From NCBI GenBank assembly GCA_030549335.1, contig CM060198.1:53070995-53134994 (forward strand): DNA of 64,000 nt. Reading direction: 5' to 3'. The DNA is from Pontederia crassipes (Eukaryota; Streptophyta; Magnoliopsida; Commelinales; Pontederiaceae). Below are positions 1 through 64,000 of this stretch, one piece after another. Both the position numbers and the translations under genes were made by a program. Under the pieces are notes generated by a model that was not told the origin of the DNA, did not search any database, and worked only from the letters and a program-made list of their open reading frames with translations. Numbering within the stretch: position 1 is the first letter of the stretch; each line of letters opens with the position of its first letter.

Positions 1-1399
1 CGGATTGGGTTCTGGAATAAAAAACATATTTTTATGAATTGATTTATAATTTATTGAATTGTTAATCGTTGCCGATCATTTGATTAACATCTCTGATTTT
101 ATTATGATAATATCTGATCACATTGTCATCATATTGATTATTGTTGGCATTACACCCAATCATGATATTGATTATAGTATTGATCCATTGACCTCATTAT
201 TTATTGATCCTGATTAAATTGTTATCGTATCTGATTTATCGTCATTCTATCTTATCGTATCATTGATTAATAGTAATTTTATGATTGAGTCATGATTAAC
301 CTAAGATAATTGTTAAAGATAAACATCTTAAGTAATTGAGATAAAAGTTGAAAATGTATTGGGCCCATGTTTACTGTTTGCCACTAGGACTGATTGGGCC
401 TTCGGGCTAACTGCGCCTTCGGGCTAATAGGACTTTCGAGCTAACATTGCACCTTCAGGTTGATAGGGCCTTCGAACTAATATTGCGCCTTCGGGTTGAT
501 AGGGCATTCGGGCTAATATTGCTCCTTCGAGTTGATAGGGCCTTCGGGTTAATTATTTTGGTGTGATCCTTCGTTCCCCATCATACCTAAACTTATTGAT
601 TGAAGTGGCATGATGTCCCATAATAATAGAGAGCTCTCTTATTACGCTCGAAAGGGTTGATCGTAACTCCAAAGATGGAATTGATAATTGAATTGATGAT
701 TGAATTGTTAATTGAATTGCACCCTAGTGGCTGATGAACAATTGATTTCACCATAGTGGTTGATAGACTATCGATTTCGCACTTATGGCTGATGAAAAAT
801 TGAATTGCGCCGTTATGACTGATGGATAATAAATTACTGCCTTTGTGCCTGATAGATGAATTGATAAATTATTAATAGAATTGAATTGATAATTGTTATT
901 GTGGCCTTCATCAACTTTTGGCCAATTGAACATTGATCAATTGTTAATTATTAATTGAATTATTATTGAATTATTAATTATTAATTGAATTATTATTGAA
1001 TTATAGTCTTCACTGACCTCTGATCAATTATATATTGTTATGGATAATTGTTTATTGATAGTATTGATATTGACCATGGTTCATATAAATATTATGGGTG
1101 ACCCTACGTACTGAGTTATCTCATTACGATGGTGATGACGATGGTGAGATGGTTGGTGACTCTTTTGACGGGTGACATGCACATGGATATATGGTCCATT
1201 ATTGTATAGACGTGGCCCTAACCCACAAATTATTAGATATAGTATAATAGCTTCTGCATATTGTAATAGAATGTTGTAAATTAGTCTTTCGCTTATGTAA
1301 GTCAGTTCGTTAACTGGTCAAAGTCAATATATAGAATTGAGTGACGTCGTCGAGATAGCTTTCTGAACAGGCAAAAGAAAAAAAATCTTGAGACGTTAC
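1..1399. mobile_element. Probable 3' part of an LTR (Ty3/gypsy-like), cut by the window edge
   Basis: No coding capacity is visible. The stretch ends in gagacgttaca at 1389-1399, the kind of ...TACA end common on plant gypsy LTRs. Before it lie a polyadenylation-like region (ttgtaatagaatgttgtaa near 1261-1280) and a tggtcaaagtcaat block near 1316-1329. No tRNA primer-binding site follows 1399, so it would be a downstream LTR or a solo LTR. The left end lies outside the window, so no target duplication can be tested. This is inference from layout. Confidence 0.35.
394..558. repeat. 36-bp minisatellite, about 4.5 copies
   Basis: Direct tandem repeat of a unit with the core ccttcgggctaa...ccttcgggttgatagg. 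The first copy is about 33 bp and the next three are 36 bp, with point differences between copies. Each unit holds two ccttcggg half-repeats, so the array may have grown from an 18-bp module. It sits inside the LTR-like region. A looser repeat of about 40 bp with the core ggctgatga follows at about 720-870. Confidence 0.75.
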
Positions 1400-3813
1400 A
1401 ATATAACCTACACTTAATATTGAAACAAACAAATAAACAATTATTATAATTTTTTGTATCACGTATGGAACATTATATGCATCCATTTATAAGCTAAGAA
1501 TTTTAATATCACAAGGTCAACCAATTCAATAATTAAGGGTTAACCTTTTTTCGGCCAGGATTGATACTTGGAACAACAAAGAAGTATAACTAAAATAATG
1601 CTAAATATTTCATCTCGAGATTAAGATAAAAGCAAGAACAAGTAGAAATATTAGGTAGCATTCCTCTCCCACCCTTTTTATAGGGTCATTTGTGACATTG
1701 GATTATTGGCAAATCCTTCCTTATTTAGCTAGTGGAAGTTCCATTCCATCATCTTTGAATGATTCAAATTTTGATTAGATCGTATTATATATATGTTAAA
1801 TAGATAAAATTGGTTGAATGAATTATTTGTAGGATATGGAGGGCAAGATTGCCCCCCTAACTTACTTATTAAGTAAAAAAGGAAGAGATTTCATATTCCA
1901 TCATCTTTGAAATACCCGAATTTTGGCAAAATCTTAGTATTTATGTCAATACATAGTGATATTTATCGCTTCTAGTAACATTTTTTGTAAATACAAAAAC
2001 TCTCAAGACATTTTTTTTCCAAGATGGCATTTTGATTTGGGAACATAAATATAATACCATGCAATCCAAACCTTCATCTCTCACCCTTTTTATAAGGTCT
2101 CGTGCATATCTATCGATATCTTCCTTTAAAATATATGTGTGACATAATATTATTAGAATATCCAACTAACATATTTTCCATCTATAAAAAGTGACTCCTC
2201 TAATTTAATAGCTATTTTTTCCACATATAATGAATAATCTCTTGACATTACTTCAAATTGCATCAAATAAATATTAAAAAATGATATAAAAAATTCTACT
2301 AGTATCATATGAAAGATATCCTTTAACAATTTGACACAATTTAACAATTCTACTAGGTATTCATCCAATATTTCTAATAGAAAAATATTTATAGACTAAA
2401 AGATCTCAATCGTGTCACCTCAATTTGACACATTTCAATGCATACTATTGACCTAGATTTTAATCACATGTCAACTTTTTTCCTATTACAAAAGATTCAT
2501 AAATCAAATAAAATTAGAAATAAAATGGTACAATATTAATGATGATCATTTTGTAACTTAATTTTGGTATATATTGGTATCACGTGTTAGAAATTTTAAT
2601 TTTAATTACGAAAACATGCAATTACTTAGTAAAATCATATTATGCATGACACTATTCACTTGATTAGACATAGTGTTAGAAGAATATTATGTTGGAATCA
2701 GCTATTGAGCATTAGACCCATTGAAATATGAAAAAATATTATTTGTATTCTCCAACACACTTTGAGTCAATCATGTACATTAATTGGTTTTGGCTGACAA
2801 AATTAGATAAAACATTTCTTCATTGATGATGTTAAATTGACAAATACTCGGTACTCATGATCTCTCAACCTTTAATTTATAGGGTCACTTGTGACATTGG
2901 AACACTTGACAAATCTGTTTTCATTTAGCTAGTGAAAGTTTCATTCCATTATATTTTAATGACTTGAATTATAATTAGATTCTAGTATTCGTATGTAAGT
3001 TAAATAAATAAAAATGATTGAATGAGACATTAGTAGGGTATGGAGGGCAAGATTGCCCATTAGCCTACTTAGTAAGGAAAAAAAAGGAAGAGATGTCATA
3101 TTCCATCATCTTTGAACGACTGAAATTCTGACAATATCCTAGTATTTATGCTTCCTAATACAAATTAAGTATTTTACCTTGTGATAATTAAAATGCAAGG
3201 CCACTAGCTTTTATGATATTACTTTCTACTAAATATATATATTATATATAGTTTAGTAAAGATTTAAAAGTAAACCTAATTAGAAATAACATGCTAATAA
3301 AAAAATTTCTTTTTTTTTGTTAACTTAACTGCAAATCCATTAAAGCTCTTGGTATGGCTATAAATCAAGGAATTTTAACAAAAGTGCACAAAGTAGTAAT
3401 CCCATACTTATTTTTTTGGATGGTTTAAAACTCATATTATATATATCGAAGAGGATCTTGTCGAGTAAACCTATACTTGGTATTGCAACAAATAAACAAA
3501 CAATTATTATAATTTTCTATATCATGTAAGAAACTTTAGATGCATTCATTTGTAAGTTAAGAAATTTAATATAACAAGGTCAACCAATTCATTTTCCTTT
3601 TTCGGCCAACATTGGTACTTGGAACAATAGAGAAAAGAGTATGAGTAAAATAATATTAAACATTTCATCTCGAGAGCAAGAGATAAACAAGAACAGTAAA
3701 AATACTTGGTGGCGGTGTCTCCCCCACTTTTTATTGGGTCACTTGTGACATTGGATTATTGACATATCCTTTCTCATTTAACTAGTGAAAATTTCATTCC
3801 ATCATCTTTGAAT

Positions 3814-5153
3814 AGGGTTATTCACGGGTCGGGTTGGACCCGACTCGTGAACAAATCCAATTCGACTTGACCAAATCGGGTCGGCTCGAGTCAAGCCCCT
3901 CTTGTGGGTCAAATCCAACTAGTGTTTTTAAAACTGGACCGGACTGAATGGTTCGACCATGAATCGGCCATCGGTCCGGTCTGGTTAGTATATAAAACTC
4001 ATTTTTTCAAAAATCCATATTGAACCGGCTCAACCCAATCAAAATCAGGTCGAACAGGAAAATCAGTTAAAACTGATTTTTTTCAAAAACAATAAAAGAG
4101 AGGCGAATAAATGAAAAAAAAGAAAAGAAGGAAAGTGTATGATAATAGGGAATTTGGAATAATAGAAAGATGAGTCATATAAATGATTTGATTGTAAAGA
4201 ATAAATGGATGTAAATATAAGAAAAGTAATTTGAATTTGAAATGAAATTGGAAAGATAGTAATAAAGATAAATTTGAAAAAGAAGAAAAAATATCACGAA
4301 CATAAATAAGAAGATTACAAAATTTTAAATTATTATAAATATTATACAATAAAATATGAAAATAGAAACATAATATAGCACATTTTATATGATGAATTTA
4401 TACAAGAAATCAAATACTATGGAAAGAAAAATATGAATTTGAAAAATAAAATGAGGGCAAGATAATAGTAATAAAAATCCAAAAAAGGAAATTATTCATG
4501 AAATTATTAAATAATTAAATTAATTAATTATATTTTAAAATGTAAACAATAATTTGTTAATATTTGATTAATTTTAAATGATGATTAATATACTTTATTT
4601 TATTGTTTTTTACCTTTTATACTTTTATTTGTAATATATTATTTTAAAGTAATAAAATAATAATATTTTAATAAAATTTCGATTCAATTCGGTCGAACTC
4701 GATTGAACCGATCGAACCATGACCCAATTATTTGACAGGTTCGATGATCGGTCCAATTTTAAAAATATTGAATCCAACCCAAGCCGACTTGGTTGGGATC
4801 GGGTCGGGTTATCCGACCACTCATTTTTTAAAATTTTTTATATTTATTTAATATACAAATATTATTTAATATTTATTTTAAAGTATAAAATAAGTTTTCT
4901 AATTATTTAAATATTATTTATGTATTTTAAATATTTTATTTCATTTTCAAAAAATTAAAGTAAATGTAGGCATAAGTTTAAATAAAAAATAGAAAAAATT
5001 AGGTTATCGGGTCGGGTCGGGTCGGGTCGACTCGGGTTGAAAAATTTAACTCGTATCTGACTCGACCCATGGTCGGGTCAGGTTGGATCCGACTTGACCA
5101 CCGATCCGACCCGAACTAGTTAATCAGGTCGATTAGACCCGATGAACACTCCT
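3814..5153. mobile_element. TIR element with 10-bp target duplication (Mutator-like MITE), carrying a nested element
   Basis: The element lies inside repeat copy 2. The 10-bp direct repeat atctttgaat is at 3804-3813 and again at 5154-5163. Its ends are imperfect inverted repeats: agggttattcacgggtc on the left, and the complement of the right end reads aggagtgttcatcgggtc. Subterminal sequence is rich in gggtcg/cgaccc motifs. No transposase is visible, so it is non-autonomous. The same family occurs at 47438-47840, and a remnant of one end is visible near 8590-8655. A target duplication of 9-11 bp is typical of Mutator-like elements. Confidence 0.65.
3920..4770. mobile_element. hAT-like non-autonomous element nested in the 3814-5153 element
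   Basis: An 8-bp direct repeat aatccaac flanks it at 3912-3919 and 4771-4778. The ends are inverted repeats: tagtgtttttaaaactggac on the left, and the complement of the right end reads caatatttttaaaattggac. An 8-bp target duplication and a (c/t)a(g/a)tg-like end are the pattern of hAT elements. The interior is very AT-rich with no transposase. It inserted after the outer element did. Confidence 0.7.
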
Positions 5154-6676
5154 ATCTTTGAATGACTCGGATTCTAGTTAAATTTTATTATCTATATATA
5201 TATTAAATAGATAAAATTGGTTGAATGAGACATTAAGAAAAAATAGAAGAAATTTCATATTCCATCATCTTCGAGTGACTCGAATTCTGGCAAAATCTTA
5301 GTATTTGTGACTCCAACAATTACATCACTATTTATTGTTGGACTTCATGTAACATTTTTTATAAAATGCAAAAACTTTCTAGACCTTTTTGTGTCCAAGA
5401 TGGCATTTTGACTTGGTAAGATGGATACAATATCATCCAATCCAAACCTTCACCTCTACGCTTTTTATATAAAGTCTTGTGCATATCTATTGATATCTTC
5501 CTTTAAAATATGTGTGCGACCTAAGATTACTAGAATATCCATATAACATCTTTCCCATCTATAAAAAGTGACCCCTCCAATTTAATAGCTATTTTCCATA
5601 TATAATGAGTAATCTCTCGACATTTCAACTTGCTTTAAATAAATACGAAAATAGATATAAAAAATTCTACTAATATGATATGATAGATATCCTTTAACAC
5701 TAGGCGTTCATCCCAGATATCTAATAGAAAATAGATGAAAGGGTAAAAGATCTCAATCATGTCACATGAATTTGACACATTTCAATGCATATTGTTGGCC
5801 TAGATTTTAATCACATGTCATTTTTTTTCCTATTACAAAAGATTCATGAATCTAATAAAAATAAAGATTCATGAATCTAATAGAAATAAAAGGGCACATT
5901 ATTGATGACGTTTGCTTCTTTTTTACTTAATTTTTGTATATATTGGTACTACACATTAGAAATATTAATTTTAATTACAAAGACATGCAGTAACTCAGTA
6001 AAAGTAGATTATGCAATTTTTTTAGTTGATTAGGCATAGTGCCGGAAGAATATTATGTTGGAACTAGCTATTGAAAATCAGACCTATTGGAATATGATAA
6101 AAGATTATTTATATTCTACGACACAAGTGAAGTCACTCATGTATATTAATTGGTTTTGGCTGACAAATTAGATATAAGAGATTTACGCATTCCGACTAAC
6201 AATACGAAGATAAATAAAACATTTGTTCATTGATGAAATTAAATTGACATTTAATTAGGTGAATGCATCAATTAAGTTGTGCATGATTTCTTGGTACCTA
6301 TTTGATACATTGTAAAACGTATGAGTGCTATTTCATCATTAGAATATAAATATTTTTTTGATGCTATTATGAGGGTTACTGGATACATCAAATGATAACC
6401 TAAACGAGATATCTCCTTATATTCAAATTCAAAATCCAAAGTGTTTAGTGGCAATTAAAATAATTAAGAATCTTAGACTTTCTTTGATAATTTAAAGTAG
6501 GAGAGGTAACTCTGGGTGGTGAAATAGTATTGGTATGATTGAGTTTGTGGATGTTTATGTAAATAATATCTAAATTATACATTTATGGGATGGATAATGT
6601 TAGTTTAATCTATTTTTTGTTTGTATACAAATTATAATACATGGGTTATTAAAGGATAAGTTTGGTAAATATTTTA

Positions 6677-7132
6677 GGATTATTTCCTTTAGCACCCCCT
6701 CAACTATAATTTTTTTTTCACATTTAATTCTAAACTATAAATTTACAAAATTTAATCTTCGAACTTATCTAAATTTGACACTTAAGCCCTTCAGTTAAAT
6801 TTAATCTAAAGTTTGTTAAATTTTTTTCCTAATAATAGTGAAATATCATTTTACCCCTTATTTTTAACATAAAAATATTAAAAAATACCAACATAAATAT
6901 AATATTGTATTATTATGAATTATTACTTTTACTTTTATTGATTATTATTTATTTTAAGATATTTTTATTGTAATATGAATGTATAGGTAAAAAGGAAATT
7001 TCACAATAAAATTAAAGAGAAGGATTTAAGTGTCACATTTGGATAAGTTTGTGAATTAAAATTTATAAATTTATAGTTTAGGATTAGACGTGGAAAAAAG
7101 TTATAGTTGAGGGGTGTTAATGAAAACAACCC
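6677..7132. mobile_element. Small long-TIR element (Mutator-like MITE) with 9-bp target duplication
   Basis: The direct repeat aatatttta lies at 6668-6676 and 7133-7141. The ends form a long imperfect inverted repeat of about 120 bp: ggattatttcctttagcacc on the left, and the complement of the right end reads gggttgttttcattaacacc. The centre is AT-rich and non-coding. The terminal pattern (g)ggttatttcc...accccct..aactat resembles the ends of the large element at 51420-53148, which suggests one superfamily. Confidence 0.7.
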
Positions 7133-7141
7133 AATATTTTA

Positions 7142-8690
7142 TTACCCTTAAGTAAACTTATCAACTTTTATTTGATTGAAAAGAAATAAAGGGTAACATA
7201 TGTATAATTATTTCTAACCCTCCAAAAATTACTAATTTAGGTTTAATTTTAAGTTATACGACGAGTTTATTATCACCAACATAACCTCACATAAATTTTT
7301 AAAAATGATATCCAGATAAAGTGTTGACTTTTTAAACTCACTTCATAAAAGCTAAATTATATAATACGTAGTTTTCAAAAACAATAAAATGAAAATATAA
7401 ATATTTGTGACAATTTTCTAGTCAAAATATTATATTGTTTTAGTATCACATAAATATAAATTTCTTTTTTACTTGCAAATTGTTATAATTATTAAACTTT
7501 TTTAGTTGGAGATACTATTGCTTTTTAATAATTATAATTTACATTATTATAGTTAGACATGCCCATTTGGCATCAAATAATGACATGATGTGTGCCCTTT
7601 TTGTCTGAAAATTATGTTCTTATAAATAAGGATGCAATTTTTATTATTTATAATATGCTATAATTATATATATATATATTTTCTATTCTAATTATTTATA
7701 TTTGTTTTAATCAATTGTTTGTGCGTTAATTTACTTGTAAGGATTATTTGTTCGTTAATTTTGTCCAAAAATTGTTTTATTATTTGTGTGTTAATTTACT
7801 TTTGAAGTGCCAATCAACGAAGTAGATATTAGAGAATTATTATTCTAACAATTTTTGTACTTGATAAAATTTATTATTTTATAAGAATAAACTAAATCAC
7901 TCCAAAATTTTTCTATGTTCATTTCTTTATTTTTAAAATTTTATTATAATCTTCATTCTAGATTTTATTTGGTATAATAAAAGAAATAAATGCTTTATTT
8001 TAAATGTTACCGTCAACCCAAATTAAAATGCGACACAAAATTGATTGAATGAAATATTACTATTGGAGGGAAAGATTGCCCTATATAATATTGATTTTAA
8101 AAAAAAGGAAGAAATGCCATCTTCCATCATCTTAGAATTAATTGAATTCTGATTAGATCCTAGTATTTATAACTCCAACAATTGTAAAATTTTGGGTGGC
8201 ATTTTTTGGAAAATGTAAAATTAGATAAAATTTTAAGATGATGTAAAATTTTATTCTATCATCTATAACTTTGGGTAACATTTTTTGGAAAATGTAAAAT
8301 TTTCAAAACCTTGTTATGTGGAACATGATATTTTGACTTAGGAAGATATATATAATACCTTCAAATCCTTAAGATGATTGGTAGAAAATTCGATTCAAAC
8401 ATGATTTGTTTTTTTAAAATTTTCTTACTTTTTTATAATGTTTGATATTTATTTTAAGACATAAAATGTATTTTTCACTACTAAAAATTTATTTCATACT
8501 TAAGATGTTTTATTTTAATTTTTTTAAGAAAATGCAATTAAATATAGGACTAAAATTATTTTTTAAAAATAAAAAAAAATTTAGATCATTGAGTAGACTC
8601 GGATTGAGAGTATCCAACCCAAAGCTCAACCATCGATTCAACTTTGACCCGATTTAGTTAATTTAATGATAAATTTGTAATACACAACTA
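7142..8690. other. AT-rich intergenic sequence without a gene
   Basis: Both strands show only short chance ORFs. It holds a diverged copy of the 1.4-kb repeat (about 8040-8380), a remnant of the gggtcg-rich TIR family (about 8400-8660) and a short (ta)n tract near 7665-7680. Base composition rises sharply after about 8750, at the start of the next gene. Confidence 0.6.
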
Positions 8691-8961
8691 GTAAATAAAT
8701 TTAAAAATTAAAAATTTTACTAATGGCTTGAGCCGGCTTCAGTAGTGTAATTTGGCTTGAACGGTTCAACTAAACCGGCCGAAAAAAGGAACCGCGAACA
8801 GCACCCACACCACGCGCTGCTTCTGCGCCTACTTTAAACCCTAAAAACCAAAGTACAGCTAATTCGGTGTCACTTCGACGGATCAAAATGTCGAACCCGA
8901 AAATATAGAAAAAAAATAAGAGGAAGTTAAAAAGAAGAGGGGGAGCGAACCGAGGAAGGCG

Positions 8962-8979
8962 ATGAAATGGAACCTCTGA
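8962..8979 (+). promoter_or_regulatory. Five-codon upstream ORF overlapping the MCRS1-like start codon
   Basis: An ATG at 8962, five bases before the predicted start at 8967, opens a reading frame of M-K-W-N-L and a stop (TGA at 8977-8979). It overlaps the main ORF in another frame. Both ATGs have G at -3; only the main one also has G at +4. If transcripts start upstream, scanning ribosomes would meet it first. Whether it limits translation is inference. Confidence 0.4.
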
Positions 8980-11900
8980 CATCGGTATCGAAGTGGACTC
9001 CCGAGGACGATTTCCTTCTTAAGAACGCCGTCGAGGTAACCCTGATCGAATTCCTCCTCTTATTTTTCCGAAGCCGACTCCCGACTTGTAGAATAAACTT
9101 CCTAGAGTTGTCGCATTACATCATGACATCGCCGATTTCTGTATCGGAACGTGGCCAAAATTCTGAGTTCATGTTGGTATACAGGAAATTTTGGTTCCGG
9201 CCTCTGAGTTAATTGTTCTTTTTACAACTCGAAAATAGTTCCTGACTTATTGACATCGTCGATTTATGGGCATTTTTAGCCTGAAAATGGAAGGCATGTA
9301 GGGGTTTTGGGTATAGTTTGGAGCAGGAGGAAGTTTAGGGGTTGCAGAAGTTATCATATTTGTTGCTCTTCTCGGGGATAACTTTTAGTAAGTCGATGAT
9401 GCAATTGGTTGCCGTTGTGGTGGAGGGACTGTAATTTATGGGCAAATGGTATCTGTAAATTGCGTCAGTTCATTTTGTTAAAGAATGCACTAATCATACT
9501 GTTCTTTTTCCTTATATGATGACTGCTATTATAGTTGCTTAGCATACCCTCCAGTTTTCCTACTCTGATATTGGAATCTATTAATAAGTCAGTGCTGAAA
9601 CTCATTGAATATATTGCAAGAAAACAGTAAAGTAGCATTTTTTCTTTAAGATTGTTTAAGAAACTATTTCTCTTCATGAGTGATCCTGATGATTCTTCTG
9701 TTTCTTCTTAAACGAGTGATTACATGACTATGGTGTGGTTGATTGTCAAATTTGTAGGCCTATTGCGTCTTTCAATATAAGGTGAAGCTTTGGCTTTTAA
9801 CAACACATCATATGTATGTGTGTAGTGATACAAAGAAAAGGAAAATCCATTTACCTGCAGTACCATTTTAGGATTTTTAGTAGACAGATTAGTGGATAAC
9901 TAAAAATCACTTTAGAGAAAAAGAGATATGCCCACTCCAGTTGAGTGTTTTTTTATCAGATTCCAGAAAATGCAAAAAGTACAATGACTCCATCCCATAA
10001 ATATTGATATTGTGGATTTTGGCCTTCGACTCTTTTATGGACATATTGAGTTATAGCTGGCATATTATCCGATGGACCTGTACGGATTTATGGACGTGGG
10101 CTGTCACAAGGTTGTTAATATCGTGAGTCAAACTCTTTAAACTCGTACGAGTTTAAGAGTTTATGCCTCACAATCGACTCAACTCGGAGCTGACTCAAAA
10201 AATGAGGTGAACTCGGGGTGACTCACGAGTCAACTTGTTAGAATCGGTTAACTCGGTTCAATCGTCGGAGTCATGTAGTAAACTCGGCGAGTCCGAGTTC
10301 CTATGGAGAAAACGACCAAGATGCCAATTTGCTCCATCGCACGGCTGAGACCACAGCGTCAAAGTATCCATCCAAGAAGGGCGGCCTCCAAGCATCGCCC
10401 TTGTAGCACCTGATGCGCTCCTGCATGCCCTCCACGATCAGGTCTTCTGCTGCCAGCCGAGCTCGACAACCCGGCCAGTACTCCTCATCCTCATCGCCAT
10501 GGCATTGAGGAGGATCCCCAGTCCGCAGACGACATCTAAGGGTGGTGCAGATGGCGGATCAGTCAGAGGTGTGGGCGAGCATGCGCTGCACAATGTCCCA
10601 ACACAAGGTGAGGAAGGAGTGGAGGCCGTTACCAGCCGCGTAGAAGAGGCATAGAGAACAAAGGGCACAACCACGGAGCCCTCCAGCGGCGGATCAGAGG
10701 AGCGGGGAGCAGGATGCCTGACAGCAAGGAGCGCAAGAGGACGAGTAATGAAGGGAAGTAGAGTAAGTGGAGCATGGAAAGGGTGGTGAATAGGGGCCGC
10801 GTGGAAGAACATGAAGGCGACGGTATTCCACTCGTCAGTGCCATATATGTAGAGAGGGAGACTTCTTTCCCATATGGGCTCCACCGTGTTAACTAAGTGC
10901 AAAGAGATAGAGTCCACCGAAACTTAAAAGGAGTTGAATAATATCAAGAAATCATAAATGCTATATTTTTTTCCTTTTCCATCCAGGTTTGTTATTTTGT
11001 TAATCAATTATATGAACCAACTCGATTGGAAATATTTTTTTCTAAAAGAGGCTTAGCACGTACAATCGCAAGAATGGAAAAAAAATACTAGAAATGCAGA
11101 GGCGGTGAGAAATATTAAAAATAACATGAGCTCTGATAGAAGTCCCCTGAAACAAACTCTGGAAGTCCTAAGAAAAGAGAAAAAAATTAGGAGGGAAAAG
11201 ACATGAACACATAGTAGCATGGCAGGAACTAATTTTTTGAAATATTAGATCATTTTAATTAAATATTAGTAGGTTTTATAGTTCAAATCTTATTTGAATG
11301 TGTTACATGTGTGTGTGTGTGTGTATATAATTATTTTATTCGAAACATAGACTCTACGATTTTACGACTCGATTTTATGATACGAGTTTAGAGGACACAA
11401 AACGAATTTACTTAAACTCTCGATATTGACAACCTTGGGCTGTCACTTCTCAGGAAAAAATATTAGGGTAAATGGATGAAAGCCTAAGGGTAGAAGTTAA
11501 TGAAATTGATTGCTGTAAATGTTTCTGGTATGAATTCTTCATCATGAAGGTTTTTATTGTTGAATTATCTTATGTTGCATGAGAGGTACTTGTTTGTTTG
11601 TTTGATAGTTTCTTTGCATGAGGTGAGTCAGATCTTGCATTGTATGTGCAGGCAGGTGCTTCCTTGGAGTCATTGGCTAAAGGTGCAGTACATTTTTCCC
11701 AAAGCTTTACTGTTCGTGAATTGCAGGAGCGGTGGTTTTCACTCCTCTATGATGATGAAGTCTCAGCAGAAGCTTGTATTCATGTTATTGAATTTGAAAT
11801 GGAAACTTCTTATTCCAATGCTGCCAGGGCTAGCCGAGCTTGTAGTTTGAAAGGAAAAGATTCGTCATCCACAAAGCGAAAAGTAGGTAGCGTGCGGAGC

Positions 11901-14900
11901 CATTACTATACTACGCGAAAGAGAATTTCTTTAGAAACTTGTCTTTTAAATCCTGGGTTCCCTTTGCATCCCTTTCCCATCACATCTAACAGTGATTTTG
12001 CATGTGGAGATGGATTGAATTTCCCAGACCAGCATTCTGTTGATAACTTGTCTCTAGGACAAGACCTTCTGACCTGCTATGGGCATCCAGACGGTATATA
12101 TGATGAAGAAATGTTGAGGTTTAATTCTGTTGATGCTGGCGGCAATAATGCTCAACATTCATTTCATGCAAATTATGTTGGCACTATTCAGGGGGAAGAT
12201 CCAGGGGAAATGATGGAACAGGACTGTATAAATAGGTATAATGAAAATGCATGCATTGAGTCATTTGAAAAAACAGAGATAGAGAATGCACATCAATCAT
12301 TTGAGAATGATTTCATACAGAAAGATCCTTCACAGATGCTTCAGAATGTTGTTGCTCTAGATGGTCTTTCGGATGTTAATGAAATCAGGCTGACAGAAAC
12401 ATTGGTTAAAGGGAACCCTTCTGATAATGATGTTGTAGGAACCAAGGCTTTACCTAGTCCAGGTTCAAATGATGAATACCATGGTGGTTCAACAAAAAAC
12501 AATAATGTAAGCTTGCAGGTTCCACAATGTGGACTCGATTGTTCATCTCCTGTGGTTGGACTGCCTCTGTGGAGAGTGGGATCTGACGTTTCTCAAGAAA
12601 CTTTGCCAATTAATATGCAATACGACAACAAAGAATTAATAACTGGGGTTGTAGATGGTAACAATGTGAACAATAAGAATGACAGGGAGGCAAATGTTGG
12701 ATTAATTCAAGAAAATAACCTCATGGATATTTCTATGGAGTTCCCTGCAGATGATCGCCTATATTTTTTTGAAGTGGATGATAAAGTTGTTGATGAAACA
12801 TCTTCTCTACATGAGTTGGGCTCCATCTTATTGAATTCTCCTAGCGATGAACATGCAAATGATGTACATGACCCAAAAGAAGCAACAAAAGTGGATCCAA
12901 ACCTTGATGTGACAGCTTCAGGAGAAACCAGCAAAAACTGTGGTGACGAAGTCTCTGGTAATGACGTTGATCTTTTTGATATTGTTTCTGAAGAAACTGC
13001 CCCATCTGCTGCTCCAATATTGCTCAACACCGCAGAACCTCATGAGACTCTAGTTTGTGTGTTGAATACAGAAGACACTGAAATCCCAGACAATGATGAT
13101 GTTGTTATCCCTGTTCAACTTCCATCTCAATCTTCATCTTCTTTAAATCTGTTGTCCAGTGATAGAAAACGACTGATAAGAGAGTCAAATATGGTAAAGG
13201 AGAAACATTTGCCAACTGGACAAACTTCTGTTGCAGGTATGAGGACAAAGTCATTGAATTCTGGGTTCATGCAATCAATTGATGATTGTACTGCTGACAA
13301 TCAGTCACTTGATCATGATTTTGTAGCTGGAGTTTCTGGTGATCCAAGTGTTGCCACAAAGGACCCAAAGTTTTGTAAACTACAAACTGTTTCCCCTGTA
13401 CTAAAGGAAAACAACGCGACCTGTACTTTGGATAAACAAGTCAAGCTTGATTCTTCTGTGGGTTCACATTTAGCGAATCCAGCTTTAGCATCTGGTCATA
13501 CCAAATGCTACTCTCAAAATATCGTTAATGGCTGCAAAAAGGAAATCAATGTGCAAGCGACATTACCTAATTGCACATTGCCATTGCATCCAGAAATGGA
13601 ATCTGCTGCAGGTGTGTCCATTTCAGAACAAGAAGGGCAACTGTCTGGGAGTGAAGATGACGTGCCTAGTTTCTCTGATGTTGAGGCAATGGTAAAATAT
13701 ATTATTTTAATAAAGGACAGTTATGCTTTATGTTGCTATTATTTAGTCTAGATCAGTTCATGTAGCGAGTAAGCACAATAAGCTTATACTGAATATTCTT
13801 TGCAGATACTCGATATGGATTTGGGGCCATATGATCAAGAGTCCTATTTGTTCGCGAAGGAAGGTACCTCTTCTTCCAAAATGTGCACAATTTCTTGTGC
13901 TGGTAATACTTACTGATTTATTTTTCCCATTATGTAATAGATTCACGCTACCAGTCAATCCATGGAAAGAAAAACATTATAAGGTTGGAACAAGGGGCTC
14001 GTGCATGTATGAATAGATCAGCTTTATGTCATGGAGCTTTTGCAGTTCTTTATGGCCACCGTCTGAAACATTTCATAAGGAACTCTGAGGTGATTGAATT
14101 ATGCACTACATTCCAATTTCTTTGCGCCTTTAGCTGTTGTTGCCTGAGTATTAGGCCTTATTTTTGGGCGTCTGATGTGGAGTCTTCACATTAAATGAAC
14201 TAACTGTGTAAATTGCCATGTGAACAAGGCAAGTGATTAGCTTTCCATTCAATTGCCCACATAGAGTGAATCGTCCAAGAAGTAGCATGGATATAAGTTG
14301 TTTGAATCTTGCAATCCAAGGACAAAGTGTACTTTTGTGTTTTTTGTCGATGGAAAGGATCACTACAAGTTTTGGTAGTTATCCATTTTATTAACCATGT
14401 AAAATCATGAAATTTACAAGTGTGTAAAACAGAGGCACAAGGAGAGACAAAATATGACACAAATTGGTGAGGGAACCATAAAAAAGATGCTATCCCTCTC
14501 TCCACATGCTACTAAAAAAAGGTATATAATTTGTGATATTCTCCATGTAGTTCCTCTCCCCTTAAAAAATGGTAACTAGAGTCACTGGCCACCACTGTCT
14601 CCACTCTTGATCCACACATGCTGCTAGTGCATGTAGTGAACTCCAAAAGGAGTCTGTCGTCGATGGGCTAATGGTCATGGACTGAACCTGCTTCCATACC
14701 TCTGTGGCTACAGTGTAGCCGAAAAAAAGGGTGATATCCTCCTCTTCTGATCCACACAACATGCATGAAGTGTCAAAGTTGGGTGTCTATCTTGCCTTGT
14801 ATATCCTAATTAGAACTCGACCCTGTCTTTGGTGAAGATCTTGTCTTATGCTAATAATGTGATCTAACCCCACTCGGTGGTGTATCTCTCGAAGTATGGA

Positions 14901-17900
14901 CGAGTATAACCATTGTGTAGAGAAATGGCCAAAGTACCAAGTCTAGTCGTCCCATTTGGACATGTCTAGGCAGAATCGTAAGTTCCTATCATGAAATGCA
15001 AGTATCTCCATGTTGCGGTGATCTGACTACCTAAATCTGAAATGGAGTACGGATGACAAATTCCCCAAATCTCAGGGATCTCCACTGGGATTCCCATTCA
15101 AGGTCCTAACTTCAGAAATTGTAGCCCCGTGGGGTCAGGGAAGATTGCCCCATTACAATTCTGGTGTTGGGGATCACATCTCCCCTCCTTGGGAAGGGGC
15201 GGAGCGTGGAGGAGGAGGAGGAGGAGGAGGAGGAGGAGGGTTGGGGGTTGGGGGTTTCCTGCTCCTCTCTCCTTATTCCGTTTTAGTATAGTTCATTATT
15301 TAAAAAATAAGCCTATTTTGATAACTATGCATAATTATATAAATATTGAATTATCAGCATTATTTATCTGACTTTGTGTCATAATAAAAAATATTATGTT
15401 AAAAAGTGCGTATTAGATGGGTATGAGTTGAGTGCTTTTGTATGTGTTCTTACAAAAGACGAGGTGTCCTAGTGCAATCACAAGATGTAGTAACTCCATG
15501 GTTGGAACTTGGACATAACACGCAGCGCTCGAACACCTGCATTTTGTTATTATTCCAAATACTTTGATGTTGGAGAGACCATTATCTCTCTAGTATTTTC
15601 TCCTAGGTCTCCACTATTCACTGATTGTGTTTGAGCCTTCACCACTTGAATGAAACTTTCCATTTCTTTTCCCTTTCTCGATTCCTCCTCTCATTTGGAA
15701 AAAGACCAAGAGGCGTAGCTTGCATAGTGCTGCTAGCTTCCTCTAATAAATGTGGACAACTTTTTCTTTTCGTATGGAAGTTGTGGATTTTGTTTAGCCC
15801 ATTTAGGTAGTAGTCCAAAATAACTAATTAAGTTATTCAAAATATTACATCTAATTTTTTTTCAAAATATTAACCTTTTGTATGTTGATTTGCATATATT
15901 TTTAATTTCAGATATCTTGTAAAAAAGTGTTTTAGTTCATAATATTTTGAATTATATATTATATACTTAAGCTCTCAAAAAAAATATTATATACTTAATA
16001 TGTTTTCGTTTACCCTAGGCTTTTGAACGAGCCTGATGCCCTTACAGGGTACAATACTTGCACTTATACAACAATCACTAGTTATTTTATTTCTTTACAC
16101 AATTAAATGTTGATGGCACAATGTTCATTTCTTTTTTCTTTTGTTGAGTTAAGTTATATATATTTTTTGAGAAAAGTTATATATTGTCAGCTTAATGAAA
16201 CTTATGACCTGTTCAGTGATTTGTTTCACAACAAGTTCCAGTCCTAATATCTATTTACTACTCTCTTCAGGTTAATTACTAAGTACTTGCAAATTATTTT
16301 GTTTGGCTAATCCTTTTCCGAATACATAGGTGTCGCTTGGAAGGGCAACAGAAGATGTAAAAGTTGACATTGACTTGGGAAGGGAAGGGCGTGCTAATAA
16401 GATTTCTCGGCGTCAGGTTTCTATTGTAGCTTTGGATCTTCTTTTCTATTATTTTATGTGCAAGAATTTATTGAGGAATTGCTGTTTTGTTTATTTTGCA
16501 TGTTTATGGTATTTCCAAGTTACAAAAAATGCTAGGTTACTTTAAGTTAATTCTGCATTTTTTTAAAGTGAAAAAGATGAGTATGTTGTAGTTACGCCAA
16601 AATGTTACAATCAATTCATATCATCACCCACACTCTATACATTCATTTAATTCCAGAGACAATTTTTTCAATGTAGCATCTATCTCCTCTGAAGATGCAG
16701 TCATTGTGTTGACACCAGATAGAACATATAACATGAAGGTAAACTTATTCTTGGAAGATTACCCGATCGGCTCATTCAAAAACCATAGGTGTTAGATTTT
16801 AATTGTAGATGCACACAAGCCTTTCAAGTTCTCTCTGTTTTAGGGGAATGAGTTGATATCTTCATTACAGTAATATGTAAAAGATATGGTAAGCATAATT
16901 TTCATTTCAAGACATAATTTGTATATGGATGAAACTGTCAGTACCATGAAGCTCCGATGAGCCCCCAAAGAAAGTGAAAATGCATCAAAACTGTTGAATG
17001 GACATTTATATGTTTTAAATCAATTGGAAAACATCTCTTATTTTACATTTAGAGTTGAATACTTTTCGTTCTTGATATGTCTGGAACTTTGTTGCCCCTT
17101 TGGTATTTTGAAGTGCATACGTTACAGTTTCCACTTGAACAACTTTTTTGTCACTTGTATTTGATCGTTTTGCATACAATAAATCATATAAAACATCTTA
17201 TATGTACAATTGCATAATGTAACGTTGGGTCTGTATATGATACATTATGCAGGCTATAATTAAGATGGATGAAGATGGAGCGTTTCTTCTAAAGAACATT
17301 GGCAAATGCTCTGTCTTTGTCAACAGCAAGGAAGTGCTAAGCAGGAAACGTGTATATCTATATTCTGGGTCTTTAATTGAGGTATGTGATCAGTTGTGAT
17401 TGGTTGCTCTAAAGTTTACAACAACACAACAACAACAAAGCCTTATCCCACTAGGTGGGGTCGGCTACATGGATCATACGACGCCATTCCGCTCGTTGAT
17501 CCATGTTCATGAGATTCGACAGGGTTTTACGCTGGCTGTCAGGGCCTAACACAACCCTCCTCCTTTATCCGGGCTTGGGACCGGCTATAAAACATAGGCG
17601 GAGTTTGTGTAAATATATCTATAAAGATCAGGTGAAGACCTTCCCTCTCCATTGCAAGAAAGAGAACTTTGCTTTTGACGAAAAGAAAACTGTTATTTTG
17701 ATAATTAAAGTTAAATGAACAAATAAGTCAACAATAGATTGGTAATTTCACTTAAGCAAAAGCATGTACCTGAAGAAACAAACCCATTGAATTAGAAAGG
17801 GAATCAGGAGCTAGTTCCTCTAACCCAGAAGCATGAAAAAGTTTTGATAGTCCTAACCCAACTAATCCTGCCACATAGTGACAATACTCATCATAGTCAT

Positions 17901-19159
17901 CAGTTGTTTCTACCTCCTTGTTTCTACCTCATTGTCATCATAGTCATCAGTTGCTCTAAAGTTTAAAGTTCACTATTTCTTCCAGCACACAATATTTCCA
18001 AAGTGTATCTGTGATTTGAATCCCTTATAATCGAACACATGCTACACTCCACTTGTTTGTGAAAAGCTCGTAAATCTTGTGTGGTACCATTAATCAAGAT
18101 GCTGAAGAATTTAAAGGTTATACTGAAATCAGGCTAATGACTAACATTGCTCTTTGAATTGGTTATCAACTTGTCTTCATACTAGAGGTGTACTGCTTTG
18201 TATACATGCTCTCATGCATTAATACAAATGGATGACTCAACAATTGGTAGACATAAAAAAACTCATCTTCATACTTTGTTAAAAAAAGTCATACCCAAGA
18301 CATTGTCATTCATGTAATGAAGAGTTGTCTCCACACTCTTGGACGCTGACTGAGAACAAGTTGGAGCATGTTGACAAAATCAAGATGCCGAAACAAACAT
18401 ATCAGAATGAAGATTGACATGTTAATGTGAAATTAGAATCCGTATTGACCTGACCCAAAACTATCAAGGGATAAGCTAATTTAGCATAGGACTTTTTCTG
18501 TATTGTTTTTATCATGGTACACATGGAGGGGTCATGAGTTGGAAGGGATATTAGAGTGAATGGAGAAAATGATAGATAGTAACTTTCAGGAATTGCAAGT
18601 TGAAAAGATTGCACTATCATCAGAAAAACCTCACGCCTAAATGCAGTTTGCATTATTTGGAAAAGGTGAAGTCAGCACACCACTCACATGGTATGACATG
18701 TGGGAGTAGCAGAAGAGGCCTATTGGTTTAGTTCAATCTAGTTGGTGGGATGTGATTGATGAATTCAGACAAACAGATAGTAAAGCAACTTTTGGTCCCC
18801 TTTATCTGGAAGTTAAAATTAAAATGCTTTAAAAGATTTTATCCTGAGACATTCATGATCTTGGTACTGGGAATGTAGTTAGTTGATAAACTAGGTGATT
18901 GTAATGTTGAACATGATATTAACACCAGGTGACTTCATATATCATATGCTTTTGCCATCAAGAGTTCATATTTTTATTTTAAATTTGCTATGTTTCCCAT
19001 ACTCATCATAGCATTTCTCTATCATTCTTGCAGATCAGGGGCTTGAGGTTCATATTTGAGGTTAATGAGAAGGCAGTGAAACATTACATTACTGCAAGAA
19101 AAAGCAACAGTCAAGGACTGCAGTCAGGATTCGAGTGGCTACCTAGTCAGAATTCATAA
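8967..19159 (+). CDS. MCRS1: MCRS1/EMB1967-like FHA-domain protein (7 exons, 885 aa)
   Basis: Exons by splice signals and frame: 8967-9035, 11652-13691, 13806-13863, 13941-14089, 16330-16416, 17253-17381, 19034-19159. Residues 7-60 ([15 protein letters not shown]...[17 protein letters not shown], ending ERWFSLLYD) match the SANT-like start of the MCRS_N domain; this joins exon 1 to exon 2 across a 2.6-kb intron. The middle (about 100-690) is acidic, Ser/Asn-rich and probably disordered. The C-terminal FHA domain (about 770-870) has [11 protein letters not shown] at 798-800 and the [10 protein letters not shown] strand, as expected for phosphothreonine binding. Human MCRS1 belongs to the INO80 and NSL chromatin complexes; Arabidopsis EMB1967 is a homologue. 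A nuclear chromatin role is inferred from the family. Introns carry transposon insertions, but all coding joins stay in frame. Confidence 0.88.
10305..10917 (-). pseudogene. Captured fragment of a class I SAM-dependent methyltransferase gene
   Basis: Read on the minus strand, one frame gives [18 protein letters not shown] followed by GRVVEL. This resembles methyltransferase motif I (LDVGCGxGxLLNA) and the following strand (GRVVGLD), with two of the usual glycines changed. A frame change near 10440-10460 then gives [19 protein letters not shown] and [13 protein letters not shown], which fit motif II and the (L/F)PF.DG.FD.VVSA stretch. The part before motif I is proline/leucine-rich and was not recognised. 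There is no ATG start in frame, a frameshift and a stop, so it is not functional. It lies inside the TIR element of intron 1, antisense to the host gene. Confidence 0.6.
11305..11326. repeat. (GT)n microsatellite
   Basis: Perfect gt dinucleotide tract running into tatata, within the intron-1 element. Confidence 0.7.
14200..15130 (-). mobile_element. Decayed LINE fragment (zf-RVT region) in intron 4 of the MCRS1-like gene
   Basis: On the minus strand, 14762-14562 encodes [19 protein letters not shown] then EVWKQVQ, the pattern of the zinc-binding zf-RVT domain that follows reverse transcriptase in plant L1-type LINEs (CxLCGxxEEDxxHLFF...W). The neighbouring minus-strand sequence has many stops and frame changes. 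No poly(A) tract or target duplication was found. It lies antisense to the host gene and away from the splice sites. Confidence 0.5.
15209..15240. repeat. (GGA)n microsatellite
   Basis: About ten gga units followed by gttgggggttgggggt, in intron 4 of the MCRS1-like gene. Purine-rich and G-rich. Confidence 0.75.
17419..17600 (-). mobile_element. 3' end of an RTE-type LINE or a SINE sharing its tail
   Basis: On the minus strand the sequence reads ...[14 protein letters not shown] then a stop, then tagtgggataaggctttg and a (ttg)n tail at the low-coordinate end (17419-17438). This is the recognisable 3' end of plant RTE LINEs, borrowed by some SINEs. Only about 180 bp remain. It lies in intron 6 of the MCRS1-like gene, antisense to it. 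Confidence 0.7.
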
Positions 19160-19486
19160 ATGCGGTTATGCTTACTATTCCAATCCTCAACCAGATATAA
19201 CTCTAAATTGGGGAATGAATTTATTTGTATAAGGGGAGGGACAATGATTTTGTATCTTCCTTCGTTACCTCTGCTGTACATTCGCGCTATCTATCACTTG
19301 TAGAGGTTAGACTTTCTGGAGAAGTTGGAAGCTGGGTGGCCGTCCGTTTTGGCAGAATCTAACATCGTGGGGGGTGCTGATGATACTGACTAAAGTTTTC
19401 CTTTCAGGAATGCGAGATGCGGCCTTGTGAAAATTTATCTGATCCTCCATTGCTGTCTTCTGTACCTGCTGCTGCAGTATCTTCTT

Positions 19487-19517
<31 letters not shown>

Positions 19518-20332
19518 GAGTAGAATAAAAGCCAAAAGAATGAGGTGCTCCATAAGGTCGCACTCTGAAGCCTGTTTCATTTGCACTTGCAGCAATTTGT
19601 TTGTACATTGACAAGCACTTGCCGGATGAGCAACCGAGGCATGGCAAATGGTGTTCACAGGATAAGAACTATTAGAGGTACACAGATCAATAGATCTCTT
19701 GTCAAGTATACTTATTCTTCTTATAAAACAGCAGCACTTTTTTAGCCGCGACATGCACCCAAAAAAAAAACTTGATGTCGAATCTCCCCCTCTAGTGGGG
19801 ATCTGATCATTCCCATTTCATGAACACGTTTCTTTTCTAGTTAGGCACTTTATTCTGCTGGGTACCAGACAAAAATTGACCGGGTTAAGTTACAAAAGTA
19901 TCTCATCTTTCATCCGAGATAATCATGTTATTGAAATTGACAATGGTCATAAGATAATAATAGATGGAAGCTTCGACATTGTTTAGTTTTGAATTATAGG
20001 CCTAATCTGACCATTTGAATTGGATAAGTTGTGTTTTCTTTAAAAGAAAAGAGGCTTTAGGGTTCAATCTGTCTGTCAGACTAACCAATTATTAACGGTG
20101 GCTAGCATTTTAAATTAGGGAAACAGGGACATCTATAAAGTTAAGTAGTTAATTATTAATACACTAAAGCTAAACTTGTATTCCTTTTTTTTCGCCCATA
20201 TACATGGTTTATAAGATAATGGAATATCTGTTCACAAACAAATAAAATATATTTTCTAACGGGACAAGAATATGTTAATATGCATTATCTATTAACTTTA
20301 GACCCTATTTTGTTTGCTTCGATAATCAAACC
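19160..20332. other. 3' UTR and downstream sequence of the MCRS1-like gene
   Basis: No further gene is visible. The sequence just after the stop codon is of intermediate composition and is probably 3' UTR for a few hundred bases. A (ttc)n tract lies at about 19482-19515. The rest is AT-rich intergenic DNA with chance ORFs only. Confidence 0.5.
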
Positions 20333-20340
20333 ATTATCAG

Positions 20341-20785
20341 TAGGGGTGAAAGTGGGGTTTTCGGTCTAAAAAAATGGCTATTTTTCGGATTGAATTTTTT
20401 AATTATAAAATTCATTCTAAAACCATTTAGAAAAGGAAAAATCACCTCCTAATGGGTAGACTTTTTTTAATCCTTATTTTTTTACTATAAAAGAATATAA
20501 TAAATTAAAATTAATATAAATATATTTAATTTATAACTAAATATAAAATTATTAAATCAGAGTTTATAAGAACATATTAAATTACATAAAAATTATTATA
20601 CTAGTAATAAGAAAGTAGTTATTTATAAATTAATTATATAAATAAACATTAATAGATAGAAATGAGTTTCACGGGTTTTTTAAATGGAACTTTAATTTTA
20701 GGCGGTTAATTCCGCTCCATTAAAAAATCAACCTAAATTATGGTCAGCTAATTTTTTTATGTTGGATTTTTTTCTTACTCCCCTA
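20341..20785. mobile_element. hAT-like MITE with 8-bp target duplication
   Basis: The direct repeat attatcag is at 20333-20340 and 20786-20793. The ends are short inverted repeats: taggggtgaaagt on the left, and the complement of the right end reads taggggagtaaga. The interior is AT-rich and non-coding. An 8-bp duplication with a (t/c)aggg-like end fits the hAT superfamily. Confidence 0.65.
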
Positions 20786-21273
20786 ATTATCAGATGGCGA
20801 AAAAATATTATCCATCAGACTATCATTAATAAGCAAATATCATCTTGAAGAGACATATCAAATTTATTTTTCTATTAATTTATTTAAGGATTTTTATAAT
20901 GGTCTTCTTTTAAAGGAGGGACATCCCATTCTTACCCTTTTTACTATTCAGATAAAAAATGTGAATCAAATTAAAATTTCTAAATAAAACTAAACTAAAT
21001 ATGATTAAAGAATTTTGAATTTAATAATTTAAAAGATGAGGGATAGTCTCTTCATTTTATCACTTTATTTAAAGCATTATCTATTATTTATGGTTCCTTT
21101 CTTTAAATACACAAACTCGGACAAGAAGAAATTTTGCGACTAGCAACACCACGACTTCCCAAAGGGAAAAAAGATTTTTAAAATAATTTAATTTTAATAT
21201 GAAACTAAGAGTAAAAATAACATTTAACAATTAAATTTAATGCAATTTAATTTACATTTGATGACAGAATTTA

Positions 21274-21990
21274 AGAATAAATTACACCAAATACCTTCTA
21301 ATTTTATCCGCTTTTTCAACTCTATCATTTAACTTTGGTTTGTAACAATACTACTCTTCAACTATTGACTTCTTTCACGAAATGCCCTTTCGATCGAGAA
21401 TATTCATTTCCCTGATCGTTCGACTCACGTGGCATTTATTTTTTAAATAAAAATTATATAAATATTAAAAAAAGAGGGGGGGGGGGGGGGGGGGGGGGTT
21501 CGGTCTGCTACCCCTCCCCCTCTTCGTGTATGTGCAAAATGTGGGGGAGGGGCGCCGCCCCCGCCCCTTCCTCTTTGCGCGATCTATGTGCACACAGAGG
21601 GGGAGGACCACCTCCTCCTTTACGCATAAGCGTAGAGCACGGGGAAAGGGCGCCGTCCCGTTGTCCTTCCCCCTCTGCGCGTGCTCATAGAGGGGGAGGC
21701 CCGCCTCCCCCCTCCCCCTCTTCTTCTCGTGAGAGAAGGGGAGGGGGAGGGGGGAGGCGACCCTCCCTATGCGTACGCACGGAAAGAGGAGGGGGGCTAC
21801 CCCCAGGTCGCCTTCTCCCTCTTTGGACTCGCCGACGTAAGGAAGGGGTCGCCTCCTCCGATGAGCTAAGTGTTGAGACATCAATTTTTTAATATTTTTT
21901 ATTTTTTTAATAATGTCATGTTGGATTCTTTGTGATAGAAAGAGAAATCATCGCATGGCGCCACATCAACGAGGAGAGTCTTAGTGTTTG
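21274..21990. mobile_element. Mutator-like remnant with GC-rich interior, right end apparently lost
   Basis: The left end (aagaataaattacaccaaat at 21272-21291, and ttcacgaaatgccctttcg) matches the ends of the element at 48008-49534. The interior (21476-21870) switches abruptly to G/C-rich sequence with a run of 23 Gs at 21476-21498 and hairpin-like gggggaggc...gcctccccc blocks. AT-rich sequence resumes at about 21880 and resembles the inner right arm of the 48-kb element, but the terminal arm is absent. Long ORFs on both strands here are products of the base composition. Confidence 0.55.
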
Positions 21991-22177
21991 TTGGTAAATA
22001 ACTAATGGAGGGATGTGATGAAGTGATGTGATGGGATGATGAAGTGTAGAATGTCATTAGAAAGTCCATATTTGAATAATAAATTATATAAGATGTGGGG
22101 TGGGGTAATGAATGTTTTATTTGTATACAAGTCATTTTTACTCTTCATTATATATTTAAAGTATTTATAATCGTTAA

Positions 22178-22656
22178 TTAGGGATGAGCGGACCGGGACG
22201 ACCTGGTAGTCCTCGCTCGCAACGGCCCGCATTTTTCAAATTTTTTCTTGACCCGATGGATAATTGGGATCGAATCCGAATTTTACGTCTTGACCCGATT
22301 GAATATATTATATTAGTATTTAATTATTTTTAAATAGTATATTTATGTTTATTTTAAATAAAATTTATTTTATTTGATATATTATGAGCAATAAAGAATT
22401 ACTTTACCACTTAATTTATTTTTCCCTTTTATTTTTTTGAACTATTTTATTCATCTATCTTAAAAAGATGATAAATTGGGAGAGATGTGGTTTAATTTGA
22501 TAAGAATAAAAATAATTTTATTTAATAATAAAAGAGAGATTAATTTGATCTAAAATTATTTATTCCTCCTTATTCCATCAATTTGATGAAATGAAAAATG
22601 TAATATTTGAAGGACTTAATTATTTCACCCATTCTTCTTAACTTAAATAAAAAATA

Positions 22657-22698
<42 letters not shown>

Positions 22699-25130
22699 TA
22701 GAGGTAAAAACATGGAGTATGAGAGCATGACAAGTGGCATCATGACACAATGACACATGTCAAATAATAATATTAACTAATTTATATATTTTATATAATA
22801 ATCTCAATTCAATTCAAATTATAGATATATATCTATAATTCAAATAACATGGAATCAAATTTTTATATAAGGTAATATATACAAATCTAATTTAGTTTCA
22901 TAATAAAAAACTTATCTTATAATAGTTAGTTATATAATGTAATAAAAATAAAAGAAGATTAAATTCATAAACATATTTTAATTAGAAAATGAATTCAATT
23001 ATCTTATAATAATTAAAATTTTCGGAATTAAAAAAATAATTTAAAATAAATAATCCAATTTGGGTCAAATTGAAATTAATAGTTCTTTTTATATCAATTA
23101 GGGTATGCTGAAAATAAATAATATTTTTGAATGATTATGTGCAACCAGCTTGAATTCTATGATTAACATCGTCATCAATCTCACCATCTTGTCTTACAAT
23201 TGATCCTAAATCAAATCTAATTTAGTTTCATAAAATAAAAACTTATCTTATAATAGTTACTTATATAAGGTAATAAAAATAAAAGAAAATTAAATTTATA
23301 AGCATATTTTGATTAGAAACGAATTCAATTATCTTATAATAATTAAATTTTTTGGAATTTAAAAATAATTTAAAAAAAAAATCCAATTTGAGTCAAATTG
23401 AAATTAATCTTTCTTTTTTATCAATTAAAGTATGCTGAAAATAAATAATATTTTTTAATGATGATGTGTGAAAATTTTATATAAGGGAACATATAGAAAT
23501 CTAATTTAGTTTCACAAGATAAAAATTTATCTTATAATAGTTATTTATATAAAGTAACAAATATAAAAGAAGATTAAATTTATAATAATTAAATTTTCGG
23601 AATTAAAAAATATTTTAAAATAAATATAACCAATTTGATTATGATTACAATAAACATAATTCCTTTTCAATAGATAATTTGTTATTTTAGAATTAAAAAT
23701 AATTAATTCAATTTGAATCAAATTAAGATTAATCTTCCTTTTTAAATTTGAGTATGATTAAATAAAATATGCAAGTAATGATTCATATTTAAAAGATAAT
23801 TTATCATTTTTGGGATTAAAATATAATTTAAAATAAATATATATTTTGAATCAAAATAAGATTAATATTTAACTTTTTAGTAATTTAAGTATGATTAAAA
23901 GAAAATAAAATTTATCTTATAACTTTGTTATATAAGGTAACAAAAATAAAATAGGATTAAATTTATAAGCATATTTATACAAGTAGATTATTTTAGTACG
24001 ATTAAAATAAATAATATTTTCTTTCTAATAGATAATGTGGAAGTAAAAATATTTTCTTTTTAAATAAATTTTTTCATAATACAAAATAATTTAAAATGAA
24101 TAATAGAAATCAATAATATCTTATTTCTAAAAGGAAATATACAAATATAATAAAATAATTTATTTTTTAAAAATAAATGTATTATCTTTTATCTTAGAAA
24201 AATTAACGCAATGAATTGAATTGTTCCAAAATAATTTTAACTAAAGAATTCAATTTTAAAAAATAGTTTCAAAGAGATAATTTTATTAAGATTAGTATTT
24301 ACTTTTTATCAATTTGAGCATGATTAAAATAAATAATATTTAATTTTCAAAATATAACATGCAAGTAAATAATAATTCTTATTTAAAAGATAAGTAGTTC
24401 TTTTATGGATTAAAAAATAATTTGAAATAAATAATTCAATTTGAGTCAAATAAAGATTAATCTTTCATTTTTATCAATTTGATTGTGTTTACAATAAACA
24501 TAATTCCTTTCCAATTGATAATTTGATATTTTTTGAATTAAAAATAATTAATTCAATTGGAGACAAATTAAGATTAATCTTTCCTTTTTAAATCTGAGCA
24601 TGATTAAATAAAATATGCAAGTAAAATAGTAATTCATATTTAAAAGATAATTTATCATTTTCTGAATTAAATAAATAATATATTTTGAATCAAAATAAGA
24701 TTATTATTATTTACTTTTTAGTAATTTAAGTATGATTAAAAGAAAATAAATTTATCTTATAACTTTGTTATATAAGGTAACAAAAAGGAAATAGGATTAA
24801 ATTTATAAGCATATTTATACAAGTAGATTTTTTTAGTACGATTAAAACAAATAATATTTTCTTTCTAATAGATAATGTGGAAGTAAAAATAATTTCTTTT
24901 TGAATACAATTTTTCATAATAAAAAACAACTTAAAATGAATAATATTTTTAAAAGGCAATGTACAAGTATAATAAAAAATCATTTTTTTTTAAAAAAATG
25001 TATTATCTTTTATCTTTGAAAAATTAAAGCAATGTATTCAATTGTTACAGTAATTTAAACTAAAGAATTCAATTTGAGTTGAAAATAATTAATTATTTAA
25101 GAGAAAAAATAAATTAATTAGAAGTTGAGG
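22178..25130. repeat. AT-rich repetitive block with an approximately 840-bp tandem duplication
   Basis: The segment starting at about 23636 (gattacaataaacataattc) is repeated in order from about 24480 (gtttacaataaacataattc), including the block ttataactttgttatataaggtaac at about 23918 and 24757. Earlier parts (22840-23600) hold three shorter diverged copies with the core cttataatagtta.ttatata. A (ta)n tract lies at about 22663-22695. The first 130 bases resemble one end of the gggtcg TIR family. No gene is visible. Confidence 0.6.
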
Positions 25131-25465
25131 TCTTGATAATTTTAAATTTAATTTTACACTTTTCAAAATAAAATAACCTATTTATTTACTAATTAATTAG
25201 TTTTAATAATTATTATAAATTATAATATTTCAATTATATATTATATATTTTTATAATATTTGTCATCCGTGCATGATTCGGGATTTAGAACTAATTTATC
25301 TAATACGATTCTTTAGTATTCTATTTCATCCCTTCAAATTTCTAGGATATTTGACGTAATTTCGCAAGTTTGAGAATAACTTTATATTTAGATGTGAAAT
25401 AATAATAAAAAAGTTAGGCATGTTTAAGTCGTGAAGCGTCCTAGACGTCGGAAACATCGTCGCGA

Positions 25466-26435
25466 GTGCCGTCGCCGGCTGAGGCGGCCAAAGACGCCGT
25501 CGCGGCGTCGGCGGTCAAAGCCGCTGGTGCAGCCTCCGCGGCGGATAGGGCGGCCAAAGACGCCGCCGACGCAGCAGCCGCCGCGGCGGATGTGCGCAAA
25601 GACGGCGTCGCAGTCGCCGCCGTTGCGGCTGCAGCGGCCAAAGAAGCCGTCGCAGCCGCCGCTGTCGCGGAAGCAGCGGCCAAAGGCGCCGTCGCAGCCG
25701 CCGCTGTCGCGGAAGCAGCGGCCAAAGGCGCCGTCGCAGCCGTCGCGGCGGGGCCCAATGACGCCGGCAAATTCGCCGCCGTCGCCGCCCACACGACCGG
25801 CTACTGGAACCGTAACTGGAACGCTCAGAAGCAATCCAACAAGCTGGTAACCTGTTTTTTTCTTTTCGTCAGTTCTTCCCTCTTTTCCATCTTTCAATGG
25901 GTAGATAACTGTTCGATATACTTTCCTTGTTTTCTTCATGTCCTCTATTAGATGGTGGTGATCGACTTCTTGACGACGTGGTGCAGGCCGTGCAGATTCA
26001 TTGACCCGGCTTTCGAGGCCATGTCCGTAAAGTTCGCCGACGTCCTCTTCCTCAAGATTGACGTAGAAGAACTCCTAGTTAATCTTCGATCTCTGGAACC
26101 AGAAAACTTGCTTTCGTCTGAATATTTTCTTTTAACTGATCAGCTGTTGTTGTTGTTGTTTTGGCTTATGCCGGCTATCTGTTTGTTATTATGGTCGGCG
26201 CGAATTTGTTTAGCATGTTGCGAGGCAGTGGAAGGTGGAAGCCCTGCAGACATTTGTATTGGTGAAGGGGGAGAAGGAGGTCAGCAGGGTGGTCGGTGCA
26301 AAAAAGGACGAGCTTGAGAGGACGATCGGGCAGCTCAACCAAAACTCTGAAAGACATGACAAAAAAAATGGGAAATTTGATAGCTTCCTTACTTTCGTAT
26401 GCTCAATTGTGTTAGATGAAATTGAGGAAGAATAA
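25466..26435 (+). pseudogene. h-type thioredoxin (Trx h2-like), probably non-functional, with Ala-rich N-terminal repeats
   Basis: Open segments 25466-25846, 25952-26077 and 26214-26435 join in phase 0 to about 242 residues. The thioredoxin part reads KLMVVIDFLTTWC, RPCRFIDPAF, FLKIDVEELLHVARQWKVEA, TFVLVKG and RVVGAKKDELERTIGQL, with the two-intron layout of plant Trx h genes. Two key residues differ: the active site is WCRPC instead of WCGPC, and the proline of the MPTF loop, which contacts substrate, is Gln (LQTF). No in-frame ATG precedes exon 2 (in-frame TAG at 25442; the frame only opens with GTG). The C-terminus runs about 25 residues past the usual end. The front is almost only Ala, Val, Lys, Glu and Asp. 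A decayed paralogue is the best reading; an unseen upstream exon could rescue the start. Confidence 0.7.
25634..25756 (+). repeat. 42-bp in-frame repeats coding for Ala-rich 14-mers
   Basis: Nearly identical units begin at 25634, 25676 and 25718 (the last partial). Each encodes AAK(E/G)AVAAAAVAEA, a pattern that would form an alanine-rich helix. Looser copies with the same AAKDA theme extend back to about 25480. The high identity of the units points to recent unequal exchange or slippage. Confidence 0.75.
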
Positions 26436-28168
26436 ATGGTACTGTGGTATTTGATGTGTTAATGGCTCACTCTTCTTATGATTCTAAATTGGTTTGCAGT
26501 GTCTCGTAGACTTCAACATGTCCTATTCAGGAATGCTGATATGTCATGTATGCTTGAAAATAAATATTACTGTGGTGATCTTGAAAATTTTCTACACAAT
26601 TTTTTAATCTCTGGAAGGACTGCCTCATGCACAAGGGTTCCCTGGATGATTTCCTCATCTATGTGTTCTTTTCCATCTACTTCCTCAAATATCTCGCCCT
26701 CTATAATAACACCCTGTGTTAAATCTTTGTACTCAGTTTTTCGTGGAGCAGCCTTTGTACATCATTATTATCTGAAAGAGGAGGTACACTGTTTTTTATA
26801 GAGCAGTCATTGTACATAATTATTAACTGAAAGAGGAGGGTTTCATGCTTTTGACACTTTTGCTGGGCAAAGTTGAAATTTTCAATCATGTTTTAGCAAC
26901 ATAGTTTATTTTTACCTATTCCTTTTTCTCTTTACGATAATATCAGTGATAAGTAATGAGATATGAAGAGTCTTTTAAAAATATTCCCTCTTCAGAAAAA
27001 AAGGAAAAACCAACGTTGTTCTTTTTATGGAAGGAAAAAGAAATTATGAGTTATTGGAGTGCGATAAAATTCTATTTTCTACCATACTGTATTATGTATT
27101 TTCTTTTCTATCTATTTCATGTCAAGATAAATTAGGAATGGTAGCATTTTGTAATTTGGCTTACTGTCTGTTAATGTGCAGGGGCATCTCAGTTCTAATT
27201 GTTATTTGTACTACTGACCAAACTGAATGAAGTTTACTGTGCATTTTTAACTAGATGTGCAGGGGCATCTCGGTGCTAATTAGGAATAGTAGCATTTTTC
27301 TAACTAGATGTCTGCTTTGTGAAGTCTCATCTTTCTTGAGGTAAATAAATTAAGACCAACCTTTATGTCAAATTTATCTTTCAATCTATTAGGCTCTCCA
27401 GATACCCTATGTAATAAAAAAAAGAAATATTAAAACCAAGTAATGAACTATGGCTTTAAGGCAATGAGAGGACATTATTGTTTTTTTTTTGTTTTTGAGA
27501 AGGAGACGACATTATTGTTCCTGCAGTAAAACTTCAGGGAACAAACTATACAGCCCTGTTTGCTTCGAATTTGAGTTGAAAAGATGATCTTTGAACACAT
27601 AGATTTGTTTAATTTCTTACATCAAATCTACGACCTGGTTTGCTTTGACCCATTGGGGACGCACCACTATAGAAAGAAGAGTAGAGCTACTGCCTGTGAA
27701 TTGAAGGAAACATTAATCCGAGAAGAGGAAAAAAGAAATGACTGCACTATGACGTGCTAAAAGTTGAGTGTTTTTTCTTCTTTACAGGAGAAAAGGTATT
27801 AATCACTAACCAAGTATTGTATGAAGTGGAGAATGAGTTGAGGCTCAGCAAAAGAAGCAGAATTTCCTGAGATGTCTTCATTTGATCTCAGAATCCATCT
27901 TCTGTTATTGGAATTCCTGACCCGTTTACTCTTATTATTCCTTTTATGATATTTTGATCATCTTCATAAATTTTTTTCTTCTTTTATGTATACATAATTC
28001 TTCATTTTTTCTTGTCAATTTTCAACTTCTGTTACACCAGCCAACTCTTGGTGGTACAAGGCATGCCCCACGTAAGATAATTTATTTGTATTTTTCTTTT
28101 TGTAATAAGTCACTGACTTATCTTTGCTTGAAAAAAAAACTTCTGTTAATGGGTTTCATTAAAAACAT
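26436..28168. other. Intergenic sequence without a recognised gene
   Basis: Only short ORFs without family resemblance are present. A small local duplication is visible: tgtgcaggggcatctc at about 27175 and again at about 27258. No RNA gene was recognised. Confidence 0.5.
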
Positions 28169-28171
28169 CTA

Positions 28172-28866
28172 AAGGTCCTTTGGTTGCGGAACCGGGCGGA
28201 AAATTCGGCTTTGTTCCGTACGGTTCTGTTAAACACCGCCTCGGAATCCTGTTCTGGGGCGGGAACAAGGGTGAAATTAGGGTCACGTGATCCTGATTCC
28301 ACCACTCCGGTTCCACCTTTTCGGTTTCATCTTTTAGGTGGAATCGGAGGTTGCCCCTTTTATTTTACTTTATTTTTTTTTCTTTTGACTTTGATGTGAC
28401 GTTTTTTCTTCAAAGTTCATTTTTTTCTTTTTCTTTTCTCTCACACAATATCTTCACTAAAATAAATTATTTAATAAATATAAAATAAATTTAATAAGTG
28501 GTTAATATAATATTATTTATTACCTATTTTTCATTAAAAAAATTTAATATTTCATTAAATATAATTAATTTAAAAATGATTTTTATATTTAACTAATATA
28601 ATTTTGACAAATTTTTTCCCATAAATTTTTTTATTTTACAATTTTATTTTAATTAATAATAAAATTATACTTCATAATTATAATAATCATTTTAAATTCA
28701 AAACCCATCCAAAATTCATCAATCACATCTACTTTTTCCTATCATATCAACAACCTTATTCCTCATCATCAAATTTCACTCTAACCAAACACACTCCGAA
28801 CTAATCTGTTAATTCAACTATGCACTGAGAACTTAAGAGAAACCGCGATTCTTTTCCAAACGACCC
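28172..28866. mobile_element. TIR element with 3-bp target duplication (PIF/Harbinger-like?)
   Basis: The trinucleotide cta flanks both ends (28169-28171 and 28867-28869). The ends are aaggtcctttgg and, complemented from the right, gggtcgtttgg. The left subterminal part is GC-rich with ggaacc/ggttcc motifs; the interior is AT-rich. It resembles the elements at 29483-31752 and 33357-34547 in its tttgg end, 3-bp duplication and subterminal ttcc/ggaa motifs. No transposase. The superfamily is uncertain, because classical PIF/Harbinger duplications are TAA or TTA. Confidence 0.45.
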
Positions 28867-29482
28867 CTATGGTTGGGTGGTTGTTAAATGCTTAGATACA
28901 TAGGGACGTTTGGCATGTGAGCAAAAGATAAAATTTGCGTTGTTCTTAGTGCATCATCCAAACACTCTTGAAATAGTAACTTCTTGATCAAATATCATCA
29001 TTAGCTTCTTGGTCGGCACATTGAAAATAAAAAAATGTAATAGCAGTGAATTCCTGCTGGTAGCAAGAATAATATTACTCCCACAAATTTTATTCTTATG
29101 TCAGGAGTATTGAATTCCTGAACCAAACACCCCAATGAAGTTCTCTTTTCAGTTCAGTTGGAAAATTTCATTAGTTCTCAGTTTTCGTTCATTGTGTTCT
29201 CTGTTTGTTTGCATCTAACCTGCAATTTGATTTAGGGGAAAGATACATCTACGCAATGGGTATGTCATCATACATCCCTTGTGATTTAGGGAAGGGGAAA
29301 GGAAAACTCTCTTTTTTCAGTGCCTTAATTGCATATCTTTTAGTAACCAAGAAACAAGATTCTTCCTTCCTGGACTGTGAACTTGATGGCGTTCATAGAA
29401 CTCTGGGATTGTTCCACTTTTCTATCTTTCAACTAGTAGAACACAACCTTCAATTCAGATGTTTGTGGTTGATGTTCCCAAC

Positions 29483-31752
29483 GGCTGTGTTTGGCCGCCG
29501 TGAACAACCCGGAACATTTGATTGTTCTGTCAAACACAATCAAATGTTCCGGTGGGGCCCGCGGGAATATTTGTTCCGGTCAAACGGCATTGTTCGAAAA
29601 TGTTCTCACGAAAAAGTTCTTGCCTTACGCGAGAACTTGCAAATGTTCTGACGTTGCCTGAACATCCCTTGAATCCCGCCGCATTTGCGAAGAAAATTGT
29701 TGTACTTTGAAGTTGTCGTAATGTCCGCTGCTTCACTAATTTTGTCCGAACAACTTGCTCGCTCGCCCCGCTCTCCGACGACATTCGGCGGACGCACGAC
29801 GACAAGAACGCGAAACAAAATCCGCAGGTGAGATCTCTTTCCTCTTCCGATTGTAGTTTCCGCGAGCTTTCCACGCCTACTTCACTCTCTTTTTCCGTCA
29901 AGTTTTCCACCGACGCCGTTCGAGAGCCGATTGTCTATGCCGGAGTTCGTGGTTTTGCTTCGATCTATTTCGCCGTTCGACAGTCGTCGAGGATTGTCAT
30001 TTTTTACTACCACATCGTGTCCTTTTTTGTGTCCTAACGAAAATAACAGCATCTAGGGTTTCAAAATTGTGCGAATCGTTGATCCCTGCTCTGGTTTCAT
30101 CGTCTACAGCTGCCGGACTTGCAGATCTTTCTCCCTTTCTGTCCGCTTGTCCCCCCTCTCTCCCCCTCTAAGAAAAACCCTAGCCGCGAGTTAAGACAAC
30201 GAAAAGCTTAGGTTCTGCGAATGTAGACCGCCCTTTTGGTGGTCGGCCGCTCTCAGCGAAACAACAATCCAGGCAGGCAGCCCCACCGGAGACTTCACAG
30301 CCCAAGCCCCATCTCTTCTTCTCGATCAATTGGCACCCTCCTCCAATTCTGCATGAGTAACCTTCAGCATGAGTAACCTTCAGCATTCTGTTGAGACATA
30401 ATCGATGATTGCTACATCCGAGGGCAGACCACCTCTCGTTGAAGTTCCTTCCATGAATTGCCGATGCATGAAGACAAGTACGATGTGCTTGTTAGCGTTG
30501 CAGGCCATAATTTTGTTTGCTGTAGGTTTCTTAATTGGCAAGTCTTGTAGGGAGGCATGAAGTCTACATAGGAGCTAGGATTTGCTATAGTGTGGCATCT
30601 TCGAATTATTATGGACTGTACTAGATGTTAACTTTCTCAAAATGTTGCTGCTATGATTATGTATTGAGGAAGTGATGTTATCCGAACTTTTGGACTAGTT
30701 ACTGTCGCTAACTAGTGGGTATGATATGTTGTAATGGTTTGTTGAATTGCTCTGAACTGCCGTTATAACTTGGTTGTGCTTGTTGTTGAATTTAAGTGTT
30801 GTTTTCTTTCGTTGGGAAATGTTTGGTTGTGTTTGCACAGGACATGCTCCTCGTTTATTGTCGCAAGTTTCTTATATATTTGAAGTCTTCCCAGTTTTGT
30901 TTAGCTGTTATCACATGATGCATTTCAATTGAATTTAGCCGAAGAATTTGCCCCCTTTGACCGTTTATTAAATCAATTTTTCTATTATGATGTGAGAATT
31001 TTTTTGATGAGGCTTATCATTATTATGTATGTTTTATCCAATCAGTGTGGATGGACTTGTCGAAAGAACATTAATCTCTCTCTTTTGTGTGTGCAATCCC
31101 ATATATTTTCAGCCAAGATTGCATGAAATTGTGGCAGCAAGAATTCACGTAGACTAAGTTTGTGTTTACTACTGAATTAAGTTCCGCTGTGGTGTTTGAT
31201 CTAAACTGGCATGTACTGTGATAAATGCACTAAGTCTGACTTCAAATTTACCTTTGTTTGCTTTATAGTGTCGTCAACTGAGATGTGTTATGCTCTTTAT
31301 CATGTTGCCGCATTTTTTCGAGTTCACTTGCACGAATCCTTTGTTTCTAATTTCCGATTTGCTTACCAGATCATTGCAGACGGTATGTATCCACCGCTTA
31401 AATTGTCTTCGTATTTGAGACTTGCTAATGATTCCCGTACTGTTGTTTTTTTCATTGAACAGATGAATTCGTTCAAGTTTCGTGCACAAAACTTTCTTGT
31501 GTTTTCGCAAATGTCGTTAATCGTTAATCACCTGTAACTGATACGACAGTCTAGGTTGTTTATTTTTTGGCGCTAGGCGATGGAACATCTCCAAACGGGC
31601 AGCAGAACAAAATGGAACTTTGCCGTCACGTCTTACGCAGAAGTTTGCGCGACATGTAGAATTTGTCCAAACGTAATGCTAGAACTTCTGAGTCAAATCA
31701 AAGAAGTTCAAAGAGCTAATGTTCTTAAGTTCTAAAGCAGCCAAACACAGCC
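29483..31752. mobile_element. 2.27-kb TIR element with 3-bp target duplication
   Basis: The ends are ggctgtgtttggccgc and, complemented from the right, ggctgtgtttggctgc. The direct repeat aac flanks it at 29480-29482 and 31753-31755. Both subterminal regions are full of gttc/gaac motifs such as gttcttgc and gagaacttgc, as in the element at 33357-34547. The interior has a GC-richer part (about 29640-30400) with cryptic splice-like signals and then ordinary composition. No transposase or other family was recognised in the short ORFs. It may be a deletion derivative or may carry host sequence. Confidence 0.6.
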
Positions 31753-31755
31753 AAC

Positions 31756-32262
31756 AAGATTCACACTTCTTTACCTGACTGAAAAGCCTGTAGAGGAACA
31801 GAAAAAAAGGTTATAGAATATTATAATAAAGTATTAATTGCAACTATTAAAGCCATTTGCCCCCATCTTGTAGAACAACAATTTTGACTCTATTATCTGA
31901 CAGGTCGTTAAGAGTTCTGTTCGCTAATGGAGGTTGTATTGCTGCAGGTGCATCTAGGAAGGACTTTGACTTTGTGCTATTGTCCGAAGCTTGGGGCAAG
32001 CTAAGTGCCATGAGGTATGACACACATATGGTTAGAACCAAACTCTAAATCTGGTGGACATTATCACTAAGCAAATTTGTTGTGCCTGGATGTTATGGAG
32101 TATTATGTATGATATCTGACACCTTCTCTGGTTTTGTATTTTAAATGTTCTCTCACTTTTTTCGTGAAACGAATTTTGCTGCATACTGGCTTGCTAATTT
32201 TGACAGCAAATTATCTTTTGGCAACTTTTGGGATGATTATCCTCCTTGGGATATCCTTCATG
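31756..32262. other. Short intergenic stretch, no recognised gene
   Basis: A 63-codon open stretch at 31857-32048 (+) has no recognisable domain and no ATG start. Nothing else is visible between the TIR element and the LINE. Confidence 0.4.
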
Positions 32263-32263
32263 A

Positions 32264-35200
32264 GTTTTTTTTAAAAAGAGGCAGATTAATTAACCATTGA
32301 TAAAGCACCCAGTGCTGTCAAGATACAAAGGGTGAAGGATCCCCACAGGAGGGGTATCCTTCCAAAATTTATCACGGTTAGATTGCCGTGCAAAATGTGC
32401 AAAGTAATGAGCAACAGTATTAGCTCTGTGATTACAATGCATAATTCTCCAATGAGTAAAAGATAGTAGTAATGAAGTAATATCTAAGATAATGTGATGT
32501 ATAATCCTTGGAGGTCTCATTTTGCCGTTCAAGATGCGGACAAGAGATTGCGAATCTGTTTCAATGTGCAGCAATGTAATCTGGTGATAGATGCTGTGCT
32601 GAATACCCGCTAGAATAGCCCGAGCTTCAATCTCCAAAGGCGAGCTGGAATGCCCCTCAATGGCCCCTGCAGCATAGAAGGAAGAGTCGTAAGAGCGAAT
32701 GATAAAACCAAGACCACTAGGATGCATATTATTAATGAAAGAGCCATCAGTATTCAGTTTCCTCCACCCCACAGTAGGGGACTCCCACCGGGCTAGCATC
32801 GGGCCTTGGGGGTGCGGTGCCTCAGGAACCTGACCTCTAATACAATCTTCATAGTTAGACAGAGCTCTCTGCCAGACCGACCGAGCGGTTGTCAACTTGG
32901 AACGGAACAAGACATCGTTCCGGGCAGACCAAATATCCCAAAAAGAGAAAGTTAGAATAGATCTCAATTTTAACTTTGCACTAGAATTCAGAGAGGAGCC
33001 CTCAAGAAGCCAAGCACCATCATGCCACTGATTAAAAAGTTCAAAGTTAAAATTAAGCTCAGATTAGGCAATGGACCAGAGGGATAAAGAGAAAGGACAG
33101 GAGAAAAAAAAAAGATGTTCAACAGTCTCCAGGTGAAGGCCACAAAATTTACAAGCAGAATTACATGAGGGAATGAAATGCAAGATAACATCAGAGGTAG
33201 GGAGTCTCTTGTGCAATAATTTCCAGAGGAAGATATGAACTTTAGGCACAACTTTGATCTGCCACAATGTGTTCCAAGCTAGCCGTCCAAGCAAGGCCGG
33301 TGGTAAAGAGGTATCAGCCATGAATATGTAAATTGAGTTTGCTTTGGGAACCCCATGGTTGTGTTTGGTTCTAGAACTTGGGTTAGAACTTTGCCCAAGT
33401 TCTAGAATTTGAGCCAAACACATCATGTGACGAGAACTTGCACGTCACGTGATGTACGACTGGAACATTTTACCAAATGTTCCAACCGTAAAGTTCTTGC
33501 TATTAGCAAGAACTTGAACAGTTCTTGCTAATAGCAAGAACACCTTTTTTTTTATTTTTTTTGTTATAGGTCTAAAAGTAGGTGGAGCCACTTTTAGACC
33601 TATAACTTATTATTTTAATAATATTGTTATATGTATGTATTAAATTATATACTTATCATATATATTATATTATATTATCATAAATTTATAATTTATTTAG
33701 GTATAATAACAAAATAAGTACATTCGGGTCGAGTCCGTATCGCCGCGGAGCAACTGCTATTATTTATTAAAATTTACTTAGTGTTATAATAAAATATAAT
33801 TTTCCATTATTATTTATTATGAAAAATATATTTTCTTGTTAAATATTAACGTAAATATTTTTATTTATTTTACTTATCATATATCATAATAAAAATTAAC
33901 TAGTATGATATTAGTATAATATAATTAAATTATTAATTATGGTATTCTAAATAAGTTACGATTACATAATAATATGAGTATATATTATTTAGTTATTTAT
34001 TAATACATTATTAATCATATTATAAAATAATTTATTAAATGTTATTAATAAAAATTTATAAAATATTTAGTTCTAATAATTAATAAATATTTTATTAATT
34101 AAACTATTCAAATTTTTTAAAAAATTATATTATATTTGGATCTAAGATGTACGTAAATTATAATATTAACAATATTTAAAAGATTTAATCAAAATAAATA
34201 AAAATAATATTAATAATATAACGATTTATGTAAATTATAATATTAATAATATTTTAAAGATTTAATCAAAATAAATAAAAATAATATTAACAACATAATG
34301 ATTTACGTAAATTACAATATTAATAATACATTATTTTTTACTATAATTTTATACCCCATAAAATAATAAATTATATTCTTAGTTCTTATTTTTTATCCAA
34401 ACATCCCCTAAAACTTATCCATCAAATCAACTTTTTAAATCTCCATCATTACACTTTTTCATCTAAACATCAATCCAAACTTTTCTATCAAATCGATTAA
34501 TTCTCGAGAACTAACTTTTTTTCAAAATTCCCATTCCAAACACAGCCCATGGGTATCCTTAACCCACTGCTAGGTATCATCATAGGCATGAATAGGCAAA
34601 TAAATAACAGTAACACAATTTAGCAAGTCAGGACCAAACATGTCAGCAAGTAATTGAACATTCCAACAGTTGTCATGAATGAGCTCATTCACCTTCATGG
34701 AGTAAGAAATTGTATTAACATTTATATAAGTAGGCATCCAAGCAAGAGGGATGTGAAAGACCCATGGATCAAAAAAGACAGAAGTACTGTTACCATTGCC
34801 AATTTGAATTTGTAGTCCTAACTTAATTTTGTCTAGAGTATGAACGATAACTCTCCAACTCCAAGCCATTGATCCAGTGAGGTGCAGGGGGGTCCAGGGG
34901 TGTACATGACCATACTTGTGTGTGACTAATTGAACCCAAGGATTGTTTCTGTTGTTTAACAAGACGAGAGCTCTCTTAACTAATAAGGAGGTACAGATAT
35001 GGGTTAAGTTCTTAATGCACAAGCCACCACAGAATTTAGGTAATTGAATGGTCTCCCAATTGATTAGATGAGTCCCCCCCTTACCCCCACCTGGGTCCCA
35101 AAAGAAAGATCTATTATGCTTTTCGATTGCTTCAAGAATGCCATTAGCCATATAAGTGGAGCTCAGGGCATGCACAGGGATCGAGTTGATGACTGAGTTA

Positions 35201-37475
35201 ATGAGAATGGCTTTCCCAGCCTGATTGAGGAGTAATTGTTTCCAGCCAGCAATTCTGTTGGTGATTTTATCCATAAGTGGTCTTTGGTTTCTAGCAGGTA
35301 TATATTTATATGAAATCTGAACTTCAAGGTAGGAGAAAGGATACGAGCCTAATTTTAAATTGAGGATATTCTGAATTATGTGCTTTCTGCCAATGGCCAT
35401 CCTAGGTGGGTAGTAGATCTCAGATTTGTCATAGTTTACTTTCTGATTGGTTAGTCCCTCGTAATTAGTAAAAATAGTTTTGAGAACCTTGCAATTGAGC
35501 TTTGTTGCAGCAATGCAAATTAGAAGGTCATCAACATACATCAAATGACTTAAGCTGAAAGAATTTATAGAGAAAGGGATAAGAGATCCATTAGAGGTGT
35601 GATGATTCATCAGGGATGAAAACACTTGTGAGACTAGGATGAATAGATAAGGGGAGAGAGGGTCCCCTTGCCTGATGCCTCTGTTACTGGAAAATGATTG
35701 GGAGGCAGCCCCATTTATATTACAATTGAAAAGTGGGGACTTGATATATGTGAGCACCCAACCAATGAAGATGGGGGGGGGGGGGGGGAGTTCATTCTAG
35801 TTAGGATCTGCTTAACAACAGTCCAAGAAACTCTGTCAAAAGCTTTCTTCATGTCAACTTTGAGAAAGGAGAAATTTTTTCCTACCTAAAGTGATGGAGT
35901 GGGCAAGTTCTTGAGCTAACAGAATATTATCCTGGATAGATCTTTGTGTGATAAAAGCAGACTGGGCAGAATCAATGAGATTGACAAGGGTGGGTTTTAA
36001 TCTCTGGGTGAGGATCTTGGTGGTGATTCTGTAGAGTACATTGCAGAGAGAAATAGGTCTGTAATCAGTAACCCTTGAGGGATGTGCTTTCTTAGGAATG
36101 AAATCAGTGATGTGTAAGACCAGGCCTGAGGAAGAGAATTTGCATTCAGGACATTCCTAATGTGGTTGCAAATATCAGTGCCAAATTCCATGGTGAACCC
36201 ATCAGGGTCAGGAGCCTTGCCCAGGCCCAAGCTCCAAAGGGAGCTCTTGATCTCATCATTTGAAATGGGGGCAATTAAGTGGTTCACCTAGGTGGAGTTC
36301 AGCTTGGGTAATTGAGGCCAACTGATGATACTAGGAGAGGTGGTATCAGGACCCTATAAGGTTTTATAGTGGTTTACAAATTGAGCTCTGATGTGTTCCT
36401 CATTAGTGATCAGGTGCCCCTCAGAGGAGGTGATATATTGGATATGGTTATGCTTTGATCTAATGATGGTGGAAACATGGAAAAATTTAGTGTTCTTGTC
36501 CCCATGCTGGAGCCAATTTACTCTAGATTTAGATCATCATTTTATGCTTATTTGTCTGAGAAGGGCAAGATGCTTATTGTATGTAGCTCTGAGTGTGACA
36601 AGTTCATGTTCAGTTAGGCCAGTCCTCTCATCTTTCTGCTCTAGCATGGCAATAAGCATCTGGGCTTCCTGAGCCTTATCTTCTAATTTGCCCAACACCT
36701 CTTTGTTCCAAGAAATAGTTTTTACTTTGATGTTATTTAAAGTATCATCAATGTCTTGGTGATTGGGGGGGGGGGGGGGGGGTCCTGGTCCATTCTCTTC
36801 GTACAATCTCCTTAGGTTCATTGTACTCAAACCAAAAAGATTCGTATTTGAAAGATCTAGGCTTTCTGATATGATAATTTGTTGTGAGGAGGAGTGGAGA
36901 GTGGTCAGAGGCCGAGCGAGGTAAGGTTTGTAACCTATTATCAGGGTAGGACATGAGCTAATGATTGTTAACTAGCAAACGGTCTAGTCTGCACAAAATT
37001 CTAGCACTACCCGATCTATTATTGCACCATGTAAATCTAGATCCCTGCGGTCAAAGACCACAGAGTCCTTGAGTATGGATAAGGTTTCTAAGGGCTTGGA
37101 TTGAATTTGTAAGTTTGAAAACATCACCCCCCTTCTTGTCATGTGATGTGGTAAGAGAATTTGGATCGCCAATGAGAGCCCATGGAATATTTGCCATGTC
37201 AAGATTAGATAAATCATTCCAAAGATTTTGACGTATAAGAGGAAGAGTACTAGCATATATACAAGAGAGAAGAAAAGATGAGTTGTTTTGAGTAACGATA
37301 ACATGCAAGATTTGAGGTGAAGAAAGGAGCGGTGTCACCTGAGTAATACTTTGCTGCCAAGCTACAAGTATGCCACCCGAAGCTCCGCTACCAGCGAGGA
37401 TGAGTACGCCATTTAAATGCAATGGACAATTAAAATTTATTGAACTTAACATAAAATGAGCGGATGAATCTCATC
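32264..37475 (-). mobile_element. L1-type LINE with RNase H, 5'-truncated, decayed and interrupted by a DNA transposon
   Basis: Read on the minus strand from high to low coordinate, the domains are in L1 order. An endonuclease part (37452-36984) has SGGILVAW and WALIGDPN (usually GDFN). The reverse transcriptase (about 36287-34570) has GKAPDPDGF, GIRQGDPLSPYLF and the catalytic YVDD. The zf-RVT domain (33426-33064) has CKFCGLHLETVEHLFF, and the RNase H (32967-32290) has LNTDGS, EIEARAILAG and HIETDS. The gag-like ORF1 and the start of the endonuclease are missing. Frame changes, stops and two long G runs break the ORF, so it is inactive. A short T tract at 32264-32272 is the likely remnant of the poly(A) tail. 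No target duplication was found. Confidence 0.88.
33357..34547. mobile_element. TIR element inserted in the LINE, 3-bp target duplication
   Basis: The trinucleotide cat lies at 33354-33356 and 34548-34550. The ends are ggttgtgtttgg and, complemented from the right, ggctgtgtttgg. Removing the element and one cat joins the LINE frame without gap between the RT tail and the zf-RVT domain (minus-strand residues VKDTH then GVPKAN), so both borders are firm. The left subterminal part is rich in agaacttg/caagttct motifs, as in 29483-31752. The rest is AT-rich and non-coding. Confidence 0.75.
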
Positions 37476-37589
37476 CGTCTATTTTGATTGGATGGCTATG
37501 CTCACATCCTCATTTTTATGCATGGAAACCCTAATATTTAAAAAACTAATCTTAAGAGCTGCTCAAAATAAATTTTTGGATTTTTTTCG

Positions 37590-38012
37590 TTGATCCTTTG
37601 AAGTATGAACTTTTTTCACGTTTATCCACGTCTTTTGAATATTCTGCTGCCTCCTTTGAACTATACCATCTTTTTCACTTAAGTCTTTCAGTCACCCTCT
37701 GTCAATTTTTTCATTAATTTTTATTTTTTATTTACCAAATGACCAAATTACTTTTCCCTCTAATATTGAAAAATATAAAATAAATATTATAAAAGTAAAA
37801 AAATTTACTTCGCTGGGGCACGGAGGGGCAACACCCCCACATTTTTTTTATATTTATTATTTATATTATTTTAAGTTGTGAGGATAATTTGGTCATTTTA
37901 TAAATAAAAAAATAAAAATTAACGAAAAAATTAACAGAGGTTGATAGATGGACTTAAGTAGAGAAGACGATATAGTTGATCGAGGCGTTTGTTGATGCAC
38001 AAAGTTGATCTC
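37590..38012. mobile_element. MITE-like inverted-repeat element
   Basis: Two arms of more than 100 bp pair with each other: for example cacttaagtctttcagtcac at about 37676 with the complement of the stretch near 37940-37962, and tgaccaaatta near 37740 with taatttggtca near 37887. The loop has a short GC-rich part (ctggggcacggaggggcaac). The outermost ends and the target duplication could not be fixed, so the borders are approximate. Confidence 0.5.
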
Positions 38013-40086
38013 TTAATCTCTCTTTGCCATCTCCCGTTGAATGACAATCTCCTCCTCAAAGAGCTACTGCGCTAGACCTGTGCTTCCCACAGGTAAAAGT
38101 AATATTCTCACCTTTTCTGCCCTTCATCCTCTTCGTGTTGATTTTTTGTTCTCCAGTCTCCTTGTATTATCAATCTTGCCTATGAACAAGTAGACCTAGC
38201 CATTTGAATCTCATTTCTGGCCATAGATATAATCCTCTCTCCCTCTTTTTATATTGTGTTTTCATCCTTATTTTTTTCTCATTTGCTAGCATGACACTTT
38301 GGCATCAATAGTGTTATTTTTTTTAATTTCAAAATTAAGTTTATTTTTTTGTAGAGGAATTTGAGTTTATGAGATGTGTAAAGAACTAGAAGACATGCTG
38401 ATTTTTCGTCCTTAGTATCTTGTTTTTTTTCTCCATATCCCTTTAGATTTGTATACATTGATTTTTGGTGTTAAATAAATAACATAAGCCATTTTAGTCG
38501 TGTGTCATTCCAACAATAGTGTTAAGTGTTTGGAACTTACAACAAACATCCAGATAAAAGTAATATCTTGTTGCTTTCTTTATGGATGGGTCTAAAACTA
38601 GCACTTCAAATTTTTCTGTCTTCTCATAAATCAAGGGGAATACTGGTTGATTTGGTGAATTCTTTAGTCCAACTTTACTGATTTGCATGACACCAATTGG
38701 TTAAAGTTTATACAGAATACCCTGATAAAACAAAATATTTTTTTTCTAGTACTTAAAACATATTGGGTATCATGTATCTTGTTTTTCCCTTGTAGATGGT
38801 CAAAATGTCACCTGATGAGCATTCCTGAATGCGAATGTCAAGTACGAGCAATGATCAAGTATTTGGACCCAATCTAATCATGGATTAATATTTTATGATT
38901 ACTGGAATTATCCTTTTTATGTATTTATTTGTATATTTCGTAATACATTTTTTTAATATTTTATGTTTGATTATTGGTGGAATGGTAAATGGCACTGTTT
39001 TGGTCGACATCACAAAAATGGCTTAATTAATTTCTTGAAGAAGGCCGATCACTTGAAAGCTTGCAATGGAGCTTCCTATGCAAAATGACGATAATTTGAA
39101 TCGTTTTAGTGGCATGTAAAATAAAATCATCGTAATGTTTCATATGTTTATAATGTAGTTTGGTGGTAATGAGACATTATGTAATGTTTCAAATGCATGT
39201 GAATTTAATGACTACTGACCTCTGATTCAATTTGTATATTCTTTAGTTTGACTAGTTTTTCACTTTCTTTGCCAGGGTGTTTAGCAAGCATAATAACTCA
39301 TATTGGATCTCAATTTTCTTAGCTCATATAACTCAAATCCAGATGCCCATAACGATGCATAAATTCATCCACGCACCCATTCAATTGACAACCGGATTAA
39401 ATCTCAAAATTCGAATGTTAGTTGGTGTTTAAAATTGTTGATGCATAATTCATTGAACCGAATATGTGAAGCATTAAAAATTAACTTTTCACATATATTT
39501 ATTTCATCGTTTCTAACTAGTCGTTCATAGCTGAGTTTGAAAGCCTTTTGATACGTGTGACGATATAATCGGATTAGTTTGACTTGATGATAAATGCTAT
39601 TTAACTATATGAATTGAGTCGTTAATTCGTGGACAATGTACTATTTACAGTGGGTCTTCGGTACCATTTTTTGGCCCCAAAACATCTTTCAACTTAAATA
39701 CATGTTGCACTTTAACCTGTCTAGTATTTATTTCGATGCTCGAGGGCTTGCTTATCCTCCCTAAATTTTATTAGTTCCAATTCTGCATCCGCAAGGTTAA
39801 TTTTAGTATTTATTTATCGTTTTTTTATTACCATCTAAGTACATATGAGATTCGAATATTGAAATCCCACGATTATAAGAATCATTCTTAGTTGGATCAC
39901 CGTTAAAATGAAAGAATCACTCTTCAATTTACCCATAAGTGACATCATATTATAAGGTTTCACAAATGGGAAATAATAGAAAAGTTGACCCGTGAAAAAT
40001 TCGGTAAGATTTAGAATTTAAGAATATTCTAAGGTAAATTCATAATTTAAAATTAGATGTGAAATTTGTAATAATTTAAGAAAATA
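38013..40086. other. AT-rich intergenic sequence without a recognised gene
   Basis: Only short ORFs with no family resemblance are seen on either strand. No tRNA, repeat array or clear transposon end was recognised. Confidence 0.45.
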
Positions 40087-40095
40087 TTCTAAAAA

Positions 40096-40796
40096 AAGTT
40101 ATTTTCATAAGTCACTTCTAAACTATCGCGATTTTCTACATCTAACTCCAAACTATGAACTTAATTTTTTAACCGTAAATTATTGCGATTTTTCTAATCG
40201 ATTTCTGCCAAATTTTTTTGTTATCTTCTTTTTTTTTTCATTTATAAAAAGTCGAAAAATATCCTTCCAACCCTTCTCTGTGTGCTCCTCCTCCCTTCCT
40301 TCCGCCCCCGTTGCCTCCTTTTTTGACCACACCGTCGACCTCACCGCCCGCCTCCGTGACGATCGCTCCCTCTGTTTGCTCCTCTACCTCCTATCGTCGC
40401 CTTTGTCTTCCCCCCACCCACCGCAATTGTCGCCGGTTGTAGCAGGGGTGACCCCCCTTTCCCCTGTGCGCGCCGACGCTTGCACGCAGGGGAAAGAGCG
40501 GGAGGGGGGGGGGGAGGGGTTCGCATCCCTTGCTGCGTCATGACCATCTTTCTTTGCGCGCGCCGCGTGCTAAAATGGAGGGTGGGTCGCCCCCTACTGC
40601 GAAGCGAAGATCGTCACCGGTCGCAATAGGGGGCGACCCCCTTTTCCTGTGCGCGCAGACGTTTTCATAATGAAGTAATAAAAAATTTGACAGAAGTCGA
40701 AGAAATGATTAAATTGAAAAAATCATAATAGTTTAGAAATAAAAAAAAGTATGTGAAAAATCATGATAGTTTAAAGGTAATTTATGAAAATAATTC
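40096..40796. mobile_element. Mutator-like element with GC-rich interior and 9-bp target duplication
   Basis: The direct repeat ttctaaaaa is at 40087-40095 and 40797-40805. The ends are inverted: aagttattttcataagtcac on the left, and the complement of the right end reads gaattattttcataaattac. They continue as ctaaactatcgcgatttt...catctaact, shared with the ends of 51420-53148. The interior (about 40280-40660) is GC-rich with paired blocks such as ggtgaccccc and gggggcgaccccc. No transposase. It is the clearest small member of the GC-core family. Confidence 0.7.
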
Positions 40797-41119
40797 TTCT
40801 AAAAATCAAATCATATAATTTTCTTATGAAATAAAATATTTTAAAATTCTGATTGAGTAGATATTATTGATTAAATATGCATGTGAGCTTTATTCCGGAT
40901 GGTGTACCGTGTGTGTTGTCTCCATTGTGAGACGATAATTTAAATTATTATGTGCCGTCCCCTTTGTGAGATGATAATTTAAATTATTAACGAGCCAGAT
41001 ATAATAATACTACAGATCTCAACAATTTTAGATAAAATAATGGATAAATCCGCCTTAGATTACCCGTACCAATGAGTAACCAATGTATGATAATATCTTT
41101 TGTTGTACTTTGCCCACTG

Positions 41120-41310
41120 ACCATCGTCCTCTCTCTCTCACACACACACCCGCAGACCGCACACTGGGCAGTGAGCACCGCCGCACACCCCTCAGTGCTC
41201 TGCCCTCTCTCTCTCTCTCTCTCACGCCCGCAGACCGCAGACCGCAGCCCGCAGCCCGCACACAGCGCACACCCCTCAGTGCTCTGCCCTCTTTCTCTCT
41301 CTCAACCAAT
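41120..41310 (+). promoter_or_regulatory. Duplicated CT-rich leader upstream of the 41.4-kb gene
   Basis: A block containing cgcacacccctcagtgctc, tgccctct and then (ct)n appears twice, at about 41182 and 41267. Cytosine-rich cgcagaccgcag tracts lie between them. CT-rich stretches of this kind are common in plant core promoters and 5' UTRs, and this one ends about 70 bases before the predicted start codon. Its role is inferred only from position. Confidence 0.4.
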
Positions 41311-41378
41311 CATTTCTGTTCATGGCCTAACAAACGTCTCTCTCTCTCCCCGATCTCCATCCATTGACACTGATTCTT

Positions 41379-44029
41379 ATGGATTCAATGCTGATGGCAT
41401 CACCCTCCTTCAAGAGCTCTGTCGGAAGCAAGAGCACCAGCTTCCACCTCCGCCGCAACACCACCGACGGCAACATCCTGGTCGACGATCACCAGGAGCG
41501 CCGGCATGCACCCCGCTCCTTCTGGATCAGTCGCTTGCAGCTGCCGCCCTTGGACTTCCCCCTTCCGATTGGTTCGCCTCCGCCGCAGCGATCCTCGCGG
41601 ATGCTCCGAGAGAGAGTGGCCTCCGAGTCGGCCGGGGGCTACGGCTCCGGCGCCCGCGAAAGGGGAGCTATCTCCACCGACGAGACCCGCAGGGCGACGA
41701 CGACCGCCAATCCCGGCCGACACCTCAATGTGATGGAGGACACGCGACAAGGAGCAGCCCGTCCACCGCCGCGCATTGGGTACGAAGAAGTCGGCGAGGC
41801 GCGGAGACAGGCCGTCGGGTTCGGCCCGTTTCAGGTGAGGGCTACGGACACTATCCGCGGCGAGGAAGAGACGGGTCAACGGAGGCCTGGTTTCGGTCCA
41901 TCTCAGATGGGAGAAGGTGCTGATGGCCAATGGAGGCCAAACTTTAGATTCAGCCATGGGAGGAAGCTGGAATCGGTTGACGAAGCACAAAAAATTGATC
42001 AGCCGAACGCGTCGCACAGAAAGAACGAGGTGAGCTTGTCCTTGTTCTTCCGGCCGCCGGCCGACGTCCTTTACTCCAGAGGCAGGGAGAAAGGAGCGTT
42101 CTTCCGCCAGATGGATGAAGGAAGCGCCAAGCAGTTTCAGAACTGGACACACAGGTGGACAACCGGCAATGACAAGGGGCCTTCGCCGTCAGTTGGCGAG
42201 GCTCTTCGACCGCAGAGTGCGGATGAGCGGCATGCCAATGCTTCTGCGCAGGCCGGAGATATAACTAGAGGTGAGCAGTAACAGTACGAGTATAATTGTC
42301 TCATTATGGATCAACAATGGAATTTACTAACACTGTTACTTGACTGTTTCTCAGCAGCTGCTGCTCATTGCGATGTTGGCCATGACGAGGCTCCAAGTGC
42401 ATCATTTTGTGTAAGCTTCAATTTGCTCTTGATCTGTGAACTATTCTAAGTTGAAAACTGAGACACACTCGTTCATGAGAGGGAAAGATGCGCGGAAGAA
42501 GTAACATGATACAAAGTTGCAATCTAAAAGGACACATTTAAGATGGAAAAGGAAGAAAAATATAGTCCCACCCATTGGCAGCCAGGGCCTATTATAAATC
42601 CTTTTACATGAAAAGAAAATCTTTATAGACCTGTGTTTCAGACGTTTTGTTCCTTCTTTTTTATAGTTATAGAAAAGGTTTCACTTTTCTTAAAATTTCT
42701 TTTTTTCATGTTAAGATAATCAAGTGTTCATTTCAGCTCTATCTTCATTCAAATTAAGAGACAGATATTAAGCAACATGATGGTTTACAATTGTGTTATA
42801 TTATAACCTTGCAGATCTGCAAATGCAAGGAATTTGGAACTGAGAGAAAAAGGAGAGTCATGATATTACTAATACTGAAAGAACCAAATATAGAAGAAAA
42901 AACAAATACTGTATCCTTTATGGTCCACCACCAGTAGAACTGCATCTTTGACACTTCCTATAGGCAATTGATAATGAAGAAATAGCTGGAATAGGTCTGC
43001 ATGTTGTCAATTATTACTGGACTGCTATTATGCTTTTACTACGGGTTAAGCGGCCTAAGCATGCGAGATGAGATATATTATTGATTTCTTGTTGTCTTTC
43101 ATTACAGCAAATGATTCTTCACTGAAACTGCATAGATATGAGCTAAATATAAATTTAGCTCATTTTGAGCTAAAATCTTGCTCTCGTTCTGATTAAAGAT
43201 AAACATGCAAGATGAGATCTTGTACTTTTTGTGGCAACATCGTGGATAACTGGATAACATCTGAGATACTCACCATCTTTATGTTCAAGTATCACAAATC
43301 ATCAAACTTCTGGTGGTTATGATGCTAGTTGCTACTTTTCCTGAATAGCATTCTATCACCTTCTAATGAATTCGTGAGGCAGTATGTTGCCTGTTATTTT
43401 TTTCTTTCCCTTGCACGATCCATTAATTAGTATTGCCTTCTTATGTTTCAATGTCTGTTGCAAGAACAATTGGTAGCCTATCCTGCATTGAGCATTAAGT
43501 TCAAAATCTGAGTAGGTATTAGTATCTTCTAGACATACTGATAAAACATTATCCTCTCTCAATCTTGCTTCTCTCCAGAATTATTAATTGATCATATTTT
43601 TTTCTTTCCTCTTTGCGTTATTGCTGATCACTGACCAATTTGGACTTAATGCTGTAAATACATATAAATGGAACTGTTACCAAACGACATGTTAGCAGAT
43701 TAATAGATCATTTCGGAATGACATATACATCACATATTGTGTTCCTTTTTCTTGTTGCTGGATATCTCATTCATATTTTGGCTCCTCATTCTGTTTCTTT
43801 TTTCTGACAGGGATACCATTTCAGACATGAGAATTTGCGAAAACGAAGGCTTGGTCACCATCAGGATAAGAAAAATCAATCAAATGAACAATTTTCCTTC
43901 TGGAACCTTGGTAAATTCAACAAAGGAAATGTCATTTCCTCACCCACCACTGTCTCATGGAACTTAAATAGGAAAAGAACTTCAAACACTCAAAGCTTTG
44001 TTCAACTTTCGAAGTTCAGGAAGATGTAA
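41379..44029 (+). CDS. Unknown protein, 3 exons, 388 aa
   Basis: Exons: 41379-42270 (ending at gtgagc), 42355-42410 (acceptor ctcag, donor gtaagc) and 43811-44029 (acceptor ctgacag, stop TAA at 44027-44029). The phases agree: exon 1 ends in phase 1 and exon 2 closes it. The start is the first ATG in frame, with two more ATGs within five codons. I do not recognise the protein. It is rich in Arg, Gly, Ser and Gln, has no membrane segment or signal peptide, and looks mostly disordered. A weak internal repeat is visible around residues 145-195 ([23 protein letters not shown]). The C-terminal exon is strongly basic with a possible nuclear signal ([12 protein letters not shown]). The NAGNAG acceptor of exon 2 would add or remove one alanine. 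A nuclear protein is a guess from composition. Confidence 0.6.
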
Positions 44030-47000
44030 AACAAGCTGGGCTGGTGCCAGGTTTTCTGCTGCCTTTTCCTGAGTTCCATCATCTTGGAAAGGATAAGAAT
44101 TCCCGTGCAAATATTTACACAAGAGGAGCTCATCATGATCAGTATTGCAAAGAAAAGCTGGTCTTTACACTCGGAAAGAGAGAAAACTATAGGCTTATTT
44201 CGAGTAAATTAGTCCCTTCAGGCAGTAAATCCTTTCAAGAGTTTCCCTTTCATTTTCAAGCAACTGAATCTTAACAAGGTGTTTTGTTCTCAGTGAACCG
44301 ACTGTGCATGTGTTTCAGATACAACCCCATTTGATAATCATTTACGTATATGGGTACATGCCTTCCAAGGGAGGTGTCTGCATCTCTACGATTTACATCA
44401 AGACTAAACAATCCAAAAGTCAAGTTTAGAAGAAAGCTGAAGAATCGAAGCCTCTGGTATTCCAATCAAACGAAAGCTATTCAGACAGGAAAGACAAGGT
44501 CTCAGAAAACATGGTAAACACAGGAAACAAGAAGACTGCAAGATTTGTGCATGAATACAATTCTGTAACAAACTATGCGAGTCTATCCTTCCTACGTTCA
44601 TGCATACTTGTCTAGATAAACCGGGCTAAATTTCGGTCGTCCTAAATGTGTGGTCGAATTTCGGCCAGCAAGAGCAAGGACTTCTGATTTTTTTATTTTT
44701 CCACACAACACAAAGGCAATAACACGACTGAATCCTCCAAAATGGTGATCTGAGGTCAAATTTACTTGACAGGCTTCACGAAGAACTGACATTGAAGTCT
44801 GAATATTTAGAAGACTTCTGAATCACTTCTTTTTGGGTCAAAAAACTGTTGTTGATACTTTTGTCATGAGAAGGAAGAATGAGAATGGAGAACTTTTGAT
44901 ACTTCTTTTTTACGTGCTCTGCATAGTAAAACTTGTTTCCTTATAGTGCACTCTCCATTAGACAACACCTCCCACATCTTGAGGCCTCAAGCTTGATGCG
45001 GCCATTGATGCCGAGCTTGTTGCTAGCTTATAATGTTAATGCCTGTCATCTCCTACTGTAACCTTAGTGTTGATGTAATTATCATCTCAAAATGGATACT
45101 GACTTATGGTCTAAAGGTGGCTGTAAGGACTTTGTTATTGATTATGCAATATTTTGATTAAAAATATTAGTTTTAATGACCTTTTTGATTAAATGTACAA
45201 CAAGGCAAAAATATTAGAAATAAAGCAAAAATATTATTAAACGCGGAACTTCAACATAGTCATTAAACTAAAATTGTGTTGCATATAAAAAAACTAGGTC
45301 AAAAGTTTGATAAATTTCTTTGTAAATCAACAAGTTTAGGAACCAAATGACAACCTAGAATTCATGTGCAACATAATCACACCACCGTTAATTTTATTGT
45401 AAATTAATAGATAAAAAATAAATTAAATAAGCAAATTCAACAATAGATAAGCATAATATGTCATTGTTTTGTAAGTGTGGAGTCAAGAGCATGTAAGGAA
45501 CAACATAATTTGAGGATATGATAACAATTAAATTAAATAAGTAATTCCTTTTATAAATTCAACAGTAGGTAAGCATAATGTCATTTCTTTGTAAGTATCG
45601 AGTCAAGAGCATATAAGGACCAATAGTATTTGAGGATGTAACAATGAGATAGAATAATAATACAGATAATAATTTGATAAACAATACTCCAGAAGGATAT
45701 TAATTCAGCAAGTAATTCTTAATTGAGGCCACTTTAAATGAGTATTGTGCTCTGATTATTTTATTAGTTCTGATTTAAACCAATGCAATCAAAGAAGTAT
45801 TTTTAATACTTTTATGTAATGTCTTTATTTAATATTTTCATTACTATGATGTGTCAGCATCAATTTTTGGGTGGAATCTGATTTTGAATCATCTTACGAG
45901 GATAAAAACCTTGCTGGCACAACATAGTTGGGCTTATGTCCCTAACAGTACAATGACAATTTTTTAGCCTTATAATTCTTTCCCATTTTGATAATAACAA
46001 ATGAGTTTGGTGAAGGCAGACAATAGCTATTTTTTGAGTGGAAAAAACATCTCAATGACCAAACTAAGCAAAGAAGCTTATAAAAGATATCACAAAGCAT
46101 CAAAGGAAGTAAGCAATGTAAGTTAGAGAACTTTGTAAATCACTCTCTTTTTTGTTGTTTGTTGAGCATTTATTATAAAAAGGATAATGTTAGGAAGGAA
46201 GTTTTTGTATTCTTATTGTGAATTTGAAAGCTCCTTGACGACTTATCTCTTGCGTACAATTCCAATGATTTTTGGACTACGGATAGGAAGTTACCAGTAA
46301 ACAACAATATGCAAACTTATTTTGATCGGATCGAACATGCAACAATAAAGTGAACAATACATCCAAAGATATGATACAATATACTTTCACCTACTTTTTA
46401 GGGTTTTTTTTTTTTTTTGTGGTGCCTTGTCTAGTTTCTTCTCCTTCCTTCAATGAGGGTCCTACAGTATAATGATCAGGGTGATTTTGTCCTCTTTGCT
46501 CCTCCGTCTTGGTGCCATTGAATGAGAAGAAGAAGAAGAGAAGAGGACATGTCACAAACACTGCGAAAAACAAAGGGGAAAGAGAGACATGCAGAGGCTT
46601 TATGGTAGCTAGCTCTTGTGCATTCACGTGGGGAGGAGGGACGAAAGAGAAAAGTTTAAGAAAGAAAAATTAGAAAATACATTGGGGAATTAATTATTAT
46701 TTAATATATTTTCTATTTGAATGCTCTTGGATTTGGTGTGATTATAATAATGAGAATAAATATTCCAAAAAAAAAATTGTAAGTTTGAGATTAATTTGAA
46801 AATAATTCTTCCTGTTAACGGTTCAGATGTGCCCGAATCTTTGGTGGTGGAGATCTCAAACTTTTTCTTCAAAGTGGGCATTACAATGAGAGCTTGTTGG
46901 GACTTGGGAGCTCCAACTATAGAATGGGGGCAAGCAAATGGAAGGTGGACTACTACGGGCACTTGCAACAAAAACATTGATATTTTTGCGTTATTAATTA

Positions 47001-47427
47001 CTCTCCAAACTATATAATAGTATTATTTGTATAGAAATAATATAAATTTAAAAATCCATGTTTTTGATATCATGATCTTTTCAGCATTGTGTACAAATGA
47101 TGTCACTCTTTATAGCATTAGGTGAAACTGCTTTCAATATGGGTTGCAACACAACATAAAATCTCTTAAAAACAATGTGATCAAAAGGGATTAAAGTCTT
47201 AGAGTAAGTTTAAAAGCACAAGGAGGTAAGACATACTCACGGTAGTGATTTTTTGGATACGACCTTTGTGATAAGATTAAGCAAATTTATATTTCACTTT
47301 ATGCCTATGATGATGCATGGGTCTGGTGACGAATACCCATGGGCTCCCAAATGCAAGTTCTCTGTATACTTATGAAATACATGCGTTGAGATTAGATAAT
47401 AATATTTTTAATGTATGCATTAGAATG
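44030..47427. other. Intergenic sequence without a recognised gene; one small tandem duplication
   Basis: The first few hundred bases may be the 3' UTR of the gene ending at 44029. At about 45421-45650 a 110-bp segment is duplicated in tandem (landmarks ttcaaca.tag.taagcataat and gagtcaagagcat). The open stretches at 46391-46627 and 46690-47017 show no known domain. Confidence 0.5.
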
Positions 47428-47437
47428 TTAATTCTGA

Positions 47438-47840
47438 GTAGGGGTGTTCACGGATCTCAATTCGTCCGATACCGGGTTACCTCTTCTTAGAGGGTTGAAT
47501 TCGATCCAACTCGATCCGATTCAGGTCGGGTGATTGAGTTACCTCACAATCATTTTTTTTATTTTTTATTTAATTTTTGTCACTTTTCTATTATTTAATA
47601 TAAAAAATATTATATAATATTTATTTAAAAATCATAAAATAATTTATTAAACATTTAAATATTTTATTTTATATTCAAAATATAAGCTAAAAATTAAAAA
47701 AAAAGCATATCTTTGAGTCAAGTCGGGTCGACTTGATCCGAAAAATTTCAGCCCGTATGACTCGACCCAAGGTCGAGTTGAGCCCAACCTAACCATTGAT
47801 CAAGTCGGATCATCGGGTGGACTTGATCCACTAAACACCC
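47438..47840. mobile_element. Small TIR element, 10-bp target duplication, same family as 3814-5153
   Basis: A perfect direct repeat ttaattctga lies at 47428-47437 and 47841-47850. The ends are gtaggggtgttcacggatct and, complemented from the right, gggtgtttagtggatc. The interior repeats landmarks of the 3814-5153 element: the gactcgaccca(a/t)ggtcg block and the AT-rich middle. At 403 bp it lacks the nested insertion seen there, so it shows the short form of the family. Confidence 0.7.
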
Positions 47841-48007
47841 TTAATTCTGACACTTAGGTAAATTCCAAATTACGAATGAGATATAAAAATGTATGGAGTA
47901 TATATGCATGGGAAAATGTGCATGAAAATGTGAAAAATGAGTAATATTGATCTAAAGTAACAAAATAGGACAGAGATGAAAAATTCAATATATTTCGAGT
48001 TTTTTCC

Positions 48008-49534
48008 GAATAAATTACGTCAAATACCCTCCAATTAACGTTTGCTCAGCGATATCCTCTAACTTTACTTTGTAACACGAATTTCCTCCATTTTTGAACT
48101 TGTTTCATTCAGTGTCCTTTTTACTTGCGATCGATCGTCTCTTGATTATCCCGTCGACGTGGTATCAATGCGGTCGTTTTGTCTCTCCTACATGCAAGAA
48201 GTCAACCAACGTGGCATTTCTTTCTCTTACATGACATGATCAAATAATAATAATAAAATAATATAATAAGTAAAAAAAGAGAAGGCGACCCCCGACGACC
48301 TTGTTGACGTCGAAGGGAGGGGGGCCTTATCGGCATCGGATGTGAGGGGCCTCGTCCCTCCTCTGTGTCCTCCGGCGAGTGCGCAGAAGGGAAGGCCTGC
48401 GTAGAGAAGGGGGGGTCGACCCCCTCTGCGTCTTTCGACGCTGACGCAGAGAAAGGGGGGCCTCGCCCCCTTCTACGACCACCGGCGCTCACCGAAGGAC
48501 GCAGAGGAGGAGGACGGGGGAGGAGGGGGGGGGGGGGGGGGGGGGGGCTCCCCCACTTTCTTTGCGCCGATGCACGCAAAGAAGGGGGCCTCGCCCCCCT
48601 TTTGTGACCTCCGGCGCTCATCGAAGGACGCAAAGGGGGTCGATGCCCCTTTCTCTATGTTGGCGCATGTAAAGAAAGGGGGCCTTGCCCTCTTTTGCGA
48701 CCTCTGGCGCTCGTCGGAGGACGCAGAGAGGGGCAAGGCCCCCTTCCCTTCTCAGTGCTGGAGCACACAGTGAAGGGGGGCCTCACCCCCCTTCTGTGAC
48801 CATAGGTGCTTGTTAGAGGATGCAGAGGGATGCCCTTCTGCGACCTTTGACGCTCGCCGAAGGATGGAGGGAGAGTGGGGCGAGCCCCCCTTTCTTTGTG
48901 CTAGTGCACACAGAGAAGGGGGGCCTCGCCTCGCCTTCTGCAATCTCGGCGTTCATTGAAGGACGCAGAAGGGGGAGGGGCGAGGCCCCTCCCTTTCTCT
49001 GCTCCAGCACACATAGAGAGGGGGTCCTCGCCCCCCCCCCCCCCCTTCTGCGACCACCGGCACTTGATGGAGGATTTGGGGGGGGGGGGGGCGCTTCGCT
49101 GCGTGTGCCGGGGAGAGCCTCCTCCCCTCCCTTCTCGTCGAAGAAGAGAGGGGGAGGTGGCCCTCCCCCTCTGCGAGTGCGAGGGACGCCGCCCCCTCCC
49201 CCCTCTCTTCTCTGTCGCTGATGAGGAGAGGGGTGGGGTGGCTGCCCCCGCTCTTCTCCCTCCGACGCTCTATCATTGGTGAGGAGAGGAGAAATATTTA
49301 TTATTATTATATTCTTATTTTATATTTTTTTATTAATTTGTAGACGTGGAGTTTATGTGACGATGTCACATTGGATGCTCTTATGTGTGGTGAAGAGAGC
49401 ATCACCACGTCAGCGGAGTGACCAGAAATCGGGTGTTTCCGATTGAAAGGACATTTCGTGAAATAAATTATAAGATGAAAGTCATTCGTATTACTGTAAA
49501 GACGATCATGAAGAGCATTTAATGTAATTTACCC
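48008..49534. mobile_element. Mutator-like element with a large G/C-rich repetitive interior
   Basis: The AT-rich arms are diverged inverted repeats: aataaattacgtcaaatacc on the left, and the complement of the right end reads gggtaaattacattaaatgc. Both continue into a shared block: ttgtaacacg... and cagtgtccttt on the left, against ttacagtaatacg and gaaatgtcctttc on the complemented right. Between them (48280-49270) the sequence is almost purely G/C-rich. The target duplication is unclear because both flanks are T-rich. No transposase is visible, and the long ORFs inside are compositional. Confidence 0.6.
48545..49075. repeat. Degenerate GC-rich tandem repeats, about 95-110 bp, with hairpins
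   Basis: The landmark gcgacctccggcgctcatcg...aggacgcag recurs at about 48605, 48699, 48797, 48838, 48936 and 49047. Between the copies lies a second module of the type tttgtgc..gtgcacaaag, which can fold on itself, followed by gggggcctcgccccc, another short palindrome. Copies are diverged and one step is short. The region ends with C and G runs (49031-49045 and 49078-49091). Confidence 0.6.
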
Positions 49535-50517
49535 TTTTTTTTCTTAACACTCGCTTAGGTTCCCGATATTTTAGTAGTGCTAACAGTTTAAAATTAAGAA
49601 AAAAAAGATAAAATAATATATCCTTTTAGGAATTTAAAAATCCAACTCTGGTTGTTTATATATGATTCAAGAAAAAGAAGAAGAAAGTGGCATACTTCTA
49701 GTTGACTTCTTTTAAAGTAGGAATCTTTATCTCTTGAGTGCTGCTGGCTCATATGATTGCGAGACTGCCACCTATAAATTTACCCATTGGTACTTTGAGA
49801 TCTCGCACAAAATAAAAAGGACACAGAACAAAACGATACGATCGACATGAAATGTGCTGCTGCACAGCTACAAGCTAAGTCCCACAGCAAATAAAGAGAG
49901 GAACAAGTTGGGAAGTGTTTTTTTTTTTTATTTCTAGTTCCCCTCTTATCTAAACTTTTCAACAGTACACTGAAACGAGAATCCAACCCATGATTTTGGT
50001 GGATGAATAACTTCACCTCTTTTCATCTCTCTTCGGATAAAAGTTCGAATTCACTATTATATTCGAAGTATAATTTAAGATAGATTTTTGATGAAAATAT
50101 TCTTAAAATCCTTTTAATGCAGCATAAGCTTTCACTAATCTCAACTCTCATTTGGTTGAGTAGTCTCACTTAATTCCTTGGAGAGAGAAAGTTGGGTTCG
50201 GGTGGGTGGTGGGGGTGGGGTCAAGGTCATTCAAAATTGGCACATCAAACCAACACAGGAGACTGCTAATGTGCCGCCTTGCCACCTCCTCATTCATTTT
50301 TTTTATATATATTGGAGGTCCATCAAAACAGAAGGCCTCTTCTTCTTTTATTATATTTTCTATCTTGTTTATGAATTTTTTTACATATCATATTAATTTA
50401 TTACATCATTTAATTATTCTTTGCCTCAACACTTGGTATTCTTATGATTAATTTATATATTAAAAAAGTTTAATATAACAACTTACTCTTTATATTCCAT
50501 TATTATTTTTATTTATA

Positions 50518-50551
<34 letters not shown>

Positions 50552-51410
50552 CTAGGCATGAAGGCCTCTTCTCCTTTCACTATTTTTTCTCTTGTGATTT
50601 TTTTACAATTTATTATTTTTATATAATTATCTCAATATTATTTTAATTTATTACATCATTTAATTCTTTGTATCAACACTTACTATTCTATTCCATTTAA
50701 TTCTTGTGTATTAAAATTTTAACATTACAAATTACGTATTGACTCTTTTATATTCCATTAATTATTTCTTTTTAATAATAAAATAAATATTATATTAAAG
50801 TTAACATCATGATTAAATTTTCATAAAAAAGTTGGTTTTTTTATATTCCATTATATTTTTAAACTCTAAAAGATAATCATATATAAATGCATCTTTTTGT
50901 GTATTTAAATTTAACATCATTATTAATTTTTTACAAATTAAATATTGACCTATTATATTTCATTATATTTTTGTGATAGCAAATAATCATATATAAATTC
51001 ATCATTAACTAAAATGTACTAAATTTTAATGTCATGATGAAATTTTCATAAATTAGAGGATGGCTCTTTATATTCATAATTCTAATTGACATACACCTTT
51101 TGGTTGCATATTACTTAAATTCTTAAATTAAAGGTCTTTAATAGTCCTCACGACCTCTTTGAACAATTATGAAATATTGCTTTAGGATACTAAGATGAAA
51201 ATCGAATTTCTTATGTATAATATATATTATTAGCATATATAATTTTAATGTATAAGAACCATTCATTGCTCATATTTCTCTTTATTTTCTATTTTTCATC
51301 AAATAATCTCATATAAAAATCTCATGATCATTTGCCCATTTTTTTCATTATCATTTTTATCCTTATACTTTTCACCAAATCATCTCTCATCAAAATCTCG
51401 TTACCACTTT
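49535..51410. other. AT-rich intergenic sequence with a (TA)n microsatellite
   Basis: No gene is visible. A (ta)n tract lies at about 50518-50548. The segments starting at aggcctcttcttctttta (about 50332) and aggcctcttctcctttca (about 50561) are diverged direct copies, each followed by tttattacatcatttaatt. The rest is low-complexity AT-rich sequence. Confidence 0.55.
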
Positions 51411-51419
51411 CTTATTTGA

Positions 51420-53148
51420 GTTATTTCCTCTGACCACCCCTAAACTATCATGAATTACCACATCTAACCTAAAACTACGAACTTCATTTTTTGAGTACTT
51501 AAACTATCGCGATTTTTTCAATTTGGTCATTCCGTCCAATTCCGTCGACTTCTCCGTTATTTTTCATTTTTCGTATTTGTAAAATATTCATTATACCCCT
51601 ACGATAGTCCACTTTAATATAAAAAATATAATAATGAATATAAAAATATTTTTTTTAAAAAAGAGAGTGACGACGGGAGGCGGCGACCCCCAACCCCCCC
51701 TCCTCCCCTCTCTTTCCCGGCACCGGGAAAGAGAGGGGAGGAGGAGGAGGGGGGGGGGTCGCCGCCCCCCTGTGTCATCGTCGACGATGACCCCTCGTCG
51801 ACGCAGAGGGGGGGCGGCGACGCCCCCCCGCCCCCTCTCTCCGGCGTCGGGAAAGAGAGAGGTGTGTGTAGGGGGGGGGGGGGGGGGGGCTCTGCGTCAT
51901 TGTCGTCCACGACGACGCAGAGGGGGGGGGGACCCCCTCTCTTTCCCGACGCTCGACGTCGTCGACGATGACACAAAGGGGGGCGGCGACCCCCCCTCTC
52001 TTTCCCGGCGCCGGGAAAGAGAGGGGAGGAGGGTGACCCCTGCCCCCCTCTGCGTCATCGTCAACAAGAGAGGTGGGGCGGCGACCCCCCCCCTCTGCGT
52101 CGTCATCAACGAGAGAGGTGGGGGGGGGGGGGGTCGCCGCCCCCCCTCTGCATCGTCGTCGACGACGACGAAGACATAGAGGGGGGATCTCCTCCCCTCT
52201 CTTTCCCGCTGTGTCGTCGTCGACGACGACCCCCCTCCTCCCCTCTCTTAAAGAGAGGGGAGACGACGATGCAGAGGGGGGGGGGGGGGGGGGCGACCAC
52301 CCTGCCCCCTCTCTCAGCACCGGGAAAGAGAGAGGGGGGGGGGGGGGGGGGTCGCCGCCCCCCCTTTGCGTCATCGTCGACGATGATGACGACGCAGAGG
52401 GGGGCGGCGACCCCCCCACCTCTCTCGTCGACGACGACGCAGGGGGGGGGGGGTTGCCGACGACGATGCAAAGGTGGGGGCGGCGACCCCCCGCCCCTCC
52501 TCTCTCGCTGATGATGACGCAGAGGGGGGCAGGGGGGTCGCCCTCCTCCCCTCTCTTTCCCGGCGCCGGGAAAGAGAGCCGGGAAATAGAGGGGGGGGGG
52601 GGGGTCGCCGCCCCCCTTTGTGTCGTCGTCGACGACGTCGAGCGTTGGGAAAGAGAGGGAGAGGGGTCGTCGCCCCCCTCTGCGTCGTCGTGGACGACAA
52701 CGACGCAGAGCACCCCCCCCCCCCCACACACACACCTCTCTCTTTCCCGCCGCCCCCCCCCTCTCGTCGACGACGACGACGCAGAGGCCCTCCCCCCCAC
52801 CCTCTGCGTCGTTGTGGACGACGACGATGCAGAGCCCCCCTCTATTTCCCGGTGCTGGGAAAGAGAGGAGAGGAGGGGCGGCCGCCGCCCCCGTCGTCAC
52901 TCTCTTTTTTTAAAAAAGTATTTTTATATTTATTCTTATATTTTTTATATAAAAGTGAATTAATGCAGGGGTATAATGGATATTTCACAAATGCGAAAAA
53001 TAAAAAATAACGGAGAAAGTCGGAATTAGACGGAAGGATCAAACTGAAAAAATCGCGATAGTTTAAGTACTCAAAAAATAAAGTTCGTAGTTTGGAGTTA
53101 GATGTGGTAATTCGCGATAGTTTAGGGTGGTCAGAGGAAATAACCCTA
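51420..53148. mobile_element. Mutator-like element with about 235-bp TIRs around a palindromic G/C-rich core
   Basis: The arms 51420-51660 and 52905-53148 are inverted repeats with few differences over their whole length: gttatttcctctgaccaccc on the left pairs with the complement of the right end. A likely 9-bp target duplication cttattt(g/a)a lies at 51411-51419 and just after 53148, with one mismatch. The core (51661-52904) alternates long G or C runs with palindromes: a perfect 34-bp palindrome at 51993-52026, a 28-bp one at 52551-52578, and 22-bp arms at 51699-51720 and 51723-51744. Shorter gtcgtcgac-type palindromes are also present (for example 52153-52168). Both-strand ORFs in the core are artefacts of composition. 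No transposase. Confidence 0.75.
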
Positions 53149-54125
53149 CTTATTTAATATGCCATTTTCTGACAGATTAGTTTCTCAAATAATTTTAGGC
53201 TTGTTACCAAATATGCTATTTAATTATTTATGTTATGATGTTAATGAAAAAAAAAATGAGTAGTAAAAGAAAATATTTCATCTCCTTTGTATATTTATTT
53301 TTAAATTTTATATTATATATTATACATATCGTGTAAATAATATGAGTACTTTTAATGCCTAAGACTTACATTAACTCCATACTTTTCCTTTACCTTCTTT
53401 TGGATTTTCTTTAATTTTCGATTAAATAATATCTATTCATATATTTTATTTTTTTCAATTATTCTTTCTTTTATTCATAACAATATTCTTGTGAAATAAA
53501 TAAAGTTTCATTAGATGAATTTAAAATAATAATCATAAATGTATAATTCAAATGTTGATATACGTAGTTTATTTATAAATCATTAAAATAAGGACTGTTA
53601 ATTTTTATATCATTTTTTATTTTATTTATTTATGAAAAGGCTAAAATACTCTTCCACATGTAGTCCTCTCTTTTAATGTTTAAAATAAAATATTTTAACA
53701 AGTCGACAAACTATTTTTCTAATATTTTTATTATTTATTATTATTTTATTTTAATTGTTAAATGTTAAAAGAGAAGATGGTTCGTGAAAAGATATTTTAT
53801 TTCATCAAAAATAGAAAAATAAAATAAATAAGAAAATAAAATTAAACGAAATGATTTAAGTGAAAATGGAGATAAAATTTAATAATATAGTTTTAGAGTT
53901 AGAAGAAAAAATCGATATAGTTGAGAAAGTTCGATAAAATAAACCTGTGCAATTAGAATCCAAGAAATTATTGCATGTGACTTCGAACTGGAATAATGAC
54001 TCGAGTTCGAGTAAACAGCCGCTAGTAGAAAATATTTCACGTTGGGAGTTGGACTGCGTTGTGCGAGAGAAAAGGTGGATGGTCCGCCCACCTCTCTCCC
54101 TCTCTTTCTCTCTCTCTCTGGCTCC
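53149..54125. other. AT-rich sequence upstream of the first NPF gene
   Basis: No coding region is visible. Composition changes at about 53940, and a CT-rich tract (about 54088-54122) lies directly before the TATA-like box of the NPF gene. Confidence 0.5.
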
Positions 54126-54131
54126 TATATA
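54126..54131 (+). promoter_or_regulatory. TATA-like box of the first NPF gene
   Basis: tatata within ctcctatatagac, after a CT-rich tract and 103 bases before the start codon, a normal distance for a plant promoter with a short 5' UTR. A four-codon upstream ORF (ATG at 54174, stop at 54186-54188) would lie in the leader. Confidence 0.5.
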
Positions 54132-54233
54132 GACATGCGGACACGAAGCTGGATTTTTGGCTGTGTAGGAATCATGATCGAAATCTAATCTCTACCTGCA
54201 ACCCCAAACCTGCGTTTCACTGTGAGGCAAAGA

Positions 54234-56951
54234 ATGGCGACCGCAGATGAGGAGAAGCTGCAACCGATGGAGAGAACAGTTGATTTCACTGCAGCAGCAG
54301 GAGCAGGAGCTGAGACTGAGATCAAGTACAGTGGATGGAAAGCCATGCCATACATCGTGGGTATGCCGTCATGTCATCAAACTATGATCTCCATTTTTTT
54401 ACATATATTGCGGTTTTGATCTCAAATTGGGCAGCGTTAATTTCCTGGAAAAGCGAGTGATATCAGAGGTTTCTGACAAAAAACATTGGAGCAGGAAACG
54501 AGATATTTGAGAAGCTGGGCGCACTTGGCACCATCACCAATCTGGTCGTCTACCTCACCACCGTCTTCCACATGAGAAGCGTCGCCGCCGCCACCCTCAT
54601 CAATGTGTTCAACGGCACCACCAATTTGGCGCCGGTTCTTGGGGCATTCCTTGCAGACAGCTACTGCGGCCGCTTCGCCACCCTAGCCGTTGCCTCAGTC
54701 GCCTCACAGCTGGTACTGTTCATTGCTCAAATCAGTTCATGCTTAATTTCTTCGAATTTACCTTTTTCATCAGGCTGCAATTAACTCCAACGTGATCTAA
54801 GCATGATTTAGACACAGCTTTTGAACCCAACTCATCTTGCTGTGTTGTTTTGTTCTTGTTGTCCTCCCTCACTGTCTTTTGGTCCTGTATTCTTCTTTAC
54901 TTGGTATTTCTTTCACCCACTTTTTTTCAACACATAAATCATTGCATTTGCATGCATATGCAAAGTTCCAATTTCACTTTATAATTATCATGGACTTGTT
55001 AGTGAAGTACCCTAGCTAACATCTATGCACAAAAGTAGGGATAGAACTAGTTGACAATGTGATTGTAACTAATTAACAGGGTTGCTTTATAAGAAGAACC
55101 AACCTTAGTTCAATTTTGTAGAGGATTTTTACTCACGAGGAGGTTCGAACTACATCAATAAAGACCAGTTTTTAGATACAAGGGTTACAACTGAAAAGTA
55201 GAGCAACCAAAGACAGTGGACCAAAATTCTAGTCTTCCTCACAATTCGGTTTTCCTCGACCTTCAATCCAAATATGGAACAAAGGAACGACTTTAAAAGA
55301 AATCGTAGGTATGATGCCTGGAATGTTACTTTGGTGGATGGCAATATTAGCATGCATATTTGGAATTTATAACTTCCGGTCATTGAATCTTCACAACATT
55401 CATCTTGAGGTCATTAAGCTATTCATAACTTCAGTAAGCTTCACTGACTTTTTGGTGGACTGCCTTTCTCTTTCTCTTCAGGGTATGATCATTCTCATGC
55501 TTACTGCAGCTGTTTCAAAGCTTCATCCTCCCCAGTGCGAACAAGGGCAGCCCTGCAGTGGCCCAACTGCAAGCCAATTATCAGTGTTCATCATTGGCCT
55601 TTGTTTCTTAGCAATTGGAGCTGGTGGAATTCGGCCATGCAACCTGGCGTTCGGTGCTGATCAGTTTGATCCCCAAACAGAATCCGGGAGAAAAGGCATC
55701 AATAGCTTCTTCAACCTGTACTACTTCACCTTCAATATAGCGATGATCATCTCGGCCACCATCATCATCTATGTCCAAAGCAACGTAAGTTGGGCTATCG
55801 GCTTCGGGATACCTGCAATTCTCATGTTCTTCTCCTGTGTCTTCTTCTTTCTGGGTTCGAAAATTTATGTGAAGGTGAGACCTGAAGGCAGCCCTTTCAG
55901 CAGTATTGCTCAGGTACTTGTTGCAGCATTTAGAAAGAGAAGGTTGCATCTCCCTGATGAGCCAAAGGAGTCCTTTTACGACCCTCCACATTTCAGTTCC
56001 CTCATCGCTAAGCTTGAGCACACCAAACAGTTCAGGTAAACACACGTAGGGACGTTATTACTTTCATAGTCTTCTTACTTAAGCATGAATTTGTTTGCTC
56101 CTTCTTCATTCAGGATTCTTGATAAGGCAGCTCTGATCAGTCCTGATGATGTAATGGAACCAACTGCTATGTCTTCAAATCCATGGCGATTGTGTAGTCT
56201 ACAACAAATTGAACAAGTAAAGTGCCTGGTGAGGATACTTCCCGTATGGTCTACAGGCATTCTTTACCAAGTGGCCACAAGTCAGCAAATAACCTATGTG
56301 ACCTTCCAAGCAATGCAATCTGATAGACATCTCGGAAAGAGCAATTTCAGCATACCAGCTGGTTGTTTCACAGTGTTTCCAATGCTTGCAATGGCGACTT
56401 GGTTACCGATCTACGACCGTATCATTGTTCCGCGGCTCCAAAGAGTCACAAAAAGAGGAGAAATCACACTGCTCCAGAGGATGGGAATTGGACTTGTTCT
56501 CTGCATTTTCTCAATGGTTCTGTCAGGATTGATAGAAGATATGAGGAGGAGCTACGCGCATGCGCATCCGACTCTCGGCTTTACGCCCAACGGCGGCACC
56601 ATCTCATCTTTTTCTGGTCTATGGTTAATTCCTCAGCTCAGTATCACGGGCCTCTCTGAGGCCTTTAACATAATTGCACAAGTTGAACTTTACTACAAAG
56701 AGTTTCCTGAGAACATGAGAAGTGTTGGTGGATCTTTGCTCTACCTTGGCTTCGCCTGTGCTAACTACATGGGCAGCTTGTTGATAACAATAGTTCACAA
56801 AAGGACTGGCCAGAATGGATCAGCAAATTGGCTAGCTGAAGACCTTAGCAAGGGAAGGCTTGACCTCTTCTATTTCTTGCTTGCTTTTATTGGAGTGCTC
56901 AACTTCATATATTTCATCATCTGTGCGAAATGGTACAGATACAAATCTTAG
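54234..56951 (+). CDS. NPF: NRT1/PTR family transporter, NPF2-type (4 exons, 578 aa)
   Basis: Exons: 54234-54360, 54495-54712, 55482-56035 and 56114-56951, all GT-AG and in phase. The protein is a full-length member of the proton-coupled NRT1/PTR family, with hydrophobic stretches fitting 12 membrane helices. The ExxE(K/R) proton motif is E45-I-F-E48-K49 in GNEIFEKLG. GGIRPCNLAFGADQFD, typical of NPF proteins, follows the middle helices, and the central loop (about residues 240-330) is charged. E482 in LSEAFN lies where NRT1.1 has Glu476. The WYRYKS tail and helix spacing look intact, so it is probably active. NPF2 members carry nitrate or other anions and, in Brassicales, glucosinolates; the substrate cannot be read here. 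It lies 2.5 kb upstream of a paralogue with the same exon plan. Confidence 0.92.
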
Positions 56952-59355
56952 ATGAGTAGCAAGTGCTCGCAGCACATGTTAACATTGAGCACTATAACTA
57001 GTGTCTAAATAATTAGCAAGGGATTGGCAAGTTATGTTGTATCGCAATGTGTTAAGAATATAATATCATGTTGTTCTTTCTAAAGACTTAAGCTTTTAGG
57101 AAAAATAGTTACTACATCAAATTTCAACATCATCTTATTAAAAAAATATTTTCTTACCTCAATTGTTGTTCACATGGTGGATTGTATTAAATAAAAAATG
57201 TCCCACACGTTGAATTATGGTGTTGTTATCATGTTTTCATCCAAACACCACTTAGATTAATTAGGGCCCACCAACAATTATTGCATGAATAAAGAACAAA
57301 TTAGGTTTTCTATGTCCTTGCTCTGGCAAAAACATTTTGCTCCATCAGAGTTAAAGAAATGGGGTCAAAACAAATTTGTTCCATAATACATTATTTTGTA
57401 CCAAACTGTAGCCAAACATACATATTACTAAATGGACTAGACACTCTTTCCCATTTCCTTTCCCACCTGAGCATTTTCCTTCCACTATAATTATTGCATA
57501 TAGTAATTTATAAACAAGGTTAATATGATGTTATTAAAATTTTTCTTAATAAAGTATTTATTTGTACTTAAATTATAATATCGGTCAGAATAAATGTAAG
57601 TTGTCGAATGTCGATTAATATTAAACAAGCTAGATTTTAACTTTAGTTTGATTAAATAAATGATAGTTATGCACAATTTGTCATATATGATGTCATTAAT
57701 CTATAGTTTACAATGGGTGAGATAGTTCAATTGCATTTTTCTATAAAATCAACGGTAAATATTTGTAAATTTCTTTATACTTTTGCCAAGCTCAAATGAG
57801 TTTAGTTTCTTTGTTACCATATATTTAACTGTAATATTTCTATTTTTATTCTAAGCATTCATATCAGGTAGCACCAAAGTTCCTAATCTTAATATTTTAA
57901 AATTTGTCAGTTTTTTTCATTTTTCTATAACAATCCTAGACGCTACAATTTCATTTTCTTGCTTTTTTTTTTATCGTGATTCCAACAATGATGCTTATTT
58001 TTCATTCTAAGCAAAGTATTGATACACGATAAAGATTTTTGATAAGTTTTAGTGATGATAAATTTAATTGCTGACACTAATTTTTTTTAAAAAAACGGTG
58101 CTTGGATAATTGCACAACTTCGATTAAGTGGTGTACTATTTGATATTAAGGGTTTTTTTAAAGAAAAATAATCACTTACGTTAATAAAAAATTATAAGTT
58201 ATTATTTTAGTGACAATTTTTTTTAATATTATAATAAAGAAATATGGGAGAAAAAGTTATTTATATCTTAAGGGTAAAATAGTAAATTAAGTCTATGAGT
58301 TTTTTTTCATGTCTTATAAGTAGATAAAATAAGTATTTACTAACTCTCTTTTTCGGTTACCACATAGAAAATAATAAATTAATTTAATGATAAATATTAT
58401 AATAATTTAATTTACTATGTATATTTAAATATTAATATAAAATATACAAAATGTAAATAGGAAGGCGAGAAGATGCTCCGGCGAAAAAAAGTTTAGTTGA
58501 TAATGCGGTGAAAGTATTTAGAGTTGATAATGATAAGTTAATTACTTCTATAAAGTGGCATAAGTAAAAAAAAAATAGTAAGCTGAAGTCCCTTGCTAAT
58601 AAAAAAAATTGATTACCAAGCACGAAAAAGCTTATTAAATAACTTTTAAGTCATGTTGCTACTATAAGTTTTGCCAAAATATCCTTAAACTCATATAGAA
58701 CCAATGATGATAATTTTAATTTTATCGTCAATTGTCACATATATCAATGTTTTCTTCTTTATTTTATTATCACAGATTTAAAGATAATATTTTCTTTCCA
58801 TTCTAAGCATATAGAATTCCAATATTTTCTTCACCAACTGGTATAATATAAAATATCTTATCTTTTAGCTAACTGTTTTTGTAAAAAATATTATAAGAAT
58901 ATATCACATCATATTTCATGATGGATATGTGAAATTAATATAAAAAAGTGACACGAATATATATAACAATACTTGCTGAATTCATATAAAAAATTCGTGC
59001 CTCCTACACTAACATGGACTTTTTAATATATATATATATATACACACACAATTGGCCTTCGGAAGACAGCAAGAAGCCTTCGGTCATTCGGTGGCCAAGG
59101 GCCATTTGCTGATGCTGTTCGCCAGGTCAGCAGACAGGCGCGCACGAGCGAAGGCCTCGCAACGTGTTCTTGTCCGCTTTCCGTGATGGGGAGCGCAAAG
59201 CACGCGTGTGCCCGGAGCGAAGCGCGCACGAGGCCACAAGTGTTCAGAGCTTATTTTAAGCGTATGACTTGGTGCATGACCGCCAACGCACGGCGGTGGA
59301 ATGGTCTCATATCGCCAGCCTTTCTGATCCCCCCCTTCCCTCCAACATGTCTCCC
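56952..59355. other. Spacer between the two NPF genes
   Basis: AT-rich sequence with chance ORFs. A (ta)n/(ac)n tract lies at about 59027-59050. A GC-rich stretch (about 59050-59260) precedes the second gene's promoter and holds no recognised coding region. Confidence 0.5.
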
Positions 59356-59359
59356 CTGA

Positions 59360-59366
59360 TATATAA
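59360..59366 (+). promoter_or_regulatory. TATA box of the second NPF gene
   Basis: tatataa within cctgatatataacc, 67 bases before the start codon at 59433. This fits a short 5' UTR of about 40 bases. Confidence 0.5.
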
Positions 59367-59432
59367 CCACGGCATGAACGCAGACCGACGCCGCCGGAGA
59401 CAAAGAGCGAGGACGACAAGATCATCAAGCCG

Positions 59433-61545
59433 ATGTCAATGGAGGTCGCCGAGGAAGGGAGGGCCACGGCGGCCGAGTCTCCGATCAAGCACCGGGGCTG
59501 GAGAACTATGCCGTTCCTCATAGGTCGACTCGTGCGTTTAATCATCTGCATGCATATCGATCTCATCTTTGCCCGATTTCATTAATTAATCTACGCGAGC
59601 TTACAATTTTTTTTTGAATCTTCTCATGGCCAAGCATTCATTGCGTCCATACGTATGATCGTTAAGAAATTCCTTCACCTGAGCCTCAATTGCGCCGTGC
59701 AGGTAACGAGACGTTCGAGAAGCTCGGGGCGCTGGGGACGGCGTCGAACTTGATGGTCTACTTGACCTCGGTGTTCCACCTTAGCAGCGTGTCCGCGGCC
59801 ACCACCCTGAACATGTTCAACGGGACGACGAACCTCGCCACGGTCTTCGGCGCGTTCCTCTCCGATTCCTACTTCGGCCGGTACGCCACCGTGGGGTTCG
59901 GTTCCTTGGCTTGCTTGATGGTACGCGTGCATGCATGCATGAATCATCCACGTAGCGCTCAGATCGTTAACTCTTCTGCGTGCCTTGAATGACGTTTGTT
60001 TTCCCGATGATCCGATGTTCTCCTTGAAGGGCATGGTGATCATCATGCTCACGGCCGCGATCGACAAGCTGCACCCTCCACACTGCGACCCGGGGCAGCC
60101 GTGCGAGGGCCCGACGTCCGCCCAGCACGGGATCCTCATCAGCGCCTTCGCCTGCCTCGTCATCGGCTCCGGCGCCATCCGGCCGTGCAACCTGCCCTTC
60201 GGAGCGGACCAGTTCGACCAGGACACGGAGTCCGGGCGGAAGGGGATCCACAGCTTCTTCAACTGGTACTACTTCTCCTTCACCATCGCCGTGGGCATCT
60301 CCTCCACCGTCATCATCTACATCCAGAGCAACGTGAGCTGGGGGGTCGGCTACGCGATCCCGGCCATCCTGATGCTGGTGTCGTGCGTCCTGTTCTTCAT
60401 GGGGTCGAGCTTGTACGTGAAGGTGAAGCCCGAGGGGAGCCCCTTCACGAGCGTCCTCCAGGTCTTCGTGGCCGCCTTCACGAAACGAGGTCTGACGCCG
60501 CCTAATGACCCCAAGAGCTCCCTCTTCGACCCCCCTCATGCAAGTTCTGTGGTCTCCAAGCTCCCGTACACCAACCAGTTCAGGTAAATGCGCACATGCA
60601 TGCATGGACCAGTCGATTCGAAATTTCACAGGCTTCGAACATTAACGATGATGGCGATCGAGCAGGTGTCTGGACAAGGCGTCGATCAAACGTGACACAG
60701 ACGACGTGAAGCCGAACGGCTCTCCCGCGAACCCGTGGAGCTTGTGCAGCATCCAGCAAGTGGAGGCAGTGAAATGTATCATAAGGGTGATTCCGATATG
60801 GGCGTCAGGGTGGCTTTACTACATCGCAATCGCCCAGCAACAGACCTACGTGGTCTTGCAAGCTCTCCAGTCCGACCGGCGCCTCGGCGGCGGCAAGTTC
60901 GAGATACCCGCCGCGTCGTTCACCATCTTCCCCATGATCGCCCTGACAGTGTGGATTCCCGTTTACGACGGCATCGTCGTCCCGCTGCTCCGCAAGGTCA
61001 ACAAGAAGGAAGAAGGCATGACGCTGCTGCAAAAGATGGGGATCGGCATGATCCTCTCCATAGCCGCGATGGTCGTCTCGGGGCTGGTGGAGGAACGACG
61101 CCGTAGCTACGCGCTGCACAGCCCGACGCTTGGGATCGCCCAAGGCGGCGGCGGGATCTCGTCCATGTCGAGCTTCTGGCTGGTGCCGCAGCTATCTCTG
61201 CTGGGGTTCTCTGAGGCCTTCAACCTGGTCAGCCAGCTCGAGTTCTACTACAGGCAGTTCCCGGAGAACATGAGGAGCGTCGCCGGGTCTCTGCTCTTCT
61301 GCGGGATCGCCATCTCCAGCTACATGAGCGGCTTCCTGGTGACGGTCGTCAACGACGTGACGTCGAGAGATGGCCGCGGTAGTTGGCTGGCGGAGGACCT
61401 GAACAAGGGCAAGTTGGATTACTACTACTACCTGATCGCTGCCATGGGAACTGCCAACTTGGTGTACTTCTTGGTCTGGTCGAAATGGTACAAGTACAAA
61501 GGCTTCGCAGCTGCTGATGACAGACAAAAGGAAGAAGAAGCGTGA
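59433..61545 (+). CDS. NPF: NRT1/PTR family transporter, NPF2-type, GC-rich paralogue (4 exons, 580 aa)
   Basis: Exons: 59433-59523, 59703-59920, 60030-60583 and 60666-61545. Exons 2 and 3 have exactly the lengths of those in the upstream paralogue (218 and 554 bp) with the same phases, so the two come from a tandem duplication. ExxE(K/R) is E33-T-F-E36-K37 in [25 protein letters not shown] follows, and E471 in FSEAFN corresponds to NRT1.1 Glu476. The C-terminus has a charged tail (DDRQKEEEA) absent from the first copy. The start is the first in-frame ATG after an in-frame stop at 59364-59366; a second ATG lies two codons on. Third codon positions are strongly G/C-biased, unlike the first copy. 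It looks intact; substrate unknown. Confidence 0.92.
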
Positions 61546-62590
61546 CCTCGTCCGTGATAGCAATCCGTACAACTTTGTACCATTTTACAGACAGTGATCT
61601 GATCTCTCCGGCGAGAAATGGAGAAGGAGAGCGCAAGAGTTTGTAGGTTATTTACTTATTTTCGGTTCATTGTGGGGAAATATATATATTAATATATATG
61701 TATATAAATATATATTTATTGAAGTAACTTCTGATTCTTAATTCTGTAACTATGTTAGAAAGGAAAATTGCACAACTCCGAAAGGATAGAACTTTTCGGG
61801 ATTCGTGCGTGAAAAAATCCTCTTATTAATTTGGGGTGTAAAAAGTGAGTAAAAAAAGAAAAAAAGTTGTTCATTTTCTCAGGCATGTGTATGTCACTAT
61901 ATTATAAGAGGAGCGAGCTCTCCGTTTAGCTTACAAAGACACCATTATTATAGCCTCTACTTCAAAGATCATTCAAATTAATAAATACTCATGTGTGATG
62001 GATAATAGGGATTTATTTCTGAATTGGATATAAAAATATTGTTCCATAAATACGAAGAACCCATCTCGACTAAAGAACATCGTGGATGAAAAGATTCAAA
62101 ATATCTTGATTTATTTTTAAAAGAAAGTTACTCCTTGTTGTGGTTGATGACTTGTTTGAGAGTTGTTGTAAAATGAATTTTGTTCCATGGATCTTATAGA
62201 TAAAATCAGTTGAAGAAATTCTTACCAAACATTTATGAAAGCAAGTTGTTTATGAGTAAAATAAAGCACCCAAAAGAACGCGATTGGGCGTATTTTGCTG
62301 AAGTGTTGGTATCCATCGAAAAATGTATATTTTTGCTTAACGTGTAGGATCATGTAAGAAAATATTAATTCTTTCTCCTTTGAAACGATGATAGGCTTAC
62401 AACTTCACAAGGCAACTTTTTTTTGACAGATCATTTAAAGGCCATATAAGCTTTCTCCCTCTTAAACCAAACTAAGTGTAACCTAACGTTGGTTGGACAA
62501 TAGAATTATATCCCAAGTCGGATTTTAGAGTTGTATGCCATTCTCCATTCCTTGTGTTTGAACACCGAATTAATCAAAATATTTATAACT
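61546..62590. other. 3' flank of the second NPF gene, AT-rich
   Basis: No gene is visible. The 3' UTR is likely followed by an AT tract near 61680-61720. Nothing else was recognised. Confidence 0.45.
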
Positions 62591-62594
62591 ATTG

Positions 62595-62969
62595 GGAAAT
62601 GCTCATGGCATTGGTGGGCCATGTCGGTGGCTCACCTGAGGCCGTAGGTGGCTGCTACCTCGCAAGACATGCGACCGTGCGTAGATACGCGCAATCACAC
62701 GTATCTCATGATCCGCAATAAGCATTAATCACACGTGTGATATGCCCCCTCGCTCAAGTCTTTAAGATCCGAGACATACTTTTGTGTAGGTTCATCCAGA
62801 TGTCATTGTATTGTGAATGAGTATTCTATTCTCCTGATATTCGATTTTCGATTTCGAGGTACAAGTGCGTCCATCTAGTGTTCATGACAAAATTCCCACG
62901 ATTCACTTTCATTGCAAGAGGTCAATCTCCATGATTTATATATATTATAATCCAACATTTGTATCAAAG
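62595..62969 (+). mobile_element. Possible copia-type LTR end with a primer-binding site
   Basis: A non-repetitive segment ends in ...atccaaca at 62957 and is followed by tttgtatcaaag, close to the initiator-Met tRNA primer site TGGTATCAGAGC of Ty1/copia elements. If so, the preceding 300-400 bases are a left LTR and the internal region would run right. No gag or polymerase ORF follows, so it is decayed or a deletion derivative. The left border is a guess. Confidence 0.3.
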
Positions 62970-64000
62970 TTTTTTTATTTTTTTCTCGAACTCATGATTG
63001 TGTTGAAAAAATAATATTTATTATTATTTTTAAGATATGTGCATCTCGATTGTATGACCAGAGGGACAAAGTGATCTTTATCATCACAAATATATTATGA
63101 TATAAGTTTATATTATAATATATTTTTATGATTTATTTTAATAATTTTGAGTAATTTTCAATTTTTTTGCATGTATTGTAAAAAGAAAAGAAAGAAAATT
63201 TGTTCTAGCAAATACAAAGCCTACTGGAAGGGTCATATGGGTGCTTCGATTTTCATTAGAATATTAAAGTAATTAAAAAATAAAAATATCTATTTTAAAA
63301 TTTTTAGAAATTAGAAAATATATATTTTCCTTGTGAAATTGTTTTTGTAAATTTTAAAATATTACATGCAATTTAAAACTATTAAAAGAAAATCATTTTA
63401 TTGATTTGGTGTATAGTTAAATGATTTAGATTTGCATGTTAATTACAAATATTGTCTAATAAATGTGTTATCATGCATGAAATAGATATTGCCATTTATG
63501 TACGTCATAATGATATTTATTGTTATGATGCAAATTCAATTATGGAAGACATTTTAAATAATTTGAAATTTGAATTCAAAATTGGTATATGTAAAATTTA
63601 TTGCAAATAATTGACTTTCTAAAATTTTGATTGTGTTAAAATTGTGAGTTGGAATTTAAAATTGGTATGTCCAATTTTGTTAAACATGATAACTTGTCTA
63701 AAATTTTAAATTGATGTGAAATTAAATAAATTAAATTAATTCCTTTGTGAGAATTAATTAACATGTAAGGCAATATTATTTTTTGGCGATGTGCTAAAAT
63801 TAATGTTTCATGCAAGCTCATAATAAAGAATAATTAGTTGGACTAATTATACAAACTATAAGCAATCAAAAAATACATGAAGTATATGTAGTTCGTTTGT
63901 AAGACTAAAGTACATTGGGATTCAAATATTGTCACAATAATAAATGTCTTTTTATTGAGTGGTGTGTGATCCGATATGTATGTCTATAAATGTTTCGAAG
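62970..64000. other. AT-rich sequence to the end of the window, no gene recognised
   Basis: Only short chance ORFs. A small repeated motif, (g)aa(t/c)ttcaaaattggtat, occurs at about 63571 and in similar form at about 63652. No RNA gene or further transposon end was recognised. Confidence 0.45.

Follow-up and report, generated by a model that had tools for sequence, protein, structure and literature searches.

A probable Pack-hAT element with two captured sequences within the first intron of a Pontederia crassipes MCRS1-like gene

Pack-MULEs are known for captured GC-rich gene pieces, multi-gene chimeras and a potential for antisense transcription. Gene capture by hAT elements is also known, and few families have been resolved to their source genes, their order of capture and common source limits. 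A 2026 review that names Pack-MULEs raises the possibility, in its available text, that an additional, undiscovered mechanism exists for capture from unlinked genes (PMC13317346). Pack-hATs with 8-bp duplications and stepwise capture have been described in rice and maize in a survey of Pack-TYPE elements (PMC8903248). According to the available text of that survey, they resemble the element described here in being non-autonomous, with 8-bp duplications, terminal inverted repeats and gene pieces inside, and in acquiring, step by step within a family, a second piece that derives from a different gene, which is shown there for a Pack-PIF cluster and stated for similar hAT cases. By the same text, our element differs from them in its host, in its gene set, in its greater age (copies are 65-93% alike) and in its second piece, which lies head to head with the first and most likely comprises a gene's start codon and the sequence ahead of it. 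Both Pack-hATs and stepwise capture have been published before; what is new is this example of a composite family.

Two further systems are close to ours, each as far as its available text describes it. Hatvine-6 of grapevine is likewise a hAT family with common ends and a variable interior matching host genes; its members have transposase sequence in common next to the variable region, whereas our element lacks a transposase (PMC2528002). Animal Pack-TIRs, including the frog Pack-hAT-N8_XT, share multicopy capture by a hAT element, and gap filling or template switching has been proposed for them; single-copy captures there lie mostly near the parent, whereas our sources lie on other contigs (PMC8277862).

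The window, the whole stretch of DNA that was analysed, comprises 64,000 nucleotides of contig C16 (C16:53070995-53134994) in a 1.13-Gb genome of 43 contigs. The original prediction, made from the sequence alone, described a Pack-MULE with a captured methyltransferase fragment inside intron 1 of an MCRS1/EMB1967-like gene. The bounded element is real, and our assignments at the locus, in window positions, are as follows.

8967 to 9035, plus strand: coding part of host exon 1, predicted from an open frame followed by a gt donor at 9036
9036 to 11651, plus strand: predicted host intron 1, gt..ag, 2616 bp, from the sequence at both ends; the sites are identical at the C15 locus
10099 to 10106, no strand: left target-site duplication, ggctgtca, 8 bp
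10107 to 11437, no strand: probable Pack-hAT element, ends from copy alignment
10107 to 10128, plus strand: left terminal inverted repeat, CAAGGTTGTTAATATCGTGAGT
10107 to 10312, no strand: left terminal region, common to relatives without captured genes, including transposase-bearing ones, from copy matches
10339 to 10900, minus strand: captured methyltransferase piece, parent coding sequence with start codon, from the match to L047
10871 to 10873, minus strand: retained methyltransferase start codon, whose frame closes after 12 codons
10936 to 11233, plus strand: second captured piece, upstream sequence including the probable start codon (11219 to 11221) of an unrelated gene, from the match to L051
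11234 to 11437, no strand: right terminal region, common to relatives without captured genes, from copy matches
11416 to 11437, minus strand: right terminal inverted repeat
11438 to 11445, no strand: right target-site duplication, ggctgtca, 8 bp
11652 to 13730, plus strand: large host exon 2, which opens with MCRS_N; 13730 marks where the searched stretch stops and is not a mapped splice site

That the host is an MCRS1-like gene and that the element lies in its intron 1 held up. Removal of the predicted intron joins MEPL..NAVE to AGAS.. in frame, and Pfam detects an MCRS_N domain (PF13325, E 3.1e-9) on 11622-13751 and an FHA domain (PF00498, E 2.4e-4) at 17241-17399 in a downstream frame. The Arabidopsis homologue of the host gene, EMB1967, is presumably essential for embryos, as the original prediction stated; the word EMB1967 was absent among the matches listed in a literature search. 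Older paralogues of the host exon lie at C10:38704251-38706301 and C9:1378941-1379534. The first looks broken, with three TGA codons in its first match and a TAG and a TAA in its second, and the second (L080) reads through the expected place of intron 1, as if the intron had been lost or the copy retroposed.

We placed both ends of the element by aligning copies, which gave a length of 1331 bp. The inverted ends that had been predicted are present and extend to 22 nt with 91% complementarity. In all, 17 rows (16 loci plus the window), aligned at both ends, were compared for ends and flanks. Of the 17, 13 are accompanied by an 8-bp duplication, perfect in eight of them and with one mismatch in five, so that among the copies separate loci each have their own duplication. 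One further locus (L038) has a duplication of 9 bp instead of 8 bp at its assigned ends, and three rows (L015, L033 and L035) are without an 8-bp duplication at theirs. Terminal inverted repeats of the hAT type begin C-A-A/G-x-G, and this start, in a terminal motif CAAGG..CCTTG, was found in the window and most of the 17 rows.

The reading as a Pack-MULE, a Mutator-like element with a 10-bp target duplication, drew on the direct repeat gggctgtcac, which is indeed present in the window, and on a GC-rich core, which we confirmed; captured GC-rich gene sequence is usual for Pack-MULEs. The repeat does not stand as a target duplication. A Mutator-like element is expected to duplicate 9-11 bp, and the copies give 8 bp. 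At the C15 locus the same insertion is followed on its right by ggctgtcaT, which breaks the tenth base and fits 8 bp rather than 10. The apparent 10-bp repeat results from the element's terminal C and G, which meet identical flank bases. Additionally, the full-length relatives described below have hAT domains, and no Mutator (MULE) transposase domain was found by Pfam in the scanned pieces of them. The element thus differs from Pack-MULEs in the features that define the superfamily, namely transposase, ends and duplication length. Duplication length and hAT transposase domains refute the Pack-MULE reading, which we regard as extremely improbable. We are highly confident that the window element is an old, non-autonomous Pack-hAT.

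Sequences matching the element occur at no fewer than 58 places in the genome, with the best 40 of 441 first-look candidates scored, and with so many matches among those scored the element is not a chance pattern. We took 34 matching loci for study, and all copy counts are lower bounds. The element has no transposase frame of its own, since open reading frames and Pfam show host-gene sequence between its ends. Relatives of about 4 kb with ends of the identical type encode hAT transposase domains. One of them, L033, has a BED finger (E 2e-5), a DUF659 domain (E 2e-53) and a hAT dimerisation domain (Dimer_Tnp_hAT, E 1.5e-5) in Pfam; L027 has a DUF659 domain in a Pfam scan, and L034 has peptides that, judged by eye, resemble those of transposase relatives. 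These relatives, as possible autonomous elements, are candidate suppliers of transposase. In copies such as L027, L028, L030, L032, L033 and L034, the matches to the left part of the element end at query positions 215-218.

The captured methyltransferase on the minus strand was confirmed by intact parent genes, through matches of both DNA and protein. A protein search found four intact, intronless parent loci of 309-313 aa, arranged as two pairs on C11/C12 and C7/C8. Positions 10339-10900 match the intronless L047 at 74% identity over 547 columns and at 89% over 45, and L047 itself has a Methyltransf_11 domain (E 4.6e-15, Pfam). The profile search on the window gave less: its own translation matches Methyltransf_11 only weakly, below the profile cut-off (E 0.052), and a 159-aa window frame has no Pfam match. 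The identity of the piece therefore follows from the matches to the parent genes and not from the profile search. The piece lacks the Gly-rich stretch near the start and the C-terminal part of the enzyme, and its source span stops close to L047 4728-4732 in the copies examined. We built a tree from 15 element copies together with the four parents; rooted by choice on L049/L050, it placed the copies in one clade (support 98/97), closer under this arbitrary root to L047/L048. The protein search also returned short methyltransferase fragment matches elsewhere in the genome.

The original account of the element's content was incomplete in that it missed a second captured piece. Positions 10936-11233 match L051 3791-4047 at 68% identity. 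The match comprises about 285 bp upstream of, and including, a probable start codon, ends a few bases past the ATG, and is head to head with the methyltransferase piece. L051 lies on C8 and has a 94%-alike partner, L070, on C7; the block around the ATG is conserved in L070 and in four further loci (L073-L076), and in these four a splice-like site comes after it. From these sequence comparisons, the second piece most likely corresponds to the start codon of a putative gene plus the region upstream of it. None of eight open frames of L051 has a Pfam match above the cut-off, and one downstream frame has what we take to be a resemblance to acetyltransferases, on which we base no identification. 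We also considered that the second piece might be part of a methyltransferase locus. This was ruled out, as the source on C8 and its partner on C7 lie away from the methyltransferase loci there.

The second piece is found in 11 copies, including L017, and is absent from L021, L022, L023 and L026. The 11 two-piece copies form one clade (99/97), and a single change is needed on the tree. That four copies have the simpler form suggests that the piece was gained rather than lost, a direction that the tree alone cannot give. It lies where the methyltransferase piece meets the right end. The model of fused neighbouring insertions predicts remnants of inner ends, according to the available text of PMC8903248. 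No inner hAT end was seen between the two captured pieces in the copies examined. The position at this junction and the lack of an inner end favour template switching over fused neighbours; the junctions are old, and we only lean towards that mechanism.

All of these forms are present in one genome, which holds full-length relatives, intact source genes, a one-piece early form and a two-piece later form. With all forms and sources at hand, the rival capture models can be compared at the junctions. That the family has two unlinked sources makes it relevant to the question of unlinked capture raised in the available text of PMC13317346.

The same insertion with the same duplication is present at a 95%-identical locus on C15; the window copy and L009 are one insertion. 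C15:6577816-6586725 aligns to window 8382-17418 at 93-96% in three blocks, with more blocks to 20899, and host exon 2 is open there for 708 aa. The two methyltransferase pairs have dS values of 0.046 and 0.043, and both values suggest that the contig pairs may have arisen by one duplication or hybrid-origin event. No empty site for the window insertion was found at the places considered: the C15 locus is filled, the L004 flank is a repeat, the L005 flank leads to a copy (L006) beside an 87%-alike flank, and the 2.4 kb upstream of the C9 paralogue do not match the element ends, this paralogue also having no usable intron 1 for comparison. Judged by that flank, L005 and L006 probably represent a common insertion.

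A comparison of C16 with C15 gives 68 differences in 1306 sites for the element (5.21%) and 31 in 1267 for the flanking intron sequence (2.45%; p 3e-4), and the gap persists without CpG sites (p 0.004). The element's rate of divergence is about double that of its intron. Decay by methylation as the cause was not borne out, as C>T plus G>A are not clearly over-represented among the polarised changes (22 of 58, with A>G plus T>C at 21 of 58).

These values bear on whether the element acts on its host, the second piece as a sense start site or the methyltransferase piece as a source of antisense transcripts or small RNAs. As had been predicted, the methyltransferase piece runs antisense to its host; the second piece is sense, and its upstream sequence and probable start codon face host exon 2; the insertion has been kept in both the C15 and C16 copies. 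Yet divergence is faster in the element than in the surrounding intron, the sequence gives a short frame when read from the second captured start codon, and no Rfam match at the gathering threshold occurs over 9900-11700. We consider an action on the host quite unlikely. In its fullest version, stepwise hAT capture would have built a two-way start cassette, kept in C15 and C16, from two gene front ends that face away from a common junction head to head, with a start codon and its upstream region as the later of the two, and would have provided the MCRS1-like gene with a sense start and an antisense transcript from intron 1; this we hold to be slightly less likely still. Most likely the element is an old passenger without effect on the host gene, and its meaning for that gene is likely small.

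Some copies could instead maintain the methyltransferase piece as a protein-coding gene. Of the 14 element pairs, 13 have a dN/dS below 1 (0.36-0.89, with one pair at 2.02), in a comparison where pairs are non-independent and no base-composition term enters; the parent methyltransferases range from 0.12 to 0.24. The C15 copy has a 229-residue stop-free methyltransferase frame with an inner 187-residue ATG frame, and long open frames also occur in L011 and L023. Against this, an early stop behind the native start codon is common to six copies, in-frame stops occur across the match in many copies, and the C-terminal part of the enzyme is absent. The window frame is broken, and between the window and C15 (dN/dS 0.57, 8 silent and 15 replacement changes) the silent excess is not significant (P 0.15 under neutrality), so neutral drift is not rejected. 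A maintained coding gene is thus very unlikely.

For the passenger that we favour, the origin is as follows. It begins with the hAT family that has these ends in the genome, some members being about 4 kb long with transposase domains. One member acquired the 5' part of a methyltransferase gene, as common source limits and the tree show. An unrelated upstream region with its start codon was presumably added later, next to the methyltransferase piece on the side of the right end, the tree showing one change and its direction being our inference. The composite multiplied, probably with transposase from full-length relatives, and the insertion of one copy into intron 1 of the MCRS1-like gene preceded the separation of the C15 and C16 gene copies. 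There it would be spliced out with the intron, with no host function, moving and multiplying as a transposon and not as a gene.

Other loci of the family show features of their own. L012 and L013 are probably another insertion in common, with a flank 87% alike, and L016 and L017 have flanking sequence in common. The L004 copy, whose place is identical to L011 (C12:39173838-39174638), is flanked by a dispersed repeat with matches on many contigs (best 40 of 1261 candidates scored). L029, L038, L040 and L042 are remoter relatives by their hAT ends, with a different interior that in some may include further captured DNA. Near the left end, L027:3326-4054, L033:493-1154 and L034:478-1208 contain a GC-rich, non-transposase stretch with long open frames, possibly another captured sequence. 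At the C15 locus, two adjoining blocks, one at 6574892 and the other at 6574322, correspond to window 20899 and 39118 respectively, which leaves about 18 kb present in the window only.
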